Shown here: positions 1-64,000 of the stretch, in pieces | How the letters are laid out: each line of letters opens with the position of its first letter | Numbering within the stretch: position 1 is the first letter of the stretch | From: Sediminicoccus sp. KRV36 | GTDB taxonomy: Bacteria > Pseudomonadota > Alphaproteobacteria > Acetobacterales > Acetobacteraceae | Assembly (NCBI RefSeq): GCF_023243115.1 | Contig: NZ_CP085081.1 | Location: 3,162,001-3,226,000, forward strand | Reading direction: 5' to 3' | DNA: 64,000 bases | The notes under the pieces: model-generated | Database searches by the model: none | Told to the model about the DNA's origin: nothing | What the model saw: only the letters and a program-made list of their open reading frames with translations | Made by a program: the position numbers and the translations under genes

Positions 1-914
1 GTGGCGCCCTTGCCGCCACTCATCAGCCGGATGAAAGCGATGACGCGCTGAAGTTTCTCGGCTGCCACCTGGTCATCAGGATCCGCTTCATCCAGCAGCA
101 CGCCGCAGGCCGAGCCGGTGATGGTCTGGCGGATGCCGGCCTCGGTGTAATTATCCATCAGGCTGGACAGCGGGCTCGCCGCCTGCAGCAGCTCGAACAG
201 GGTGGATTTGCCGGAGCCCGGCTCCCCCACGATGAAGGCATGCGGGCGCCAGGCGATGGCCGCGCCCATCATGCTGGCGGCCCAGAGCCCGAACATGACC
301 TCGGCCCCCATGGATTCGCGCCAGTTCCACCGCCGGAGCAGGGTTTCCAGCTTGCGCACCTGCTCGGGCGAGGCGGGCCGCGCCGGCTTGGCGGCGGCCG
401 GCAGAGCGGGCCAGAGCGCATCATCCTCCCGGAAGCCCGGGCGACGCCACACATCCGGCTCCTCCGGCTTGGCGCGGCCCCAGCGGATGGTATTGCCCAG
501 ATGCAGCACCACGCGGGCGCCGACGCGCCAGACGCCGATGCCGCGCCGCTGCATATCGGGCGCGAAGAGGCCCAGCCGCCCCGATTCCTCGATGATCCAG
601 ATATTCACCTTGCGCGTGGCGAATTGCCCGGGGACGGGGTTGCCCTCCTTGTCCTTGGCCGGGAATTTTTCCGCCAACCAGGCGCACCCGGCACCACCGA
701 AGAGGGCCGCGATCTGCGCCGCCTCCCCGATCTTCTGGGCATTCAGGACGCGGATCTGCCCGAGGTAGTCGAAGAAGTAGAAGCCATCATCCCGCTGGCC
801 GAGGAAGCCGACCGGGCAGCCATCCTCCTCCCGTTCGGGCGGCGGCTCATCCGGCGGGGGCGGGGGTGGGGGGCCATCGAATCCACCGGATGGGAACTTC
901 ACCACGGCACTCAT
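1..914 (-). CDS. Phage P-loop ATPase, N-terminal part (runs off left edge)
   Basis: An open frame of more than 300 codons starts with ATG at 914, overlapping the primase stop (ATGA), and remains open to base 1, so the C-terminus is missing. After a proline run near residues 15-21 there is a DNA-primase/helicase-like middle region. A Walker A motif GEPGSGKST lies at about residue 226 and a Walker B-like GVLLDEAD at about residue 266. The layout fits the ATPases that follow the primase in phage and plasmid replication modules (helicase loader or replicative helicase). It is translationally coupled to the primase, which supports a replication role. Which NTPase family it belongs to cannot be decided from the visible part. 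Confidence 0.75.
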   Translation of the reverse strand, partial: MSAVVKFPSGGFDGPPPPPPPDEPPPEREEDGCPVGFLGQRDDGFYFFDYLGQIRVLNAQKIGEAAQIAALFGGAGCAWLAEKFPAKDKEGNPVPGQFATRKVNIWIIEESGRLGLFAPDMQRRGIGVWRVGARVVLHLGNTIRWGRAKPEEPDVWRRPGFREDDALWPALPAAAKPARPASPEQVRKLETLLRRWNWRESMGAEVMFGLWAASMMGAAIAWRPHAFIVGEPGSGKSTLFELLQAASPLSSLMDNYTEAGIRQTITGSACGVLLDEADPDDQVAAEKLQRVIAFIRLMSGGKGA

Positions 915-1966
915 GCCCACTCCCCGATTTTCTGTTCGATCATATCCGCCAGCACATCGGCGTAATCGCCCCAGGGCTCGCGCGGCAGGCGGATATCGGC
1001 TTGCACACCTTGCGGCTTGAGCGCGGCCTGGAGGGCGCGCGCGGCGCGCAGGCCCGTGCCTTCCGGCTTGCCCTTGGGATCGTCCCGATCCGCGAAGATC
1101 GTCGCATGCTGCACATCGAAGGGCGGCGCCTGGCGCTGCAACTCGCCGGCCGAAATGCAGGCCCAGCAGGGAATGCCCGTCAGCTTCCACGCCGCCAGCG
1201 CCGTCTCGATCCCTTCCGCGAAGCCCAGATGCGGCACGGGCGGCGAGAGGCGGATGGCCGAGCCGTCAATCGGGCCGAGCGCCAGCTTTGCATTGATCGG
1301 CCGGCCCTCGGCATCGAGGCCGGAGAGCTTCGTGCCCTCGACCGTCAGATAGGTGCGGTGCACGGCGCGCGGCGCGCCGTCCGGCCCCTGCACCAGCGCC
1401 AGCAGCACGGGATGGTCGCAGCCCGTGGCCGGGTGGCGCAGGTGGGCGGAGCGCAGCACCTGGTGCGCTTCCTGCGGCAGGGGCCAGAGGTGCCGGCGCG
1501 TGAGATAGGCGCGGGCGATGCCGTTCAGCGGCCCGGCGGCCTGCCAGATGCGCAGGGCCGCGCCGATATGCCAGGCGCGGCGCTCGGCGGCCTCGATCTC
1601 GCGCGGGGTGGGCGTGCGGGGCGCGGTTGGCTCCTCCGGCGCTGGCGCAGGGCGGGGGGCGTGGCGCGGGCGGTCCGGCAGGCTGACGCCAGCCTCGGCC
1701 GCCACGCGCTCGATCGCCTGCGGGAAGCTCAGGCCCTCGGTGCGCATCACCCAGCCGAAGGCATCGCCATGGGCACCGCAGCCGAAGCAATGGAAGGTGC
1801 CGCGGCTGTCATCCACCGTGAAGCTCGGGCTGCGCTCATTGTGGAAGGGGCAGAGGCCCGCCTGCAGCTTGCCCGCGCGCTTGAGGGGCACGCGCCGCGA
1901 CACCCAGGCCGAGATCGGCATGGCGTGGCGGAGCTGCTCCAGCAGGGCTTCGGGCAGGCGGCTCAC
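911..1966 (-). CDS. DnaG-type primase with CHC2 zinc finger and Toprim domain
   Basis: The 351-aa product starts with GTG at 1966, overlapping the stop of the 58-aa gene upstream (GTGA). The N-terminus has a CHC2 zinc-binding ribbon: Cys39, His42, Cys60 and Cys63 in the CPFH...CFGC pattern, with the usual RSPSFTV strand between. The C-terminal half has a Toprim-like core, with the acidic EGIETALA motif and FADRDD, which would bind the metal ions for primer synthesis. It is shorter than chromosomal DnaG (about 600 aa) and lacks the helicase-interaction domain, as in phage and plasmid primases. It is coupled at its 3' end to the P-loop ATPase. A longer in-frame extension upstream to 2179 exists but overlaps two small genes, so I prefer the GTG. 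Confidence 0.85.
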   Translation of the reverse strand: MSRLPEALLEQLRHAMPISAWVSRRVPLKRAGKLQAGLCPFHNERSPSFTVDDSRGTFHCFGCGAHGDAFGWVMRTEGLSFPQAIERVAAEAGVSLPDRPRHAPRPAPAPEEPTAPRTPTPREIEAAERRAWHIGAALRIWQAAGPLNGIARAYLTRRHLWPLPQEAHQVLRSAHLRHPATGCDHPVLLALVQGPDGAPRAVHRTYLTVEGTKLSGLDAEGRPINAKLALGPIDGSAIRLSPPVPHLGFAEGIETALAAWKLTGIPCWACISAGELQRQAPPFDVQHATIFADRDDPKGKPEGTGLRAARALQAALKPQGVQADIRLPREPWGDYADVLADMIEQKIGEWA

Positions 1967-2139
1967 GGGCGCACCCGGGGAATGCGTTTGGCGGCATGGA
2001 GCTTGCGCGCCAACTCCTCCACCTGCGCCAGCGGCAGGCCGGTAAAGGCCGAGGCGTAGCCGATGGAATGCTGGCCCAGCAGCATGTCCTGCGCCAATTC
2101 GCGCGGGGCACGCTCGGCCTGGGGCGCGGCGGCGCTCAC
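1963..2139 (-). CDS. Small phage protein, 58 aa
   Basis: GTG start at 2139 overlaps the stop of the 47-aa membrane gene upstream; its own TGA overlaps the primase GTG. The product has a segment from about residue 13 (ELAQDMLLGQ, then FTGLPLAQVEELARKL) that looks like a short helix-turn-helix or coiled segment, then a basic C-terminus. No family recognised. The GTGA overlaps at both ends are the main evidence that it is translated. Possibly a small accessory factor of the replication module. Confidence 0.55.
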   Translation of the reverse strand: MSAAAPQAERAPRELAQDMLLGQHSIGYASAFTGLPLAQVEELARKLHAAKRIPRVRP

Positions 2140-2279
2140 AGCTCATTCCGCCAGCGCCGCGCCTCGGCCTGGCGCTCACGCTCGATCAGATGATTGACCC
2201 ATTGCGTCAGGCCGACGCCCAGCGCCACCGCGAGGATCAGCACCACCACGCAGGCGGCCAGCAGCAGGGTCAGGGTCAT
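2136..2279 (-). CDS. Small single-pass membrane protein, 47 aa
   Basis: ATG at 2279 overlaps the stop of the preceding 56-aa gene; its TGA overlaps the next GTG. One transmembrane helix covers roughly residues 2-25 (Leu/Val/Ala-rich), followed by a charged tail rich in Arg and Glu. No family recognised. In phage early regions such peptides can be superinfection-exclusion or lysis-accessory proteins, but nothing here distinguishes these. Confidence 0.5.
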   Translation of the reverse strand: MTLTLLLAACVVVLILAVALGVGLTQWVNHLIERERQAEARRWRNEL

Positions 2280-2446
2280 TCCCGGCACTCCAGCACGCGG
2301 AGCGATTGCCCCTCGCGCAGCCCGGCGCGGAGCCACGCTTCGGCGGCGGCGCAGGAGCGGGCCTCGATGCGCCCCTCCTCGCAGCCGTCGAGGCCGTAGG
2401 CGGTGCCGCAGATGATGAAGGACAGGAGCGCGGCGTGGAGCGTCAC
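2276..2446 (-). CDS. Small cysteine-containing exported-like protein, 56 aa
   Basis: GTG at 2446 overlaps the stop of the 42-aa gene; its TGA overlaps the next ATG. The N-terminal 12 residues are hydrophobic, with a Cys at residue 13, then three further Cys (C22, C32, C53). The pattern suggests an exported, disulfide-bonded small protein or a lipoprotein-like peptide. No family recognised; support comes from the chained overlaps on both sides. Confidence 0.45.
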   Translation of the reverse strand: MTLHAALLSFIICGTAYGLDGCEEGRIEARSCAAAEAWLRAGLREGQSLRVLECRE

Positions 2447-2571
2447 GGCTGTTCATCCCAGAACGGCAGCGGGTGCGGCAGCTTGGCCGGCGGCGCGGCG
2501 CGGCGGATCCACACGGCGAGGCCGATGCAGAGTGCCAGGATGGCCAGGATCGTGGCGCCAAGCAGGGTCAC
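2443..2571 (-). CDS. Small single-pass membrane protein, 42 aa
   Basis: GTG start at 2571 overlaps the stop of the 30-aa gene upstream, and the 3' end overlaps the next gene. One hydrophobic helix (about residues 2-20) is followed by a short basic and proline-rich tail. A longer start at 2640 is open but would run through the 30-aa gene. No family recognised. Confidence 0.45.
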   Translation of the reverse strand: MTLLGATILAILALCIGLAVWIRRAAPPAKLPHPLPFWDEQP

Positions 2572-2660
2572 ACCAGCGCCCCCACCAGCACCGTGAGCAG
2601 CAGCGCGCCGAGGCAGGCGATCACGCACCAGGGCAGGCATGTGGCGAGGATGCGGGGCAT
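2568..2660 (-). CDS. Very small hydrophobic peptide, 30 aa
   Basis: ATG at 2660 (a second in-frame ATG lies just before it, at 2663). The peptide is almost entirely hydrophobic after residue 5 with two Cys, and its TGA overlaps the next GTG. It is supported only by the overlap chain and by its transmembrane character. It is too short to assign a role. Confidence 0.4.
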   Translation of the reverse strand: MPRILATCLPWCVIACLGALLLTVLVGALV

Positions 2661-2678
2661 CATTCGGCCCGCCCGCCC

Positions 2679-3059
2679 CTACGCCGCATCCAGGCCGCTG
2701 AGCGCTTCGCCGCAGCCTCCCCGGCCGAGGTCCACCATTGGGCCCGCGCGAAGCACGCCGAGCTGATGTAACTCCAGATCCACCCCAGCATGCAGCGCCT
2801 CAATCAGGTTCAGGTTGTGCTGGGCGCGCGAGATGCGGGCGCGCAGCAGGGCCGCGCGCGCTTGCTGCGCGGCCAGGTATTCACAGGCGTCAATGCGGCC
2901 GGCATTGCCCTCGGCCAGGGAGCGGGCACGCCGCTCACTGACACCCACCGCCCGGGCGAATTCATGCAGCCCGTGGGCGCGGCCGTGCTCGGCGATGAAA
3001 TCCAGGACAGCGGCCTGGGTGGATTGCGCCACGTTCGTGGCAAACTCTGACAACCTCAT
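2679..3059 (-). CDS. Phage protein with HTH-like N-terminal region, 126 aa
   Basis: I chose ATG at 3059 (residues beginning MRLSEFATNV); an upstream in-frame start at 3092 adds 11 residues of poor character. Residues about 15-60 (FIAEHGRAHGLHEFARAVGVSERRARSLAEG shape) resemble a helix-turn-helix, followed by an Ala/Arg-rich helical region. It heads the leftward small-gene series, 18 bases before the next start, and diverges from the zinc-ribbon gene at 3321. It could be a DNA-binding regulator of early genes. No named family recognised. Confidence 0.6.
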   Translation of the reverse strand: MRLSEFATNVAQSTQAAVLDFIAEHGRAHGLHEFARAVGVSERRARSLAEGNAGRIDACEYLAAQQARAALLRARISRAQHNLNLIEALHAGVDLELHQLGVLRAGPMVDLGRGGCGEALSGLDAA

Positions 3060-3320
3060 GTCTTGGCTCCATGCGAAACAGGGGCATGGCAAGGACGTGG
3101 TTCAGCAGATTCAGAGTGACGGGCGCGGCGGGCGGCAACCTGCCGCGCCCCCTTCATGACAGCCGCATGGCGCGCGGCGATGACGGCCGCGACGATGCGG
3201 CCGATGGGCTCAGCGATGGGGACAGGCCGGCCTTCACGCATGGCGGGCGCGCCCGGCCGGAAGATGCGCTTGCACGCATCCCCCGGCCTTCGCCACCATG
3301 GGGGCGCTTCCACCCACACC

Positions 3321-3635
3321 ATGGAGAACAGAATGGATTTCGGAGCGACCGCGATGCAGATTCTGAAGTGGCCGTGGCGATGGATATCTGCCGTTGCTGC
3401 ACTGCCTCGGATGCGGCAGGAGATCGACGAATTGAAGCGCGCGGGCGGCGATCCGATGCGGTGCACAGCCTGCGGCCAGCGCCTGAAGGTAACCGCGATC
3501 CGGGACATGGAGGGTGTTTATGGTGGCGTGATGGGGGAATACGTTACGCTGCGCTGCGACACGCCGGGCTGCGCATTCACGCCACGGGAGCGGGATATTC
3601 GGTTCCAGGAGTTCCGGGCCGATCATCGCGGCTGA
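3321..3635 (+). CDS. Small zinc-ribbon protein, 104 aa
   Basis: Start taken at ATG 3321; ATG 3333 is an alternative, and a longer open frame goes back to 3156. The N-terminal part has an amphipathic/hydrophobic stretch, the middle is charged, and the C-terminal half has Cys48-x2-Cys51 and Cys79-x4-Cys84, a likely zinc ribbon. It is transcribed against the surrounding leftward operon and its 3' end overlaps the convergent 54-aa gene by 13 bases, so it may be a separately controlled accessory gene. Function unknown. Confidence 0.5.
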   Translation: MENRMDFGATAMQILKWPWRWISAVAALPRMRQEIDELKRAGGDPMRCTACGQRLKVTAIRDMEGVYGGVMGEYVTLRCDTPGCAFTPRERDIRFQEFRADHRG

Positions 3636-3787
3636 TCCAGTTTCATCAACCGGGCCTCGATCGCCTCGGCCTGCTCGCGCGTCATGGGGCGCGACAGGCT
3701 CATTTGCATGGCCATCGCGCGGGCCAGCATCAGCCGCATCCGCCGCGTCTCTTCGATAAGTTCACGCAGGAGGGCTCGCTCATCCAT
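3623..3787 (-). CDS. Small charged helical phage protein, 54 aa
   Basis: ATG at 3787 overlaps the TGA of the Cro-like gene by one base, so the two are cotranslated. The product is a Met/Arg/Glu-rich helix (residues 1-30 with repeated Arg-Met) and probably forms a coiled coil. No family recognised. Confidence 0.5.
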   Translation of the reverse strand: MDERALLRELIEETRRMRLMLARAMAMQMSLSRPMTREQAEAIEARLMKLDQPR

Positions 3788-4029
3788 CACGCGGCCTCGC
3801 TCGGCTGGGTGGCGCGCTGGAGGCTGCGCTTGGGTGGCAATGGCTGGGTGATTTCGCCGCGCAGCACCGCCTCGGCACGCTCGATGGATTGGAGGGTAAC
3901 CAACCCGCGCCGCAGCCTGGAGAGCCATTTATGATCGCGGCCCACCAGCAGCGAGAAGGATCGAGCGCTCATCTTGGTCCGCACCAAGTAGGCGTCGATC
4001 TGGGCAAGGAGGGTGTCTCGGGTGCTCAT
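3787..4029 (-). CDS. Cro-like HTH regulator, 80 aa
   Basis: It starts at ATG 4029, directly left of the palindromic operator region and divergent from the CI-like repressor. The residue pattern KMSARSFSLLVGRDHKWLSRLRRG (about residues 19-42) is a helix-turn-helix, with the second helix probably in the DNA recognition position. The C-terminus is basic. By position this is the counterpart of lambda Cro: the first gene of the leftward (lytic/replication) transcript, expected to bind the same operators as CI. No clear ribosome site lies before the ATG. Confidence 0.65.
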   Translation of the reverse strand: MSTRDTLLAQIDAYLVRTKMSARSFSLLVGRDHKWLSRLRRGLVTLQSIERAEAVLRGEITQPLPPKRSLQRATQPSEAA

Positions 4030-4041
4030 ATGGTAGAAAAT

Positions 4042-4115
4042 GGGATATTTTCATCCCGGACGCAAGGACAAACATACCCCGCGCATTTAGGGGCCGCAGG
4101 GGGTAAATTTATCCC
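4042..4115. promoter_or_regulatory. CI/Cro operator region with GGG...CCC palindromes
   Basis: The 87-base intergenic space holds GGGAT-N6-ATCCC at 4042-4057, CCCC-N9-GGGG at 4077-4093, and GGG-TAAATTTA-TCCC at 4101-4115. Two sites have the same GGG/CCC half-site polarity around AT-rich centres; the middle one is inverted in polarity and weaker. The third ends one base before the CI ATG, so binding there would block CI itself (autoregulation). The AT-rich centres stand out from the GC-rich surroundings. Promoter boxes are probably embedded but I cannot place them with confidence. Confidence 0.65.
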
Positions 4116-4116
4116 C

Positions 4117-4794
4117 ATGGCACTCACGCCCATACAGGCCGCGATCCGCTCATTCCTTGACCGCACGGGGGAGTCGGAGCGAAGCCTCTCCCTCCGCGCA
4201 GGTCTGCATGAGAAATTCGTTAATCAAATCATGCGCGGAAAGATGCAAAGCAACCGCGGCGTCACGCTCACCAAGCTGGCCGACGCCATGGGGTTGGACG
4301 TCAACGACCTACTGAAGCCGGAGGCGGCTTTGACGGGCCGCCCGTCTGACGGCAGGGAGAAGCCGGGCCTCATCATCCGCGAGTATGACGTCGGCGCCAG
4401 CGCTGGGTATGGCGCCGAGCCGCCTGTGCTGAACGGCGAGGGCGAGACGCCCATCCTCGCCGAATGGAGCATGCCCGAAGATCTGGTACGGGCGCACACC
4501 ACGCCGGGCCGCCGCCTTGCCCTAATCCGCGTGGAGGGCAACAGCATGGAGCCCGACTATCACCCAGGCGAGCGGGTGCTGGTGGACCTCTCCCGCCGCA
4601 AGCCCAGCCCGCCAGGCGAATTCGTCATCTGGGATGGGATGGGCCTAGTGCTCAAGCGCGTGGAGCTGGTGCCCGGCTTGGTGCCGCGACGCATCCGGCT
4701 GATCAGCATCAACCCGGGATACACGCCCTACGAGGTTGACCTGGATGAGCACACGATCATCGCGCGCGTCATCGGAAAATGGCAGTGGCGATGA
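4117..4794 (+). CDS. CI-like repressor with S24/LexA-type autopeptidase domain
   Basis: The 225-aa product starts at ATG 4117. An N-terminal HTH (about residues 5-65) is followed by a linker with an Ala96-Gly97 bond suitable for self-cleavage. The C-terminal S24 peptidase core has the Ser143 nucleophile in GNSMEP and the Lys180 base in VLKRVE. The family represses lytic promoters and is inactivated through RecA-stimulated self-cleavage on DNA damage. It sits beside its operators, and its TGA overlaps the start of the next gene (ATGA), so the 66-aa, HEPN and partner genes are likely expressed from the lysogenic transcript. Longer in-frame extensions upstream would cross the operators. Confidence 0.88.
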   Translation: MALTPIQAAIRSFLDRTGESERSLSLRAGLHEKFVNQIMRGKMQSNRGVTLTKLADAMGLDVNDLLKPEAALTGRPSDGREKPGLIIREYDVGASAGYGAEPPVLNGEGETPILAEWSMPEDLVRAHTTPGRRLALIRVEGNSMEPDYHPGERVLVDLSRRKPSPPGEFVIWDGMGLVLKRVELVPGLVPRRIRLISINPGYTPYEVDLDEHTIIARVIGKWQWR

Positions 4795-4991
4795 AGCTCC
4801 GCTTCGCCCTACTGCAAGACGGCCAGGTGCAATCCCCAGGCTTCCGCACTCTCGGCTTTAAGGGCCGCGCGGAGATGCTGGCTCTGTGGGACAAGCTGGA
4901 CGCCGATAAGCAGACACTGCTGCTGGAGCTGGCGCGGCAGATGGTGGCGGCGGATCGTAGGACCGAGGCGCCAGGGCCGCGAGAGGCATAG
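4791..4991 (+). CDS. Small protein cotranslated with CI, 66 aa
   Basis: ATG at 4791 overlaps the repressor stop; an alternative ATG at 4779 would add four residues. The product is a mixed charged protein with a helical middle (MLALWDKLDADKQTLLLELARQM) that could be a dimerisation helix. The stop is three bases before the HEPN gene start, so it belongs to the same transcript. Not recognised; it could be a third component of the HEPN locus. Confidence 0.55.
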   Translation: MKLRFALLQDGQVQSPGFRTLGFKGRAEMLALWDKLDADKQTLLLELARQMVAADRRTEAPGPREA

Positions 4992-4994
4992 ACC

Positions 4995-5429
4995 GTGACA
5001 CCTGAGGCTTGCGGGCCCGACGATTGGGAGAGCCAGTCAAGAACCGAGCTTCGTGCCGCCAAGGTTCTGGCGCAGCAGCAGATGTGGCAACAGGCGTATC
5101 AACATGCGGGCTTGGCGCTTGAGCTGGGGTTGAAGGCTGCGATCATGCGGCGGCGCGGAATGAACCGCTGGCCCTCCAACAAGGAAGCCCCTGAACTTTA
5201 CACGCATCAGCTTGATGTACTCGCGCAGGCTGCCGACCTTCAGGAGAAGCTCCTCAATGAAGTGCTGGCCCAGACCAAGCTCGGCAAGGCATGGCTGGTG
5301 GCCAAGGATTTCTCTGTCATGCACCGCTACCCCAATGGTAAGGGTTTCCCGTCCAAATCGGGCCAGGATATGCTGGCCGCCACTGACCAAGGAGGGCTGC
5401 TGACATGGCTGCTGTCCCAAAAGCGCTAG
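4995..5429 (+). CDS. HEPN-domain protein, 144 aa
   Basis: GTG start at 4995. The helical pattern AKVLAQQQMWQQAYQHAGLALELGLKAAI, then YTHQLDVLAQAA, then a late VMHRYP, matches the HEPN fold: two helices with the conserved E-x-x-LKA core, the (T/G)HxLxxL motif and a terminal RY segment. HEPN proteins include RNase toxins and partners of minimal nucleotidyltransferases. The classical catalytic Rx4-6H is not clear here, so nuclease activity is unproven. It overlaps the next gene by 25 bases, the usual arrangement of a two-gene toxin-antitoxin or defence unit, and is downstream of CI. Confidence 0.75.
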   Translation: MTPEACGPDDWESQSRTELRAAKVLAQQQMWQQAYQHAGLALELGLKAAIMRRRGMNRWPSNKEAPELYTHQLDVLAQAADLQEKLLNEVLAQTKLGKAWLVAKDFSVMHRYPNGKGFPSKSGQDMLAATDQGGLLTWLLSQKR

Positions 5430-5893
5430 AGCCTGACCGCGAAGCCGCCGGCCGCATGATCCTGCAAATGCTGGATGATGTCGGCCTGGAAGTGTACGCT
5501 GCGGCGTGGGTGTTCTCTCGTGATACGCAACGCTGGCGCTATGTGGTCTCAACCCCGCTTCTGCGGCTCAAGGGGCCTGGCTGGATCTACGAGCGGCTGC
5601 TGAAGGTGTTCGTGGCCAAGGGGTTGCCGGCAGGCGTCACCCCTCTGGACGTATTCATTATTGATCCGGAAATGGAAATGGGCGTTCTGGGCGCAAGCCT
5701 CATGGGCATCGAGAACAACGCGCCCGGATTGGATATGCCGCTTATGGCCATCACTGACGCGGACTTCGGGCCGTTTGCAGTCCCCTATGGGTTCATTGCG
5801 ATCTATCGCCGCATCATGCAGGAGAAGCGCCGCGCGCCCGATGTTATGCGCTTCGCCGACCGCGCTCGGAAGCTTTCGGCCCAACACGCCTAA
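5405..5893 (+). CDS. Unknown partner of the HEPN gene, 162 aa
   Basis: ATG at 5405 lies inside the HEPN 3' end, preceded by GGAGG nine bases upstream. The protein begins with a helical region, then a beta-rich middle (AAAWVFSRDTQRWRYVVSTP) and a moderately hydrophobic C-terminal half, ending in a basic helix. I see no nucleotidyltransferase G-S-x-R motif, no antitoxin DNA-binding motif and no membrane helix. The overlap with HEPN suggests a complex or neutralising partner. No family recognised. Confidence 0.6.
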   Translation: MAAVPKALEPDREAAGRMILQMLDDVGLEVYAAAWVFSRDTQRWRYVVSTPLLRLKGPGWIYERLLKVFVAKGLPAGVTPLDVFIIDPEMEMGVLGASLMGIENNAPGLDMPLMAITDADFGPFAVPYGFIAIYRRIMQEKRRAPDVMRFADRARKLSAQHA

Positions 5894-6035
5894 AGCTCCT
5901 ATTGGACCGGCACCAGCTCGGCCGTTTCAGCCCACCTGCACTCCCGGCTGCCTGCCCTACCGCCAGCCGCAAGCCGCCTGAAGCGGCCCGATCACCTCGC
6001 GCAGGCCGCGCGTCTCGAATCGCAGGGATTTGCGG

Positions 6036-6578
6036 CTACCGAGGCTGCCTCGCAGCATTAGGCGGGGGCGGTGATCGGCGCTGGGCCTCGGCAAGGGCAT
6101 CGCTTAAGCCCGCCAGCGGAATGTCACGGTCGATCTGGCCGCCACGAACCGTCGTAACTTGAATGGCGAGGGTCGTCCCTGCTCTCATCTGGGTGGTGAG
6201 CTGCTGGCTATTCACAACGGTACACGAGCCAGCGGGGCCGCGACAAAGCCCCTCAATAACGGCGTTCTGCCCAACGCGAAGACGATACGTAACGGGCGGC
6301 GGCGACACGGTGATTGTCCAGCTACGTCCAGCATCCGTCGTCCAGAGACTGCCCTCCGCAACACCAAGCGTCTGTGATGAAATTCGACGCCTCACTTCGC
6401 ACCGGTTTTGATCTGAAAACCGGTCCGCTTGGCAGGATGCCTGCCAAGTCGGCTCCGGAATTGTCGCTGGCACATAGGTACGGAGCGGCTGCGGTGGGCC
6501 GCATGCTGCAACCCCCAAGAGCAGTGTCACAATCCCGATCCAGCGCACCACCAGCCTCCCACATCCAACCCGGAACAT
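6036..6578 (-). CDS. Lipoprotein, possibly IalB-like, 180 aa
   Basis: The signal peptide has a basic N-terminus and hydrophobic core ending in the lipobox LGVAAC, with Cys26 as the lipidation site. The mature part has Cys pairs and a middle and C-terminal pattern (W-TITVSPPP..., then PLAGLSDALAEAQ) reminiscent of invasion-associated locus B (IalB) proteins; that match is weak. It is in opposite orientation to the flanking prophage genes and shares the upstream region with the 6703 operon, so it looks like a lysogenic-conversion (moron) gene acting at the cell surface. Confidence 0.6.
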   Translation of the reverse strand: MFRVGCGRLVVRWIGIVTLLLGVAACGPPQPLRTYVPATIPEPTWQASCQADRFSDQNRCEVRRRISSQTLGVAEGSLWTTDAGRSWTITVSPPPVTYRLRVGQNAVIEGLCRGPAGSCTVVNSQQLTTQMRAGTTLAIQVTTVRGGQIDRDIPLAGLSDALAEAQRRSPPPPNAARQPR

Positions 6579-6625
6579 GATGCGACCTCACGTATGGATT
6601 TGGGAAGGGGTGCATGAATAGGATA

Positions 6626-6663
6626 AAAATGTCCTTGCCAACAGGATTTAACTGGGACATTTT
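6626..6663. promoter_or_regulatory. Inverted repeat AAAATGTCC...GGACATTTT, operator-like
   Basis: Perfect 9-base arms at 6626-6634 and 6655-6663 are separated by 20 bases, between the divergent lipoprotein gene and the 6703 operon. The sequence is much more AT-rich than the neighbourhood. A repressor or activator binding site is likely; alternatively the transcript could fold. It differs from the CI/Cro operators, so a different regulator is expected. Confidence 0.5.
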
Positions 6664-6667
6664 ACTT

Positions 6668-6693
6668 CCATCGCCGCCATCCCGGCGCGATGG
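6668..6693 (+). promoter_or_regulatory. Hairpin overlapping the ribosome binding site of the 6703 operon
   Basis: CCATCGC (6668-6674) pairs perfectly with GCGATGG (6687-6693). The right arm overlaps the GGAGG at 6692-6696 that serves the ATG at 6703. If formed in RNA it would partly hide the ribosome site of the first gene. Only sequence complementarity supports it. Confidence 0.4.
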
Positions 6694-6702
6694 AGGCACC
6701 CC

Positions 6703-6888
6703 ATGCAAGAATACCGCGTCACCCTGCGCCATGGGCGAGACGGCACCCACGTCCAGCGCCTGAGCGCACCCAACCGCGCCGAGGCGATCCGCCTGGCCCG
6801 CCTCGAAGCCGTCGAGATGAGCGGCGGCGGACCCGGCTGGCAGGTCGAAAGCTGCGAGGCACAGCCCGCCCTGCGGAGAGCCGCGTGA
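6703..6888 (+). CDS. Small phage protein, 61 aa
   Basis: ATG at 6703 with GGAGG seven bases before. It is a short alpha/beta-like protein, with YRVTLRHGRDG then a helix with SAPNRAEAIRLARLEA; the pattern resembles small phage proteins that carry one strand and a helix. It is the first gene of the rightward operon and its TGA overlaps the next ATG by one base. Function unknown. Confidence 0.6.
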   Translation: MQEYRVTLRHGRDGTHVQRLSAPNRAEAIRLARLEAVEMSGGGPGWQVESCEAQPALRRAA

Positions 6889-7331
6889 TGGCCGACATCT
6901 CCCCCTTCGCGGACAGCACATGCCCCTCCGCCCTGCTCGCGCTCTCCGCTATTGATGAGATGGTCCGCGGCGTTCTCCGCCAGCCGGGCCTGACCAGCGA
7001 CATGCTGATCCTCCTTGCCGATTGGCTGGAGGAGGCGGCCGTCGCCTCGCCTCTGCTGAGTGAGCATCGCCGCCTGCGCAGCACGGCGGCCGGCCTGCGG
7101 GACCTCTCGCCCAGCTATGCCGCCACACCCTTCCTCGGCGGCCAGCCCATTGCCCTGGCCCGCGCCCTCTTGCGCGCCTGCCCCGTGCCGGCCTGCGCAC
7201 TGCGCATGTGGCGCGCCGCAATGCCCACCGCGCGGGAGCGCTGGGGCTGGGCGCCCCTGCTGGACGCTTTGATCACGGCGGCCGAGGCGAACGAGCGCGC
7301 GGAACAGCTCTGCCCGGGCCAGCGCGCATGA
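6888..7331 (+). CDS. Unknown helical phage protein, 147 aa
   Basis: ATG at 6888 overlaps the preceding stop (TGATG), and its own TGA overlaps the next ATG. The sequence is a series of Leu/Ala-rich helices without membrane segments; five Cys are scattered. No family recognised. Confidence 0.55.
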   Translation: MADISPFADSTCPSALLALSAIDEMVRGVLRQPGLTSDMLILLADWLEEAAVASPLLSEHRRLRSTAAGLRDLSPSYAATPFLGGQPIALARALLRACPVPACALRMWRAAMPTARERWGWAPLLDALITAAEANERAEQLCPGQRA

Positions 7332-7498
7332 AGCCCTGGCGCCCGCGCGTGACCATCCATCTCGGCGCAGACGCCACAGCCAGTTCCGCCAGGTCGTCGC
7401 CCAGACAGCTGATGCGCGCCCTCTCGCTGGCCGCGCAGACGGCTCTGTTCCTGGCCACGCTGGCCACCCCCTTCATCCTGCTGGAGATGATCCCGTGA
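7328..7498 (+). CDS. Small single-pass membrane protein, 56 aa
   Basis: ATG at 7328 overlaps the preceding stop and the 3' end overlaps the next GTG. The basic, Ser-rich N-terminus is followed by one transmembrane helix near the C-terminus (about residues 33-53). No family recognised. Confidence 0.5.
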   Translation: MKPWRPRVTIHLGADATASSARSSPRQLMRALSLAAQTALFLATLATPFILLEMIP

Positions 7499-8706
7499 CG
7501 CAGCACCCCATCCACACCCTTCCGCCCGCCGAGCTGCGCGGCTACGCGCGCGGCCTGCGTGAAGGCGCCGCGCGCCTGGTCCACGCGACCCCCTTCAACA
7601 TTCAGAGCACGCGGGCCGATCTGCTGCGCGAGGCCGATCTGACCGAGGGCTTCGCCGCGCGGCTGGAGGGGCTGGAGGTCACGCAGGACGACGCCGAGGA
7701 GGAGGCGGAGGAAGGCAACCTCATCGTCTTCTGGCTCGCGCAGGACCCCGACGCCGGGCACTTCGAGACCGCCGAGGATGCCGCCTACAGCGTGCCCGTC
7801 CTGGAGCCGTTCGAGATCGCCAGCAACGCCTGGCCCACCACCCGCTGGGCGATCCGCGAATTCATCAGCGAGGACGGCGACACGCAGATCAGCTGGGCCG
7901 ACACGCGCGAGGAGATGATGGCTTACGCCGCCGATCTCCACGACATCGAGGCTGAGCCGCCCTCGAACAACGAGCCCGCGCCCGCGACACCCACGGCTAC
8001 CGAGACTGCGCAGGAAGGGCTCGCCGAGGCCGTCGCGGAATCGCTGGCCGCGCAAGAGCCTCAGCCCATCACAGCCACCCCTGTCCAGCGCAGCGACAGC
8101 CCCTGGACGGAGGAGCGCCTCACCCTACTTGCCCGCATCTACCCAACGATCATGTCGCTGGAGGCGATGCGCGAAGCCTTGATGGCGCTGCCCGGCCTTG
8201 AAATCGCCACCGCCGATGCGGTCAAGATGAAAGCTCAGCGGTTGAATCTGCATCGGCGCGGCGCGCCCATTCCAGATGAATTTGCTGAGGCCGCCCCGGT
8301 ACGCACCCGCAGTATCGGTGGGCTGGCAAGCAACGGCGGCAAGCCCGGCACATGGACGCGGGAGCGCGTGGCACTGCTGCGGCGTGACTACCCCAGCAAG
8401 CGCCCACTGGATGATATCCTGGCCGATGTGAACGCGCTGCCCGGACCGGCGGTGCCGACGATCGGGGCCGTGGCCGCCCATGCCAAGAAGCTCGACCTGA
8501 GCCGCCGCCAACCGCCGGAGGTGGGGCCCGCCATTCCCGGCACACCCACGCCCATGAGCACAGAAGACAAGGCCGAGGCGCTGGAGCGGCTGCGCACCGG
8601 CACATCCCGCGGCGCGCGCGATATCGTGGACTATTTCGGCTGCACGGCGGAGGAGGCGCAGGAGCTTGTGGACCGCCACCGCGCGAAGATGGGCAAGGCG
8701 GCATGA
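7495..8706 (+). CDS. Protein with two HTH/SANT-like repeats, 403 aa
   Basis: GTG at 7495 overlaps the previous stop. N-terminal residues 1-65 are helical, followed by an acidic patch and a WAI-REFISEDGDT region that may be a small alpha/beta domain (74-150), then a Pro/Ala linker. Two related segments follow, residues 203-254 (SPWTEERLTLLARIYP...RLNLHRR) and 286-336 (TWTRERVALLRRDYP...KLDLSRR). Each begins with a W-T-x-E-R helix and ends with a basic segment, as in GcrA/Myb-like DNA-binding modules. A last region (about 355-403) looks like another HTH. A phage DNA-binding regulator is likely. Confidence 0.6.
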   Translation: MTQHPIHTLPPAELRGYARGLREGAARLVHATPFNIQSTRADLLREADLTEGFAARLEGLEVTQDDAEEEAEEGNLIVFWLAQDPDAGHFETAEDAAYSVPVLEPFEIASNAWPTTRWAIREFISEDGDTQISWADTREEMMAYAADLHDIEAEPPSNNEPAPATPTATETAQEGLAEAVAESLAAQEPQPITATPVQRSDSPWTEERLTLLARIYPTIMSLEAMREALMALPGLEIATADAVKMKAQRLNLHRRGAPIPDEFAEAAPVRTRSIGGLASNGGKPGTWTRERVALLRRDYPSKRPLDDILADVNALPGPAVPTIGAVAAHAKKLDLSRRQPPEVGPAIPGTPTPMSTEDKAEALERLRTGTSRGARDIVDYFGCTAEEAQELVDRHRAKMGKAA

Positions 8707-8915
8707 GCGAGCCCCTGGAACTCCGCGCCATCCGCTCCACCCTGGAGCTGGAGCGCGCCATCGCCGCCCGGAACACCGCCCGATTGGCCGAGGCGGAGGA
8801 ATTGATCCGCCTGGCCTTGGTCGCCTTCGCCGATAGCGAGCGCCACCCCGGGCTCATCCATCGCCTTGGTGCGTTCGGCCAGCATGCAGCGCCCACCACC
8901 ACCGGAGAGGCTTGA
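8703..8915 (+). CDS. Small helical phage protein, 70 aa
   Basis: ATG at 8703 overlaps the previous stop. The first 50 residues form one long amphipathic helix (Glu/Ala/Leu-rich), probably a coiled coil. The TGA overlaps the next ATG. No family recognised. Confidence 0.55.
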   Translation: MSEPLELRAIRSTLELERAIAARNTARLAEAEELIRLALVAFADSERHPGLIHRLGAFGQHAAPTTTGEA

Positions 8916-9124
8916 TGCCCGACGACATGGACCGCGCCACCGCGCTCACCGAGGCCCACCACCAGGAGAGCCTCGCCGCCGTCACCCGCCGCCTGCGGCA
9001 GCCGGGCACGCCCGACTGCGAGATCTGCGGCGAGCCCATCCCCGCCCGCCGCCGCCAGGAAATGCCGAGCGCGCGCCGCTGCCGCCCCTGCCAGGAAGCC
9101 ATGGAGACGCGCCGCGCCCGATAG
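8915..9124 (+). CDS. TraR/DksA-type zinc finger protein, 69 aa
   Basis: ATG at 8915 overlaps the stop of the gene before (TGATG). Cys35-x2-Cys38 and Cys56-x2-Cys59 in the CEICGEPIPARRRQ...RRCRPCQ pattern define the short phage/plasmid TraR branch of the DksA superfamily. TraR binds RNA polymerase in the secondary channel and mimics DksA plus ppGpp. The acidic tip residues of DksA are not obvious in the first 30 residues, so the activity may differ. Confidence 0.8.
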   Translation: MPDDMDRATALTEAHHQESLAAVTRRLRQPGTPDCEICGEPIPARRRQEMPSARRCRPCQEAMETRRAR

Positions 9125-9173
9125 CGGCGCTCGGCACGCCACCCACCAACACCCACCCCGGAGAACCCAACCA

Positions 9174-9530
9174 ATGCCTGACGATCCCACCGCCGCGCGC
9201 AACTTCGCGCAGCTCATTTCCTCGATGGAGGATGGCCGGCTGCACGGCGACATCAGCGACGCCCAGCGCGACCTGATCGGCGAGCTGAACAACGTGGCCA
9301 GCATGAACCGCAAGGCCAAGGGCAGCATCACCATCACCCTCGAATACGCGATCGAGGATGGCGTGGTTGAGGTGCGCGGCGACTTCAAGACGAAGGCGCC
9401 GAAGCTCCCGCGGGGCAAGTCCATCTTCTTCACCACCCCCGACAACAACCTGACGCGAAGCGACCCGAAGCAGCCCAGCCTCGAATTCCGCGATGTCAGC
9501 ATCCCCCGCGCAGCCACCGGCCTTGCGTAA
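9174..9530 (+). CDS. Conserved phage protein, 118 aa
   Basis: ATG at 9174, 49 bases after the previous gene. The first 50 residues are helical, then a beta-rich region (ITITLEYAIEDGVVEVRGDFKTKAP) and a short C-terminus with a threonine-asparagine-rich stretch. It precedes the DUF2303 gene, with which proteins of this shape often travel in alphaproteobacterial phages (from memory, not checked). Function unknown. Confidence 0.6.
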   Translation: MPDDPTAARNFAQLISSMEDGRLHGDISDAQRDLIGELNNVASMNRKAKGSITITLEYAIEDGVVEVRGDFKTKAPKLPRGKSIFFTTPDNNLTRSDPKQPSLEFRDVSIPRAATGLA

Positions 9531-9548
9531 CCTCAAGGAGTGACCAGA

Positions 9549-10490
9549 ATGCCCGCACCTGTTGAAACCGAGACCGGCGCCGTGCCCGCCGTGATTGACC
9601 TGATGAAGCAACTCGGCGGCAGCCAGCAGCTTGCCATTGCGCATGACGGCACCGCCGTGCCGCTCATCTTGGCCCCGAAGGGGCTGGAGCTGCACGACCC
9701 GATGAAGTTCATCCGCGCCGAGCAGGATGAGAAGCGCGACGCGCCGAAGCACCGCAAAGGCACCGCCACGATGACGGACCTGCCGAGCTTCATCCACCAC
9801 ACGAAGCGCTTCGCCGATGCGGACAGCGCCATCTTCGCGAAGCGCGATGAGACGGCGCCGAGCCTGACCTCCGTGCTGGATTACCACCGCCAGACGGCCG
9901 AGGGCGCGCCGCGCTTCGGCCGCCATCGCACGCACTATGCCTTTCCACTGAGCGAGACCTGGAAGGCCTGGAAGCTGGTGGACGGCAAGGCGCTGACCCA
10001 GGCCGAATTCGCCACCTTCCTGGAGGAGCACATCATGGACATCATGGCCCCGCCCAGCGATGGCCGGAGCGACGCCGGCGCCCTGGCGCTGGACCTGGTG
10101 GGGATGATCGGCGGCACAATCGCGGGCCCGACGACGATGCTGGAAACCGCGCGCGGCCTGCGCATCTTCGAGACCAGCGACGTGACCAACGCCCAGAACC
10201 TGGCCACGGGCGAGACGGAGATGATCTTCCGCACCGAGCACCAGGATGGCAAGGGCCAGAAGGTGAAGGTGCCCACGCTCTTCGTGGTGCAGACGCCCGT
10301 CTTTGATGGTGGCGCGGCCTACAAGCTGCCCATCCGCGTCCGGTACCGGAAGAATGAGGCCCGCATCATCTGGACGCTGGCCCGCTATCGCCCGGACCTG
10401 ATCTTCACCGACGCGTTCGACCACGCGATGGATCAGGTGCGCAAGGAAACCAGCCTGCCCGTTCTGATGGGCGCCCCCGAGGCAACCTGA
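9549..10490 (+). CDS. DUF2303 (YfdQ-like) phage protein, 313 aa
   Basis: ATG at 9549 with AAGGAG eight bases upstream, better than the GTG at 9540. Length and pattern fit DUF2303: an early VIDLMKQLGG helix, the LP-x-FIHHTKRF block, the FGRHRTHYAFPLSETWKAW segment and the C-terminal VRYRKNEARIIWTLARYRPDLIF. The family is common in phage early regions near recombination genes; its biochemical role is not established. Confidence 0.8.
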   Translation: MPAPVETETGAVPAVIDLMKQLGGSQQLAIAHDGTAVPLILAPKGLELHDPMKFIRAEQDEKRDAPKHRKGTATMTDLPSFIHHTKRFADADSAIFAKRDETAPSLTSVLDYHRQTAEGAPRFGRHRTHYAFPLSETWKAWKLVDGKALTQAEFATFLEEHIMDIMAPPSDGRSDAGALALDLVGMIGGTIAGPTTMLETARGLRIFETSDVTNAQNLATGETEMIFRTEHQDGKGQKVKVPTLFVVQTPVFDGGAAYKLPIRVRYRKNEARIIWTLARYRPDLIFTDAFDHAMDQVRKETSLPVLMGAPEAT

Positions 10491-10551
10491 CGCCACTCGC
10501 GGGCCGCCAACACGCGCGGCCCGCCCTTCTGATCACGATGCGAGGCGAGAC

Positions 10552-11412
10552 ATGGGCCAGAACAGCGCCATCGAGTGGACCGATCACACCTTCAATCCCT
10601 GGACGGGCTGCACCCGCGTCTCACCAGGATGTGACCACTGCTATGCCGAGGCGCTGTCCCGGCGCAGCCCGCAGACCTTCGGCTCCTGGCAGCCAGGCGC
10701 ACCACGCCGCCGCACCAGCGAGGCCTATTGGCGCCAGCCGCTGGCCTGGAACCGCAAGGTCGCGCGTGAGGGCCGGCGCGCCCGCGTCTTCTGCGCCAGC
10801 ATGGCCGATGTGTTCGACAATCAGGTGCCAGAGGAATGGCGCCGCCATCTGTGGTCGCTGATCTGGGAGACACGGAACCTCGACTGGCTTTTGCTGACGA
10901 AGCGGCCGCAGAACATCGCATCCATGCTACCGCCCGCAGAGTGGCACGCAGAATGGCCGATGCCTCACGTCTGGCTCGGCACCACCGTCGAGAACCAGGC
11001 CGAGGCCGATCGGCGCATCCCGCAGCTGCTGGCCGTGCCCGCCGCGAAGCGCTTCCTGAGCTGCGAGCCGCTGCTGGGGCCTGTGGACCTTTCCGCTTGG
11101 TGGAAGGAGAGCCCGCCCGGCAGCACCTACTGGCACCCCAACGGCCTGCACTGGATCATCGCCGGCGGCGAGAGCGGCCGCGGTGCGCGGCCTATGCACC
11201 CCCACTGGGCCCGCAGCCTGCGGGACCAATGCGCGGCAGCCAGCGTGCCGTTCTTCTTCAAGCAGTGGGGGGATTTCGCTTGGCGCGCCACTGGCGAGGC
11301 CGCGGGGGCTGTCAATGGTGGCTTCGCTATCCCGATCGCAGCTGTTCGCGTCGGCAAGAAGGCCGCCGGCCGCCTCCTCGATGGCCGCGAGCACAATGAG
11401 GTCCCGGCATGA
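10552..11412 (+). CDS. Phage Gp37/Gp68 family protein (DUF5131)
   Basis: 286 aa from ATG 10552. The hallmark N-terminus IEWTDHTFNPWTGCTRVSPGC is present, with a Cys20-x6-Cys27-x2-Cys30 cluster, and the later VSLL-like KRPQNI, WLGTTVENQ, SCEPLLGP and IAGGESGRGARPMHPHW motifs of DUF5131. The family is distantly related to radical-SAM enzymes, and the three Cys could hold an Fe-S cluster. Its substrate is unknown; it is frequent in phages and integrative elements. Its 3' end overlaps the next gene (ATGA). Confidence 0.88.
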   Translation: MGQNSAIEWTDHTFNPWTGCTRVSPGCDHCYAEALSRRSPQTFGSWQPGAPRRRTSEAYWRQPLAWNRKVAREGRRARVFCASMADVFDNQVPEEWRRHLWSLIWETRNLDWLLLTKRPQNIASMLPPAEWHAEWPMPHVWLGTTVENQAEADRRIPQLLAVPAAKRFLSCEPLLGPVDLSAWWKESPPGSTYWHPNGLHWIIAGGESGRGARPMHPHWARSLRDQCAAASVPFFFKQWGDFAWRATGEAAGAVNGGFAIPIAAVRVGKKAAGRLLDGREHNEVPA

Positions 11413-11633
11413 CGCTCACCCACCCCAGCCCCACCGAGGCCGAGGCCTTCCTCGACCGCATGATGCATGCCGCCCAATCCGGCAGCCCCGTCACGGCCGA
11501 GGATGTGGCCCGCCTCCGCCGCCTCGCCGACTGGGCCGACGCCGCGCCCGCACCCGGCTGGAACGGCACCCTCGACCGCGGCGAAACCGCCCGCGCCATC
11601 CACGCAGCCAGGGAGCGCATGGCCGATGCCTGA
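11409..11633 (+). CDS. Small phage protein, 74 aa
   Basis: ATG at 11409 overlaps the Gp37/Gp68 stop; its 3' end overlaps the next gene by eight bases. The sequence is helical and charged, with an acidic middle followed by an Arg-rich part. No family recognised. Confidence 0.55.
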   Translation: MTLTHPSPTEAEAFLDRMMHAAQSGSPVTAEDVARLRRLADWADAAPAPGWNGTLDRGETARAIHAARERMADA

Positions 11634-12066
11634 AACTGCCACCCACATAGAACCGCTCGACCTGTTCGGCCTCGGCCGCATGTGGTGGCAGGGGCACATC
11701 CTTCGCGAGTGCCTCACGGATCAGGCGCGCTTCGATTGCGGAGACCGCATGGAGGTCGCCATCGAGCTGGGCGCATCCGGCTGCCACAACAGCCGCCTGG
11801 GCATTGACGTGTCGCAGGATGCGGCTGGCCGGTGGTGGGCCGGCTATTTCTGGCGCTGCTGGCACATGCCGGACGGGACCGCGCACGGTACCAGCACGCC
11901 GATCGACGCCTTCCGCGCCGCTACGCGGGAGGAGGCGATCCGACTTGCTGCCACCGGCCTCCTGCAAAACCTGCCGAACATCACCACCGGCAAGGGCGGG
12001 CGAATCCTGTCCACCTGGCGCCGCGAGCTGGCCGCGCGGATCGAGAGCGAGAGGAGGGCAGCGTGA
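11626..12066 (+). CDS. Unknown phage protein, 146 aa
   Basis: ATG at 11626. The protein has a Trp-rich middle (GRWWAGYFWRCWHMPDG), which suggests an aromatic-ligand or small beta fold, then a helix with REEAIRLAATGLLQNL. It resembles small phage proteins in which a beta-rich segment is followed by a helix. No family recognised. Confidence 0.55.
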   Translation: MPETATHIEPLDLFGLGRMWWQGHILRECLTDQARFDCGDRMEVAIELGASGCHNSRLGIDVSQDAAGRWWAGYFWRCWHMPDGTAHGTSTPIDAFRAATREEAIRLAATGLLQNLPNITTGKGGRILSTWRRELAARIESERRAA

Positions 12067-12079
12067 CGAAGCTGGCCGG

Positions 12080-12367
12080 TCAGTCCTCTACCGTCAGATC
12101 GACACCCGCATCCCGAAGCGCAGCGACTAAGTATCGCGCTTCCATCGACGGAGGCCCCGCAACGGTTGCCGCCGCTCGCGCCCATTCGCTGCTGAGGTTC
12201 TCGGGCTTCACAGCACCGTGGGCGGTCAGGAAGGCGTTGGCCGCATCCCAGGCTTCCGTGCGCGATACAACAATGGTCATCAGAGATGGCTCACAACCAA
12301 CCACGCGCAGCCATTTTTTCCGGTCATGGATGATCATGTTCGGACCATCAACAACAACATCATACAT
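12080..12367 (-). CDS. Opposite-strand phage gene, 95 aa
   Basis: ATG at 12367, with AAGGAA nine bases upstream; a longer frame to 12421 has less convincing start context. The product is soluble and alpha/beta-like (MYDVVVDGPNMIIHDRK, LMTIVVSRTEAWDAANAFL). It is transcribed against the rightward operon and sits in its only gap of this size, which suggests an independently expressed gene such as an accessory cargo or antitoxin-like protein. No family recognised. Confidence 0.55.
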   Translation of the reverse strand: MYDVVVDGPNMIIHDRKKWLRVVGCEPSLMTIVVSRTEAWDAANAFLTAHGAVKPENLSSEWARAAATVAGPPSMEARYLVAALRDAGVDLTVED

Positions 12368-12460
12368 AGGCGCATGTTCCTTCTTGCGGCCGAGAGCGCC
12401 TGCCGCTCGGCGCAGAGTCATTTATTCGCAAGCATGTGGCGCAATTCAAGAGGCGGGCAC

Positions 12461-12778
12461 ATGACTACCCCCATCCGCCTGCGCCTCAGCCGCGCAAAGG
12501 GCTTCGATCTGCAACTGCTGTCTCGGTCCATCAACGGCCTGCCAGCGCGCTCCGTGGGGCGGCCATCGAAATGGGGCAATCCCTATCGCATCGGTCCCGA
12601 CACCCGCGCCGAGGCCGTGGCCAAGTTCCGCGCATGGATCGGAGAATATCCCGCGACCGCCACCGTGATCCGCGATGATCTACGCGGCCACAACCTCGCC
12701 TGCTGGTGTCCGCTGCCCAAACCCGGCGAGCCGGACCACTGCCACGCCGCCGTGCTGCTGGAGGTGGCAAATGCCTGA
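12461..12778 (+). CDS. DUF4326 protein, 105 aa
   Basis: ATG at 12461. The motifs match DUF4326: LSRSINGLPARSVGRPSKWGNPY (conserved R-x-SKWGNP), EAVAKFRAWI, LRGHNLACWCPLPKPGEPDHCHAAVLLE with the Cys-x-Cys and the CHA motif. The family is widespread in phages and mobile elements; the conserved Cys and His suggest a metal site. No biochemical role is established. Confidence 0.88.
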   Translation: MTTPIRLRLSRAKGFDLQLLSRSINGLPARSVGRPSKWGNPYRIGPDTRAEAVAKFRAWIGEYPATATVIRDDLRGHNLACWCPLPKPGEPDHCHAAVLLEVANA

Positions 12779-13004
12779 CGGCGGCACCCTTCCAGGCTGG
12801 CCGCGCTTTCTCCGCGCCGAGAAGGCCGCAGCCTATCTGGACGTGAGCAAGTCCCAATTCCTCGCCGTCATCGCGCCCGAGCTGAAGGCCATCAACCTCA
12901 GCCCCGCCGTGCGCGGCTGGCTGCGCGAGGATCTGGACGCCTGGCTGGACGCGCGGGCCGGTCGCGTTGCAGCATCCCCTGAACACAACCCCTGGCATCA
13001 ATGA
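12771..13004 (+). CDS. Excisionase/AlpA-like HTH protein, 77 aa
   Basis: ATG at 12771 overlaps the DUF4326 gene by eight bases, and its TGA overlaps the integrase ATG by four. The pattern LRAEKAAAYLDVSKSQFLAVIAP... WLREDLDAWLDARAG is the winged-helix MerR-type excisionase/AlpA form (a helix-turn-helix plus a W-x-x-xDLDxW segment). As a recombination directionality factor it would bend DNA at the att sites and favour excision. Coupling to the integrase supports this. Confidence 0.75.
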   Translation: MPDGGTLPGWPRFLRAEKAAAYLDVSKSQFLAVIAPELKAINLSPAVRGWLREDLDAWLDARAGRVAASPEHNPWHQ

Positions 13005-14059
13005 GCCCCACCCGCGTCAGCCTCAAGCATGTTAGCCGGTTCCGGGACCGGCATGGCCATCTGCGCCATTACCTCCGCATCCCCGGCTGCAAAAAGCTGT
13101 CCCTGCCCGGCGAGCCCGGCTCGCCCGAATTCATGGCCGCCTATGCCGCCGGCATCGCCCAAGCCCCCCAGGCAGCACCCAAGGTCAAGGGGCCGCCACC
13201 TGGCACGCTGGATGCCCTCGCCGTTGCCTACTACAGTCACGGCAGCTTCACCGGCCTTCGGGAATCATCCCAGGCGAATTACCGCCGCATCGTGGAGCAG
13301 CTCCGGGCGAAGCATGGCGACAAGCCGATCCGCATGCTGGACGCGGCCGGCGTGCGGGTTCTCATGGCCGAGAAGGGCGAGCACCGCGCCGCGGCGAATC
13401 ACCGCTTGCGCGTGCTGCGCTCCCTCTGTGGCGTGGCGATTGAGGCTGGCTTAATCGCGGCCGATCCTACGGCCGGCGTGAAGCGCCTGCGCCGCGAGAC
13501 GAAAGGCTACACAAGCTGGTCTGAGGATGAGATCGCGCTCTACGAAAAGCGCTGGCCATCTGGGACGCGCGAACGCCTGGCGCTGGCGCTGCTGCTCTAC
13601 ACTGCGCAGCGGCGGAGCGATGTAGTGCGGATGGGCCGCCAGCACATCCATGGGGCCTTCATCGCCGTTCGACAGGTCAAGACGCGGGCCGAGATCGAGG
13701 TCCCTATTCACCCTGCGCTGGCGGCCGAGCTGGCGCATGTGCCGGCCGGGCAGATGCTGTTCCTGCAAACTGCGCAGGGCGTCGGCTTCACCGCGAACGG
13801 GTTTTACATGCGCTTCCGGGCATGGTGCGACGCGGCCGGAATTCCGGCTGGCCGCTCGCCTCACGGCCTGCGCAAAGCCTGCGCTCGGCGGCTGGCCGAG
13901 GCCGGCGCCACGACGCACCAGATCGGTGCGGTGACCGGGCACAAGACGCTCTCTGAGATCGAGGTTTACACGCGCGCGGCGGAACAAAAGCGGTTGGCCA
14001 GCGCGGGCATGAAGCGCATCCAGCTTCCAACCCCTCGCCGCAGGATTTCCAACCCCTAG
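13001..14059 (+). CDS. int: Tyrosine recombinase (integrase), 352 aa
   Basis: ATG at 13001 overlaps the excisionase-like stop. An N-terminal arm/core-binding region (1-165) is followed by a catalytic domain with Arg204 in TAQRRSDVV, Lys227 in QVKT, His288-x2-Arg291 in SPHGLR, His314 in GHKT and nucleophile Tyr323 in VYTRA: a complete R-K-HxR-H-Y set. It ends 26 bases from the tRNA-Arg 3' end, the position expected for an element integrated by this enzyme at that tRNA. Confidence 0.95.
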   Translation: MSPTRVSLKHVSRFRDRHGHLRHYLRIPGCKKLSLPGEPGSPEFMAAYAAGIAQAPQAAPKVKGPPPGTLDALAVAYYSHGSFTGLRESSQANYRRIVEQLRAKHGDKPIRMLDAAGVRVLMAEKGEHRAAANHRLRVLRSLCGVAIEAGLIAADPTAGVKRLRRETKGYTSWSEDEIALYEKRWPSGTRERLALALLLYTAQRRSDVVRMGRQHIHGAFIAVRQVKTRAEIEVPIHPALAAELAHVPAGQMLFLQTAQGVGFTANGFYMRFRAWCDAAGIPAGRSPHGLRKACARRLAEAGATTHQIGAVTGHKTLSEIEVYTRAAEQKRLASAGMKRIQLPTPRRRISNP

Positions 14060-14084
14060 TAAAATCAACGCGTTAAGGGGCGAT

Positions 14085-14160
14085 TGGCGCACCCGGAAGG
14101 ACTCGAACCTCCAACCCCCAGATTCGTAGTCTGGTGCTCTATCCATTGAGCTACGGGTGC
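14085..14160 (-). tRNA. tRNA-Arg (ACG)
   Basis: Read on the minus strand the gene begins GCACCCG at 14160. It has a D-arm containing GGATAG, an anticodon stem CCAGA/TCTGG with loop CTACGAA (anticodon ACG), a T-arm GGTTCGAGTCC, and an acceptor CGGGTGC ending at 14089. Discriminator G is followed by encoded CCA (14085-14087). ACG reads CGU/C/A after conversion of A34 to inosine. The integrase gene abuts its 3' end, so this is the insertion site. Confidence 0.95.
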
Positions 14161-14174
14161 TTGCCGTGGGCCGG

Positions 14175-14203
14175 GAGATACCCTTCGCGGCTGGACCGCG
14201 CAA
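14175..14203 (-). promoter_or_regulatory. Candidate promoter of tRNA-Arg
   Basis: On the minus strand TTGCGC (14203-14198) and TATCTC (14180-14175) are separated by 17 bases, and the -10 is 14 bases before the tRNA 5' end. Box matches are moderate; position is good. Confidence 0.35.
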
Positions 14204-14266
14204 CCCCCCGGGCGTCAGCTTTGTGACGTGGTGCGATGCGCTATGCGCATGGGGCCGAACGCGCTC

Positions 14267-14297
14267 CGCGCGTGGGGCACAACGCGCCCCACGCGCG
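14267..14297 (-). terminator. Strong GC hairpin just after leuB
   Basis: Twelve-base perfect arms (14267-14278 and 14286-14297, CGCGCGTGGGGC and complement) with a seven-base loop lie three to thirty-five bases past the leuB stop. No T-run follows, so it may stop transcription poorly or mainly protect the mRNA 3' end. Confidence 0.5.
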
Positions 14298-14299
14298 CC

Positions 14300-15412
14300 T
14301 TACGCGGCCAGCTTGTTCAGCTCCCGCACCACGCTCTCGCCCATCACGGAGCAGCTGATCCGGGCCATGCCAGGCTGCATGATGTCGGCCGTGCGCAAGC
14401 CACCCGCCAGCACGCCCTCCACGGCCTGCTCGACCAGCCGCGCCTGCTCCTCCATGCCGAAGGAAAGCCGCAGCAGCATCGCGAAGGAAAGGATCTGCGC
14501 CGAAGGGTTGGCGATTCCCTTGCCCGCGATATCCGGCGCCGAACCATGAATCGGCTCATACAACGCATGGCGGCGCCCATCGGCGCCGACAGCGCCCAGC
14601 GTCGCCGAAGGCAGCATGCCCAGGGAGCCCGTCAGTGCAGCCGCCAGGTCACTCAGCACATCGCCAAACAGGTTGGAGGCGAGGATCACATCGAACTGCT
14701 TAGGCCGCGAGCAGAGCTGCATGGCAGCGTTGTCCGCGTACATGTGCTCCAGCTCCACATCCGCGAATTCCGCCTTGTGGATCTCGCCCACGACGGCGCG
14801 CCAGAGGCGGCCGGACTGCATCACATTGGCCTTCTCGCAACTGGTCACCTTGTTGCGGCGCTTGCGCGCGAGATCAAAGGCGACGCGTGCGACGCGTGCG
14901 ATCTCATCTTCCGAATAAACCTCGGTATCAATGCCGACGCGCTTGCCATTGGCATCGGTATGGATGCCGCGCGGCTCGCCGAAGTAGATGCCGCCCGTGC
15001 TTTCGCGCACGATCATGATGTCCAGCCCGCGCACCACATCGGGCTTGAGCGAGGAGGCATCCACCAAGGGGTCCAGCACGATGGCGGGGCGCAGATTGGC
15101 AAACAGCCCCAGCTCCTTGCGGAGGCGCAGGATGCCAAGCTCAGGGCGCTGATCGAAGGGCAGGCTGTCCCATTTCGGGCCACCCACACTGCCGAACAGC
15201 ACGGCATCAGCATCACGCGCCGCATTCACGGTGCGGTCCGGGCAGGGCACGCCCTCCGCATCAATCGCAGCACCACCGACCAGCCCTTCGCCAATCTCGA
15301 AGCGCACCATGCGGCGCTGCTCCATCCAGTCAATGACGCGACGCACTTCGTGCATCACTTCGGGACCGATGCCGTCACCCGGCAGGACGAGGAGTTTCTT
15401 GTTCGCGATCAT
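14300..15412 (-). CDS. leuB: 3-isopropylmalate dehydrogenase
   Basis: 370 aa, the usual LeuB length, from ATG 15412. It oxidises and decarboxylates (2R,3S)-3-isopropylmalate with NAD+ to 2-ketoisocaproate in leucine synthesis. The N-terminus [12 protein letters not shown] and the substrate/metal loop [13 protein letters not shown], then [10 protein letters not shown] and the C-terminal [14 protein letters not shown] are typical. The gene follows leuC and leuD on the same strand (leuCDB order), 54 bases after leuD. Confidence 0.97.
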
Positions 15413-15466
15413 TCAAATGTCCTGCCGGTCGGGAGGGTTGGTGTGGCGGCTGCCGGGCGCGGCAGA

Positions 15467-16081
15467 TCAGCCAGCATGCAGCCAGGGCTGGGCGGCGCGC
15501 TGCTTCTCTTCGTAGCTGTCGATCGAGGTGGTGTGCTGCATGGTCTGGCCGATATCATCGAGGCCGTTCAACAGGCAGTGGCGGCGGAACGGGTCGATCG
15601 CGAAGGGGATTTCCTCGCCATTCGGCCGCACGACCACGTTGCGCTCCAGATCCACCGTGATGCGCGCATTGCCGCCAAGCTTCGCATCCTCCATCAGCGT
15701 CTCGCAGATCTCGCGCGGCAGGCGGATCGGCAGCAGGCCGTTCTTGAAGCTGTTATTGTGGAAGATGTCCGCGAAATCGGGCGCGATCACGCAGCGAATG
15801 CCGAAATCCAAGAGCGCCCACGGCGCATGCTCACGCGAGGAACCGCAGCCGAAATTCTCAAAGGCGATCAGCACTTCGGCCTTGCGATACGGCTCCTGGT
15901 TGAGCACGAAATCCGGATTCTCCGAGCCATCTTCCCGGTAGCGGAAATTGGCGAAAAGGTTCTTGCCAAAGCCCGTGCGCGCGATGGATTTCAGGAAGCG
16001 CGCGGGGATGATCTGGTCGGTATCCACATTGGCCTTGGGCAAGGGTGCGGCGATGCCCGTCAGCGTGGTGAAGGCTTCCAT
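15467..16081 (-). CDS. leuD: 3-isopropylmalate dehydratase small subunit
   Basis: 204 aa, ATG at 16081, one base after leuC ends. It partners LeuC to isomerise 2- and 3-isopropylmalate. The N-terminal [24 protein letters not shown] and the swivel-domain [13 protein letters not shown] motif identify it. The longer in-frame extension upstream overlaps leuC and is not needed. Order and close spacing with leuC and leuB indicate one operon. Confidence 0.96.
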
Positions 16082-16082
16082 G

Positions 16083-17513
<1,431 letters not shown>

Positions 17514-17547
17514 TGGCGGCATCTCCCTCTACAAATCGGCAGTCCAG

Positions 17548-17570
17548 CGGAGGGCCGCGACGGCCCTCCG
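17548..17570 (-). terminator. Hairpin after rplS
   Basis: Nine-to-ten-base perfect arms (GGAGGGCCG / CGGCCCTCC, with an extra outer C-G) around a CGA loop, 11 bases past the rplS stop on the minus strand. No clear T-run follows. It probably separates the ribosomal operon from leuC. Confidence 0.5.
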
Positions 17571-17580
17571 CACCGGGGCA

Positions 17581-17997
17581 TCAGCCCTCGGCCGTATCCT
17601 TGACCGCGGCCGCTTCCTTGGCACCGGCGGGCGTACGCAGGCCGAGCTTCTCCGCGATGCGCGCCGACTTGCCGGTGCGGCCACGCAGGTAATAGAGCTT
17701 CGCACGGCGCACCTTGCCGCGACGCACGACGGTGATCTCCGCAATCGCCGGGGAGTGCAGCGGGAAGACGCGCTCCACGCCCTCACCGTAGGAGAGCTTG
17801 CGCACGGTGAAATTGCTGTGCAGGCCGCGGTTGGAGCGCGCGATCACCACACCCTCATAGGCCTGAACGCGCGTGCGCTCGCCTTCCACGACCTTCACCA
17901 TCACGCGCACGGTGTCGCCAGCGGCGAATTCCGGGATGGGGCGCGTCGCGATCAGGCGGGCCTTCTGGTCGGCATCGAATTGCTGCAAGAGGTTCAT
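17581..17997 (-). CDS. rplS: 50S ribosomal protein L19
   Basis: 138 aa from ATG 17997, with AGGACTT seven to eight bases upstream. The N-terminal [11 protein letters not shown], the [31 protein letters not shown] core and the [39 protein letters not shown] motif are L19. The C-terminal extension is Ala/Glu-rich, as often in alphaproteobacteria. Preceded by trmD, 25 bases away. Confidence 0.97.
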
Positions 17998-18022
17998 GGT
18001 CAAGTCCTTTCGAAGATTTGGT

Positions 18023-18748
18023 TTAGGCTGAGGCCCCACGGTCAGCAATGGGGGCTTCAACCTGCATGCGAGTCCAAAGATCAGGCCGCCGCTCACGCGT
18101 CACGGCCTCGGATTGGTGGCGCCGCCAGCGCGCAACTTCGGCATGATGGCCGGAGAGCAGCACGGGCGGCACGGCGCGGCCCTGCCATTCGGCGGGCCGC
18201 GTGTAATGCGGATATTCGAGAAGCCCCGCGCTATGGCTTTCCTCGACAGCGCTTTCGGCCGCCCCCATCACGCCGGGCAGCAACCGGACACAGGCATCCA
18301 GCAGCGCCAGGGCCGCAACTTCGCCGCCCGAGAGCACGTAGTCGCCCAGGCTGACCTCACGCATGCCGCGCGCCTCGATCACGCGCTGATCCACGCCCTC
18401 ATACCGCCCACAGAGCAGCACGAGGCCGGGGCCTGCCGCGAAATCACGCACCATGGCCTGGTCCAGCAGGCGGCCGCGTGGCGTCAGATAGACCAGCGGG
18501 CGGAGATCGCCGTCCGGCTTGGCGGCGGCGATCGCCGCATCCGCCACATCAGGCCGCATCACCATGCCGGCACCACCGCCAAAAGGCGTGTCATCCACAG
18601 TGCGGTGGCGATCCGTGGCAAAGCCGCGGATATCCATCGCCTCGCAGCGCCACTTGCCATCCCGCAGGGCGCGCCCCGCAAGGGACACATCCAGCGGCCC
18701 GGGGAACATCTCCGGGAACAGGGTGAGGATGCTGGCGTGCCAGGTCAT
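18023..18748 (-). CDS. trmD: tRNA (guanine-N1)-methyltransferase
   Basis: 241 aa from ATG 18748, overlapping rimM by four bases. TrmD methylates G37 of tRNAs with G36. The N-terminus [17 protein letters not shown] and the trefoil-knot SAM site [15 protein letters not shown] with [24 protein letters not shown] are present. Gene order rpsP-rimM-trmD-rplS is the conserved ribosome/tRNA operon. Confidence 0.97.
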
Positions 18749-19272
18749 GCCGCACCCGCTTCGGAGTCACCCGGCTGCGGTTCGACGACGACTTCCGCGG
18801 GCAGCACCACGGTGATGCGGCGCGCCTGGACGTTCACCTCGGGCACCACCGCATGGGTGAAGGGCAGCAACCGCTCGGGCGGACCCTCCAGCACCAGGAA
18901 GGCCCCCGCCCCGTGATCCTCGACCGCGCGAACGCGGCCGAGCGCCTGGCCTTCCGGTGTCACGGCCGCCATGCCCTCGAGGTCGGAGAGGTAGTATTCC
19001 TCCGGGTCCTCGGGCGGCGGCAGAGCGTCGCGGGGCACATAGAGGCGTGTCCCGGTCAGCCTGGCCGCCTGGTCGCGGTCCGTCACACCCTCGATGCGCG
19101 CGAGATCAGCCGAGAGCAACTCCAGCACGAAGCGGCGAGAGCCCGCCTCATCCGTCAGCGGGCCGTAGGCGGTCAGGTCCTCCGGCTCGGCGGTGAAGCT
19201 GCGGACGCGCACCAGGCCCCGCACACCGTGCGGCCTCCCGATTTCGCCCAGCAGGATCATCGCCGTTGCCAT
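18745..19272 (-). CDS. rimM: Ribosome maturation factor RimM
   Basis: 175 aa, ATG at 19272 (an ATG four codons later also possible), eight bases after rpsP. The N-terminal [22 protein letters not shown] and the PRC-barrel part ([34 protein letters not shown]) identify RimM, which binds S19 during 30S assembly. The 3' end overlaps trmD. Confidence 0.95.
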
Positions 19273-19279
19273 GTTGGAC

Positions 19280-19615
19280 TCAGCGCGCGGCGTTCGCTGC
19301 GGCGCGTTCCTGCGCCTTCTTCTTCGGCGCCGACTGGATCGGCTGCGTCGGGATGGCGGGCATCTCCATCAGGCCGGCGCGGCCCAGGAACTTCGCCACG
19401 CGGTCGGTCGCCAGGGCGCCCTGGGCGAGCCATTCCTTGATGCGCTCCTCCTGCAGGCGCAGGCGGTCGGCATGCTCGGCCGGCAGCATGGGGTTGTAGC
19501 TGCCCAGCTTCTCGATGAAGCGACCATCGCGCGGCGAGCGGCTATCGGCCACCACGATGTGATAATAGGGGCGCTTCTTGGCGCCGGCGCGGGCAAGGCG
19601 AATCTTCAGGCCCAT
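19280..19615 (-). CDS. rpsP: 30S ribosomal protein S16
   Basis: 111 aa from ATG 19615 with GAAGGAGAAG upstream. [40 protein letters not shown] is diagnostic. The Ala/Lys-rich tail beyond residue 80 is the usual alphaproteobacterial extension. First gene of the rpsP-rimM-trmD-rplS operon, 30 bases after ffh. Confidence 0.97.
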
Positions 19616-19645
19616 GGGGTCTTCTCCTTCGGTAAAGTCTGACTG

Positions 19646-21019
19646 CTAAAAAGGTCGGCGGCCCTGAGGCATGAGCGCGGCGAGCCCGCCGCGCATCATC
19701 CCTTTCTGGCCCATCTTGTTCATGCGCTTCATCATGTCGCGCATGTCCTCGAATTGTTTGAGCAGGCGGTTCACCTCCTGCACGGAGGCGCCCGAACCGG
19801 CCGCGATGCGCCGCTTGCGCGACGCCTTGATGATCTCGGGCTTGCGGCGCTCACCCACCGTCATGCTGCCGATGATGGCGGCCTGCCTGCGCAGCATGCC
19901 GGTGTCCAGATTGGCGTCCTGAAGCTGCGCCTTCACCTTGGCGATGCCCGGCAGCATGCCCATCAGGCCGCTCATCCCGCCCATCTTGCCGATCTGCTTC
20001 AACTGGCTGGCATAGTCTTCGAGGCTGAACTGCCCCTTCTGCATCCTGGCCGCGAGCTTCTCCGCCTCGGCCTGGTCAATATTCTCCACCGCCCGCTCGA
20101 CGAGGGAGACGATGTCGCCCATGCCCAGGATGCGGTTGGCGATGCGGTCGGGGTGGAAATCCTCGAGCGCGTCGAGCTTTTCGCCCGCACCCAGCAGCTT
20201 GATGGGCGCACCGGTGACGGCCCGCATGGAGAGGGCCGCGCCACCGCGCGCATCGCCATCCACGCGCGTCATCACGATGCCGGAGATCCCCAGCCGTTCA
20301 TTGAAGATGCGCGCGGTATTGACGGCATCCTGGCCGGTCATCGCATCTACGACGAGCAGCGTCTCATGCGGCGTGACGGCGGCCTTCACGGCGGCCACCT
20401 CATCCATCAGCGCATCGTCGATCGAGAGGCGGCCGGCGGTATCGAGGATCACGACATCATAAAGTTCGCGCCGGCCCAGATCCATGGCGCGCTCGGCGAT
20501 CTGCAAGGGCGTCTGACCGGCGATGATCGGCAGGCTGGTGACTTCCGCCCGCTCGGCCAGCTGCGCCAGCTGGAGCTGGGCGGCGGGGCGGTGCACGTCG
20601 AGGCTGGCCAGCAGCACTTTCTTGCGCTCCCGCCCCTTCAGGCGCAGCGCGATCTTGCCCGAGGTCGTCGTCTTGCCCGAGCCTTGCAGGCCGACCATCA
20701 GGATGGCGACGGGGGCGGCGGCTTCCAGGCTGATGCCGCGCGGCCCGGGATCATTGCCGCCCAGCGCTTCAACCAGCGCGTCATTGACGATCTTCACGAC
20801 CTGCTGGCCGGGCTGGATCGAGCGGATCACCTCCTGGCCCACAGCCCGTTCGCGCACGCGGGCCGTGATATCCTTCACGACCGAGAGGGCGACATCAGCT
20901 TCCAGCAGGGCCACGCGGACTTCGCGCAGTGCGTCATTGACGTCGGCTTCGGACAGGGCGCCACGGCCGCGCAGGCGGTCGAACACTCCCTGCAACCTGT
21001 TGCCCAACGTCTCGAACAC
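19646..21019 (-). CDS. ffh: Signal recognition particle protein Ffh
   Basis: 457 aa when GTG 21019 is used (VFETLGNRLQGVFDRL, the usual N-terminus); a TTG at 21037 adds six atypical residues. The NG domain carries the GTPase motifs GLQGSGKTT, DVHRPAAQ, DTAGRL and TRVDGDARGGAALS. The methionine-rich M domain (from about residue 310) has RRKPEIIKASRKRRIAAGSG, which binds 4.5S RNA and signal peptides. Likely start of the ffh-rpsP-rimM-trmD-rplS transcript. Confidence 0.96.
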   Translation of the reverse strand: MFETLGNRLQGVFDRLRGRGALSEADVNDALREVRVALLEADVALSVVKDITARVRERAVGQEVIRSIQPGQQVVKIVNDALVEALGGNDPGPRGISLEAAAPVAILMVGLQGSGKTTTSGKIALRLKGRERKKVLLASLDVHRPAAQLQLAQLAERAEVTSLPIIAGQTPLQIAERAMDLGRRELYDVVILDTAGRLSIDDALMDEVAAVKAAVTPHETLLVVDAMTGQDAVNTARIFNERLGISGIVMTRVDGDARGGAALSMRAVTGAPIKLLGAGEKLDALEDFHPDRIANRILGMGDIVSLVERAVENIDQAEAEKLAARMQKGQFSLEDYASQLKQIGKMGGMSGLMGMLPGIAKVKAQLQDANLDTGMLRRQAAIIGSMTVGERRKPEIIKASRKRRIAAGSGASVQEVNRLLKQFEDMRDMMKRMNKMGQKGMMRGGLAALMPQGRRPF

Positions 21020-21065
21020 CAATCCATCCCAATTCAAAATCCGCGCTTGCGCGCGGGGCCAACGA

Positions 21066-21100
21066 AAAACGCGCCGCTGCGCGAAACTCGCGGAGCGGCG
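21066..21100 (-). terminator. Rho-independent terminator between infC and ffh
   Basis: On the minus strand a hairpin with CGCCGCT and CGCGA arm segments (21072-21100) is followed by CGTTTTTCGTT (T-run 21066-21070). It lies downstream of infC (194 bases after its stop) and only about 47 bases before the ffh start, so it ends the thrS-infC transcript or acts as a leader attenuator for ffh. Confidence 0.6.
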
Positions 21101-21293
21101 GAGATCCCACAGATCGCGGGACCCATGTCAGGATTTCCTGACCGGCGTCGTCTAAGACGCATGTCAGGGGAAGTCAATGAAGAAGGGGGGGTGAGAGGGC
21201 GCTGCCCTCTCAAACTTTCAGACGAGGAAACTGACCAGCAGGAAAGCTGCTGCCCTGCCCGAGGTGCTTGAGGGGTTCAGCCCCTCAACCTCC

Positions 21294-21818
21294 CTATTTG
21301 GGCGCCAGCACCATGATCATCTGCCGGTTTTCCAGCCGCGGCATCTGCTCGACCTTCACCAGCTCGACCAGCTCGGTGCGGATGCGTTCCAGCAGCTTCA
21401 CGCCAAGCTCCTGGTGGGCCATTTCGCGGCCACGGAAGCGCAAGGTGACCTTCACCTTGTCACCCTCGCCGAGGAAGCCCTTCGCCTGGCGCATCTTCAC
21501 GTCATAATCATGGTCATCAATGTTCGGGCGAACCTTGATCTCCTTGATTTCAACGACCTTCTGCTTCTTGCGGGCCTCGTTGGCCTTTTTCTGCTGCTCG
21601 TATTTGAACTTGCCGTAATCGGTGATCTTGCAGACCGGCGGCACCGCGTTCGGGCTGATTTCCAGAAGATCGAGACCCGCCTGGAACGCCTTGTAAAGGG
21701 CGTCGCGGATGCTCAATACGCCAAGCATTTCGCCATTCTCGTCAATCAGACGAACCTGTGGAACGCGGATTTCCTCGTTCACGCGGGGCCCCTCCCGGGA
21801 GGGGGGCGAAGGGGGCAT
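21294..21818 (-). CDS. infC: Translation initiation factor IF-3
   Basis: 174 aa from ATG 21818, preceded by ACGAGG; GTG at 21782 ([14 protein letters not shown]) is a shorter alternative. Both halves of IF3 are present: the N-domain [46 protein letters not shown] and the C-domain [18 protein letters not shown]. It prevents premature subunit joining and proofreads the start codon. It lies 73 bases after thrS; rpmI-rplT, which often follow, are absent here. Confidence 0.96.
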
Positions 21819-21891
21819 GGGGCCTCGTGCTATGGTCGTCTCCTGTCTCAGTTACGATACGGCTTCAAAGCGACTTATGGGGCGGCGCGCG

Positions 21892-23850
21892 TCAGGCCGC
21901 AACCGTCTGCGACGAATTTGCCCTCAGGTCGGGAGGGGTTGCCTCTTTTGCAAGCAGCGCCACCGCGTCCTTCAGCGGCAGGCTCTCCTGCTCCCGGCCT
22001 GGCAGGCGGCGCAGGACGAGCATGCCTTCCTCCGCCTCGCGCCGGCCGACGACGGCCAGAATCGGCACCCGCGTCTCGATGTGATCCACCACCTTGCGGT
22101 TGATCTTCTCGTTGCGCAGATCCGCTTCGGCACGAATGCCGGCGGCCTTCAGCGCGGCGACGACTTCGGCCGCATAGGGCGCCGCATCGTCCACGATGGT
22201 CGCCACCACCACCTGGCGCGGCGCCATCCAGAGCGGGAATCGGCCGGCATATTGCTCGATCAGCATGCCCAGGAAGCGCTCGAAGCTGCCCAGGATGGCC
22301 CGGTGCAGCATGACGGGGCGGCGGCGAGTGCCGTCCTCCGCCGTATAGAGCGCATCCAGCCGCTCGGGCAGTACGAAATCCACCTGCAGCGTGCCGCATT
22401 GCCAATCCCGGCCGATGGCATCCCGCAGCACGAATTCGAGCTTGGGGCCGTAGAAGGCGCCCTCGCCCGGGTTGAGTTCATAGGCCACGCCGGCGATCTC
22501 GCAGGCCTCGCGCAGGGCGCCCTCGGCACGGTCCCAGGTGGCGTCGTCGCCCGCGCGGGTTTCCGGACGGTCAGAGAATTTCACGCGGAATTCGGGGAAG
22601 CCCATGTCGCGGTAGATGTCGGACAGCAGGGCCACGAACTTCACCGTCTCGGCGGCGATCTGGCTTTCCTCGCAGAAGATATGCGCGTCATCCTGCGTGA
22701 AGCCGCGCACGCGCATGATGCCGTGCAGCGCGCCCGAGGGCTCGTAGCGGTGGCAGGCGCCAAATTCGGCCATGCGCAGTGGCAGGTCCCGATAGCTGCG
22801 GATGCCTTGGTTGAAGATCTGCACATGGCAGGGGCAGTTCATCGGCTTCAGCGCGTTGATCTTGTGGGCTTCGTCCTGGTCCTCGACGGTCGCCAGGAAC
22901 ATCCCCGCGCGGAATTTCTCCCAATGCCCCGAAGCTTCCCAGAGCTTGCGGTCTACCAGTTGGGGCGTCTTCACCTCCTGGTAGCCGGCGGCATCCAGGC
23001 GGCGGCGCATGTAATCCTCCACGACGCGATAGAGCTTCCAGCCGTTCGGATGCCAGAAGACGGAGCCCTGGGCCTCCTCCTGCATGTGGAACAGGTGCAT
23101 CTCGCGGCCGATGCGGCGGTGGTCCCGGCGCTCGGCCTCCTCCAGCATATGGAGATGCGCGTCCAGTTCCTTCTGGTCGCGCCAGGCGGTGGCGTAGATG
23201 CGGCTGAGCATGGCGTTGCGGTGGTCGCCCCGCCAATAGGCGCCGGCCACCTTCATCAGCTTGAAGGCGCTGCCCACGCCGCCCGTGGTCGGCATATGCG
23301 GGCCACGGCACAGGTCCAGCCAATCGCCCTGGCGGTAGATCGAGATGGGAACATCCACCGGCAGGTCGCGGATGAGTTCGGCTTTGTAGCGCTCACCCTT
23401 CTTCTCGAAGAATTCGATGGCCTGTTCGCGCGGCCAGACTTCGCGGGTGAAGGCCGCGTTGCGCGCGATGATCTCGCGCATCTTGGCTTCGATCCGCGGG
23501 AAATCCTCGGGCGTGAAGGGCTCGTTGCGGGCGAAGTCGTAATAGAAGCCGTTCTCGATCGCCGGGCCGATGGTGACCTGCGTGCCGGGGAACAGCTCCT
23601 GCACGGCCTCCGCCAGCACATGGGCGGCGTCGTGCCGGATAAGTTCCAGCGCCTCGGCATCCCTGCGGGTGATGAAGCGCAGCGCCGCATCGGCCGTGAT
23701 TTCGCGGCCGAGGTCCATCATCTCGCCATTCACCACCATGGCGAGGGCGGCCTTGGCGAGGCCGGGCCCGATGGAAGCGGCCACCGCCGTGCCGGTCACT
23801 GCGCCGTCAAACTGGCGAAGGGAGCCGTCGGGAAGGGTGATCGCGGGCAT
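21892..23850 (-). CDS. thrS: Threonine-tRNA ligase
   Basis: 652 aa from ATG 23850 ([16 protein letters not shown]), the normal ThrRS start; the longer open frame upstream crosses the divergent gene. TGS and editing domains come first ([16 protein letters not shown]), then class II motifs: [10 protein letters not shown] (Zn Cys), [14 protein letters not shown] and [19 protein letters not shown], then the anticodon-binding domain. It charges tRNA-Thr and edits Ser-tRNA-Thr. Confidence 0.97.
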
Positions 23851-23956
23851 TGCATTCTCTTGCTGCTGAAACGGAGGCGGACCATGGGCAGGGTGCCGGC
23901 CGGGGTCAAGGGTTGCAGGCGATTGCGTGGCGGCCCGGCGCGGGCGAAGCTTGGCC

Positions 23957-24781
23957 ATGACCGAATTGCGCAGCGCCATCTTTCTCGATTTCGACAATCT
24001 GATTTCCGGCCTGCGGGATGGCGCCGGCCCGGAATACGCGCTGCGCTTCGCCGATCAGCCGGAAGCCTGGCTGGAGCGCCTGCTGGCCGACCGGCCGCGC
24101 CGCGCCCTGCTGCGCCGCTGCTACATGAACCCCGCCGGGACGCTGGAGGACGGCGCCGGCTCCCGCGTGCGCTATGCCGAATTCCGCTGGGCCTTCATGG
24201 CGGCCGGTTTCGAGGTGATGGACTGCCCCAAGCTGACCCGCCTCAAGAACGCCGCCGATGTGCGCATCGCGCTGGATGCGATGGAGGCGATGCTGTCCCC
24301 CCAGGTGCATTATGACGAGTTCATTCTGCTCTCCACCGATTCCGATTTCGTTCCTCTGCTGCAGCGGCTGCGGGCGGCGGACAGGCGCACCCGGCTCGTG
24401 GCGCACCCCGATGTGGGCCGCGTGGTGCGCGCCGCAGCGGATGAGGTGATCGGGCTCGATCTGCTGGCCTCCTGGCTCGGCTGGCAGCCCTCGCGCGAGC
24501 CGGGGCCGGCCTTCGGCGTGGAGAATGCGGCCGATCTTCTGGGCGTGGTGCGGGATATCATGCAGGAGGCCGAGGGGCCCGTGCATGTCCCGCACCTCGG
24601 CCAAATGCTGCGTGGCCGCACCGGCGCCACGCTGCGCGGCAGCGATTTCGCCGGCCAGGGCTCGCTGGATGCCATGCTGGAGGCCGCCGGCGGCTTCATC
24701 CGGCGTGACGGGCCAGGTGGAGGCCATGTCTTGCGGCCCGAATGGGCGGATCAGGTGCCGGAAAGCCCCGAAGCAGCCTGA
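23957..24781 (+). CDS. NYN-domain (LabA/DUF88-type) putative RNase
   Basis: 274 aa from ATG 23957; a start ten codons earlier is open. The NYN/PIN-like core has Asp in [12 protein letters not shown] and the acidic [10 protein letters not shown] motif, plus the helix after [19 protein letters not shown] proteins are PIN-related, metal-dependent ribonucleases. The C-terminal part (about 175-274) resembles an OST-HTH/LOTUS-like module, weakly. It is convergent with the GT9 gene and overlaps its 3' end by 31 bases. Confidence 0.85.
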
Positions 24782-25662
24782 AGCACCTCCTCCACGCTCA
24801 AGCCCGCCAGTGGCAGGCGGCGCAGGACCACAACATTGCCGCGCGGGGCGCATAGGGCGGGATCGCTCTCGCCGCCGAACAGAGCGAGCGTCGGGCAGCC
24901 CGCGGCGGCGGCCAGATGCGTCGGGCCGCTGTCATTGCCGATGGCCAGCGAAGCCCGCCGCGCCACGGCCGCGAGTTGGCGCAGATCGGTCCGGCCGGTC
25001 AGGTCCAGCAGGCCCGGCGTCATGGCCATGATCTCACGCGCGAGGGGGATTTCGGCCGCGCCGCCGCACAGCACCACGGGCCGGCCCAGCCGGGCCGCGA
25101 GCTGCGCGAAATGCGCCGCGGGCCAGCGCTTGCCCGGCCGCGCGGGCGAGGCGCCGGGCAGCATCAGCGCAAAGCGCTCCGGCAGGTCCAGGCCCGAAAT
25201 GTCGGTGGCGAGCCAGTCGAGGGCGGGTGCTGGAAAATCCGTGATCCCGGCGGCGCGCAACTGGCCGCGCTGCCGCTCCGCCGTATGCAGAGAGTCGCGC
25301 CCGGGATCCGCATCAGGGTGCGAGGCGCCGCGCGCGATGCCGGACCAATCCGCGCCACCACCCACAAAAAGCCGGTAGCGCGAGGAGCGGCTGGAGGTCT
25401 GCAAGTCATAGACCCGCGCAAAGCCAGCCTGGCGCAGCCGCAGCGCCAGCCGCAGCACCGCGCGCAGATCAAGCCAATCGGGCCGCCCATCGCTCCAGAC
25501 CTCATCAAACCAGGGCGAGGCCTCCGCCAGGGCGGCGAAGGGCTTGGTGGTGAGCAGGGTGATCCGCGCCTGCGGGTGATGCGCGCGGATGGCCGCGAAG
25601 GGGCCGAAGGCCTGCACGAAATCGCCCAGCGCGGCGAGCTTGATGACCAGGATGCGGCTCAA
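24751..25662 (-). CDS. Glycosyltransferase family 9 (heptosyltransferase-like)
   Basis: 303 aa from TTG 25662, which overlaps the upstream glycosyltransferase stop (TTGA). The sequence ILVIKLAALGDFVQAFGPFAAIR, then FALMLPGASPARPGKRWPAAHFAQLA and LAIGNDSGPTHLAAAAGCPTLALFGG is the GT9 pattern. Members transfer heptose or related sugars onto lipopolysaccharide core. Some other start could be used, but the overlap supports the TTG. The acceptor cannot be deduced. Confidence 0.88.
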   Translation of the reverse strand: MSRILVIKLAALGDFVQAFGPFAAIRAHHPQARITLLTTKPFAALAEASPWFDEVWSDGRPDWLDLRAVLRLALRLRQAGFARVYDLQTSSRSSRYRLFVGGGADWSGIARGASHPDADPGRDSLHTAERQRGQLRAAGITDFPAPALDWLATDISGLDLPERFALMLPGASPARPGKRWPAAHFAQLAARLGRPVVLCGGAAEIPLAREIMAMTPGLLDLTGRTDLRQLAAVARRASLAIGNDSGPTHLAAAAGCPTLALFGGESDPALCAPRGNVVVLRRLPLAGLSVEEVLQAASGLSGT

Positions 25663-26768
25663 TCGAGCAATTCCCGGTACAGGGCGATGGTGGCGGACTG
25701 CATCGCCTCCATGCTGGGCACGCGCAGCCTTGCGGCCTCGCCCATCGCGGCGCGCGTGCTGGCAGGCAGGGCCAATGCCGCGCGTATCCGGGCGGCCAGC
25801 GCCGGCACATCGCCGGGCGGAGTGAGCCAGCCGGTGACGCCATCCTCCACCGTCTCGCGCGGGCCACCGAGATCGGCCGCGATGACCAGGCGGGCCATGG
25901 CCTGGGCCTCGATCACCGTGCGGCCAAACGCCTCGGGCTCGATGCTGGCATGAATGACGAGATCGGCCGCCAGCAGTGCCGCCGGCATGTCCGCAATGTG
26001 ACCAGGCAGGCGGATGCGCCCTGCCACGCCGCACGCGGCGGCCAGTTCCTGCAATTCCCGCACATAGGCATCACGGCCCTGGGCATCGCCGGCCAGGACC
26101 GCGACGGCCCCCGGGATCTCCGCCAGAGCCTGCACCAGCACCCCCTGCCCTTTCCAGCGCGTCAGCCGCGCGGGCAGCAGGATGACGGGCGCGCCGGCCG
26201 GCAGCCCCCAGGCCGCACGCAGCTTGGCAATCCGGGCGGGGTCCACCGCTGCCGGATCAAACTGGCGCAAATCCACCCCGCGCGGGATGAGCCGCGGCGT
26301 CACGCCATGCGTGCCTTGGATATGCGCCGCGATATGCCGGCTGATCGCGATGACGCGATCCCCCCGCGCCATCACGGAATTGTAGAGCCGCTTGCCGGGA
26401 AATCCCTCGCCATAGGTGCCGTGATAGGTGGTCACGAAATCCGCGCCCGTCCGCCGCGCGGCAAGCCAGGCGGACCAGGCCGGCGCACGGGAGCGCGCAT
26501 GCAGGATGGCGATGCCCTCCGCCCGAACAAGCCCTGCCAAAGCGCCCGCATTGCGCCAGATCCCGAGCGGCGATTTGGTGGCCAGCGGCAAGGAGATGTG
26601 CCGCGCGCCCAGTGCCTCCAGCGCCGGCACCAGCCGCCCCCCCGCCGAGGCGACCAGGGCGCGGTAACCGGCCGCCTGGATCGCCTCGGCGATTTCCAGC
26701 GTACCGCGCTCGACACCCCCGGCATCAAGCCGGGGCAGCACCTGCAGGATGGCGGGAGGGGATGACAT
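25659..26768 (-). CDS. Glycosyltransferase family 4
   Basis: 369 aa from ATG 26768 (MSSPPAILQVLPRLDAGGVERGTLEIA), a GT-B fold enzyme. The Rossmann C-terminal half has VILLPARLTRWKGQGVLVQALAEIP and EAFGRTVIEAQAMARLVIAADLGGPRE, the nucleotide-sugar binding E-x7-E motif. It is followed by the coupled GT9 gene, so both probably act in surface polysaccharide or LPS synthesis. Confidence 0.92.
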   Translation of the reverse strand: MSSPPAILQVLPRLDAGGVERGTLEIAEAIQAAGYRALVASAGGRLVPALEALGARHISLPLATKSPLGIWRNAGALAGLVRAEGIAILHARSRAPAWSAWLAARRTGADFVTTYHGTYGEGFPGKRLYNSVMARGDRVIAISRHIAAHIQGTHGVTPRLIPRGVDLRQFDPAAVDPARIAKLRAAWGLPAGAPVILLPARLTRWKGQGVLVQALAEIPGAVAVLAGDAQGRDAYVRELQELAAACGVAGRIRLPGHIADMPAALLAADLVIHASIEPEAFGRTVIEAQAMARLVIAADLGGPRETVEDGVTGWLTPPGDVPALAARIRAALALPASTRAAMGEAARLRVPSMEAMQSATIALYRELLD

Positions 26769-26827
26769 GCCCTCCCCTGCTAACCTTCCGCATGGACGGC
26801 CGCAACCATGCGTGCCATGCCGCATCC

Positions 26828-27583
26828 ATGACGGAAGAACACGGAACGCTCGGACATCTGGCCTATCGGCGCCTTGCGGGCCGCGGGCCCGGCATCGTCT
26901 TCCTGGGCGGCTTCAACAGCGACATGACGGGCAGCAAGGCGGAATACCTGGCCGCCTGGTGCGCCGCCCGCGGCCAGGCTTTCCTGCGCTTCGACTATAG
27001 CGGCCACGGCACCTCGGGCGGGCGTTTCGAGGAGGGCAGCATCGGCCTCTGGGCCAGCGATGCGGAGCGCGTTCTGCTGGAACTGACGCAGGGCCCGCAA
27101 ATCCTGGTCGGCTCCTCCATGGGGGGCTGGATCGCTCTCCTGCTGGCGCAGCGCCACCCGGAGAGGCTTGCCGGGCTGGTCGGCATCGCCGCCGCACCGG
27201 ATTTCACCGAGGATCTGATGTGGGCGCAGTTTCCCCCGGCGGTCCGCGTCCAGATCGAGCGTGAGGGTTTCTGGTTGCGCCCCTCCGAATATGGCGCGCC
27301 CTATCCCATCACCCGCACGCTGATCGAGGATGGGCGGCGCCATCTCGTGCTGCGCGCGCCCTTGCCCATCACGGCGCCGGTGCGGCTGCTGCATGGCCAG
27401 CAGGATGCCGATGTGCCCTGGGCCCTCAGCCTGCGCATCGCGGAGATGATCACCGGCGGCGATGTGGAGGTGACGCTGGTCAAGCAGGGCGATCACCGCC
27501 TGTCCAAGCCGGATGAGCTGGCGCTACTGGGCCGGACGCTGGGCGCCCTGCTCCCCCCGCTCGGCCGCGAAAATCCCGGCTAG
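26828..27583 (+). CDS. Alpha/beta hydrolase, 251 aa
   Basis: ATG at 26828, with an earlier ATG at 26792. GFNSDMTGSKA, the nucleophile elbow GSSMGGW (Ser in G-x-S-x-G), a late Asp in GQQDADVPW and a His in GDHRLSKP form the catalytic triad. The region after GFNSDM resembles serine aminopeptidase/thioesterase types. It diverges from the GT4 gene by 59 bases, and its 3' end overlaps the convergent epimerase gene by 60 bases. Substrate unknown. Confidence 0.9.
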   Translation: MTEEHGTLGHLAYRRLAGRGPGIVFLGGFNSDMTGSKAEYLAAWCAARGQAFLRFDYSGHGTSGGRFEEGSIGLWASDAERVLLELTQGPQILVGSSMGGWIALLLAQRHPERLAGLVGIAAAPDFTEDLMWAQFPPAVRVQIEREGFWLRPSEYGAPYPITRTLIEDGRRHLVLRAPLPITAPVRLLHGQQDADVPWALSLRIAEMITGGDVEVTLVKQGDHRLSKPDELALLGRTLGALLPPLGRENPG

Positions 27584-28387
27584 CCCCTCGCGATAGCTCG
27601 GGAAGGCCCAGGCGATCCCGAGCGCCTGCTGCGTGCGGCGGCTGGCAACGCGCCGGCTTTCATCCCAGAAGCTGCGCCCCATCTCGCTCATCCGCGCATA
27701 GGCCTCGGCGAAGGGCGTGGGCGGTGGCGGGGCCACGCCGAGCAGGCGGCAGGCTTCGAGCGTGACATCGGCCTGGGTGCTCGGCTCGTCATCCACGAGA
27801 TGCAGCACCCGCGCCCCGGGGGCCGGGGGGCGGCTTGCCGCGGCCAGCACGGCGCGGGCGATATCATCACGATGGATCCGGCTGAAGCTGTGGCCCGGCT
27901 TGACCACGCATCGTGCGGTGCCGGCACGGACATCATCGAGCGGCGACCGGCCAGGGCCGTAGATGCCGCCCGTGCGAAACAGATCCACCGCGACGCCCGA
28001 CGCAAGATCGCGCCATTGATCCTCCGCCGCGAGGCGTCGGCGGCTGCGCTCCTGCCCGGGCGAGGGCGGCGTATCCTCCTCCACCCAGGCGCCCTGACGA
28101 TCGCCATAGACGCCCGTGGTGGAGAGATATCCCACCCAGCGCAGCGGCGCGGCCCGCAGCGCCGCCGCATGCCGCGCCCAGACCGGATCACCGGCGGGGC
28201 CCGGGGGGGCCGTGACCACCAGGTGAGTGGCGCCCGCCAGCAATGCCGGGTCATCGAAGGAGATGACACCAGGAGCCCCCCCCGGGTTGCGGGAGGTGAT
28301 CCGCGCCGCCCATCCCGAGCGTCGAGCGAGGTCCAGGATCGCCTCACCCGTATAGCCATTGCCGATGATCAGGAGGTTTTTCCGCAT
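27524..28387 (-). CDS. NAD(P)-dependent epimerase/dehydratase-like (YeeZ-type SDR)
   Basis: 287 aa from ATG 28387. An N-terminal Rossmann motif IIGNGYTGEAIL (G-x-G-x-x-G), a T-x-x-VYGDRQGAWVEEDT segment with the YxxxK-like region degraded, and HRDDIARAVLAA are those of the YeeZ/YwnB-type extended SDR family. The Tyr of the classical active site lies in GVYG. It shares 60 bases of convergent overlap with the hydrolase gene. Confidence 0.85.
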   Translation of the reverse strand: MRKNLLIIGNGYTGEAILDLARRSGWAARITSRNPGGAPGVISFDDPALLAGATHLVVTAPPGPAGDPVWARHAAALRAAPLRWVGYLSTTGVYGDRQGAWVEEDTPPSPGQERSRRRLAAEDQWRDLASGVAVDLFRTGGIYGPGRSPLDDVRAGTARCVVKPGHSFSRIHRDDIARAVLAAASRPPAPGARVLHLVDDEPSTQADVTLEACRLLGVAPPPPTPFAEAYARMSEMGRSFWDESRRVASRRTQQALGIAWAFPSYREGLAGIFAAERGEQGAQRPAQ

Positions 28388-28396
28388 GGGCGGAGC

Positions 28397-28891
28397 CTAC
28401 GCCTCCGCCAGCAAGGCCGCCACATCCAGGCGGCGGGTGAACATCGTCATGGCACCCTCCGCATCCTTGGGCCATTCCTCGCGCGGGCGGTCACGGTACA
28501 ATTCCACGCCATTGCCATCCGGGTCGCGCAGATACAGAGCCTCACTGACGCCGTGATCCGAGGCGCCGTCCAACTGCACCCCGGCCGCCAGGATCCGCTT
28601 GAGGACCGTCGCCAGGGCCACGCGGTCCGGATAGAGCAGCGCCACGTGATAGAGGCCGGTATGATGCGCGGGTGGCGCCGTGCCCCCCGCACTCTCCCAG
28701 GTGTTGAGCGCGATGTGGTGGTGGTAGCCGCCCGCGGAGAGGAAGGCGGCGCCCGGCCGTTCCAGCATGAGCGTCAGGCCCAGGGCATCACGCCAGAAGG
28801 TCAGCGCGCGGGGGATATCGGCCACCTTCAGATGGACATGACCGATGCGGGTTTCCGGGTGGGCCGTGAAGGCGGGGGATGTGTGTTCCAT
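28397..28891 (-). CDS. VOC-family protein (glyoxalase/extradiol dioxygenase fold)
   Basis: 164 aa from ATG 28891, nine bases upstream of the epimerase start. HVHLKVADIPRALTFWRDALGL and the paired second half GLYHVALLYPDRVALATVLKRIL...ALYLRDPDGNGVELYRDRP give the two beta-alpha-beta-beta-beta units, with His and Glu metal ligands (His in HVHLKV, His in YHVALL, Glu in GVELY). Enzymatic type not determined. Confidence 0.9.
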   Translation of the reverse strand: MEHTSPAFTAHPETRIGHVHLKVADIPRALTFWRDALGLTLMLERPGAAFLSAGGYHHHIALNTWESAGGTAPPAHHTGLYHVALLYPDRVALATVLKRILAAGVQLDGASDHGVSEALYLRDPDGNGVELYRDRPREEWPKDAEGAMTMFTRRLDVAALLAEA

Positions 28892-28991
28892 GGAGGCATG
28901 GTGGCACCTGGCGCGGGTGGCGCGCCAATCATCATCGTGAATGAGGGGCATCATTGGGGCTTTCGTCCCACGCCTGCTCGCCCCCTGCGCG

Positions 28992-29963
28992 TCAGCGCTC
29001 GGGTTCGACGCCCATGGCGCGGACCGTATCGCGAATGGCGATGATCTCAGCCTGAAGCCGCGCCTGGGCCGCCTCGGGCGTTTGCTCCGCGGGCGGGAAA
29101 ACCTCGGTGCCGAAGCTGGCGAAGCGGGTGCGCAGGGCAGGCTCGGCCAGGGCGTCCCGCAGCGCGCCGTTCAACCGCTCGATGATCAGGCGTGGTGTCG
29201 CGGCGGGCGCATAAATGGCGTTCCAGAGCAGCAATTCAAAGCCCGCGAACCCGACCTCGGCAAAGGCGGGCGTCTCAGGCAGGGCGGCCAGCCGTCCGCG
29301 CGTGGTGACGGCGAAGGGCCGCGCGGTGCCCCCCTGGACCTGCGCCAGCGCGGTGGTGGAAAGATCGCAGATCGTGTCCACCCGGCCCGCCAGCATGTCC
29401 TGCAGGGCCGGGGCACTGCCGCGATAGCCGATATCGTTGAACTTCACGCCCAGCCGATGCTGGATCATCAGGCTGCAGAGATGCACCGCCGAGCCGATGC
29501 CCGAATGACCCATGTTCAGGCGCTCGCCCTGGCTGCGCATCCAGGCCAGCAACCCGGCCGTATCGCCCACCGGCAGGTCCCGCCGCCCGATCAGCACCAG
29601 GGGGCCATAATTGATCAAGCCGATGGGCGCGAAGGCCGTCGCCGTGTCATAGGGCAAAGAGGCGTAGAGCGCCGCACCGCCCGGCAATGCCAAATGATTG
29701 AGCAGCAGCGTGTAGCCATCCGGCGCGCTGCGCGCCACGCGGGCCGAGCCGATGGTGCTGCCCGCGCCCGAGACATTTTCCACGAGGAACCGCTGCCCAA
29801 GCCGGGCGGAGAGCGCCTCGGCGACGAGGCGGCCCGTGGTATCGGACGGCCCGCCAGGTGCGAAGGCGACGATCAGCGTGACGGGGCGTGACGGATAGGC
29901 CGGATCAGCCTGGGCCGGCAGGCCGAGCAAGGCCATGCAGGCAAGGATCAGGGGCAGGCGCAT
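28992..29963 (-). CDS. Bug/TctC-type periplasmic substrate-binding protein
   Basis: 323 aa from ATG 29963, with a signal peptide (about 19 residues, cleaved after AQA). YPSRPVTLIVAFAPGGPSDTTGRLVAEAL and GYRGSAPALQDMLAGRVDTICD are the Bug family motifs that bind carboxylated ligands in the periplasm. Typical members work with TctAB membrane subunits, which are not here. Orphan; likely free binding protein or partner of a distant transporter. Confidence 0.92.
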   Translation of the reverse strand: MRLPLILACMALLGLPAQADPAYPSRPVTLIVAFAPGGPSDTTGRLVAEALSARLGQRFLVENVSGAGSTIGSARVARSAPDGYTLLLNHLALPGGAALYASLPYDTATAFAPIGLINYGPLVLIGRRDLPVGDTAGLLAWMRSQGERLNMGHSGIGSAVHLCSLMIQHRLGVKFNDIGYRGSAPALQDMLAGRVDTICDLSTTALAQVQGGTARPFAVTTRGRLAALPETPAFAEVGFAGFELLLWNAIYAPAATPRLIIERLNGALRDALAEPALRTRFASFGTEVFPPAEQTPEAAQARLQAEIIAIRDTVRAMGVEPER

Positions 29964-30017
29964 CTCGTCTCCTGGCGAATATGACGCCGGAAACCTGCAA
30001 AATCCACGCCAGGCCCA

Positions 30018-31082
30018 TCAGGCCGTGGCGCGGCCCTCCTCGACGGCATGGCAGGCGACCATCGCGTCACCCAGCGGCAGCGCAGACCCAGCCCGGGGCG
30101 ATGTCACCACCGGCTTCATCACCGGCACTTCCGCCTTGCATCGCGCATTCGCCAGCGCGCAGCGCGGATGGAAGGTGCAGCCCGAAGGTGGCGAAATCGG
30201 CGAAGGCACCTCACCCCCCACGGGAATGCGCTGCCGCCCGGTCATCTCCAGATCGGGGATCGCTTCCATCAAGGCCCGCGTATAGGGGTGGCGCGGCGCC
30301 TCGAAGAGCGTCTCCGCCGGCGAAAGCTCCACCAGCTTGCCCAGATACATCACGCCGATGCGGTCACTCACCTGGCGCACGACCGCGAGGTTGTGGCTGA
30401 TGAAGAGATAGGTCAGCCCAAGCCGCGTCTGCAGTTCCTTCATCAGGTTCAGGATTTGCGCCTGCACGCTGACATCGAGTGCGGAGGTCGGCTCATCGCA
30501 GACCAGGAATTCCGGGTTGGAGGAAAGAGCGCGCGCAATGGAAATGCGCTGGCGCTGCCCGCCGGAGAACTCATGCGGGTATTTCTGCCCATCCAGGGGA
30601 GAGAGCCCGACCTGCGTCAGCAATTCGCCCACACGGGCCAGGATGGCCTGCTTGTCCTGCATCAGGCCAAAGGCGCGAATCGGCTCGGCCACAATATCCA
30701 CCACCCGCCAGCGCGGATTGAGCGAGGCATAGGGGTCCTGGAAGATCATCTGCATGCGGCTGCGCTGCTTGGAATCGGCACGCGCCAGAGAGAGATCCTG
30801 CCCATCGAACATCACGCGGCCGCGCGTGGTCGGATACAGCCCCACCACCAGACGCGCGACGGTTGATTTGCCGCAGCCGCTTTCGCCGACGAGCGACAGC
30901 GTCGTGCCCTTCGGAATATCAAACGAAAGCCCATCCACCGCGCGCAAGGTGCGCTTGCCCTCACGCGCGATCAGGCGCTGGAGCAGCGGCTTCGAGACAT
31001 CGAAATACCGCGCCACATCCTGCGCGGCGAGCATCGGCGTTCCAGAGGCGTGGCCGCCCGAGTGATCAGACGCGCTGCTCAT
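30018..31082 (-). CDS. Dipeptide/oligopeptide ABC transporter ATP-binding protein (DppF/OppF-type)
   Basis: 354 aa from ATG 31082, overlapping the DppD-type gene by four bases. Walker A GESGCGKST, signature SGGQRQRISIARAL and Walker B FLVCDEPTSALD; the C-terminal Cys-rich oligopeptide tail (CTFHPRCALANARC) is typical. Last gene of the five-gene importer. Confidence 0.94.
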   Translation of the reverse strand: MSSASDHSGGHASGTPMLAAQDVARYFDVSKPLLQRLIAREGKRTLRAVDGLSFDIPKGTTLSLVGESGCGKSTVARLVVGLYPTTRGRVMFDGQDLSLARADSKQRSRMQMIFQDPYASLNPRWRVVDIVAEPIRAFGLMQDKQAILARVGELLTQVGLSPLDGQKYPHEFSGGQRQRISIARALSSNPEFLVCDEPTSALDVSVQAQILNLMKELQTRLGLTYLFISHNLAVVRQVSDRIGVMYLGKLVELSPAETLFEAPRHPYTRALMEAIPDLEMTGRQRIPVGGEVPSPISPPSGCTFHPRCALANARCKAEVPVMKPVVTSPRAGSALPLGDAMVACHAVEEGRATA

Positions 31083-32050
31083 CGGGCGCCCTCCCCGTAG
31101 AGCCAGCAGGCGGCGCGGGTGGTGCCCGCATCCAGCAACTCGGGCCGCTCCTCACGGCAGCGGTCAAAGACCTGCGGGCAGCGTGGGTTGTAGGCGCAGC
31201 CCTTCGGGATGGCGGTCAGACGCGGCATGGCGCCGTCAATCTGCTGCAAGCGTTCGACGCGGCGATCCAACGGCGGAATGCTGCCCATCAGCCCCTGCGA
31301 ATAGGGGTGGCGCGCGTGGCGCACCACCTCCCGCACGGGCCCGATTTCACCGATGCGGCCAGCATACATGACGGCCACGCGGTCCGCGGTTTCGGCGATC
31401 ACGCCCATATCATGCGTGACGAGCATCATCGCCGTCCCCTTCTCGCGCGCCAGGGTCTTCAGCATGGCGATGACCTGCGCCTGGATCGAGACATCGAGCG
31501 CGGTGGTGGGCTCATCCGCCACGATCAGCTTGGGCTCGGCGCAGAGGGCGAGTGCGATCACCACGCGCTGCCGCATGCCGCCGGAAAATTCGTGCGGGTA
31601 GCTGTCAATGCGCTCCCGCGCGGCGGGGATTCCAACGAGTTCGAGCCAGCCGATCGCCTTCTCCCGCGCCTCGCCCGGGCCGATGGGCAGATGCGTCGTC
31701 ATCGTCTCCACCAGCTGGCGGCCGATGGTGTACAGCGGGTTCAGCGTGGTCAGCGGGTCCTGGAAGATGGCGCCGATCTGGCGGCCGCGGATCTGGCGCA
31801 TCTGTTCATAGGGCAGGTTATCAATGCGCCGGCCTTCCAGGAGAATCTGGCCCGAGGCGATGCGCCCCGGTGGCTCCAGCAGGCCGATGATGGCGGCCCC
31901 CGTCATGGATTTGCCGGCCCCCGATTCGCCGACCACGCCCAGCACCTCGCCAGGGGCGATGTCGAAGGAAACGTCATCGAGGGCGACCAACGTCCCGCGC
32001 CGCGTCGGGAATTCGACGCGGAGATTTTTGACCTGAAGAAGCGGCGTCAT
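31079..32050 (-). CDS. Dipeptide/oligopeptide ABC transporter ATP-binding protein (DppD/OppD-type)
   Basis: 323 aa from ATG 32050. Walker A is GESGAGKSM, where Met follows the catalytic Lys-Ser instead of the usual Thr; signature SGGMRQRVVIALAL and Walker B LIVADEPTTALD are complete. The C-terminal CAYNPRCPQVFDRC pattern is the OppD tail. Pairs with the DppF-type protein as the heterodimeric motor. Confidence 0.94.
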   Translation of the reverse strand: MTPLLQVKNLRVEFPTRRGTLVALDDVSFDIAPGEVLGVVGESGAGKSMTGAAIIGLLEPPGRIASGQILLEGRRIDNLPYEQMRQIRGRQIGAIFQDPLTTLNPLYTIGRQLVETMTTHLPIGPGEAREKAIGWLELVGIPAARERIDSYPHEFSGGMRQRVVIALALCAEPKLIVADEPTTALDVSIQAQVIAMLKTLAREKGTAMMLVTHDMGVIAETADRVAVMYAGRIGEIGPVREVVRHARHPYSQGLMGSIPPLDRRVERLQQIDGAMPRLTAIPKGCAYNPRCPQVFDRCREERPELLDAGTTRAACWLYGEGAR

Positions 32051-32106
32051 CGCACATCCCCATGCGGGAGCGAAGCGACGAACAGGGGCAAGTTGATCGA
32101 CACCAT

Positions 32107-33009
32107 CTATCGCAGCCTCGGGTTCAATGCGTCGCGCAGCCAGTCGCCCAGGAGATTCACTGAGAGGACCATCACGATCAGGGCGATGCCGGGGAAGATC
32201 GTGATCCACCATTCGCCAGAAAACAGGAAGTCATTGCCGATGCGGATGAGCGTGCCGAGCGAGGGCTGGGTCGGTGGCACGCCGACGCCCAGGAAGCTCA
32301 GTGTGGCCTCTGCCAGGATGGCAAAGCCCAGGTTCAGCGTGGCGATGACCAGCACGGGGGACATCACATTGGGCAGCACATGGCTGCGCATGATGCGCAA
32401 GGGCGAGAGCCCGATGACGCGCGCCGCCTGCACATATTCCTTGTTGCGCTCCACCAGCGTCGAGCCGCGCACGGTGCGGGCGAATTGCGGCCAGTTGGAA
32501 ATGCCGATGGCGAAGATCACGACGAACAGCGCGACCTCGCTATGCGTCTCGCGCGGGAGGACGGCGCGCACAACGCCATCAATCAGCAGCGCGACCAGGA
32601 TGGAGGGAAAGGTCAGCTGGATATCGGCAATGCGCATCAGCAGCGCATCCACCTTGCCGCCCAGATAGCCGGCCAACAGCCCGACCGTGACGCCCACCAG
32701 CGTCGAGAAGATCACCGCGGCGAAGCCCACCAGCAGCGAGACGCGGGCGCCATACATGATGGCGGAGAGCATGTCCCGCCCCTGGTCATCGGTGCCGAGG
32801 GGATAGCTGCGTTCGCCTTCCGACTGCCAGGCCGGTGGCTTGAAGGCGTCCATGAGTTGCAGCGAAGCAAGATCAAAGGGGTTGTGTGGCGCCAGGAGTG
32901 GCGCCAGCACCGCGCCCGCGATGCAGATGAAGGCCACGATGGCCGAGATCACCGTGATGGGAGAGCGCGTGAAGCTCCACCAGATGTCTGAGTCGAAGAA
33001 GGCTTTCAT
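32107..33009 (-). CDS. Dipeptide/oligopeptide ABC permease (DppC/OppC-type)
   Basis: 300 aa from ATG 33009, one base from the DppB-type stop. N-terminal membrane helix (about 19-40), five further helices, the GTDDQGRDMLSAIMYGARVSLLVGF segment and the EAA loop VQAARVIGLSPLRIMRSHVLPNV that contacts the ATPases. Partner of the DppB-type permease. Confidence 0.94.
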   Translation of the reverse strand: MKAFFDSDIWWSFTRSPITVISAIVAFICIAGAVLAPLLAPHNPFDLASLQLMDAFKPPAWQSEGERSYPLGTDDQGRDMLSAIMYGARVSLLVGFAAVIFSTLVGVTVGLLAGYLGGKVDALLMRIADIQLTFPSILVALLIDGVVRAVLPRETHSEVALFVVIFAIGISNWPQFARTVRGSTLVERNKEYVQAARVIGLSPLRIMRSHVLPNVMSPVLVIATLNLGFAILAEATLSFLGVGVPPTQPSLGTLIRIGNDFLFSGEWWITIFPGIALIVMVLSVNLLGDWLRDALNPRLR

Positions 33010-33010
33010 C

Positions 33011-33991
33011 TCAGTGTCCCTTCCCCCGGCCCACGCGCAACCTGGGGTCCACCGCGTAATAGAGCAGGTCCACAATGAGGTTGATGGTCACGAAGACCAG
33101 CGCGATCAGCATGAGATAGGCCGCCATCACGGGAATGTCGGCAGCCCCTACGCTCTGGATGAACAGCAGCCCCATGCCGGGCCACTGGAACACCGTCTCG
33201 GTCACGATGGCGAAGGCGATGATGCCACCCAATTGCAGCCCGGCAATGGTGATGACGGGCACCAGCGTATTCTTCAGCGCATGGCCGAAATTCACGGCCC
33301 GGTTGGGCAGGCCGCGGGCGCGCGCGAATTTGATGTAGTCGGTCCGCAGCACCTCCATCATCTCGCTGCGCACCAAGCGCATGATGAGGGTGAGCTGGAA
33401 TAGCCCGAGTGTGATAGCCGGCAGGATCAAGGCCTTCAGCCCGGACCAGGTGAAAAAGCCCGAGGACCACCAGCCGAAGCGCGTCACATCGCCACGCCCG
33501 AAACTGGGCAGCCAGCCGAGCCAGACGGAAAACGTCAGGATCAGCAGAATCCCGATGAGGAAGGTCGGCAGTGAAACGCCGACCAGGCTGAAGGTCAGGA
33601 AAAAGCGGCTCAGCCAGGAATTGCGATAAAGGCCGGTATAGACGCCCATCGGCACGCCGATCAGCAAGGCCAGGATCGCAGCACTCAGCGCCAGTTCCAG
33701 GGTGGCCGGCGCACGCTCGGCGATGAGTTCCGCAACGGGGCGGGAGAGGCGGTAGGACAGCCCGAATTCGCCCTGCACCGCATTGCCGACAAAGGTGGCG
33801 AACTGGACGAAGAAGGGCTTGTCGAGCCCAAGGTCACGGACCAGCGCATCTCGCTGCGCCTCGGTGAAGTCCTGCCCGAGCATGATCGCCACGGGATCGC
33901 CCACATAGGCGAACATGGCGAAGCTGATGAGCGAGACGACGAACATCACCGGCAGGGCCTGGAGAATGCGGGAGATGATGAAGGAAAACAT
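33011..33991 (-). CDS. Dipeptide/oligopeptide ABC permease (DppB/OppB-type)
   Basis: 326 aa from ATG 33991. Family start ISRILQALPVMFVVSLISFAMF; the periplasmic loop with GLDKPFFVQFATFVGNAVQGEFGLSYR; five more helices; and the EAA loop KFARARGLPNRAVNFGHALKNTLVPV. It follows the binding-protein gene by 33 bases. Confidence 0.95.
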   Translation of the reverse strand: MFSFIISRILQALPVMFVVSLISFAMFAYVGDPVAIMLGQDFTEAQRDALVRDLGLDKPFFVQFATFVGNAVQGEFGLSYRLSRPVAELIAERAPATLELALSAAILALLIGVPMGVYTGLYRNSWLSRFFLTFSLVGVSLPTFLIGILLILTFSVWLGWLPSFGRGDVTRFGWWSSGFFTWSGLKALILPAITLGLFQLTLIMRLVRSEMMEVLRTDYIKFARARGLPNRAVNFGHALKNTLVPVITIAGLQLGGIIAFAIVTETVFQWPGMGLLFIQSVGAADIPVMAAYLMLIALVFVTINLIVDLLYYAVDPRLRVGRGKGH

Positions 33992-34024
33992 GTGGCTATC
34001 CCCTGGCCCTGACCGCCATGCGCC

Positions 34025-35605
34025 TCAATTCACCACAGCCCAGCGGAAATAGGGCTGGTTATTGGCCATGTGCGGGATGGTGAGCGTGCTGCGCATCGCC
34101 CAGGGGATCATCTGGTGGTGCAGCGGGATATGCGGGACATCCTCCCGGTACAGCCGCAGCGCCTCGCGGATCGTGGCCTGGCGGGCCTCGCCCGTTTCGA
34201 CCTTCATGCGCTGGATCAGCGCATCCATGGCCGGGTTGGAATAGCGGCCGTAATTCCAGATGCCATCGCCCTGGGCGCCATTGCGCGTGGCCAGCAGCGA
34301 CTGGAAGGAATACAGCGCATCCAGCGTCGGCACGCCCCAGCCCAGCATGTAGATGCTGGTGTCGTCGCGCTGGATTTTCGCGAAAAAGGGAGCAAGCGGC
34401 ATGGAATTCAACCGTGCCCGCACGCCGACCCGCGCCCACATCGCCACGATGGCCTGGCAGATCTGCTCGTCATTGATGTAGCGGTTGTTGGAGCAGTCGA
34501 GCGTGATCTCAAAGCCGTTCGGATAGCCGGCCTCGGCCAGCAAGGCGCGGGCGCGCGCCGCATCGAAGGGCAGGCGCACATCCTCCTCACGTGCAAAGCC
34601 ATTCACCTGCTCGGGAAAGAGCGTGCCGGTGACGACGCTCTGGTTGCGCATGGTGGTGCGATGGATCGCCTGGATATCAATCGCGTGATAGAGCGCCCGC
34701 CGCACGCGGACATCGCGCAGCGGATTGCGGCCGCGCACGTCGGAATAGAGCAGCTCATCCCGCGCCACATCCATGGCGAGGAAGATGGTGCGCACTTCCG
34801 GGCCTTCGAGCACGCGCAATCCCTGCGAATTGCGCAGCCGCGCCAGATCCTGCAGCGGCGGGTCCATCACGAAGTCAATTTCGTTCGACAGCAGCGCCGC
34901 AACGCGCGTCGCATCGCTCGCGATGGGGCGGAAGACGATCTCGGTCACGTTGCCGGCATTGGCCGGCACCTGCCAGCCCCACCAATCGGCGTTGCGCGCC
35001 AGGACGGTCCGCACATCGGGCTCGCGCGAGGCGAGCCGGAAAGCGCCCGTGCCGTTGGTGTTGCGGGTGGTGTGCATCTCCTCACGCTGGCGGGTGTTCT
35101 GCGGACGGGCGGCATTGTTCCGCTCGCTCCAGGAGCGGGACATCATGAAGACGGAAGCGAGCTTGTTGGGCAGGATCGGGTCCGGTGCCTTGGTGATGAT
35201 GTCCACCGTCAGCGCATCCACCGCGACGGCGCGCTCGATCGTATCCACGAAGATGCCGAAATTGCTGGTGGGCGCCAGGGCGCGGGTGATGCTGAACACC
35301 ACGTCATCGCTGGTGAAGGCCTCGCCCTCATGGAAGCGGACATTGGGGCGGAGCGTGAAGCGCCAGCGCGTCGGCTCCTCCAGCGTCCAGGCGGTGGCGA
35401 GCCCGGGTTCGAGGCCAAGCTGCGCGTTGCGGCTGATCAGGCTGTCATAGATCTGTTGCAGCACCATGGTGACGGTGCCGACATTCTGGCTGTGCGGGTC
35501 CATCGTGTTCGGATCGCCACTCGCGGCCCAGCGCACGGTCCGTGCCTCGGCAACACCCATAATCAGCGCCGCGACAATGGTCGCGGCCCGCCACAAAGCG
35601 ATCAT
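34025..35605 (-). CDS. Family 5 extracellular solute-binding protein (DppA/OppA-type)
   Basis: 526 aa from ATG 35605, with a signal peptide to about residue 22. TVRWAASGDPNTMDPHSQNVGTV, RWRFTLRPNVRFHEGEAFTSDDVVFSITRAL and LRDVRVRRALYHAIDIQAIHR are the SBP_bac_5 motifs. It binds peptide (or another amide ligand) for the four downstream importer genes. First gene of the operon. The longer frame to 35704 overlaps the next gene's 3' end. Confidence 0.94.
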   Translation of the reverse strand: MIALWRAATIVAALIMGVAEARTVRWAASGDPNTMDPHSQNVGTVTMVLQQIYDSLISRNAQLGLEPGLATAWTLEEPTRWRFTLRPNVRFHEGEAFTSDDVVFSITRALAPTSNFGIFVDTIERAVAVDALTVDIITKAPDPILPNKLASVFMMSRSWSERNNAARPQNTRQREEMHTTRNTNGTGAFRLASREPDVRTVLARNADWWGWQVPANAGNVTEIVFRPIASDATRVAALLSNEIDFVMDPPLQDLARLRNSQGLRVLEGPEVRTIFLAMDVARDELLYSDVRGRNPLRDVRVRRALYHAIDIQAIHRTTMRNQSVVTGTLFPEQVNGFAREEDVRLPFDAARARALLAEAGYPNGFEITLDCSNNRYINDEQICQAIVAMWARVGVRARLNSMPLAPFFAKIQRDDTSIYMLGWGVPTLDALYSFQSLLATRNGAQGDGIWNYGRYSNPAMDALIQRMKVETGEARQATIREALRLYREDVPHIPLHHQMIPWAMRSTLTIPHMANNQPYFRWAVVN

Positions 35606-35649
35606 TTGATGTCTCCCGAACCCCCGGCCTGTTCGGCCCGAAGCGCCCG

Positions 35650-36729
35650 CTATACGGGCGGATGCGCCTCGGGGGAAGCCTCTTCTGCGGTGCCGGTGGC
35701 CCATTCCTTCATGAGGGTATAGCCCAGCGCCAGCATCACCGGCCCCAGGAAAAGTCCGAGGAAGCCGAAGGCGAGGACGCCGCCCAGCGCACCCAGGATG
35801 GTCAGCAGCAGTGGCAGGTCGGCGCCACGGGAAATCAGCCAGGGCCGGATGAAATTATCCACCGACGAAATGCCCAGCGCCCCATAGGCCAGCATGAAGA
35901 CGCCCCAGCCCAGGCTGCCCGTGGCAAACAGCCAGATCGCCGCTGGCAGCCAGACAAGGGGCGCACCGACCGGGAGGATGGAAATCACCCCCGCGATGAC
36001 GCCGAGCAACGCTGGCTGCGGAACGCCCGCGATCCAGAGGCCAAAAGCCGTCATGAAGCCCTGCACCACCGCCGTGCCGAGCAGGCCATAGACGACGCCG
36101 CGCGTCACATTGCCTGTCAGTTCCCACAGATGCGCCGCGCGCGCGCCCGCCAGCCGCTCCAGCAGGGCGTAGGTGTGGCGTGCCAGCGCCGGGCCGTCCT
36201 TGTAGATAAAGAAGGCAAGCAGGATCGCGACCAGCATCTCCGCAATGCCCGAGAGCAGCGCCAGCAGAACCGAAAGCCCCAATTGCGCGATGGTACCTGC
36301 ATAGGGCCGCAGCGCCTGGATCAGATGCGAGGTATCGCCGGCGAAGGCCTGCCACCATTCATTCAGATAGCTGCCAACCACCGGAATTAGCAGGAACGTG
36401 GCCGAGAGATCGGGCAGGCCCTCGCTGAAAATCCGCTCGATCCAGTTGCGGATGCCATCAATATCCTCGCGCTGCACCGGCGTCGCGAAGATCAGCGGCA
36501 GGCCGATCAGCAGGAATTCGGCGGTGACCATGACGCCCGCCGCCGAACTGCGGCCAAGCTTCATCCGGTCCGTCAGGGCGCGATAAGCCGGCCAGGTGCA
36601 GAAGACCAGGATCACCGCCCAGAGCAAGGCCGAGATGAAGGGCCTCAGTACCAGGAAACACCCCGCCGCCAGGGCGAACGCCGCCAGCAGGCCGACCAGC
36701 CGCGCCAGTTGTTCCTTCGTCTCCATCAT
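35650..36729 (-). CDS. AI-2E family transporter (PerM/TqsA-like)
   Basis: 359 aa from ATG 36729 (or the following ATG, 36726). Seven to eight membrane helices, with the ALLWAVILVFCTWPAYRAL segment and the C-terminal half IAGVISILPVGAPLVWLPAAIWL...GALGGVLAFGFLGLFLGPV, identify the AI-2 exporter/permease family. Substrate in this organism unknown. Confidence 0.9.
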   Translation of the reverse strand: MMETKEQLARLVGLLAAFALAAGCFLVLRPFISALLWAVILVFCTWPAYRALTDRMKLGRSSAAGVMVTAEFLLIGLPLIFATPVQREDIDGIRNWIERIFSEGLPDLSATFLLIPVVGSYLNEWWQAFAGDTSHLIQALRPYAGTIAQLGLSVLLALLSGIAEMLVAILLAFFIYKDGPALARHTYALLERLAGARAAHLWELTGNVTRGVVYGLLGTAVVQGFMTAFGLWIAGVPQPALLGVIAGVISILPVGAPLVWLPAAIWLFATGSLGWGVFMLAYGALGISSVDNFIRPWLISRGADLPLLLTILGALGGVLAFGFLGLFLGPVMLALGYTLMKEWATGTAEEASPEAHPPV

Positions 36730-36772
36730 CCACCCTTTGCCCAGATCCGCAGGAAGACTGTAGCATGGTCAG

Positions 36773-37432
36773 GTGAATATCCTTGCACCACCCCAGCCGC
36801 GGCTTTCCGTCGAGATCGTCTTCGATCTCGTCTGCCCTTGGTGCTATCTGGGCATCCGGCGGCTGATGCGCGTGCTGACCGAGCGGCACGACCTCCAGCC
36901 CGACCTGCATTGGCGCCCCTTCCTGCTGAACCCCGAAATCGCACCCGGCGGAATCCCGCGGCAGGATTGGCTTGCGCGCAAGTTCGGCGGAGAGGATCGG
37001 GCGCGGCGGCTGCATGGCACCATCACCGATCTCGGCCGCGCCGAGGGCATCGAGTTCCGGTTTGACCTGCTGCGCCGCATCCCAGCCAGCCTGGATGCCC
37101 ATCGCCTGTTGCGCTGGGCCGGCCGCCAGGCCTCGGTGGATCGCCTGGTGGAGCGGCTTTTCGCGGCCTATTTCTGCGAGGGGCTGGATATCGGCCAGAA
37201 CACCACCCTGGCCGCGCTGGCTGGGGAGGAAGGCTTCGATTCGGCCGCCGCGCTGCGCTTCCTGGGCGGCGCTGGCGAGACGGAGTGGGTGCATCTGGAA
37301 AACCTCCGCGCCCATCGCCTCGGCATCAACGGCGTGCCCTGCTTCCTGGTGGATGGCGAGCATGCCATCGCCGGCGCGCAGGAGGCCGAGGTGCTGGAAC
37401 GGCTGATCGAAGTGGCGCTGGCCGCCGGCTGA
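36773..37432 (+). CDS. DsbA-fold oxidoreductase (FrnE-like)
   Basis: 219 aa from GTG 36773. Cys21-Pro-Trp-Cys24 in FDLVCPWCYLGIRRL, then LHWRPFLLNPEIAPGGIPRQDWLARKFG and the cis-Pro segment INGVPCFLVDGEHAIAGAQ. No signal peptide, as in cytoplasmic FrnE relatives of DsbA. It is divergent from the AI-2E gene (43 bases apart). Confidence 0.93.
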   Translation: MNILAPPQPRLSVEIVFDLVCPWCYLGIRRLMRVLTERHDLQPDLHWRPFLLNPEIAPGGIPRQDWLARKFGGEDRARRLHGTITDLGRAEGIEFRFDLLRRIPASLDAHRLLRWAGRQASVDRLVERLFAAYFCEGLDIGQNTTLAALAGEEGFDSAAALRFLGGAGETEWVHLENLRAHRLGINGVPCFLVDGEHAIAGAQEAEVLERLIEVALAAG

Positions 37433-37438
37433 GGCAGA

Positions 37439-38416
37439 CTACTCCACCCGCGCCCCGCTATCCCGCGCCGCCTGCGCCCAGATCGGCGCATCCCGCCGCA
37501 ACTGGCTCGCGAAATCCTCGGGGCCGAGCCCAGTGAGCAGCAGGCGCATCGCCGCCAGTCGCTCCCGCCCCTGTGCTGTGCGGATCACGCCCAGCACGGC
37601 ATCGGCGAGGCGCTGGATGATGGCGGGCGGGGTGCCAGCCCGCATGACCAGACCGTTGAAGCCCAGGATTTCCAACCCGCCCGCGAAGCCCAGCTCCTGG
37701 AAGGTTGGCACATCCGGCAGCGGTGCAATGCGTTGTGTCCCGGTCACCGCCAGGGCTTTGAGGCGCCCATCCGCCACCTGCGGGATGCTGACCGCCTCGT
37801 CATTGATGGACATGAAGGCGTGCCCTGCCAGCACGTCCTGCACCGCCGCAGCCGAGCCACGATACGGCACATGGGACATCCGCACGCCCGCCGCCTTTTC
37901 CAGCATGGCGCCATAAAGATGCGACGCGGAGCCGATGCCGAAGGAAGCATACGACAACTCCCCCGGCCGCTGCCGCGCGAGAGCGAGCAGTTCCGCCAGG
38001 GAATTGATCCCGCGATCGGGCCGCACCGTCAGTACCAGTGCGGCCGTGCCGAATTGCACAACAGGGGCCATGTCCCGGAAGGTGTCATAGGGCGGCCCTG
38101 GATGGATCACCGGATTGATCAGCGTGGTCGAGGCATTCACATAGAGCACGGAATAGCCATCGGGGGGCGCCGCCAGCACCGCCTGCGTGCCGATGATGCC
38201 CTGCGCGCCCGCACGATTCTCGACGATGATGGGCTGCGGCAGGACCGTGCGCAGCTGTTCGGCCAGCCAGCGGGCCACAACGTCGGTCTGGCCGCCGGGC
38301 GGATAGGGGGCGACGAGGCGGATCGGGCGGTCGGGCCAATGGCCCTGTGCGAAAGCCGGGGTTGCGGCTGCCAGGGCCAGCCCCGGAAGGGCACGGCGAT
38401 GAAGCATCATGGGCAT
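37439..38416 (-). CDS. Bug/TctC-type periplasmic substrate-binding protein
   Basis: 325 aa with a signal peptide (about 23 residues, ending AFAQ). HWPDRPIRLVAPYPPGGQTDVVARWLAEQL and HVPYRGSAAAVQDVLAGHAF. Orphan, convergent with the FrnE-like gene. Divergence from the other two Bug proteins here suggests different ligands. Confidence 0.92.
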   Translation of the reverse strand: MPMMLHRRALPGLALAAATPAFAQGHWPDRPIRLVAPYPPGGQTDVVARWLAEQLRTVLPQPIIVENRAGAQGIIGTQAVLAAPPDGYSVLYVNASTTLINPVIHPGPPYDTFRDMAPVVQFGTAALVLTVRPDRGINSLAELLALARQRPGELSYASFGIGSASHLYGAMLEKAAGVRMSHVPYRGSAAAVQDVLAGHAFMSINDEAVSIPQVADGRLKALAVTGTQRIAPLPDVPTFQELGFAGGLEILGFNGLVMRAGTPPAIIQRLADAVLGVIRTAQGRERLAAMRLLLTGLGPEDFASQLRRDAPIWAQAARDSGARVE

Positions 38417-38489
38417 TCCTCCAGGGAGCCTCTCAGGGCTCCTCCGGGCGGAGGCTAGCGCTGCTGATCCGGGAATTCCCGCAAAATCG

Positions 38490-42169
<3,680 letters not shown>

Positions 42170-42173
<4 letters not shown>

Positions 42174-42484
42174 TTCAAATGATCCGGCTTGCCCGCGCCG
42201 GGCGCGGCACTCTCGGCGGCGATCCGGTCCAGCAGGGGGCCGCGCGCATCCAGGGGAATCGGACGGCGGCCGGAGAGCCAATCGGCCAGATCCACATCCG
42301 GCAATTCCATGATGGCATCCAGCTCGTCCAGTTCGGCAGCCGTCAGGCTCGCGATATGCCGGCGCACAAAGCCGCCGAACATCAGGTCGCACTCCTTGGT
42401 GCCGCGATGCAGCGCGCGGAACAGCATCCGGCGCTGGCGATGGGAGAGCTCGGGGGCTTCGTCAGGACTCGTCACACGAGGCAT
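42170..42484 (-). CDS. sdhE: SdhE-type FAD assembly factor
   Basis: 104 aa from ATG 42484. RRMLFRALHRGTKECDLMFGGFVRRHIASLTAAELDELDAIMELPDVDLADWLSG holds the conserved RGTKECD region of the SdhE/YgfY family that inserts covalent FAD into succinate dehydrogenase flavoprotein. It overlaps mfd (GTGA) and lies ten bases from the divergent recG start; recG-sdhE-mfd is a conserved alphaproteobacterial arrangement. Confidence 0.93.
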
Positions 42485-42494
42485 ATAGGGGGTT

Positions 42495-44585
42495 GTGAAC
42501 CCGAGTGTCAGCCTCTCGAACCTGTTTGAACCGCTCGAAACCCTGCCGGGGGTCGGGCCGAAGCGTGCTGCCCTCATCGCCAAGGCCTGCGGCGGGCCGC
42601 GGATTCTGGACCTGCTGTTTCATCTGCCCGACCGGATCGCGGCACGAATGCGCGTGACGCATGCCTCCCTGGCGCCAGCCGATCAGGACGCCGTGCTGCG
42701 CGTAACGCCCATCAGCAGTCGCACGGCGCTCAGCCGCGCCACCCGCCGCCGCTATGTGGAGTTGCGCACCGCCGAGGAAGTGACCCTGCGTTTCATGCAA
42801 TCCAACCTGGGCTGGATCGAGCGGCTGCTGCCGCAGGGGGAAGCGCGCTGGATTTCGGGCCGTATTCGCCCTGAGGGCGATGGCTGGTCCTGCATCAACC
42901 CCGATGTGGCGGCAGATGATGCAGCGCTGCCGAGCCTGGAAGCCATCTGGCCGCTGACCGATGGGTTGAAGCGCGGGCATCTCGCGCCGGCGATGGTCGC
43001 GGCACTGCAACGCCTTCCGGAGATGGAAGAATGGCAGGATGCCCCCTTGTTGGCGCGCGAATCCTGGCCCGGCTTTGCCGGGGCACTGCGCGCCCTGCAT
43101 ACGCCCCAAACCCGCCCGGATCAGAAGCCATGGGAACGCCTGGCCTATGACGAGGCACTGGCCGGGCAATTGGCCTTGGCCCTGCTGCGCCGGCGCAACC
43201 GTGAGGCCCCGGGCCGCCCACTGGCCGGCGATGGCGCGCTGAGGGGCGAGGCCCTGGCCCGATTCGGCCATCCCCCCACACCGGACCAGGCCAAGGCCCT
43301 GGCCGAAATTTCGGCCGATCTCTCCGCCCCGCACCGCATGCTGCGTCTGCTTCAAGGCGATGTTGGCTCGGGCAAGACGCTGGTCGCGGTACTGGCCATG
43401 CTCCAGGCGGTGGAAGCCGGCGCCCAGGCGGCCATCATGGCGCCCACGGAAATCCTGGCGCGGCAGCATTTGCGCACGCTGGAGAAGCTCTGCCCGGTGC
43501 CGGTGGCGCTGCTGGCCGGGTCGGTCAAGGGGCCAGAACGCCGGCGGGTGCTGCGGGGCTTCGCGGATGGCTCCATCAGGATTGCCATCGGCACCCACGC
43601 ACTGTTCCAGCAGGGGGTGGAGTTCCGGGACCTCGGCCTGGCCGTGGTAGATGAGCAGCATCGCTTCGGCGTGGCCCAGCGCCTCGAGCTGGCCGGCAAG
43701 GGCGCCTTGGCGGATATGCTGGTGATGACCGCCACCCCCATCCCGCGCACGCTGCAACTCACGCAATGGGGCGAAATGCGGGTCAGCCGCATTGCGGGCA
43801 AGCCGGCCGGCCGCCAACCCATCGCAACCCGCATCGCCAGCGGCGCGCGCCTGCCCGAAATCATCGCCCGCATGCGCCAGGCACTGGAACGGGGTGAGCG
43901 CGCCTATTGGGTGGTGCGGGCCATCACCGGCGGTGAGCATGATGACAGCATCGCGGCGGAGACCCGCTTCGCCGAACTCTCCGAGCTGTTTCCGGGCCGC
44001 GTCGGCCTCGCCCATGGCGAATTGGAGATGGACCGGCGCGAACAGGCCCTGGCGGATTTCGCGACGGGCCGGACGCAGATCCTGGTGGCGACCACCGTCA
44101 TCGAGGTGGGCGTGGATGTGCCCGAAGCCACCATCATCCTGATCGAGCAGGCCGAGCGCTTTGGCCTCTCGGCCCTGCACCAGCTGCGCGGCCGGGTCGG
44201 GCGCGGGTCCAAGCCCTCCTCCTGCCTCCTGGTGCATTCCGAGCAGCTCTCCGAGCGCGAGCGCGAGCGACTGCTCATCCTGCGCGACACGGAGGATGGC
44301 TTTGTCATCGCCGAGGAGGATCTGCGCCTGCGCGGGGGGGGTGAGGCGCTGGGGACCCGCCAGGCGGGCCAGGCCCAGTTTCGGCTGGGCCTGCGCGGCG
44401 AGGATGAGGCCGCCGCCAGCCGCGCCGCCACGCGCCAGAACGCGCTGATCGAGATGGCAGCCGGGGATGCCGAGGTTCTGCTGACCCGTGATCCGCACCT
44501 GACATCGCCGCGCGGGGTTGCGGCGCGGCAACTTCTGCGGCTGTTTGACAAGGAGGGCGCCGTGGCGCTCCTGGCGGCCGGGTGA
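42495..44585 (+). CDS. recG: ATP-dependent DNA helicase RecG
   Basis: 696 aa from GTG 42495. Wedge domain start FEPLETLPGVGPKRAALIAKACG, then helicase motifs GDVGSGKTLVA (I), VVDEQHRFGV (II, DEQH), TATPIPRTLQL (III) and VATTVIEVGVDVPEATIILIEQAERFGLSALHQLRGRVGR (V-VI). RecG remodels stalled forks and Holliday junctions. Start codon is ten bases from divergent sdhE. Confidence 0.97.
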   Translation: MNPSVSLSNLFEPLETLPGVGPKRAALIAKACGGPRILDLLFHLPDRIAARMRVTHASLAPADQDAVLRVTPISSRTALSRATRRRYVELRTAEEVTLRFMQSNLGWIERLLPQGEARWISGRIRPEGDGWSCINPDVAADDAALPSLEAIWPLTDGLKRGHLAPAMVAALQRLPEMEEWQDAPLLARESWPGFAGALRALHTPQTRPDQKPWERLAYDEALAGQLALALLRRRNREAPGRPLAGDGALRGEALARFGHPPTPDQAKALAEISADLSAPHRMLRLLQGDVGSGKTLVAVLAMLQAVEAGAQAAIMAPTEILARQHLRTLEKLCPVPVALLAGSVKGPERRRVLRGFADGSIRIAIGTHALFQQGVEFRDLGLAVVDEQHRFGVAQRLELAGKGALADMLVMTATPIPRTLQLTQWGEMRVSRIAGKPAGRQPIATRIASGARLPEIIARMRQALERGERAYWVVRAITGGEHDDSIAAETRFAELSELFPGRVGLAHGELEMDRREQALADFATGRTQILVATTVIEVGVDVPEATIILIEQAERFGLSALHQLRGRVGRGSKPSSCLLVHSEQLSERERERLLILRDTEDGFVIAEEDLRLRGGGEALGTRQAGQAQFRLGLRGEDEAAASRAATRQNALIEMAAGDAEVLLTRDPHLTSPRGVAARQLLRLFDKEGAVALLAAG

Positions 44586-44640
44586 CTTGAATTCCTTGCC
44601 CAGTTTTTTAAATCGGCCTGCCGAACCGGGAGACCATCGG

Positions 44641-45366
44641 GTGACTGCCCTGATCGAAATCGAAGGCCTGACCAAAAGCTTCGGCGGCTTCACCGCCGTG
44701 AATGACGTGAGCTTTGCCGTAGCGCGCGGCGAAGTGGTGGGCTTCCTCGGGCCCAATGGGGCTGGCAAATCCACCACCATGCGCATGCTGGCGGGCTTCA
44801 TGCTGCCCAGCGCCGGCACCGCCCGAATCTGCGGCGAGGATGTGGTGAAGCGCCCCGTGGCAGCCAAGCGCCAGCTCGGCTTCCTGCCCGAGGGCGCGCC
44901 CACCTACCCGGAGATGAGTGTCACCGACTTCCTGGATTTCTGCGCCCGCATCCGCGGCTTCTCCGGCGCCGAGCGGGCCACGCGCGTGGACCACGCCATG
45001 GCGCTGACGCAGCTCGAAGGGGTGCGGCTGCAACCCATCGAGACCCTCTCCAAGGGGTTCAAGCGCCGCGTCGGCCTGGCCCAGGCGCTGCTGCACTCTC
45101 CCCCTGTGCTGGTGCTGGATGAGCCGACCGATGGCCTCGACCCCAACCAGAAGCATGAGGTGCGCGAGTTGATCCGTGCCATGGCGCCCGAGAAGGCGAT
45201 CATCATCTCGACCCATATCCTCGAGGAGGTCTCGGCCGTCTGCACACGGGCCATCGTCATCGCCCGAGGCCGGGTCCTGGCCGACGCGACGCCGGCCGCA
45301 CTGGTCGCTGACGGACGCAGCATGGAGGAGGTGTTCCGCAGCCTCACCCTGGGAGAAGCCCCATGA
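44641..45366 (+). CDS. Gld-type ABC transporter ATP-binding protein (GldA-like)
   Basis: 241 aa from GTG 44641. Walker A GPNGAGKSTTMRML, signature LSKGFKRRVGLAQAL and Walker B VLVLDEPTDGLDPNQ are complete. The family energises Gld/auxiliary ABC exporters; in non-gliding proteobacteria its partner genes, as here, are a permease, a GldG-like protein and DUF4340. Its stop overlaps the ATG at 45363. Confidence 0.93.
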   Translation: MTALIEIEGLTKSFGGFTAVNDVSFAVARGEVVGFLGPNGAGKSTTMRMLAGFMLPSAGTARICGEDVVKRPVAAKRQLGFLPEGAPTYPEMSVTDFLDFCARIRGFSGAERATRVDHAMALTQLEGVRLQPIETLSKGFKRRVGLAQALLHSPPVLVLDEPTDGLDPNQKHEVRELIRAMAPEKAIIISTHILEEVSAVCTRAIVIARGRVLADATPAALVADGRSMEEVFRSLTLGEAP

Positions 45367-45542
45367 ACGCCGCCGATTCACGCCTCCGGGCCAAGGCCCT
45401 CCAGCGATCGGAGGCCAACTGCTCTCCTGCCACCGATTCACGCCTCCGGGCCAAGGCCCTCCAGCGATCGGAGGCCAACTGCTCTCCTGCCACCGATTCA
45501 CGCCTCCGGGCCAAGGCCCTCCAGCGATCGGAGGCCGCATGA
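45363..45542 (+). CDS. Small repeat-derived ORF linking ATPase and permease genes, 59 aa
   Basis: ATG at 45363 overlaps the ATPase stop (ATGA); the frame consists of three copies of DSRLRAKALQRSEA with a NCSPAT spacer and ends at TGA 45540-45542, which overlaps the permease ATG (ATGA). The opening ATGAACGCCGCC is repeated exactly at the permease start, 45539. The 60-base period keeps the frame open. It may be translated as a relay between the two genes rather than for a useful product. Confidence 0.4.
   Translation: MNAADSRLRAKALQRSEANCSPATDSRLRAKALQRSEANCSPATDSRLRAKALQRSEAA
45373..45537 (+). repeat. 60-bp tandem repeats between ATPase and permease genes
   Basis: Three identical 43-base cores, starting CGATTCACGCCTCCGG and ending GCGATCGGAGGCC, are separated by identical 17-base spacers. 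Each core can fold (GCCTCC with GGAGGC, GGGCC with GGCCC) and contains one GATTC and one GATC. The block is flanked on both sides by CATGAACGCCGCC. Confidence 0.95.
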
Positions 45543-46270
45543 ACGCCGCCCTGACGGTCGCCAGGCGCGAGTTCGCGGCCTATTTCGCAACGCCCGTCGC
45601 CACCGTGTTCATCGTGATCTTCCTGGTGCTCTCGGGGGCGCTGACCTTCACGCTCGGTGGGTTCTTCGGGCGTGGCCAGGCTGATCTGCTGCCATTTTTC
45701 GGCTTCATCCCCTGGCTGTTCCTGTTCCTCGTCCCGGCCCTCACCATGCGTCTCTGGGCCGAGGAACGGCGCCTGGGCACGATTGAACTGCTGCTGACGC
45801 TGCCCATCACGGCGGGCCAGGCGGTGATCGGGAAATTCCTTGCCGCCTGGGCGTTCTGCGCGGTGGCGCTGGCCTTGACCTTCCCCCTCGTCATCACCGT
45901 GAACGTCCTGGGCGAGCCGGATAATGGCGTGATCCTGACCGGCTATCTCGGCTGCCTGCTGGTCGCGGGCGCCTATCTGGCCATCGGTGCCGCGATTTCG
46001 GCCCTCACGCGGAACCAGGTCATCGCCTTCGTGCTTGCCGTCGCGGGCTGTTTCGTCTTTGCCGCCGCGGGCTCTCCGGTGGTGACGGAGTTCCTGTCAT
46101 CCAGGCTGCCCATCCTTGCCGAGATCGCCCGCGGGGTCAGTGTGGGTGAACGCATCAACGGCTTCACCCGAGGCGTCATCTCCGCCAAGGATTTCATCTT
46201 CTTCGCGAGCTTCATCGGCTTCTGGCTTTTCGTGAATGCCGTCATCCTTGAACACAAGAAGGCGGATTGA
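45539..46270 (+). CDS. ABC transporter permease (GldF-like)
   Basis: 243 aa from ATG 45539. MNAALTVARREFAAYFATPVATVFIVIFLVLSGALTF begins the first of six membrane helices; RLWAEERRLGTIELLLTLPITAGQAVIGKFLAA is the ABC-2 EAA-like cytoplasmic segment. It shares its first codons with the relay ORF start upstream. Makes the membrane channel with the GldA-like ATPase. Confidence 0.92.
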   Translation: MNAALTVARREFAAYFATPVATVFIVIFLVLSGALTFTLGGFFGRGQADLLPFFGFIPWLFLFLVPALTMRLWAEERRLGTIELLLTLPITAGQAVIGKFLAAWAFCAVALALTFPLVITVNVLGEPDNGVILTGYLGCLLVAGAYLAIGAAISALTRNQVIAFVLAVAGCFVFAAAGSPVVTEFLSSRLPILAEIARGVSVGERINGFTRGVISAKDFIFFASFIGFWLFVNAVILEHKKAD

Positions 46271-46274
46271 GGCC

Positions 46275-48194
46275 ATGCGGAATTCCCGCCTCACCTTTTC
46301 CCTGCTCGGCGTGGTGGCCGCATTCATGCTGGCTGTCGGCGTGAATATGCTGGCGGACCGCCTGCTCGGCGCCGCACGCGCGGATCTGACGGAAAACCAG
46401 CTCTACACCCTCTCCCCCGGCACGCGGCAGGTGCTGGGCGGGTTGCAGGATCCGATCACGCTGCGCTTTTTCTATTCCCGCAAACTCGGTGCCGAGGCGC
46501 CGCAATTCGGCGCCTATGCCGAGCGCGTGCGGGAGATGCTGCGGGAATATGTCGCCACATCGCGTGGCAAGCTGCGCCTGGAAATCTTCGACCCCGAGCC
46601 GTTCTCCGAAGTCGAGGACCGTGCCGTGGCGCTGGGCATGCAGGGCGTGCCGCTCGATCAGGCCGGCGAGCAGGTCTATTTCGGCCTGGCCGCCAGCAAC
46701 CAGGTGGATGAAGAACGCAATATCCCCTTCTTCCAGCCCGAGCGTGAACGCTTCCTGGAAGCCGATCTGACGCGCCTCATCTTCGAACTGTCCAGCCCCG
46801 CCAAGCCCGTCCTCGGCGTCATGTCGCCCCTGCCGCTGAATGGCGATCCGCGCGCCATGATGATGCGCCAGCCGGCCCTGGCGCAGCCCCAGGTGGTAAT
46901 GCGTCAGCTGCGCGAGAATTTCACCGTGCAGGACATCGCCTTTGACGTGCAGGTCATCCCGCCCGAGGTGCGGATCCTGCTGCTCGCCCACCCGCAGGAC
47001 CTGCCGGAGGCGGCGCAATATGCCGTCGACCAGTTCGTCATGCGTGGCGGCAAGCTGTTCCTGATGATCGACCCGCATAGCGAGATGCAGGCGGCGCGCC
47101 CGGGCCCCGGCGGCAGGCCGCCCACCAACACCGCCTCCATCCTGCCGCGCCTGCTGGAAGCCTGGGGCATCGAGGCGCCGGCCGATCGTGTGGTGCTGGA
47201 TCTGCGCGGCGCCTGGCGCGTGCGCGCGGCGCCCACGGAACGTGTGCAGGCGGTGGACTACATCGCCTGGTTCAACCTTCAGGGCGACAGTGTGAACCGC
47301 CAGGAAGTGGCAACGGCGCTGATCGAGCAGGTCACCGTCGCCTCCTCGGGTTATCTGCGGCCACGGCCCAATGCAGGGATCGAGTTCATCCCGCTGCTGA
47401 CCAGCTCCGCACAATCCATGCTGGTGGATGCGGCGCGGGTGCGCAGCGAGCCCTCGCCCACGCGCATCCTGGCGGATTTCCGCGCCGATGGAGAACGCCG
47501 CGTGATTGCCGCCCGTGTGCGCGGCAATCTGCGGAGCGCCTTCCAGGAGGGCGCGCCCGCCCCTGCCGAAGGCGTGGAACGCCCGGCCGATTTCCCGGCG
47601 CATCTGGCCCGCAGCGAGGGCGCCGCCAATCTCGTGATCGTGCATGACACGGACCTCCTGGAGGACCGCTTCTGGGTCCGTGTGCAGGAATTCTTTGGCC
47701 AGCCGGTCGCCAATCCCTTCTCGGGCAATGGCAGCTTTGTGGTGAATGTGGCGGATACGCTGGCCGGATCGGATGCGATGATCAGCCTGCGTTCGCGCGG
47801 CGAATCCCAACGCCCCTTCGAGTTGGTGGAAGATATCCGCCGGCAGGCCGACGCCCAGTTCCGCCAGAGCGAACAACAACTGACCGAACGCCTGCAAGCC
47901 ACCGAGCGCCGCCTGCGTGAGTTGCGCCAGGGAACTGGCGGTGAGGGCGCGCGCAACACCAACCAGACCGTCATCACCGCCGAGCAGCGCGCGGAAATTG
48001 ACCGTGCGCGCGAGGAAATCGCCAATACACGGCGGCAATTGCGCGCGGTCCAGCTCGAGCTGCGGCGCGACATCGAGACGCTGGAAACCTGGCTGCGCGT
48101 CTTCAACATCGCGCTGGTGCCGGTGCTATTGACCCTCTTTGCCGTGGTGCTCGGCGTGCTGCGCAGCCGGCGTCGCGCGAGGGCGCGCGCGTGA
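46275..48194 (+). CDS. GldG-like ABC-associated protein, 639 aa
   Basis: ATG at 46275, four bases after the permease. One N-terminal membrane helix (about 8-30), DLTENQLYTLSPGTRQVLGGLQDPITLRFFYS (GldG family start), a periplasmic DUF4350-like region (IRILLLAHPQDLPEAAQYAVDQFVMRGGKLFLMIDPHSE) and a C-terminal coiled coil (about 530-610) with a last membrane helix before an Arg/Ala-rich end. The ABC-2 complex GldFG/DUF4340 is generally assigned to surface or envelope functions; the substrate is unknown. Confidence 0.9.
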   Translation: MRNSRLTFSLLGVVAAFMLAVGVNMLADRLLGAARADLTENQLYTLSPGTRQVLGGLQDPITLRFFYSRKLGAEAPQFGAYAERVREMLREYVATSRGKLRLEIFDPEPFSEVEDRAVALGMQGVPLDQAGEQVYFGLAASNQVDEERNIPFFQPERERFLEADLTRLIFELSSPAKPVLGVMSPLPLNGDPRAMMMRQPALAQPQVVMRQLRENFTVQDIAFDVQVIPPEVRILLLAHPQDLPEAAQYAVDQFVMRGGKLFLMIDPHSEMQAARPGPGGRPPTNTASILPRLLEAWGIEAPADRVVLDLRGAWRVRAAPTERVQAVDYIAWFNLQGDSVNRQEVATALIEQVTVASSGYLRPRPNAGIEFIPLLTSSAQSMLVDAARVRSEPSPTRILADFRADGERRVIAARVRGNLRSAFQEGAPAPAEGVERPADFPAHLARSEGAANLVIVHDTDLLEDRFWVRVQEFFGQPVANPFSGNGSFVVNVADTLAGSDAMISLRSRGESQRPFELVEDIRRQADAQFRQSEQQLTERLQATERRLRELRQGTGGEGARNTNQTVITAEQRAEIDRAREEIANTRRQLRAVQLELRRDIETLETWLRVFNIALVPVLLTLFAVVLGVLRSRRRARARA

Positions 48195-48248
48195 TGAAGC
48201 AACGCGAGGGCGCGCGCGTGATGAAGCAACGCGAGGGCGCGCGCGTGA
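48177..48248 (+). repeat. 27-bp tandem repeats across the GldG-like/DUF4340 junction
   Basis: GCGAGGGCGCGCGCGTGATGAAGCAAC occurs at 48177 and 48204, and its first 18 bases again at 48231. Each unit repeats the end of the GldG-like gene with its stop (GTGATG) followed by ATGAAGCAAC. Period 27, a multiple of three. Confidence 0.95.
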
Positions 48249-48274
48249 AGGGCATCATGAGGGCACACGCATGA
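48194..48274 (+). CDS. Small repeat-derived ORF linking GldG-like and DUF4340 genes, 26 aa
   Basis: ATG at 48194 overlaps the GldG-like stop (TGATG). The frame MKQREGARV, MKQREGARV, then KGIMRAHA ends in TGA at 48272-48274, overlapping the DUF4340 ATG (ATGA). It mirrors the 45363 ORF. Translation is inferred only from the overlaps; a coupling leader is as likely as a functional peptide. Confidence 0.35.
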   Translation: MKQREGARVMKQREGARVKGIMRAHA

Positions 48275-49281
48275 TCGGCAAGCGAAGCTTGGCACTGCTG
48301 GCCGGCGCGGCGGCGGCCAGCCTGGGCGGAGCATTCCTGCTGCGGCCGGAAGGGGAAAGCCAGGGCCAGATTGCCACGGGCACCCTCGCCTTCCCTGGCC
48401 TTGCCGCGCGGCTCACCGGGGCCGCTCGAATCGAGATCAAACGCGGCGCGCAATCCACCACACTGATCCGTGACGGGGAGAGTTGGGGCATCGCGGAAAG
48501 CCAAGGCTACCCTGCCCGGGCTGAGCGCATCCGCGAGATGCTCACCGGCCTCACGGAGTTGCGGCTGATGGAAGAACGCAGCGGCGAACCCGGGCAATGG
48601 TCGCGCCTTGGTGTCGAGGATCCTCTGGCGGCGGGCAGCACGGCCGCTCTCCTGCGGGTGCTCAATGCGACAGGCGGGGTGCTGGCCGAGCTTATCCTCG
48701 GCCGCCGGCGTGTTCGCACCCAGGGCAATCTGCCGGAGAGCGTCTATGTCCGGCGGCCCGGCGAAAGCCGCGCCTGGTTGGCCGAAGGGCGCATTGGCGC
48801 CGATGCCGACCCCTCGCTCTGGATCAACCGCGACATCGCGAATTTGGCCCCGGCCCGCCTGCGCCGCGTCGAGATCGCCCGCAACGGTGCGCCGCCGCTC
48901 GTTCTGGCCCGAGCGGGAGAGGTTGATGCGCCACTCGACATCATCACGCCCGAGGATGCGCCCGTCGCCGACCGGGTCGCGCTGGATGAAGTGGGCCGCG
49001 CTTTTGACATGCTGACCTTCGTGGAGGTGCGTCCAGCCACGGACTCGGCCAGCGAGGCCGTGGGGGAGGCCCTGGGCGAAACGCGCTTCCACTACACGGA
49101 TGACGTGACCATCACCGCCCGGCCCAGCCGCGAGGGCGAATTGTTCTGGGTGCGCCTCAGCGCCGCGGGCGGCGAGGAGGCGCAGCAGCTCCAGGCTCGC
49201 TTCCAGGGCTGGGCCTTTCAGCTCGGCCTCTGGAAGGAAAAGGCAATGATCCCGCGCGTCGAAGACCTTGCGGTCACGTGA
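48271..49281 (+). CDS. DUF4340 protein of the Gld-type ABC system
   Basis: 336 aa from ATG 48271. N-terminal membrane anchor (about 5-25), then the DUF4340 pattern: FPGLAARLTGAARIEIKRGAQSTTLIRDGESWGI, then LILGRRRVRTQGNLPESVYVRRPGESRAWL. It extends into the periplasm. Its stop overlaps the Nudix gene start (TGATG), so the four Gld-type genes and the Nudix gene are probably cotranscribed. Confidence 0.9.
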   Translation: MIGKRSLALLAGAAAASLGGAFLLRPEGESQGQIATGTLAFPGLAARLTGAARIEIKRGAQSTTLIRDGESWGIAESQGYPARAERIREMLTGLTELRLMEERSGEPGQWSRLGVEDPLAAGSTAALLRVLNATGGVLAELILGRRRVRTQGNLPESVYVRRPGESRAWLAEGRIGADADPSLWINRDIANLAPARLRRVEIARNGAPPLVLARAGEVDAPLDIITPEDAPVADRVALDEVGRAFDMLTFVEVRPATDSASEAVGEALGETRFHYTDDVTITARPSREGELFWVRLSAAGGEEAQQLQARFQGWAFQLGLWKEKAMIPRVEDLAVT

Positions 49282-49721
49282 TGAGTCGCGAATATCCGGA
49301 CCGCCCCTGGATCGGCATCGGCGTCATCGTTTTCCGCGGCGAGGAGGTGCTGCTGGTGCAGCGCGGCAAGCCGCCACGCCTGGGCTCCTGGTCACTTCCT
49401 GGTGGTGCGCAGCATCTGGGCGAGGGCGCGCAAGCCGCGGCGCGGCGCGAATTGCTGGAGGAAACCGGCGTGACCGTCGGCCCGCTGTTGCTGGCCGATG
49501 TGATCGATTCCGTCACGCATGATGACGCGGGCGCCGTGCGCTACCACTACACTATCGTGGATTACTGCGCCGAATGGATCGCGGGCGAGGCGGTGGCCGG
49601 GGATGATGTCAGCGCCACCGCCTGGGCGCGCCCGGAGGATCTGCAGAAATATGCCCTGACACGCGAAGCCGAGGCGGTGATCGCCCTGTCCCGCAAACGG
49701 CTTGCAGAAGCAGCACTCTGA
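49281..49721 (+). CDS. Nudix hydrolase, 146 aa
   Basis: ATG at 49281 overlaps the DUF4340 stop. The Nudix box G-x5-E-x7-REL-x-EE-x-G is complete in GAQHLGEGAQAAARRELLEETGV. No specificity loop recognised; the N-terminal PWIGIGVIVFRGEEVLLVQRGK suggests an ADP-ribose or nucleotide-type pyrophosphohydrolase. Confidence 0.93.
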   Translation: MSREYPDRPWIGIGVIVFRGEEVLLVQRGKPPRLGSWSLPGGAQHLGEGAQAAARRELLEETGVTVGPLLLADVIDSVTHDDAGAVRYHYTIVDYCAEWIAGEAVAGDDVSATAWARPEDLQKYALTREAEAVIALSRKRLAEAAL

Positions 49722-49758
49722 GCCGCAAGCTGCCGCCACAGACCCGGAGACGAAATCC

Positions 49759-50742
49759 ATGACGATGCGACGCAGCGTGCTTCTCGGCGCAGCCGCCCTG
49801 CCTTTGGCCACCCCGGCCCTGGCCCAGTCACGTCCGCTGCGCATCATTGTTCCCTTTCCACCCGGCGGCGCCGTGGATTTGCTCGGCCGCATCCTGGCAG
49901 AGCGCCTGCCACCTGCGCTGGGCACTGGCGTCGTGGTTGAAAATCGTGGCGGTGCTGGCGGAATGATCGGCGCCGATGCGCTCGCCAAGGGCGACAAGGA
50001 CGGCACCATGGTCGGGCTGCTGGGTGTTGCGATCCTGTGCGCCTTCCCCTTCATGACCAACCGACTGCCCTTCAACCCACGCACCGATTTCACGCCCGTC
50101 ACGCAGATCACCGATGGTGCCCTGCTTTGCGTGGTCAATGCGGAATCCGCGCGCCGCAATGGCTGGACGGATTTTCGCTCGCTCGTGGCCTGGAGCAAGC
50201 GCTTCCCCGATCAGGTCAAGATGGGCAGCAGCGGCACCGGCACCACCAGCCACATCAACATCGAGGCGGTGAATGCAGCCTCTGGCGCCAAGATCCTGCA
50301 TGTGCCCTATCGTGGTGGTGGCCCTGCCATCACGGACATGCTGTCAGGCACGATCGACATGATGTTCGACGTGATGCCCGCGCTGATGCCGCATGTCGCC
50401 TCGGGCCGCGTGCTGGCCTTCGCGGTGAGTTCGGCACAGCGCCTGCCCCTTCTGCCGCAAGTGCCGGGCATGGCGGATTTCGCCGATCTGGGCCTGGCTC
50501 AGCACAATGTAGTGACCTGGAACGCCATCATGGCACCGGGTGGCACGCCGGCCGAACACATCACGCGCATCCACAATGCGGTGAAGACCATCAGCGTGGT
50601 GCCGGAATTCATGGAGCGCCTGAAGCCGCTGGGATTTGGGACCGTGGTGAGCCAGACGCCGGCCGAATTGACGGCGTTGGTGGACCGGGAGACGCCGGTT
50701 TGGCAGAGGCTGGTGCAGGTCTCCGGCGCCCGGCTGGAATAG
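49759..50742 (+). CDS. Bug/TctC-type periplasmic substrate-binding protein
   Basis: 327 aa from ATG 49759, with a signal peptide (about 22 residues, ending ALAQ). RPLRIIVPFPPGGAVDLLGRILAERL and HVPYRGGGPAITDMLSGTIDMMFDV. Third Bug protein in the window, with no TctAB genes beside it. Located after the Nudix gene, 37 bases away, but with its own likely promoter. Confidence 0.92.
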   Translation: MTMRRSVLLGAAALPLATPALAQSRPLRIIVPFPPGGAVDLLGRILAERLPPALGTGVVVENRGGAGGMIGADALAKGDKDGTMVGLLGVAILCAFPFMTNRLPFNPRTDFTPVTQITDGALLCVVNAESARRNGWTDFRSLVAWSKRFPDQVKMGSSGTGTTSHINIEAVNAASGAKILHVPYRGGGPAITDMLSGTIDMMFDVMPALMPHVASGRVLAFAVSSAQRLPLLPQVPGMADFADLGLAQHNVVTWNAIMAPGGTPAEHITRIHNAVKTISVVPEFMERLKPLGFGTVVSQTPAELTALVDRETPVWQRLVQVSGARLE

Positions 50743-50761
50743 GCAGGCCAAACTTCCGTCC

Positions 50762-51538
50762 ATGAGCGACCCGACGCGCCGCCTGCGCCTTGCTGCCCTG
50801 CCGATCCTCTGGCTTGCCGCCCCGGCACAGGCGCAGATCCCCATCGGAGAGACCGGCTTCACCATCACGGGAACGGCCACCTACGGGAGCGACTATGTCT
50901 CACGCGGGCTCAGCCAGACTCGCTCACGCATGGCATATCAGGTGACGGCCGAGTTGCAGCATGAGAGCGGCCTCTATCTCGGCGGCTTCATCGGCAATGT
51001 CCGCTTCGCCTATACCGATGCGCGCCAGGAGGTGGATGTCTTCGCCGGGTATCGCTTCAGCTGGTCCGGGGTTGATTTCGATATCGGCGGCATTGGCACC
51101 TTCTACCCCGGCTATTCCGCCGGCCGTGCCAGCGACGCGGTGGATTTCGGCGAGGCCTATCTCCGGCTCGCGCGCCAATGGGGGCCGGTGCGGCTCATGG
51201 GCTCGATCAATGTCTCGCCCAATTACTTCGATGCGACAGGGCTTGGCGTCTATCTGGAATCGGGCGCCGATTGGACGACCGGCTTCTGGGGCCTGACGCT
51301 CGGCGCGCGGCTCGGCTACCAGTTCATCGAGAAGAACCCGCGCTTCGGCACGCCCGACTACACCTGGTGGGGTATCGCGCTCAGCCGTGATTTCGAGATC
51401 GAGAATCTCGGCACCATCACCGCCAGCCTCGGCTATTTCGACACCAGCATCCACCGGCCTGGCTGTCTCAGCGGCCAGGGCGTGCAGCAGGACACCTGCG
51501 CCGCGCGGGTGATCGGCAGCATTGCCTTCAAGTTTTGA
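50762..51538 (+). CDS. TorF-family putative outer-membrane porin, 258 aa
   Basis: ATG at 50762. Signal peptide about residues 1-24 (ending AQAQ). The remainder alternates hydrophobic residues in strands typical of a beta-barrel: FTITGTATYGSDYVSRGLSQTRSRMAYQVTAELQHESGLYLGGFIGNVRF, and the YTWWGIALSRDF-ending. It matches the TIGR02001/TorF conserved pattern. The last strand ends in Phe (FKF), an outer-membrane insertion signal. Confidence 0.85.
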   Translation: MSDPTRRLRLAALPILWLAAPAQAQIPIGETGFTITGTATYGSDYVSRGLSQTRSRMAYQVTAELQHESGLYLGGFIGNVRFAYTDARQEVDVFAGYRFSWSGVDFDIGGIGTFYPGYSAGRASDAVDFGEAYLRLARQWGPVRLMGSINVSPNYFDATGLGVYLESGADWTTGFWGLTLGARLGYQFIEKNPRFGTPDYTWWGIALSRDFEIENLGTITASLGYFDTSIHRPGCLSGQGVQQDTCAARVIGSIAFKF

Positions 51539-51542
51539 CGGC

Positions 51543-52175
51543 ATGGGGCTGAGGCTCACCCGGCGCTGCATCCTGGGCCTCACGCTCGCCTCGCCCGCGA
51601 TGGCGCAGCGGCTGGCGCCCGTCGGGATTGAAGCCTCCGGCCTGCTGGAGCCGCTGCGAGCTGGCGGGCTGGTCCTGTTTTTCCGCCATGCCGACACCCA
51701 GGGCGAGCCGTGTGATCGCAGCTTCCGCCTGGGTGACCGAGCCGGCCAGCGCAACATCGCGCCACGCGGCCGGGAGCAATCGCGCCGCATCGCCCAGCGC
51801 ATGGCCGAGCTTGGCATTCCCGTGGAATTCCCGGTGCTCGCCGGCCCGGTCTACCGCGCGCGCGACACGGCCGAAGAAGCCTGGGGGCCCGCCCGGGTAC
51901 GCGTGACGGAGAGCCTGCTGGCGGATGATTTCTCAGGCGCCCGTTTGGACTGGGTGCTGGCGGAGCACCGGCGCCTCTTTACGGCGCCCGTATCGCCCGG
52001 GGTGAACCGGGTACTCGTGGGCCATCGCACGCCAGCGATCATGATTTTCGGCGATCCGGTCGCAGGGCGGGCCTTTCCCGAAGGCGCCGCGCTGGTAATC
52101 CAGCCGGGGGTCATGCGCGTGCTGGGAGTTGCGGAATTCGCCCCCCTGCCAGGCGGCGGCTTTCACGGCTGTTGA
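51543..52175 (+). CDS. Exported histidine-phosphatase-like protein, 210 aa
   Basis: ATG at 51543; a start at 51522 overlaps the porin. A Tat/Sec-like leader (RLTRRCILGLTLASPAMA) precedes FFRHADTQGEPCDR, a variant of the phosphoglycerate-mutase RHG motif in which RHAD replaces RHG. A late VLVGHRTPAIMIFG supplies a second His. The altered first motif makes phosphatase activity uncertain. Confidence 0.7.
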   Translation: MGLRLTRRCILGLTLASPAMAQRLAPVGIEASGLLEPLRAGGLVLFFRHADTQGEPCDRSFRLGDRAGQRNIAPRGREQSRRIAQRMAELGIPVEFPVLAGPVYRARDTAEEAWGPARVRVTESLLADDFSGARLDWVLAEHRRLFTAPVSPGVNRVLVGHRTPAIMIFGDPVAGRAFPEGAALVIQPGVMRVLGVAEFAPLPGGGFHGC

Positions 52176-52180
52176 GCCGA

Positions 52181-52201
52181 TGCCCCCACCCCGAGGGGGC
52201 A
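52181..52201. terminator. Hairpin in the convergent space
   Basis: TGCCCCC and GGGGGCA form perfect seven-base arms with a seven-base loop between the phosphatase-like stop (52175) and the convergent amidohydrolase. No T-run. The remaining convergent space to 52350 shows nothing else clear. Confidence 0.4.
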
Positions 52202-52350
52202 GGATCTCGAAGCTCCTCCGCGAATATCCCATCAGCTGGCGCGGGGCTGCCTTCCTTCCGGTGCGGTCGGCGTTCCCGCAGGGGAAGAATCCGCCGCGGC
52301 GCCCCCAGCAAGGGACCGGGGACCGCCACGGCCCCCAGCCTCCTTCGGCG

Positions 52351-53769
52351 TCAAACCGCGAGCGACATCCCGATCGGCGGCACCGCATCCGCCGGCAGCG
52401 GGCTCACATAGGGCCCGCCCGCCCGCACCGCGTGATCCGCCTTGGCCGCCGCAATGATCTCCGGCTTCAGCAGCGCATCCACCGCCGTGCCGGCCATCAC
52501 CTTGGCCACATGCACCATGCCCTTGTGCGCATGCGGCAGCTTGCCCTGGGCGGTCGCCTGCCAGGAATGCAACTGCGTGCCGATGGCATGCGTCGCCCCC
52601 CGCGCCTGCACCGTCGGCACCACCCAGGAGACGTCGCCCACATCCGTGCTGCCGATCATCGGCGCGCGCTTGCTGTCCAGCGGCACGATGCTGTCGGCCA
52701 GCGGCGCGTCAGTCGGCGGGAGTCCCACCTTACGGAAGGCGGAGGCGATATCGGCCTCCGACAGCGTCGCCTGGAATTCGGCGGCGCGCTTGCGGTCCTC
52801 GGCATCGAAGGGCGGCGGGCCGAGGCGGTCCAGGCTTTCCTGCATCAGCTTTTCCAGCGGCGGATTGGCCAGCAGGTTGGACACGGCCGAGATCACCTGG
52901 GTTTCCACCCGGCATTCCGCCATCAGCGCCGCGCCATCGGCGATGGCGCGCACGCGCGTCACCAGATGCTGCAGGTCCTTCACATTCGCGGCGCGGATCA
53001 GGTAGCGGACCTTCGCCTTGGCCTGTACCACATTGGGCGCGACACCGCCGGCATCCAGATAGGCGTAGTGGATGCGGCTTTCCTGCGGGATATGCTCGCG
53101 CAGGTAGTTCACCCCGACCGACATGAGCTCCACGGCATCCAGCGCGGAGCGGCCCAGATGGGGTGCGGCGGCGGCGTGGCTGGCGCGGCCATGGAAGGTG
53201 AAGTCAATGCGGGTATTGGCCAGCGAAAGCGGCTCATTCACGCCGGCGAAGGCTGACGGGTGCCAGGAGATGGCGATGTCCACATCATCGAACAGGCCCG
53301 CGCGCGCCATGAAGCCCTTGGCGGCACCGCCCTCCTCAGCCGGGCAGCCGTAATAGCGCACGCGCCCCTTCAACCCATTCGCGGCCAGATAGTCCTTCAC
53401 CGCAGTTGCCGCGAGGAGCGAGGCGGCGCCCAGCAGGTTATGCCCGCAGGCATGGCCGTTGCCATCGCCCGGCACCGGGCTGTGCGTCGTGACACCCGAC
53501 TCGTTGGACAGCGCCGGCAATGCGTCGAATTCACCGAGGATGGCGATCACCGGCCCACCCTCCCCGGCTTCGCCCATCATGGCGGTCGGGATGCCGGCCA
53601 GGCGTTCGGTGACGCGAAAGCCCTCGGCGTTCAGATAAGCGGTATGCTCGGCGGCCGAGCGATGCTCGTTATAGGCCAGCTCCGGCATGCCCCAGACGCG
53701 ATCGCTGAGTTCGATCGCGGGTTGCGCCTTGTCATCCACATGGCGCCAGACGGGTTCGCTGTTCTGCAT
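52351..53769 (-). CDS. M20-family amidohydrolase (AbgB-like)
   Basis: 472 aa from ATG 53769, preceded by GGAATTTGACC; an upstream TTG is possible. ILGEFDALPALSNESG, GNGHACGHNLLGAASLLAA and CPAEEGGAAKGF bear the M20 metal ligands; the second part is the dimerisation domain. The nearest pattern is AbgB (p-aminobenzoyl-glutamate hydrolase). It is cotranscribed with the GST and cytochrome genes just upstream. Confidence 0.9.
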   Translation of the reverse strand: MQNSEPVWRHVDDKAQPAIELSDRVWGMPELAYNEHRSAAEHTAYLNAEGFRVTERLAGIPTAMMGEAGEGGPVIAILGEFDALPALSNESGVTTHSPVPGDGNGHACGHNLLGAASLLAATAVKDYLAANGLKGRVRYYGCPAEEGGAAKGFMARAGLFDDVDIAISWHPSAFAGVNEPLSLANTRIDFTFHGRASHAAAAPHLGRSALDAVELMSVGVNYLREHIPQESRIHYAYLDAGGVAPNVVQAKAKVRYLIRAANVKDLQHLVTRVRAIADGAALMAECRVETQVISAVSNLLANPPLEKLMQESLDRLGPPPFDAEDRKRAAEFQATLSEADIASAFRKVGLPPTDAPLADSIVPLDSKRAPMIGSTDVGDVSWVVPTVQARGATHAIGTQLHSWQATAQGKLPHAHKGMVHVAKVMAGTAVDALLKPEIIAAAKADHAVRAGGPYVSPLPADAVPPIGMSLAV

Positions 53770-53771
53770 GG

Positions 53772-54332
53772 TCAAATTCCGGAAAGAGGAGGAGTGGTCT
53801 CGGCGAAGGCCGGGCGGTTGATCGCCGCCGCGTACCAGGCGGCCAGTGTGTCCCGGCCCTCACGCCATGGGAAGACGGTGTGGCGCCGGTCGCAGTAGCC
53901 CAGCGCACAGGCAAGTGCCACTCCCTCCACGCTGAAAGGGTCATGCGCGGACAGGTGCAGCGCATCGAGGATCCGGCCGGCACGGCTGCGCTCCAGTGCC
54001 TGGAAGGCGGGCGAACGCTCATGCACGGGGCGCCGCAGATCGCGGTTCCAGACGGCGATTCCATCCGTCAGTGCCAAGGCCTGGCCGAGGCGGGACAGCG
54101 CCGCGGGGTCGCTCGGCAACCAGCCCAGATACGCGAGGATCAGCGGCGTCTCGCAGATCAGCGTGCTGCCATCCAGCAGCGCGGGCACGCGGCCGGCCGG
54201 GTTGTGGGCCAGTTGGGGTGCGGCGGGGTCGCGCAGCGGGGTCTCGATCTCGGTCAGCGGTACCCCACGCTCGCGGCCCAGAATGCGCAGGATGCGGGCG
54301 AAGGGGCTGCCCGGCGCGAAATAGAGGATCAA
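53772..54332 (-). CDS. Glutathione S-transferase-like protein
   Basis: 186 aa from TTG 54332, which overlaps the cytochrome c stop (TTGA). LILYFAPGSPFARILRILGRERGVPLTEIETPL is a GST thioredoxin-fold N-domain with the Ser of APGSPF in the active-site position; NPAGRVPALLDGSTLICETPLILAYL holds the glutathione-binding Val-Pro and Glu-Ser/Thr. Ends three bases before the amidohydrolase ATG. Confidence 0.85.
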   Translation of the reverse strand: MILYFAPGSPFARILRILGRERGVPLTEIETPLRDPAAPQLAHNPAGRVPALLDGSTLICETPLILAYLGWLPSDPAALSRLGQALALTDGIAVWNRDLRRPVHERSPAFQALERSRAGRILDALHLSAHDPFSVEGVALACALGYCDRRHTVFPWREGRDTLAAWYAAAINRPAFAETTPPLSGI

Positions 54333-54643
54333 CGCGCGAGCGAGAGGATGTAGGCCACCACGGCATCCAGCTCCCTCTGGCTGAGGCGATAATCCGGCAT
54401 ATTGGCGTGGGGCGTTTGCAGGAAGACACGCAGGCCCGCCTCCGTCGTGCTGGACATGGCGGCCAGGGCAGGAAAGCTGGGTGTCGCATCGCCGGTGGGT
54501 GGCGGCATGCCGCGTGAGACAACGTGGCAATTGGCGCACCACTGCCGGGCAAGGCGCAGTCCTTCGCCCGCCATGGGCTGGTCCTGCGCGGCGGCACCGG
54601 CAGCACTTGCAAGCAGCCCGAGGGCAAACAGGTAACGCAGCAT
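54329..54643 (-). CDS. Class I c-type cytochrome, 104 aa
   Basis: ATG at 54643. Signal peptide (about 21 residues, ending AAAQ), then heme-binding CANCH in ARQWCANCHVVSRG and a late Met-Pro (HANMPDYRLSQRELDAVVAYI) for the axial Met. Coupled to the GST gene. May shuttle electrons from the sox proteins or a dehydrogenase. Confidence 0.88.
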   Translation of the reverse strand: MLRYLFALGLLASAAGAAAQDQPMAGEGLRLARQWCANCHVVSRGMPPPTGDATPSFPALAAMSSTTEAGLRVFLQTPHANMPDYRLSQRELDAVVAYILSLAR

Positions 54644-55047
54644 GGCAGGATCCTCCTGCGCGTCATGCTGCGCGTGTCGGCGGTTTCCGGCAATGAAGGC
54701 TTTTTGCGGGGATGAGTTGGAAGGTGACCGAAGACTGAGGCAGCCAGGACGATGATCGAGAGGCGCTGATGGCGCACAGATCGGAACCCAGCGCGGTGCC
54801 CACGGCACCAGGGCGCGAAGAAGCGGCCGCGGCCCCTGTTGTGGTCAGTCTGAGAACAGGATCCCGACCGGGCATAGCGCGCCCGACAGGGCCGGGCCGG
54901 CCCACCTCATGGCACGCGGCCGATCACCATGGCTAAAGGGGCGATCAAGCCGCGGCGGGTGAGCGCCGCCATCTCTCTTCCCGGCGAAACCCGTGCAGCG
55001 GGAGGGCTGCGCCAGGCTTCACCGGGGCTCTCCTCGCCGCCACCACG
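54644..55047. other. Intergenic stretch of about 400 bases, nothing clear
   Basis: Between the cytochrome c gene and the sox-linked DsrE gene. A short minus-strand frame of 80 codons (54663-54905) has no recognisable protein character. No RNA gene or strong hairpin with T-run was seen. It probably holds the promoter of the cytochrome operon. Confidence 0.5.
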
Positions 55048-55506
55048 CTAAATCTTGATATAGGCAAAGCCCTGGTGTTGCAGACGTCCCAGCTGACCGA
55101 CGCCACTTGGCACAAGATCCTCCTCCCCCGCATCGTACAGCTCATCCAGCCGGATGTTGTTGCTGCGCAGCGTGATCCGGCACACCTCGAAGCGCACGCC
55201 AGCGAGCTTCATCTCGTCAATGCTCGCTGCGATCTGCGGGTTTTGCCGAGCGGCGATGCGTAGGAGATTAAGCCCTGCCCCGTGCATGACCACGCGCAGA
55301 TCATATTGGCCCGGCGTCAGCACGCTCAGGTGATTGCGGAGATTGACCAGGAATTGCCGGTAATAGGCGAACTCCTCCCCACCCGGCTGGTTCAGGTGGT
55401 ACAGGACTTTCTCCTTGCCGGCCGGGGCTTGGGCCAGTGCCGGTGTCGCAGCCCCCATCGCGGCCAGGGCCGCCATGCCGCCGCGCCGTCCCATTCGCTT
55501 GGTCAT
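55048..55506 (-). CDS. Exported DsrE-family protein, 152 aa
   Basis: ATG at 55506 (or ATG four codons later). A leader with an Arg-Arg pair (KRMGRRGGMAALAAMGAATPALAQ) precedes a DsrE/F-like fold: KVLYHLNQPGGEEFAYYRQFLVNLRNHLSVL, LRVVMHGAGLNLL and a Cys in VRFEVCRITL. DsrE-like proteins transfer or sense sulfane sulfur. It follows soxD by 18 bases, suggesting a sulfur-carrier role in the periplasm. Confidence 0.8.
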   Translation of the reverse strand: MTKRMGRRGGMAALAAMGAATPALAQAPAGKEKVLYHLNQPGGEEFAYYRQFLVNLRNHLSVLTPGQYDLRVVMHGAGLNLLRIAARQNPQIAASIDEMKLAGVRFEVCRITLRSNNIRLDELYDAGEEDLVPSGVGQLGRLQHQGFAYIKI

Positions 55507-55524
55507 CCTGGCCTCCCTGTTGTG

Positions 55525-56295
55525 CTATTGCGGCTCCGACGTGCCGGAGCCAGAGCCCGGTGGGGTGAATTGGCGGCTGTCCATCGTCACGCTCACCGCG
55601 CGGCCCTGCCGGCAGCCTGTCATGCAGGTGTCGTTGCCAGTATCCGGGCGGGCTTCCAGCACGAAGCCGTTGCGGTTGGGCATTTCGACGCGCGGCAGGC
55701 TTTCACGGTCCATCACCGCATCCTCCGCGACCAGCTCATTGATCGAGAGGATATAGGCGGTCAGCGCGTAGTAATCGTCATTCGTCAGGCTCTGCGGCGC
55801 CGCATAGGGCATGGCGCGGCGCACATAGTCGAAGACCGATGGTGCATGCTGCCAGTAGGAGCCGACGGTGCGCCTGGGCTGGTCGGTGGTGAGGGAGCCG
55901 CGCCCGCCCATCAGCGCCGGCCAGCGGTCCAGCCCCTCACCGAAATCACCGTGGCAGGAGGCGCAGTGCTGCTGGAACAACTCCTCGCCATCCTTCGCCG
56001 TGCCACGCCCCGGCGGCAGGCCCTGGCCGTCACCACGCACGGCGATGCTCCAGCCGGCCACTTCCTGGACCGTGGCGGCGCGGCCAATGCCGGGGATGGC
56101 GGCAGGGAGCGCGCCGGCGGCCAGGCGCGGCGCGGGCCAGGCGATATCAGCGCGGGTATGCGGCCCGGGCGGGGCGGGAAATGGGCGGTAGATGGCCATA
56201 AGGTCCGGCGCGGCATTGGGCGGGGCCGCCTGCTGAGCGACGGCGATGGCCGCCATAGCCAGCAGCGGCACGCCGACGAGGAACGCCCTACGCAT
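55525..56295 (-). CDS. soxD: SoxD c-type cytochrome subunit
   Basis: 256 aa from ATG 56295, overlapping soxC; an ATG at 56307 would add four residues. Signal peptide about residues 1-21. Heme motif CASCH at residues 111-115, in DGEELFQQHCASCHGDFGEG; a conserved WPALMGGRGSLTTDQPRRTVGSYW segment is characteristic of SoxD. A C-terminal DTCMTGC pair is present. Partner of SoxC in sulfane dehydrogenase. Confidence 0.92.
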   Translation of the reverse strand: MRRAFLVGVPLLAMAAIAVAQQAAPPNAAPDLMAIYRPFPAPPGPHTRADIAWPAPRLAAGALPAAIPGIGRAATVQEVAGWSIAVRGDGQGLPPGRGTAKDGEELFQQHCASCHGDFGEGLDRWPALMGGRGSLTTDQPRRTVGSYWQHAPSVFDYVRRAMPYAAPQSLTNDDYYALTAYILSINELVAEDAVMDRESLPRVEMPNRNGFVLEARPDTGNDTCMTGCRQGRAVSVTMDSRQFTPPGSGSGTSEPQ

Positions 56296-57565
56296 CGATC
56301 TGGACATTCACGACGCCTCCATCGGGCTCAACCAGCCAGGTGTGGATGCTGTTCTTGTGGTAAATGCTCTCAACACCGCGCACGCGCCGCAATTCGGCAA
56401 TGTTGGGCTGCACGCGGCCAGTCTCGTCCATCGCGCGGCTTTGCAGATAGGCGCGCTGGCCCTCCCGCCACTCCCACGGAATCCGGAAGCGCGTCACCGC
56501 CTTGGGCAAGGCCGGCCCCTCCAGGGCGGCGGTGCGCCAGGTGTCGCCGCCATCCACGGAGACATCCACCCGCGTGACGCGGCCCGCCCCGGACCAGGCG
56601 AGGCCGGAAATCTCGACAAAGCCCGGCCGCCCGCTCAGCGGCTTTTCCGGGCAGGGCTGCGTGATGACGCTGTTCACCTCGTTGACGAAGGTGAACTGCC
56701 GCGCCGTGCCATTCGCCATGAGATCGGTGTAGCCGCGCGTCTCCCAGCGGGTGAACCAGGGGCGGTCCCCCACCTCGATACGGCGCAGCCATTTCACCCA
56801 GACATTGCCCTCCCAGCCCGGCACGACGAGGCGCACCGGATAGCCCTGCTGCGGGCGCACCGCCTCGCCATTCTGGCCGAAGGCGACGATGGCATCATCC
56901 AGTGCCTTGGCGATGGGGATGGAGCGCGCGAGGTGGCTTGCATCGCCGCCTTCCGCCAGCAGCCAGGAGGCGCCGTCCCTGATCCCGCATTGCGCGAGCA
57001 GATGCTTCAGCGGCACGCCCGTCCATTCCGAGCAGGCGAGCATGCCGTGCGTGAACTGCACGCCGGACATCTGCGCGCCGCGCCACTCCATGCCGCCATT
57101 GGCCGGGCATTCGAGGAAGTGGATGCGCGAGACACTGGGCATGCGCTTGAGGTCTTCCAACGTGAAGACCAGCGGCCGCTCCACCATGCCATGGATCATC
57201 AGCCGCCAATCCACCGGATCAACATCGGGCACGCCCCCGTGATGCCGCTCGAAATGGAGGCCGGAGGGCGTGATGATGCCATGCATCTCGGCCAGCGGCG
57301 TGAACGACACGGAGGAGACGCGGTCCGGCGTCAGCCACGGGACGTAGCGGCGTACGGCCGTCTCATGCCGGCTGCGCGCGCCATAGGGTTCCTCGATGAC
57401 GCCCGGCCCCAGGTGGCGGCCCCATTCGGGCAGGTTGGGCGGCTGGTTCTCAGGGTTGCCCGCAGCGAGCACGATGCCACCCGGCGCCGCGAGGCCAGCC
57501 GCCGCCCCGGCCCCGCGCAGGAAGCCTCGCCGCGACGCGGAATTGCCGCGCTGATTCTTGGTCAT
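56288..57565 (-). CDS. soxC: Sulfane dehydrogenase SoxC, molybdenum subunit
   Basis: 425 aa from ATG 57565. A twin-arginine leader (SRRGFLRGAG) exports the folded protein. Sulfite-oxidase family: Mo-ligand Cys153 in HFLECPANGG, then the C-terminal dimerisation domain (VDVSVDGGDTW). SoxC oxidises the sulfane sulfur bound to SoxY, with six electrons to SoxD. Overlaps soxD. Confidence 0.95.
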   Translation of the reverse strand: MTKNQRGNSASRRGFLRGAGAAAGLAAPGGIVLAAGNPENQPPNLPEWGRHLGPGVIEEPYGARSRHETAVRRYVPWLTPDRVSSVSFTPLAEMHGIITPSGLHFERHHGGVPDVDPVDWRLMIHGMVERPLVFTLEDLKRMPSVSRIHFLECPANGGMEWRGAQMSGVQFTHGMLACSEWTGVPLKHLLAQCGIRDGASWLLAEGGDASHLARSIPIAKALDDAIVAFGQNGEAVRPQQGYPVRLVVPGWEGNVWVKWLRRIEVGDRPWFTRWETRGYTDLMANGTARQFTFVNEVNSVITQPCPEKPLSGRPGFVEISGLAWSGAGRVTRVDVSVDGGDTWRTAALEGPALPKAVTRFRIPWEWREGQRAYLQSRAMDETGRVQPNIAELRRVRGVESIYHKNSIHTWLVEPDGGVVNVQIDA

Positions 57566-57598
57566 GCCTCGCCTCCCGGCGCCGTTCCCGCGCGTCTT

Positions 57599-58882
57599 TC
57601 AGCCGAACATTTCATCGGTGATGCTTTCGTACCAGCCATCGGCGTAGAGCGCTTCCAGACGGCGATGCTCAGCGCGGCGCGCGGGCGCCAGCGTCGCGTT
57701 GCGTGGGCTGATGCCGCCCGAGCCTTCGACCTCCACCAGGCGCTCCGGCGTTCCGCGAAACACGCCGACGATCGAGATCCCGTAATCGGCGCCCACATGG
57801 CTGTAGCAGGTGTTGAAATAGCTAGCCGGCGGCGGCGGGCGCCCGGCTAGCGACGCGGCGATGCAGGCCACGGCCTGCTTGGCATGCGAGGATGCTGCGA
57901 AGCCGGATTTGGGCATGGGTGCCGCGATCGTAGCATCGCCCAGCACATGAATGTCGGGGACCTGCGCGCTCTCGAAGGTCACGGGCTTCACCGGGCACCA
58001 GCCGGACGCATTGGCAAGCCCCGCTTCACGCGCGATGCCCGCTGCCATCTGCGGCGGGATGACGTTGATGACAGCGCCTTTCACCTTCTCGCCGAATTCG
58101 GTCTCGACCTCCATGCCCCCAGGGTTCACGCGCATCACGCGCCCGTCATTTGAGGCGCCGCGCCATTCGACCATGCCGGGGTAAAGCTCCTCCCAGGCGT
58201 CCTGGAACAGGGGCTGCTTGGAGAAGCCGTTCTTGGCATCCAGCGCGATGATCTTGCTGCGCGGCTTCGCGCGCTTGAGATAGTCGGCGACCATGCTGAT
58301 CCGCTCATAAGGGCCAGGCGGACAGCGGAAGGGATTATCAGGGATGGTCATGAGGAAAACGCCGCCATCGGGCATGGCTTCCAGCTGCTGCCGCAGCACC
58401 GTGATCGGCTGCAAGGCGGGAACCCAGCCATGCGGCATGCGCGCGCTGGCGGCCTCGTCATAGCCCTCGATCGCGCCCCAGCGCAGGTCAATGCCAGGGG
58501 ACATGATCAGCCGGTCATACGGCACCTCGGCATTGTCGGCGAGGCGCACGCGCTTGCGCGCGGCATCCACCGCGGTGACGCTCTGATGCACCACGCGCAC
58601 GCCGCGCGCAGCGAGGCGCTCATAGCCGAAGGTGATGCTGGCAAGATCACGCCGGCCAGCGAGAACGAGATTGCCATAGGGGCAGGTGGTGAAGCGGCGG
58701 CTGCGTTCGATCAGCGTGACGTCCAGGCCGGGGAAGTTGTCCCGCGCGAAGCGCGCGGCGGAGGCGCCACCAAAGCCACCGCCAATGATGACAATGCGAC
58801 CTGTTCCAGCCTGGGCGGAAGCCAGGCGCGGCGCCGCCAGAAGCGGCGTGGCTGCGAGAAGTGCGCGGCGGGAAAGCTGCAT
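57599..58882 (-). CDS. soxF: Sox flavoprotein SoxF (FccB-like)
   Basis: 427 aa from ATG 58882. Tat-type leader (LSRRALLAATPLLAAPRLASA), FAD-binding VIIGGGFGGASAARFARD, a Cys in RRFTTCPYGNLVLAG at the position of the covalent FAD/redox cysteine, and VLGDATIAAPMPKSGFAASSHAKQ. Flavocytochrome c sulfide dehydrogenase family; reactivates or links SoxYZ redox chemistry. Thirty-three bases upstream of soxC. Confidence 0.92.
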   Translation of the reverse strand: MQLSRRALLAATPLLAAPRLASAQAGTGRIVIIGGGFGGASAARFARDNFPGLDVTLIERSRRFTTCPYGNLVLAGRRDLASITFGYERLAARGVRVVHQSVTAVDAARKRVRLADNAEVPYDRLIMSPGIDLRWGAIEGYDEAASARMPHGWVPALQPITVLRQQLEAMPDGGVFLMTIPDNPFRCPPGPYERISMVADYLKRAKPRSKIIALDAKNGFSKQPLFQDAWEELYPGMVEWRGASNDGRVMRVNPGGMEVETEFGEKVKGAVINVIPPQMAAGIAREAGLANASGWCPVKPVTFESAQVPDIHVLGDATIAAPMPKSGFAASSHAKQAVACIAASLAGRPPPPASYFNTCYSHVGADYGISIVGVFRGTPERLVEVEGSGGISPRNATLAPARRAEHRRLEALYADGWYESITDEMFG

Positions 58883-58897
58883 GATCCCCCTCCCCCC

Positions 58898-59191
58898 TTA
58901 CTGCGCGCGCGCGTAGAGCACGGCGAGTGCCGTGATCTCCGCCTCGCTGTAGCCCCGGGCGATGCGCCCCATCACCGTCGCTTCGCGCTGATTGGCACGA
59001 AATGCCTGCATCATCGCCACGAAATCCGCGCGGGAATGGGCGTCCTTGATCTGGGGAATGCCGTGAAAGCCTTGGCCAGCCGCCCCGTGGCAGCCCTGGC
59101 AGGCGCCGGCGAGCAGAACCGCATCCGGCACCTGGGCCAGCCCTGGCCCCATGCCAAGAAGAACGAAGGCGCACGCAATTCGCAGCGACAT
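58898..59191 (-). CDS. Small c-type cytochrome (SoxE/FccA-like)
   Basis: 97 aa from ATG 59191. Signal peptide to about residue 19 (GLAQ), CQGCH heme motif in LLAGACQGCHGAAGQGF, a single heme. It stands just upstream of soxF, 15 bases apart, like the cytochrome subunit that pairs with the flavoprotein. Confidence 0.88.
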   Translation of the reverse strand: MSLRIACAFVLLGMGPGLAQVPDAVLLAGACQGCHGAAGQGFHGIPQIKDAHSRADFVAMMQAFRANQREATVMGRIARGYSEAEITALAVLYARAQ

Positions 59192-59367
59192 GATGCGATT
59201 TCCTCTCCAGATCAGCCTTGTTTGGCCGTATAATTAAGACAATACTAATATACGCCGATGCGCGCCGTCCATACGAAAATGCGCCATGGGCCAGGGAAGC
59301 GAAGCGCATGGTTGGAGACGCCATTCCGGCGGTGGTTGCTGTGTCCCGTGACCGGGCCGGTATCACG

Positions 59368-59721
59368 ATGTTGGGCCGTCGCGGCCTGTTCATCGGCCTC
59401 ATCGCGGCAACTCCCGCGCGGGCCGAGACGGGCGCAAACCTGCTGATGCTGGAACGCCATGACTGCCCCTGGTGCCGCCGTTGGCTGCGTGAGGTGGGCG
59501 AGAATTCCTGGAACCTTTCAAACCTCGGTCAACGGGCGCCGTTGCGCCGTGTGGATGTCGCGGCCGGGCTGCCCGAGGACCTCCGCTTCGTCAGTAATTG
59601 GCGCTTCACGCCGACCTTCGTGCTGGTCCGTGGCGGGCGCGAGCTGGGCCGCATGATCGGCTATCAGGCCGATCACTTCTTCTGGCAGCAGGCGGAAGCG
59701 CTGCTCGCCCGATTGCCGTGA
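59368..59721 (+). CDS. Periplasmic thioredoxin-like protein (SoxS-type)
   Basis: 117 aa from ATG 59368; a longer open frame to 59218 is present. The leader (LFIGLIAATPARA) is followed by LLMLERHDCPWCRRWLREVG with a CPWC active site and a cis-Pro FTPTFVLVRGGRELGRMIGYQADHFFW. SoxS-type proteins reduce and reactivate SoxYZ. Divergent from the cytochrome by 176 bases, in which nothing else stands out. Confidence 0.85.
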   Translation: MLGRRGLFIGLIAATPARAETGANLLMLERHDCPWCRRWLREVGENSWNLSNLGQRAPLRRVDVAAGLPEDLRFVSNWRFTPTFVLVRGGRELGRMIGYQADHFFWQQAEALLARLP

Positions 59722-59741
59722 CAACCTAGGGAGGAATGACC

Positions 59742-60230
59742 ATGACAAGAACACCCCTCGTGCTCGCTGGCCTGCTGGCGGCGACACCACTCGCCGCCAA
59801 TGATTTCATCCCCTTCCGCATCATGGCGCCGCCCTTGGCACTCGAATTGGCGCAGGCCGCGCTGAAGTCGTGCAGCGATCGCGGCTTTCAGGTGGCCGTC
59901 GCCGTGGTGGATCGCTTTGGCGTGACACAGGTGGTGCTGCGGGATTCACTCGCTGGGGCGCATACGCCCGAGACAGCGCAGGCCAAGGCGCGCACCGCCG
60001 TCTCCTTCCGTACTTCGACCGAAGCCATGTCGGCGGCGACGCAGGCTGGGCAGTTGAACAGCGCAATCCGGCATCTGCCGGGCTACATCTTCCTGGGCGG
60101 CGGCGTGCCGGTGGAATCTGCGGGCGCGATCGTCGGTGGCATCGGGATTTCGGGCGCGCCGGGTGGCGCCGAGGATGACGCCTGCGCACGCGTGGGCATC
60201 GCCGCCATCGAGGACCGCCTGCTGATGTAA
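59742..60230 (+). CDS. HbpS/GlcG-family exported protein, 162 aa
   Basis: Start ATG 59742, with AGGGAGGA six bases away; the ATG at 59736 lies too close to that site. Leader about residues 1-20. LALELAQAALKSCSDRGFQVAVAVVDRFGVTQVVLRDSLAG and GGVPVESAGAIVGGIGISGAPGGAEDDACARVGIAAI are the GlcG/HbpS (DUF336) motifs. Heme or corrinoid-binding in some members; here possibly a sulfur- or heme-related function. Confidence 0.88.
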   Translation: MTRTPLVLAGLLAATPLAANDFIPFRIMAPPLALELAQAALKSCSDRGFQVAVAVVDRFGVTQVVLRDSLAGAHTPETAQAKARTAVSFRTSTEAMSAATQAGQLNSAIRHLPGYIFLGGGVPVESAGAIVGGIGISGAPGGAEDDACARVGIAAIEDRLLM

Positions 60231-60318
60231 TGGCGGCCCGAGCGCCGCAACCAGTCGCCCGCATCAGCGACGCGTTGCCTTGAAGCCGACAGCGAGGGCA
60301 AAGCAACACGAATGGGGT

Positions 60319-60337
60319 CTGGGGCCAATGGCCCCAG
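60319..60337. terminator. Hairpin between convergent HbpS-like and DsrE genes
   Basis: CTGGGGCC and GGCCCCAG (eight-base perfect arms) around AAT. It lies in a 160-base convergent space, so could end both transcripts. No T-run. Confidence 0.4.
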
Positions 60338-60390
60338 CCGCCGGAGGCCCTTCCCGTCGACCAAGATCGCAGAGTTTCGCTCAAGGGCGC

Positions 60391-60837
60391 TCAGGGCCGC
60401 AGATGCACCCAGCCCTGGAGTGACAGTTCGATGATTTCCGGCAGGCCATTGGGCACCACAGCAATGCCCTCGATCACCGCCTCGGGTCCCAGGCCGAGTG
60501 CGTCCAGCGTGGCGCCACAGGCAACGAATTCGATATCGTAAGCCCGCAACGACTGGACCCTCTCCACCACCTGGCTTTCCGCCGCGATCAGATGCCGCAC
60601 GCCGGGCCCATAGGCCACGACCAGGATGCGCACCTGATCCTGGCCATAGAAGCTCTGCACGTTGATGATATTGCTGAACACCGCATTGGCCCGCGCCGGA
60701 TCGGCTTCCGCGAGTGAAACCACGATGCGCCGCGGATTTTCAATGCTGGGCCTGGGCTCTGCCAGCGGCGTCTCGCGCGGGCCGGCGGCACCGAGGGCCA
60801 GCGATGCGAGGCCGGCGAACATGCTGCGACGGTTCAT
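60391..60837 (-). CDS. Second exported DsrE-family protein, 148 aa
   Basis: ATG at 60837, overlapping the methyltransferase-like gene by four bases. Leader (MNRRSMFAGLASLALGAAG), then a DsrE-like pattern: RRIVVSLAEADPARANAVFSNIINV, VRILVVAYGPGVRHLIA and a Cys in IEFVACGATLDALG. Similar in shape to the protein at 55048, so a duplicated sulfur-handling protein. Confidence 0.8.
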   Translation of the reverse strand: MNRRSMFAGLASLALGAAGPRETPLAEPRPSIENPRRIVVSLAEADPARANAVFSNIINVQSFYGQDQVRILVVAYGPGVRHLIAAESQVVERVQSLRAYDIEFVACGATLDALGLGPEAVIEGIAVVPNGLPEIIELSLQGWVHLRP

Positions 60838-62375
60838 CTTCCGCTGGCCTCCGGTGAGAGAATGAGATGAGACATCAGCCGGTCCACCGGCGCGTAATCA
60901 TCGGTGAGGACCGGCACGCGCGCCTCCGCCCAACGGGCCGCGACATAGGCCGCCGGAAGTCGCGCCCACTGCCGCGCCGGGCCGCGATGCGCTGCCAGGC
61001 GGGCGCCGGGGCTGGCCGTATCGGATGCCAGGACCAGATAGGTGATGCGCCGCCCGGCAGGCTGCTCGCTCGCCTCCACCCAGACTTCGACGGCAGGAAA
61101 ATCCTCGGCGAGGGTGCGCAGCAGCGCAAAGAGAAAGCGCGGATCGCTGCGATCCTCCATCACATTGACCAGATAGGCGCCACCTGGCTTGAGCCGCGCG
61201 CGCACCGCCTGGTGCCATTCGCGCGTGACCAGATGCACGGGCATGGCGAGGTCCTGAAAAGCATCGGCAAAGACCATGTCGAATTGCGCGGCGGTGGGCA
61301 GCGCCTGCAGCGCGGCACGGCCGTCGCGCGGGATGACCTGAACGCCGGGGCCGGTCTCGAGCCAGAACTCCCGCCGGGCAAGGGCCGTGATGGCCGGGTC
61401 AATTTCAGCCACCGTCAGGCGCGCATCCGGCCATGTGGCAGCCCAGGCGCGCGGCAGCGTAAAGGCTCCGCCGCCGGCGAAGAACGCGGCGGGCGTCGCG
61501 GGCAAGCCACGGCGCTGCATCAACTCATCCACGAGGTGCAGGTAAGGCTGGGCCAGCAGCCCCGGCTCGTCCCGGACGTTCACCCCGTGTGCCAGATGGT
61601 CCAGCACAAGCAGCCGCGCGGGTTGCCCCACCATGGACGCGGCATCCACGACGCGCAGGCAGGCATAGGCGCTCTCCACATCACAGACACGGCCATAGGC
61701 CTGCAACGCCGAGGCAGCGGCCGGGCACGTGATGGCTGCGACGGCGAGGGCAAGTGCCGCCGCTCGCCGCGCAGCCATCGCCGCATGCAGCGCCGCCAGG
61801 GCCGCATACAACCCGGCGCAGACCAGCATGGTGCCGGAGGAGCCGATCCAGGCCACGAAGACGAAGCCCGCCATCAGCGTCCCGCCGATCGCCCCCAGCG
61901 CCGAGAGCGCAAAAAGCCGCCCCAGCACGCGGCCGATCTGGTCCCGCTCACCCTCCTCGACGGCGAGCTTGGTCACGATCGGCGAGACGGCGCCGACCAG
62001 CAGGCTCGGCGCAAAGAAGCCCGCCAGCGCGAAGCCCAGCATGGCGACGAGCGGCGAGACGCCCTCCCGGTCCAGGTAGGGCGCCGCAAGTCGCAAGGCC
62101 GGGACGGCCGCCATGGAGGCCAGCGCGCAGCCCGCCAGCACCCAGGCCAGCCGCCCATGACCGCGCGCGCGGTCGCAATCCGGTCCCGCCAGCCGCCCGC
62201 CCCACCAATGGCCAAGCGAAAAGCCACCGAGCACCACCGCGATCACCGCCGTCCAGGAATGCACCGACATGCCCACATAGGGTGCCAGCAGCCGCCCCGC
62301 GACGATCTCGACAACCAGGCCCAGCGCACTGGCGAGCAGGATGGTGCCAGCGTCCAGCATGGCTCTCAGGCGCAT
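60834..62375 (-). CDS. Membrane-fused spermidine-synthase-like protein, 513 aa
   Basis: ATG at 62375. About seven membrane helices in the first 240 residues are followed by a methyltransferase-type domain: FFAGGGAFTLPRAWAATWP (SAM-binding glycine loop), LTVAEIDPAITALARREFW (acidic ribose-binding) and FDMVFADAFQDLA (active-site Asp). It resembles the fused MFS/spermidine synthase family. It is coupled to the DsrE gene inside the sox cluster, so a polyamine or other aminopropyl acceptor is possible, but not shown. Confidence 0.85.
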   Translation of the reverse strand: MRLRAMLDAGTILLASALGLVVEIVAGRLLAPYVGMSVHSWTAVIAVVLGGFSLGHWWGGRLAGPDCDRARGHGRLAWVLAGCALASMAAVPALRLAAPYLDREGVSPLVAMLGFALAGFFAPSLLVGAVSPIVTKLAVEEGERDQIGRVLGRLFALSALGAIGGTLMAGFVFVAWIGSSGTMLVCAGLYAALAALHAAMAARRAAALALAVAAITCPAAASALQAYGRVCDVESAYACLRVVDAASMVGQPARLLVLDHLAHGVNVRDEPGLLAQPYLHLVDELMQRRGLPATPAAFFAGGGAFTLPRAWAATWPDARLTVAEIDPAITALARREFWLETGPGVQVIPRDGRAALQALPTAAQFDMVFADAFQDLAMPVHLVTREWHQAVRARLKPGGAYLVNVMEDRSDPRFLFALLRTLAEDFPAVEVWVEASEQPAGRRITYLVLASDTASPGARLAAHRGPARQWARLPAAYVAARWAEARVPVLTDDYAPVDRLMSHLILSPEASGR

Positions 62376-62437
62376 TGACGCGGCCCCGCCGGATGCGCAC
62401 ATGCTGGTGCAGGAATGAAGGTCTGGAGGATGCGCCC

Positions 62438-62986
62438 ATGCCTCGACTCACCCGCCGCAACCTGCTCACCGGCCTCGCGCTCGCCCCCGGTTTGGCACAC
62501 GCCGCGCCGGTCCCCACGGATAACGGGTTCACCCAGGACTGGTTCCACGAAGGCTTCCTCGATCTGCCCGAGGATTTGCGCGAAGCCACCGCCGAGGGAA
62601 AGCGCCTCGCTGTCACCTTTGACCAGCGCGGCTGCCCCTATTGCCGCGAGATGCACACCGACCACCTGACGCGCCCCGAGATCGAGGGCTTCGTCCGCCC
62701 ACGCTTCCGCATCATCCAACTCGATCTGCATGGCGCGCGCCCGGTGACGGATTTCGATGGCACAGTGCTGGAGGAACGCGCTCTGGCGCGGCGTTGGCGA
62801 GTTACCTTCACGCCGAGCTTCATTTTCCTGCCAGAGCAGGCGCCGCCCCGAATGGGCCGCGAGATCGAGGTGGCGCGCATGCATGGCCTGATGCCGAAGC
62901 CGGATTTCCTGGCGATGTTCACCTATGTGGCCGAGCATGGCTATGCGGGCGGCAGAAGCTTCCGCGCATGGCGGGAGCGCGGCTGA
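62438..62986 (+). CDS. soxW: SoxW-type periplasmic thioredoxin
   Basis: 182 aa from ATG 62438. Leader (RLTRRNLLTGLALAPGLAHA), CPYC active site in FDQRGCPYCREMHTDHL, cis-Pro FTPSFIFLP. SoxW receives reducing power from SoxV (CcdA-like) and keeps SoxYZ reduced. Opposite in strand to the ccdA-like gene, whose stop lies eight bases away. Confidence 0.9.
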   Translation: MPRLTRRNLLTGLALAPGLAHAAPVPTDNGFTQDWFHEGFLDLPEDLREATAEGKRLAVTFDQRGCPYCREMHTDHLTRPEIEGFVRPRFRIIQLDLHGARPVTDFDGTVLEERALARRWRVTFTPSFIFLPEQAPPRMGREIEVARMHGLMPKPDFLAMFTYVAEHGYAGGRSFRAWRERG

Positions 62987-62994
62987 CTCCGGGC

Positions 62995-63729
62995 TCATCC
63001 AAAGCGCCCCAGATCGGGCCAGCGGTCGAGCAGAAAGGCGCCGATATCCTGAAAGGTGCCAGTCAGCACCATCAGCCCCGTGACCACCAGCAAGCCGCCC
63101 ACCAGGATTTCGACCAGGCGGAAGTGCCTCCGGAAGCGCTGCACAAACCGCAGGAAGGGCGTGACGAACGCCGCCGCCAGCAGGAAGGGCACGCCGATGC
63201 CGAGCGCATAGGCAAAGAGCAACGCCGCCCCCTCCCAGACGCTGTCCGCTGCCGCCGCGATGGTCAGGATGCCGGCCAGCACCGGCCCCACGCAGGGTGT
63301 CCAGCCAAAGGCGAAAGCCAACCCCACCACATAGGAACCAAGCGGCGAGACGGGTTTTTCCGTCGGCTGGAAACGCTTCTCGTAGTTCAGGAAGGAAATC
63401 CGGAAGACGCCGGCAAAATGCAGGCCGAAGGCAATGAGCACGACGCCGGCGATCATCGCCACCGTATCCAGATGATCGGACAGAAGCTGCGAGATGAGGC
63501 TGGCCGTCGCACCCATCGCGGTGAAGACCGTGGCAAAGCCCAGAACAAAGAAGCTGGCCGCCGCCATGACGCGTCCGCGGTCCGGTGCCTCCGCGACCGG
63601 CCCGCCAGGTGCGGCGCGCAAGGTCACCCCGCCAAGGAATCCGAGATACGGAATGATCAGCGGCAACACGCAGGGCGAGAGGAAGGACAGCATGCCCCCC
63701 AGCAGCGCCGCGGCATACCCGACCTGCAT
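62995..63729 (-). CDS. soxV: CcdA/SoxV-type thiol-disulfide transporter
   Basis: 244 aa from ATG 63729. Six membrane helices. LLGGMLSFLSPCVLPLIIPYLGFL and FAFGWTPCVGPVLAGIL hold the paired redox cysteines in the SPC and TPC motifs. It transfers electrons from cytoplasmic thioredoxin to SoxW. Starts three bases after the soxB stop. Confidence 0.93.
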   Translation of the reverse strand: MQVGYAAALLGGMLSFLSPCVLPLIIPYLGFLGGVTLRAAPGGPVAEAPDRGRVMAAASFFVLGFATVFTAMGATASLISQLLSDHLDTVAMIAGVVLIAFGLHFAGVFRISFLNYEKRFQPTEKPVSPLGSYVVGLAFAFGWTPCVGPVLAGILTIAAAADSVWEGAALLFAYALGIGVPFLLAAAFVTPFLRFVQRFRRHFRLVEILVGGLLVVTGLMVLTGTFQDIGAFLLDRWPDLGRFG

Positions 63730-63732
63730 CCC

Positions 63733-64000
63733 TCAGGCGTTGCGCAGGCGGATGTCGCTGCGCGGTTCGACGCGGACGGGGCCGCGCGCGAGGTGTCTAT
63801 TCACCACATCCCAGATCGGCGGCCCTTCCGTCGCCTGGTTGATGCTGGCCCAGCCGGCCACGATGTATTCGCGCGCGGCCTCGATCGGCTGCCCGGTGCG
63901 CAGCAAAGTCAGGTCAGAGACGCGCTGGCCTGACGCGGCCGTCACATCCAGCGTGAAGGAAATGCCGCCGCTGCGGACCATGTCGCCGCCCTGCTGGTAA
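63733..64000 (-). CDS. soxB: Thiosulfohydrolase SoxB, C-terminal fragment (runs off right edge)
   Basis: The frame is open to base 64000, reading YQQGGDMVRSGG at the edge. The rest (ISFTLDVTA..., IEAAREYIVAGWASINQATEGPPIWDVVNRHL) is the conserved end of SoxB, which hydrolyses sulfate from SoxYZ-bound thiosulfate. The dimanganese active site lies in the unseen part. Coupled to the ccdA-like gene (three bases). Confidence 0.95.
   Translation of the reverse strand, partial: YQQGGDMVRSGGISFTLDVTAASGQRVSDLTLLRTGQPIEAAREYIVAGWASINQATEGPPIWDVVNRHLARGPVRVEPRSDIRLRNA

Follow-up and report, generated by a model that had tools for sequence, protein, structure and literature searches.

How can a tandem repeat lie between two genes whose stop and start codons overlap directly in most relatives, and leave the second gene within reach of ribosomes that have just finished the first? 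The question is raised by an ABC ATPase gene and its permease gene in Sediminicoccus sp. KRV36 (NCBI RefSeq assembly GCF_023243115.1, a 4.9-Mb genome in a single contig, NZ_CP085081.1), which lie in a stretch of 64,000 nucleotides (positions 3,162,001 to 3,226,000; here, the window); other genomes, one per species, served for comparison. Here, we report that the array belongs to a dispersed hairpin repeat family, which is probably tolerated at coupled junctions in those phases that would let ribosomes terminate and reinitiate their way through it.

The junction is composed of the following features (window coordinates).

44641..45366, forward strand: ABC ATPase gene (GldA-like), stop TGA at 45364-45366, GTG start chosen by eye
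45351..45355, forward strand: GGGAG, Shine-Dalgarno-like, preceding the relay ORF start (putative role)
45363..45542, forward strand: relay micro-ORF, 59 codons, with an ATGA overlap at each end
45373..45411, forward strand: hairpin element core copy 1, CCGATTCACG...CGATCGG
45433..45471, forward strand: hairpin element core copy 2, pattern match
45493..45531, forward strand: hairpin element core copy 3, pattern match
45530..45534, forward strand: GGAGG at the 3' end of copy 3, a putative new Shine-Dalgarno site separated from the permease ATG by four bases
45539..46270, forward strand: ABC-2 permease gene (GldF-like), ATG at 45539-45541

The ATPase gene matched Pfam ABC_tran, with GldA as its best NCBIfam match (below the cut-off), and the permease gene matched Pfam ABC2 membrane families, with NCBIfam GldF likewise below its cut-off. 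An earlier, sequence-only reading had placed a 59-codon open frame with ATGA at both ends between them, and its coordinates were confirmed: the ATPase stop, TGA 45364-45366, shares bases with ATG 45363, and at the other end the frame's own stop, TGA 45540-45542, shares bases with the permease ATG (45539-45541); the translation is MNAADSRLRAKALQRSEANCSPATDSRLRAKALQRSEANCSPATDSRLRAKALQRSEAA. The 12 bases ATGAACGCCGCC occur at 45363-45374 and again at 45539-45550, i.e., at both ends, and the insert measures 176 nt from ATG to ATG (2 modulo 3), so that the proposal, a stop/start overlap that has taken up an insert without losing the frame needed for coupling on either side, holds as architecture. 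The description of the array as three identical 60-base units was too strict: Tandem Repeats Finder (TRF) gave a period of 60 (2.8 copies, 99% match, score 329), but perfect identity among the three copies is confined to a 44-base block (at 45373, 45433, and 45493), and the whole 60-base blocks agree pairwise at 53, 56, and 49 of 60 positions. In several relatives, a GGGAG-like sequence lies upstream of the permease ATG; here, it lies upstream of the relay ORF.

The same junction was sought in 60 genomes, 42 of which had a match, and the best 30 of the 42 loci were examined, the window's included, leaving 29 relatives. Relatives had been predicted to show a direct overlap without the array, with copy number varying, and this was borne out: 25/29 have a direct or near-direct junction (permease match starting −1 to +11 nt from the ATPase stop), and two carry one copy each. 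In one of the two (G005), the copy forms a C-terminal extension of the ATPase by read-through, whose TGA again overlaps the permease ATG; in the other (G014), it lies between two ATGA sites, bridged by MMAADSRLRADALQQSEAI. The remaining two have a 161-nt insert unrelated to the repeat (G010) and an apparently longer permease N-terminus (L035). Among 80 named loci, 76 were measurable, with a gap of −10 to +8 at 68 (the G005 record with its read-through copy among them) and a longer one at 8. Four of the eight are permeases that start earlier; the other four (L076, which is the G010 record, L128, L140, and L152) are inserts between the genes, and each of them keeps a relay. L140, from a MAG at 79% identity, holds two copies of a cousin element; the inserts of L128 and L152 presumably resemble the common alphaproteobacterial CGTC-1 type repeat. 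All six inserted junctions that were traced (G000, which is the genome studied here, G014, G010, L140, L152, and L128) contain a chain of coupled frames, with a single ORF from ATGA or GTGA to ATGA bridging five of them and three micro-ORFs bridging L128. Comparison of sequences reveals empty sites and differences in copy number (0, 1, 2, or 3, the 2 being the cousin element). No unrelated conserved 59-aa frame was seen at the junction in the 29 relatives or the 76 measurable named loci. In the tree, G005, G014, and G017, whose site is empty, were placed together at 99/98, and G000 branched elsewhere in a poorly resolved fork; the insertions in G000 and G014 could be one shared event.

A DNA search with the array against its own genome returned 16 match rows, which fall at 14 places when the window's array is counted in, and most of these places are gene junctions. 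The copies share common ends, CCGATTCA(CG) and CGATCGG, and the stem between them varies from copy to copy. Because the pattern CCGATTCA-N8-38-CGATCGG has 39 matches in the genome and its reversed control has none, the junction array is not a chance occurrence. The pattern was found in 21/21 genomes of the genus (Roseococcus and kin), with 1 to 93 matches each, none for the control in any, and five or more matches in 18/21; the one or two matches in each of G011, G013, and G016 may be chance. Across the family, 52/150 genomes had the pattern, the genus itself counted in; in each of ten further genera, at least one genome reaches four matches, and others have one to three, partly without a hairpin. 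Many of the family genomes with one or two matches may have them by chance. Class-wide, 31/190 genomes matched, with one to three mostly chance-like matches per genome outside the family and a few that look like hairpins (G194, G200, G287, and G313).

Folding of single cores closed all five CCGAT/ATCGG pairs, with TCA bulged out unpaired, in 82/99 distinct cores, and 58/99 folded better than 95% of versions with a shuffled inner segment. The junction's own unit folds no better than its shuffles (z of −0.97 for 43 nt and −0.68 for 62 nt). Covariation in a MAFFT alignment of the cores (RNAalifold) was weak, probably because the stems differ in length. On the opposite strand, the tag before the stem is CGTC at 34/80 sites and CCTC at 15/80. 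Multicopy clusters have a single orientation in 33/33 cases with none mixed, a count from which diverged partners would escape through the pattern. Presumably the element moves. The sole transposase profile searched, Y1_Tnp (PF01797), had no match in the own genome and was absent from 20/21 genomes of the genus, and RAYT-driven mobilisation of the REP type was rejected for the own genome on that finding. The only genus genome of the 21 with Y1-type transposase matches, G016, has just two pattern matches. One copy (L172, G000:C1:1138751-1138799) lies inside an 801-codon open frame that we take, from its motifs, to encode an HrpB-type helicase. GATTC within the pattern itself is, we assume, a GANTC site of the CcrM type, and a link of the element copies to cell-cycle methylation through it is possible. 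No description of the hairpin family was found in the open literature searched by titles and abstract openings. Rfam over 41800-48400 gave a single match, Ysr141 (43338-43448, reverse strand, inside recG), which is far below the gathering score and probably due to chance.

For a genus-wide test of relay, 80 distinct sites were placed, comprising own-genome pattern sites together with other genomes' sites and most arrays among the matches listed. G001, G003, G006, G010, G014, G017, G018, and G019 are underrepresented in this set; three arrays (G005 C395, G002 C158, and G020 C433) and sites too near a contig end were left out, and copies in the own genome that deviate from the exact pattern (e.g., L003, L008, L016, and L170-L173) were read by eye outside it. 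Flanking frames were assigned from codon usage, with the window as the training set, and the assignments at some sites are of low confidence. Relay was scored where a start codon lying −4 to +8 nt from the upstream stop gives access to the downstream frame, directly or via micro-ORFs.

Of these sites, 55 are codirectional, 21 convergent, and 4 divergent, and at the codirectional ones the element is sense to the genes in 27 and antisense in 28. Among the codirectional sites, 45/55 have a relay, against 33.0 if phase were random (P = 4e-7); one of the 45 (L175) simply lies inside one open frame. A strict −4 to +3 rule gave 38 versus 26.7 expected (P = 7e-6). By origin, relay was seen at 19/20 sites in the own genome and 26/35 in other genomes, nine of the ten codirectional sites without it being in other species. 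The excess was retained when one site was kept from each of eight groups alike on both flanks (37/46 versus 26.5; P = 2e-6), and again when G011, G013, and G016 were also removed (35/43 versus 25.3 expected; P = 6e-6). Paths that use a micro-ORF measure 2 modulo 3 from first restart to downstream start in 24/32 cases. Relays form readily in GC-rich DNA: with the core shuffled at fixed length, relay persisted at 36.4/55, and with one or two bases added it fell to 32.7/55 and 21.3/55, respectively. Because shuffles keep 36.4/55 and one added base 32.7/55, only phase, not openness, is strongly nonrandom; openness of the core was thus rejected as a signal.

Hairpins were weaker at relay sites (median z of −1.66, n = 45) than elsewhere (−2.48, n = 35; P = 0.001), as expected if ribosomes must pass, although other causes are possible. 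Delivery of a Shine-Dalgarno site as the general role of the family was unsupported, such a site being carried by the element at 10/28 sites versus 6.7 expected. At one junction with alike flanks, the element is antisense in L005 and L218 and sense in L180, in one or two copies, and the opposite orientations suggest repeated insertion. At four codirectional sites without relay (L193, L206, L232, and L240), the upstream stop is a TAG 6 nt before the core, supplied by the element's outer ACGCTA on the other strand; ACGCTA is also present at other sites.

Tandem duplication offers a second view of phase. By codon arithmetic, a duplication across ATGA with a period of 0 modulo 3 would keep coupling through in-frame fusion, one of 2 modulo 3 would keep it since each copy's ATG would end at the next copy's TGA, and one of 1 modulo 3 would break it. 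Periods of codirectional arrays fell into classes 0/1/2 as 18/1/4 (n = 23; 0 or 2 in 22/23) and those of convergent arrays as 2/7/1 (n = 10; class 1 in 7/10), a difference (Fisher P = 2e-4 for class 1 and 0.005 for class 0) that rests on small numbers and on the same data from which the rule was formed. With one array per look-alike group, the counts were 12/1/3 (n = 16) and 2/6/1 (n = 9), respectively (P = 0.003 and 0.017). The sole codirectional array of 1 modulo 3, L206, is without relay. Sixteen further arrays from the family listing, counted irrespective of gene context, were distributed as 13/2/1.

The window holds two more arrays at gene junctions.

48194..48274, forward strand: second relay micro-ORF in the same operon, 26 aa, mostly an unrelated 27-bp tandem repeat
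About 41948-42173, reverse strand: 48-bp array between the Sdh5-like gene and Mfd (L059), from the same hairpin superfamily

The unrelated 27-bp repeat spans about 48176-48274 at the GldG-like/DUF4340 junction, and the ORF in it has a TGATG overlap with the GldG-like stop and a CATGA overlap with the DUF4340 start. That junction is a direct overlap in 17/18 relatives, the exception, G010, having an independent array of its own that repeats the junction's ATGA. From these two arrays, tolerance may be a property of the junction as much as of the element. The 48-bp array, about four and a half repeats, is also picked up by the pattern (41948-42166) and can be read as an in-frame N-terminal extension of Mfd, whose start would be a GTGA shared with the Sdh5-like gene; the Mfd match is over its profile cut-off.

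We propose that a REP-like element, a small hairpin repeat found in Roseococcus and its relatives among the Acetobacteraceae, was inserted at the GldA-like/GldF-like ATGA overlap and then grew to three tandem copies. Ribosomes finishing the ATPase would reinitiate at ATG 45363, translate the 59-codon filler peptide, stop at TGA 45540, and reinitiate on the permease, with the native GGGAG now serving the filler ORF and the GGAGG at the end of the element serving the permease. The insert would have survived because its length (176 nt, 2 modulo 3) and its open frame make it a relay. More generally, an insert or duplication at a coupled junction would persist when its length is 0 (fusion) or 2 (micro-ORF chain) modulo 3 and would tend to be lost when it is 1, selection for coupling being the presumed cause. 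In two studies, overlapping gene pairs were tightly coupled in 13/14 cases (PMC6728339), and coupling was almost lost in six pairs once a gap of about 20 nt separated the genes (PMC10666635); these data and the anatomy of the junction suggest to us that the ATPase/permease pair depends on coupling and that inserts survive if they keep the phase.

The repeat might instead be a neutral passenger, its open frame a by-product of GC-rich sequence with a period divisible by three, and the permease might be initiated on its own from the GGAGG of the element. The position of that site four bases upstream of the permease ATG fits this account, as does the retention of relay in fixed-length shuffles of the core, but the phase bias exceeds chance, convergent arrays are biased to other periods, and 20-nt gaps nearly abolish coupling in the pairs tested elsewhere (PMC10666635); we consider it unlikely. 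Nor do we expect the array to act chiefly as an RNA-level regulator whose hairpins tune or attenuate permease synthesis against that of the ATPase, e.g., with GGAGGC masked by GCCTCC until a ribosome opens it. The 43-nt unit does have two near-equal folds, and in one of them GCCTCC is base-paired to GGAGGC. The failure of the own unit to outfold its shuffles, the weaker hairpins at relay sites, and the lack of the element at the junction in most relatives all count against such control, and its probability is low.

That the 59-aa peptide is a functional small protein is highly improbable: in its favour are the open frame and a unit peptide of similar sequence, ADSRLRAxALQRSEA with its variants (translated by eye), that is readable at several sites, but the element is found about equally in both orientations to genes, it is read differently at other sites, and most relatives have no repeat at this junction. 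An assembly or annotation artefact would be more improbable again, given a single-contig genome and members of the repeat family at the same junction in other assemblies (one or two copies), even with tandem copies prone to misassembly and one genome per species. Tolerance of the repeat in relay-compatible phases is thus the reading that we prefer. A broader version of it is conceivable, though we would sooner doubt than assert it: a REP-type hairpin repeat of alphaproteobacteria might be a mobile translational-coupling cassette that enters stop/start overlaps either way round, bears GTGA on its antisense strand (CGTGAATCGG), hands ribosomes on by fusion or micro-ORF chains, and has its hairpins relaxed at relay sites, and it might, with unrelated tandem duplications, reveal a modulo-3 law that filters coupled junctions.

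Mycobacterial interspersed repetitive units (MIRUs), reportedly described by Supply et al. in 1997, resemble the present arrays in their working; common descent is not claimed. MIRUs insert at DTGA sites and, to our knowledge, have no clear dyad symmetry. The sequence-only reading knew of no described array of this form, coupled at both ends, but mycobacterial MIRUs already have this architecture: as outlined in a 2025 review (PMC12548453), they appear mobile, insert at start codons, and have an ORF of their own coupled to the gene there at −4 nt, with little likely effect on the coupled gene. In accounts of individual loci, H37Rv has three identical 77-bp MIRUs between senX3 and regX3 (PMC4213456), and close relatives have a few bases where others have a MIRU-VNTR array (PMC2734929); PMC3914561 is a further source. 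The likeness extends to a dispersed, often tandem short repeat (here with 39 pattern matches against none in the control), to an intergenic ORF of its own that is stop/start-coupled to the next gene (here as architecture only, at 45/55 sites), and to presence and copy number that vary between relatives at one site (here 0, 1, 2, and 3). The differences are the host phylum, a hairpin here with a variable stem and conserved ends, and the use here of both orientations and of N-terminal fusions besides chains.

In its form, the element is closest to the bulged, CGTC/CCTC-tagged REPs, and by the features tested it is not a member. As far as the available text of Di Nocera et al. (2013, PMC3733652) goes, the CGTC-tagged super-family comprises small alphaproteobacterial palindromes with an unpaired CGTC or CCTC end tag and no known transposase, found between unidirectional and convergent ORFs and in some cases within genes; the repeats were reported missing in Acetobacteraceae, uni-REPs of two families lie at varying distances from the downstream ORF, and no start/stop relay was found described in that part of the work. 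Here, CGTC or CCTC precedes the stem on the other strand at part of the sites, in the counts given above, against the unpaired CGTC (or TGTC, CCTC) tag of the super-family, whose short unpaired tail is mostly CCA. Their stem of 8-9 bp starting with AT, with a loop of 4-5, does not describe the present element, whose stem starts with CGAT or CCGAT, has a 3-nt TCA/TGA bulge, and varies along with the loop. CGTC-tagged REPs are mostly head-to-head dimers, whereas the arrays here are head to tail, with every cluster in one orientation.

Other known systems share single traits. GTAG REPs mobilised by RAYTs need a Y1 transposase, and the own genome is without Y1_Tnp; the Rickettsia palindromic element is in-frame and intragenic, a situation for which L172 is the one candidate here, most own-genome sites examined being junctions. 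ATGA/TGATG termination-reinitiation pairs (PMC6728339, PMC10666635) have the same coupling signal as each end of the relay, although their genes overlap directly and here a repeat is spliced into the overlap. The small ORF of a Salmonella Mg2+ transporter, as presented in PMC8092293, is likewise intergenic and affects downstream translation, but it is a single regulatory ORF and not a dispersed repeat.

The architecture, then, is known from MIRUs; what is new is the hairpin family, its host clade, its use of both orientations, and the phase rule. If the proposal is true, a mycobacterial phenomenon would be extended to hairpin repeats in a family reported to be without CGTC-tagged REPs, under a testable rule by which additions of 0 or 2 modulo 3 are tolerated and those of 1 mostly are not, and for which convergent sites are a built-in control. 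The same gene pair with 0, 1, or 3 copies would provide natural constructs with which to gauge chained terminations and reinitiations, and repeats could occupy tightly coupled operon junctions without uncoupling them.
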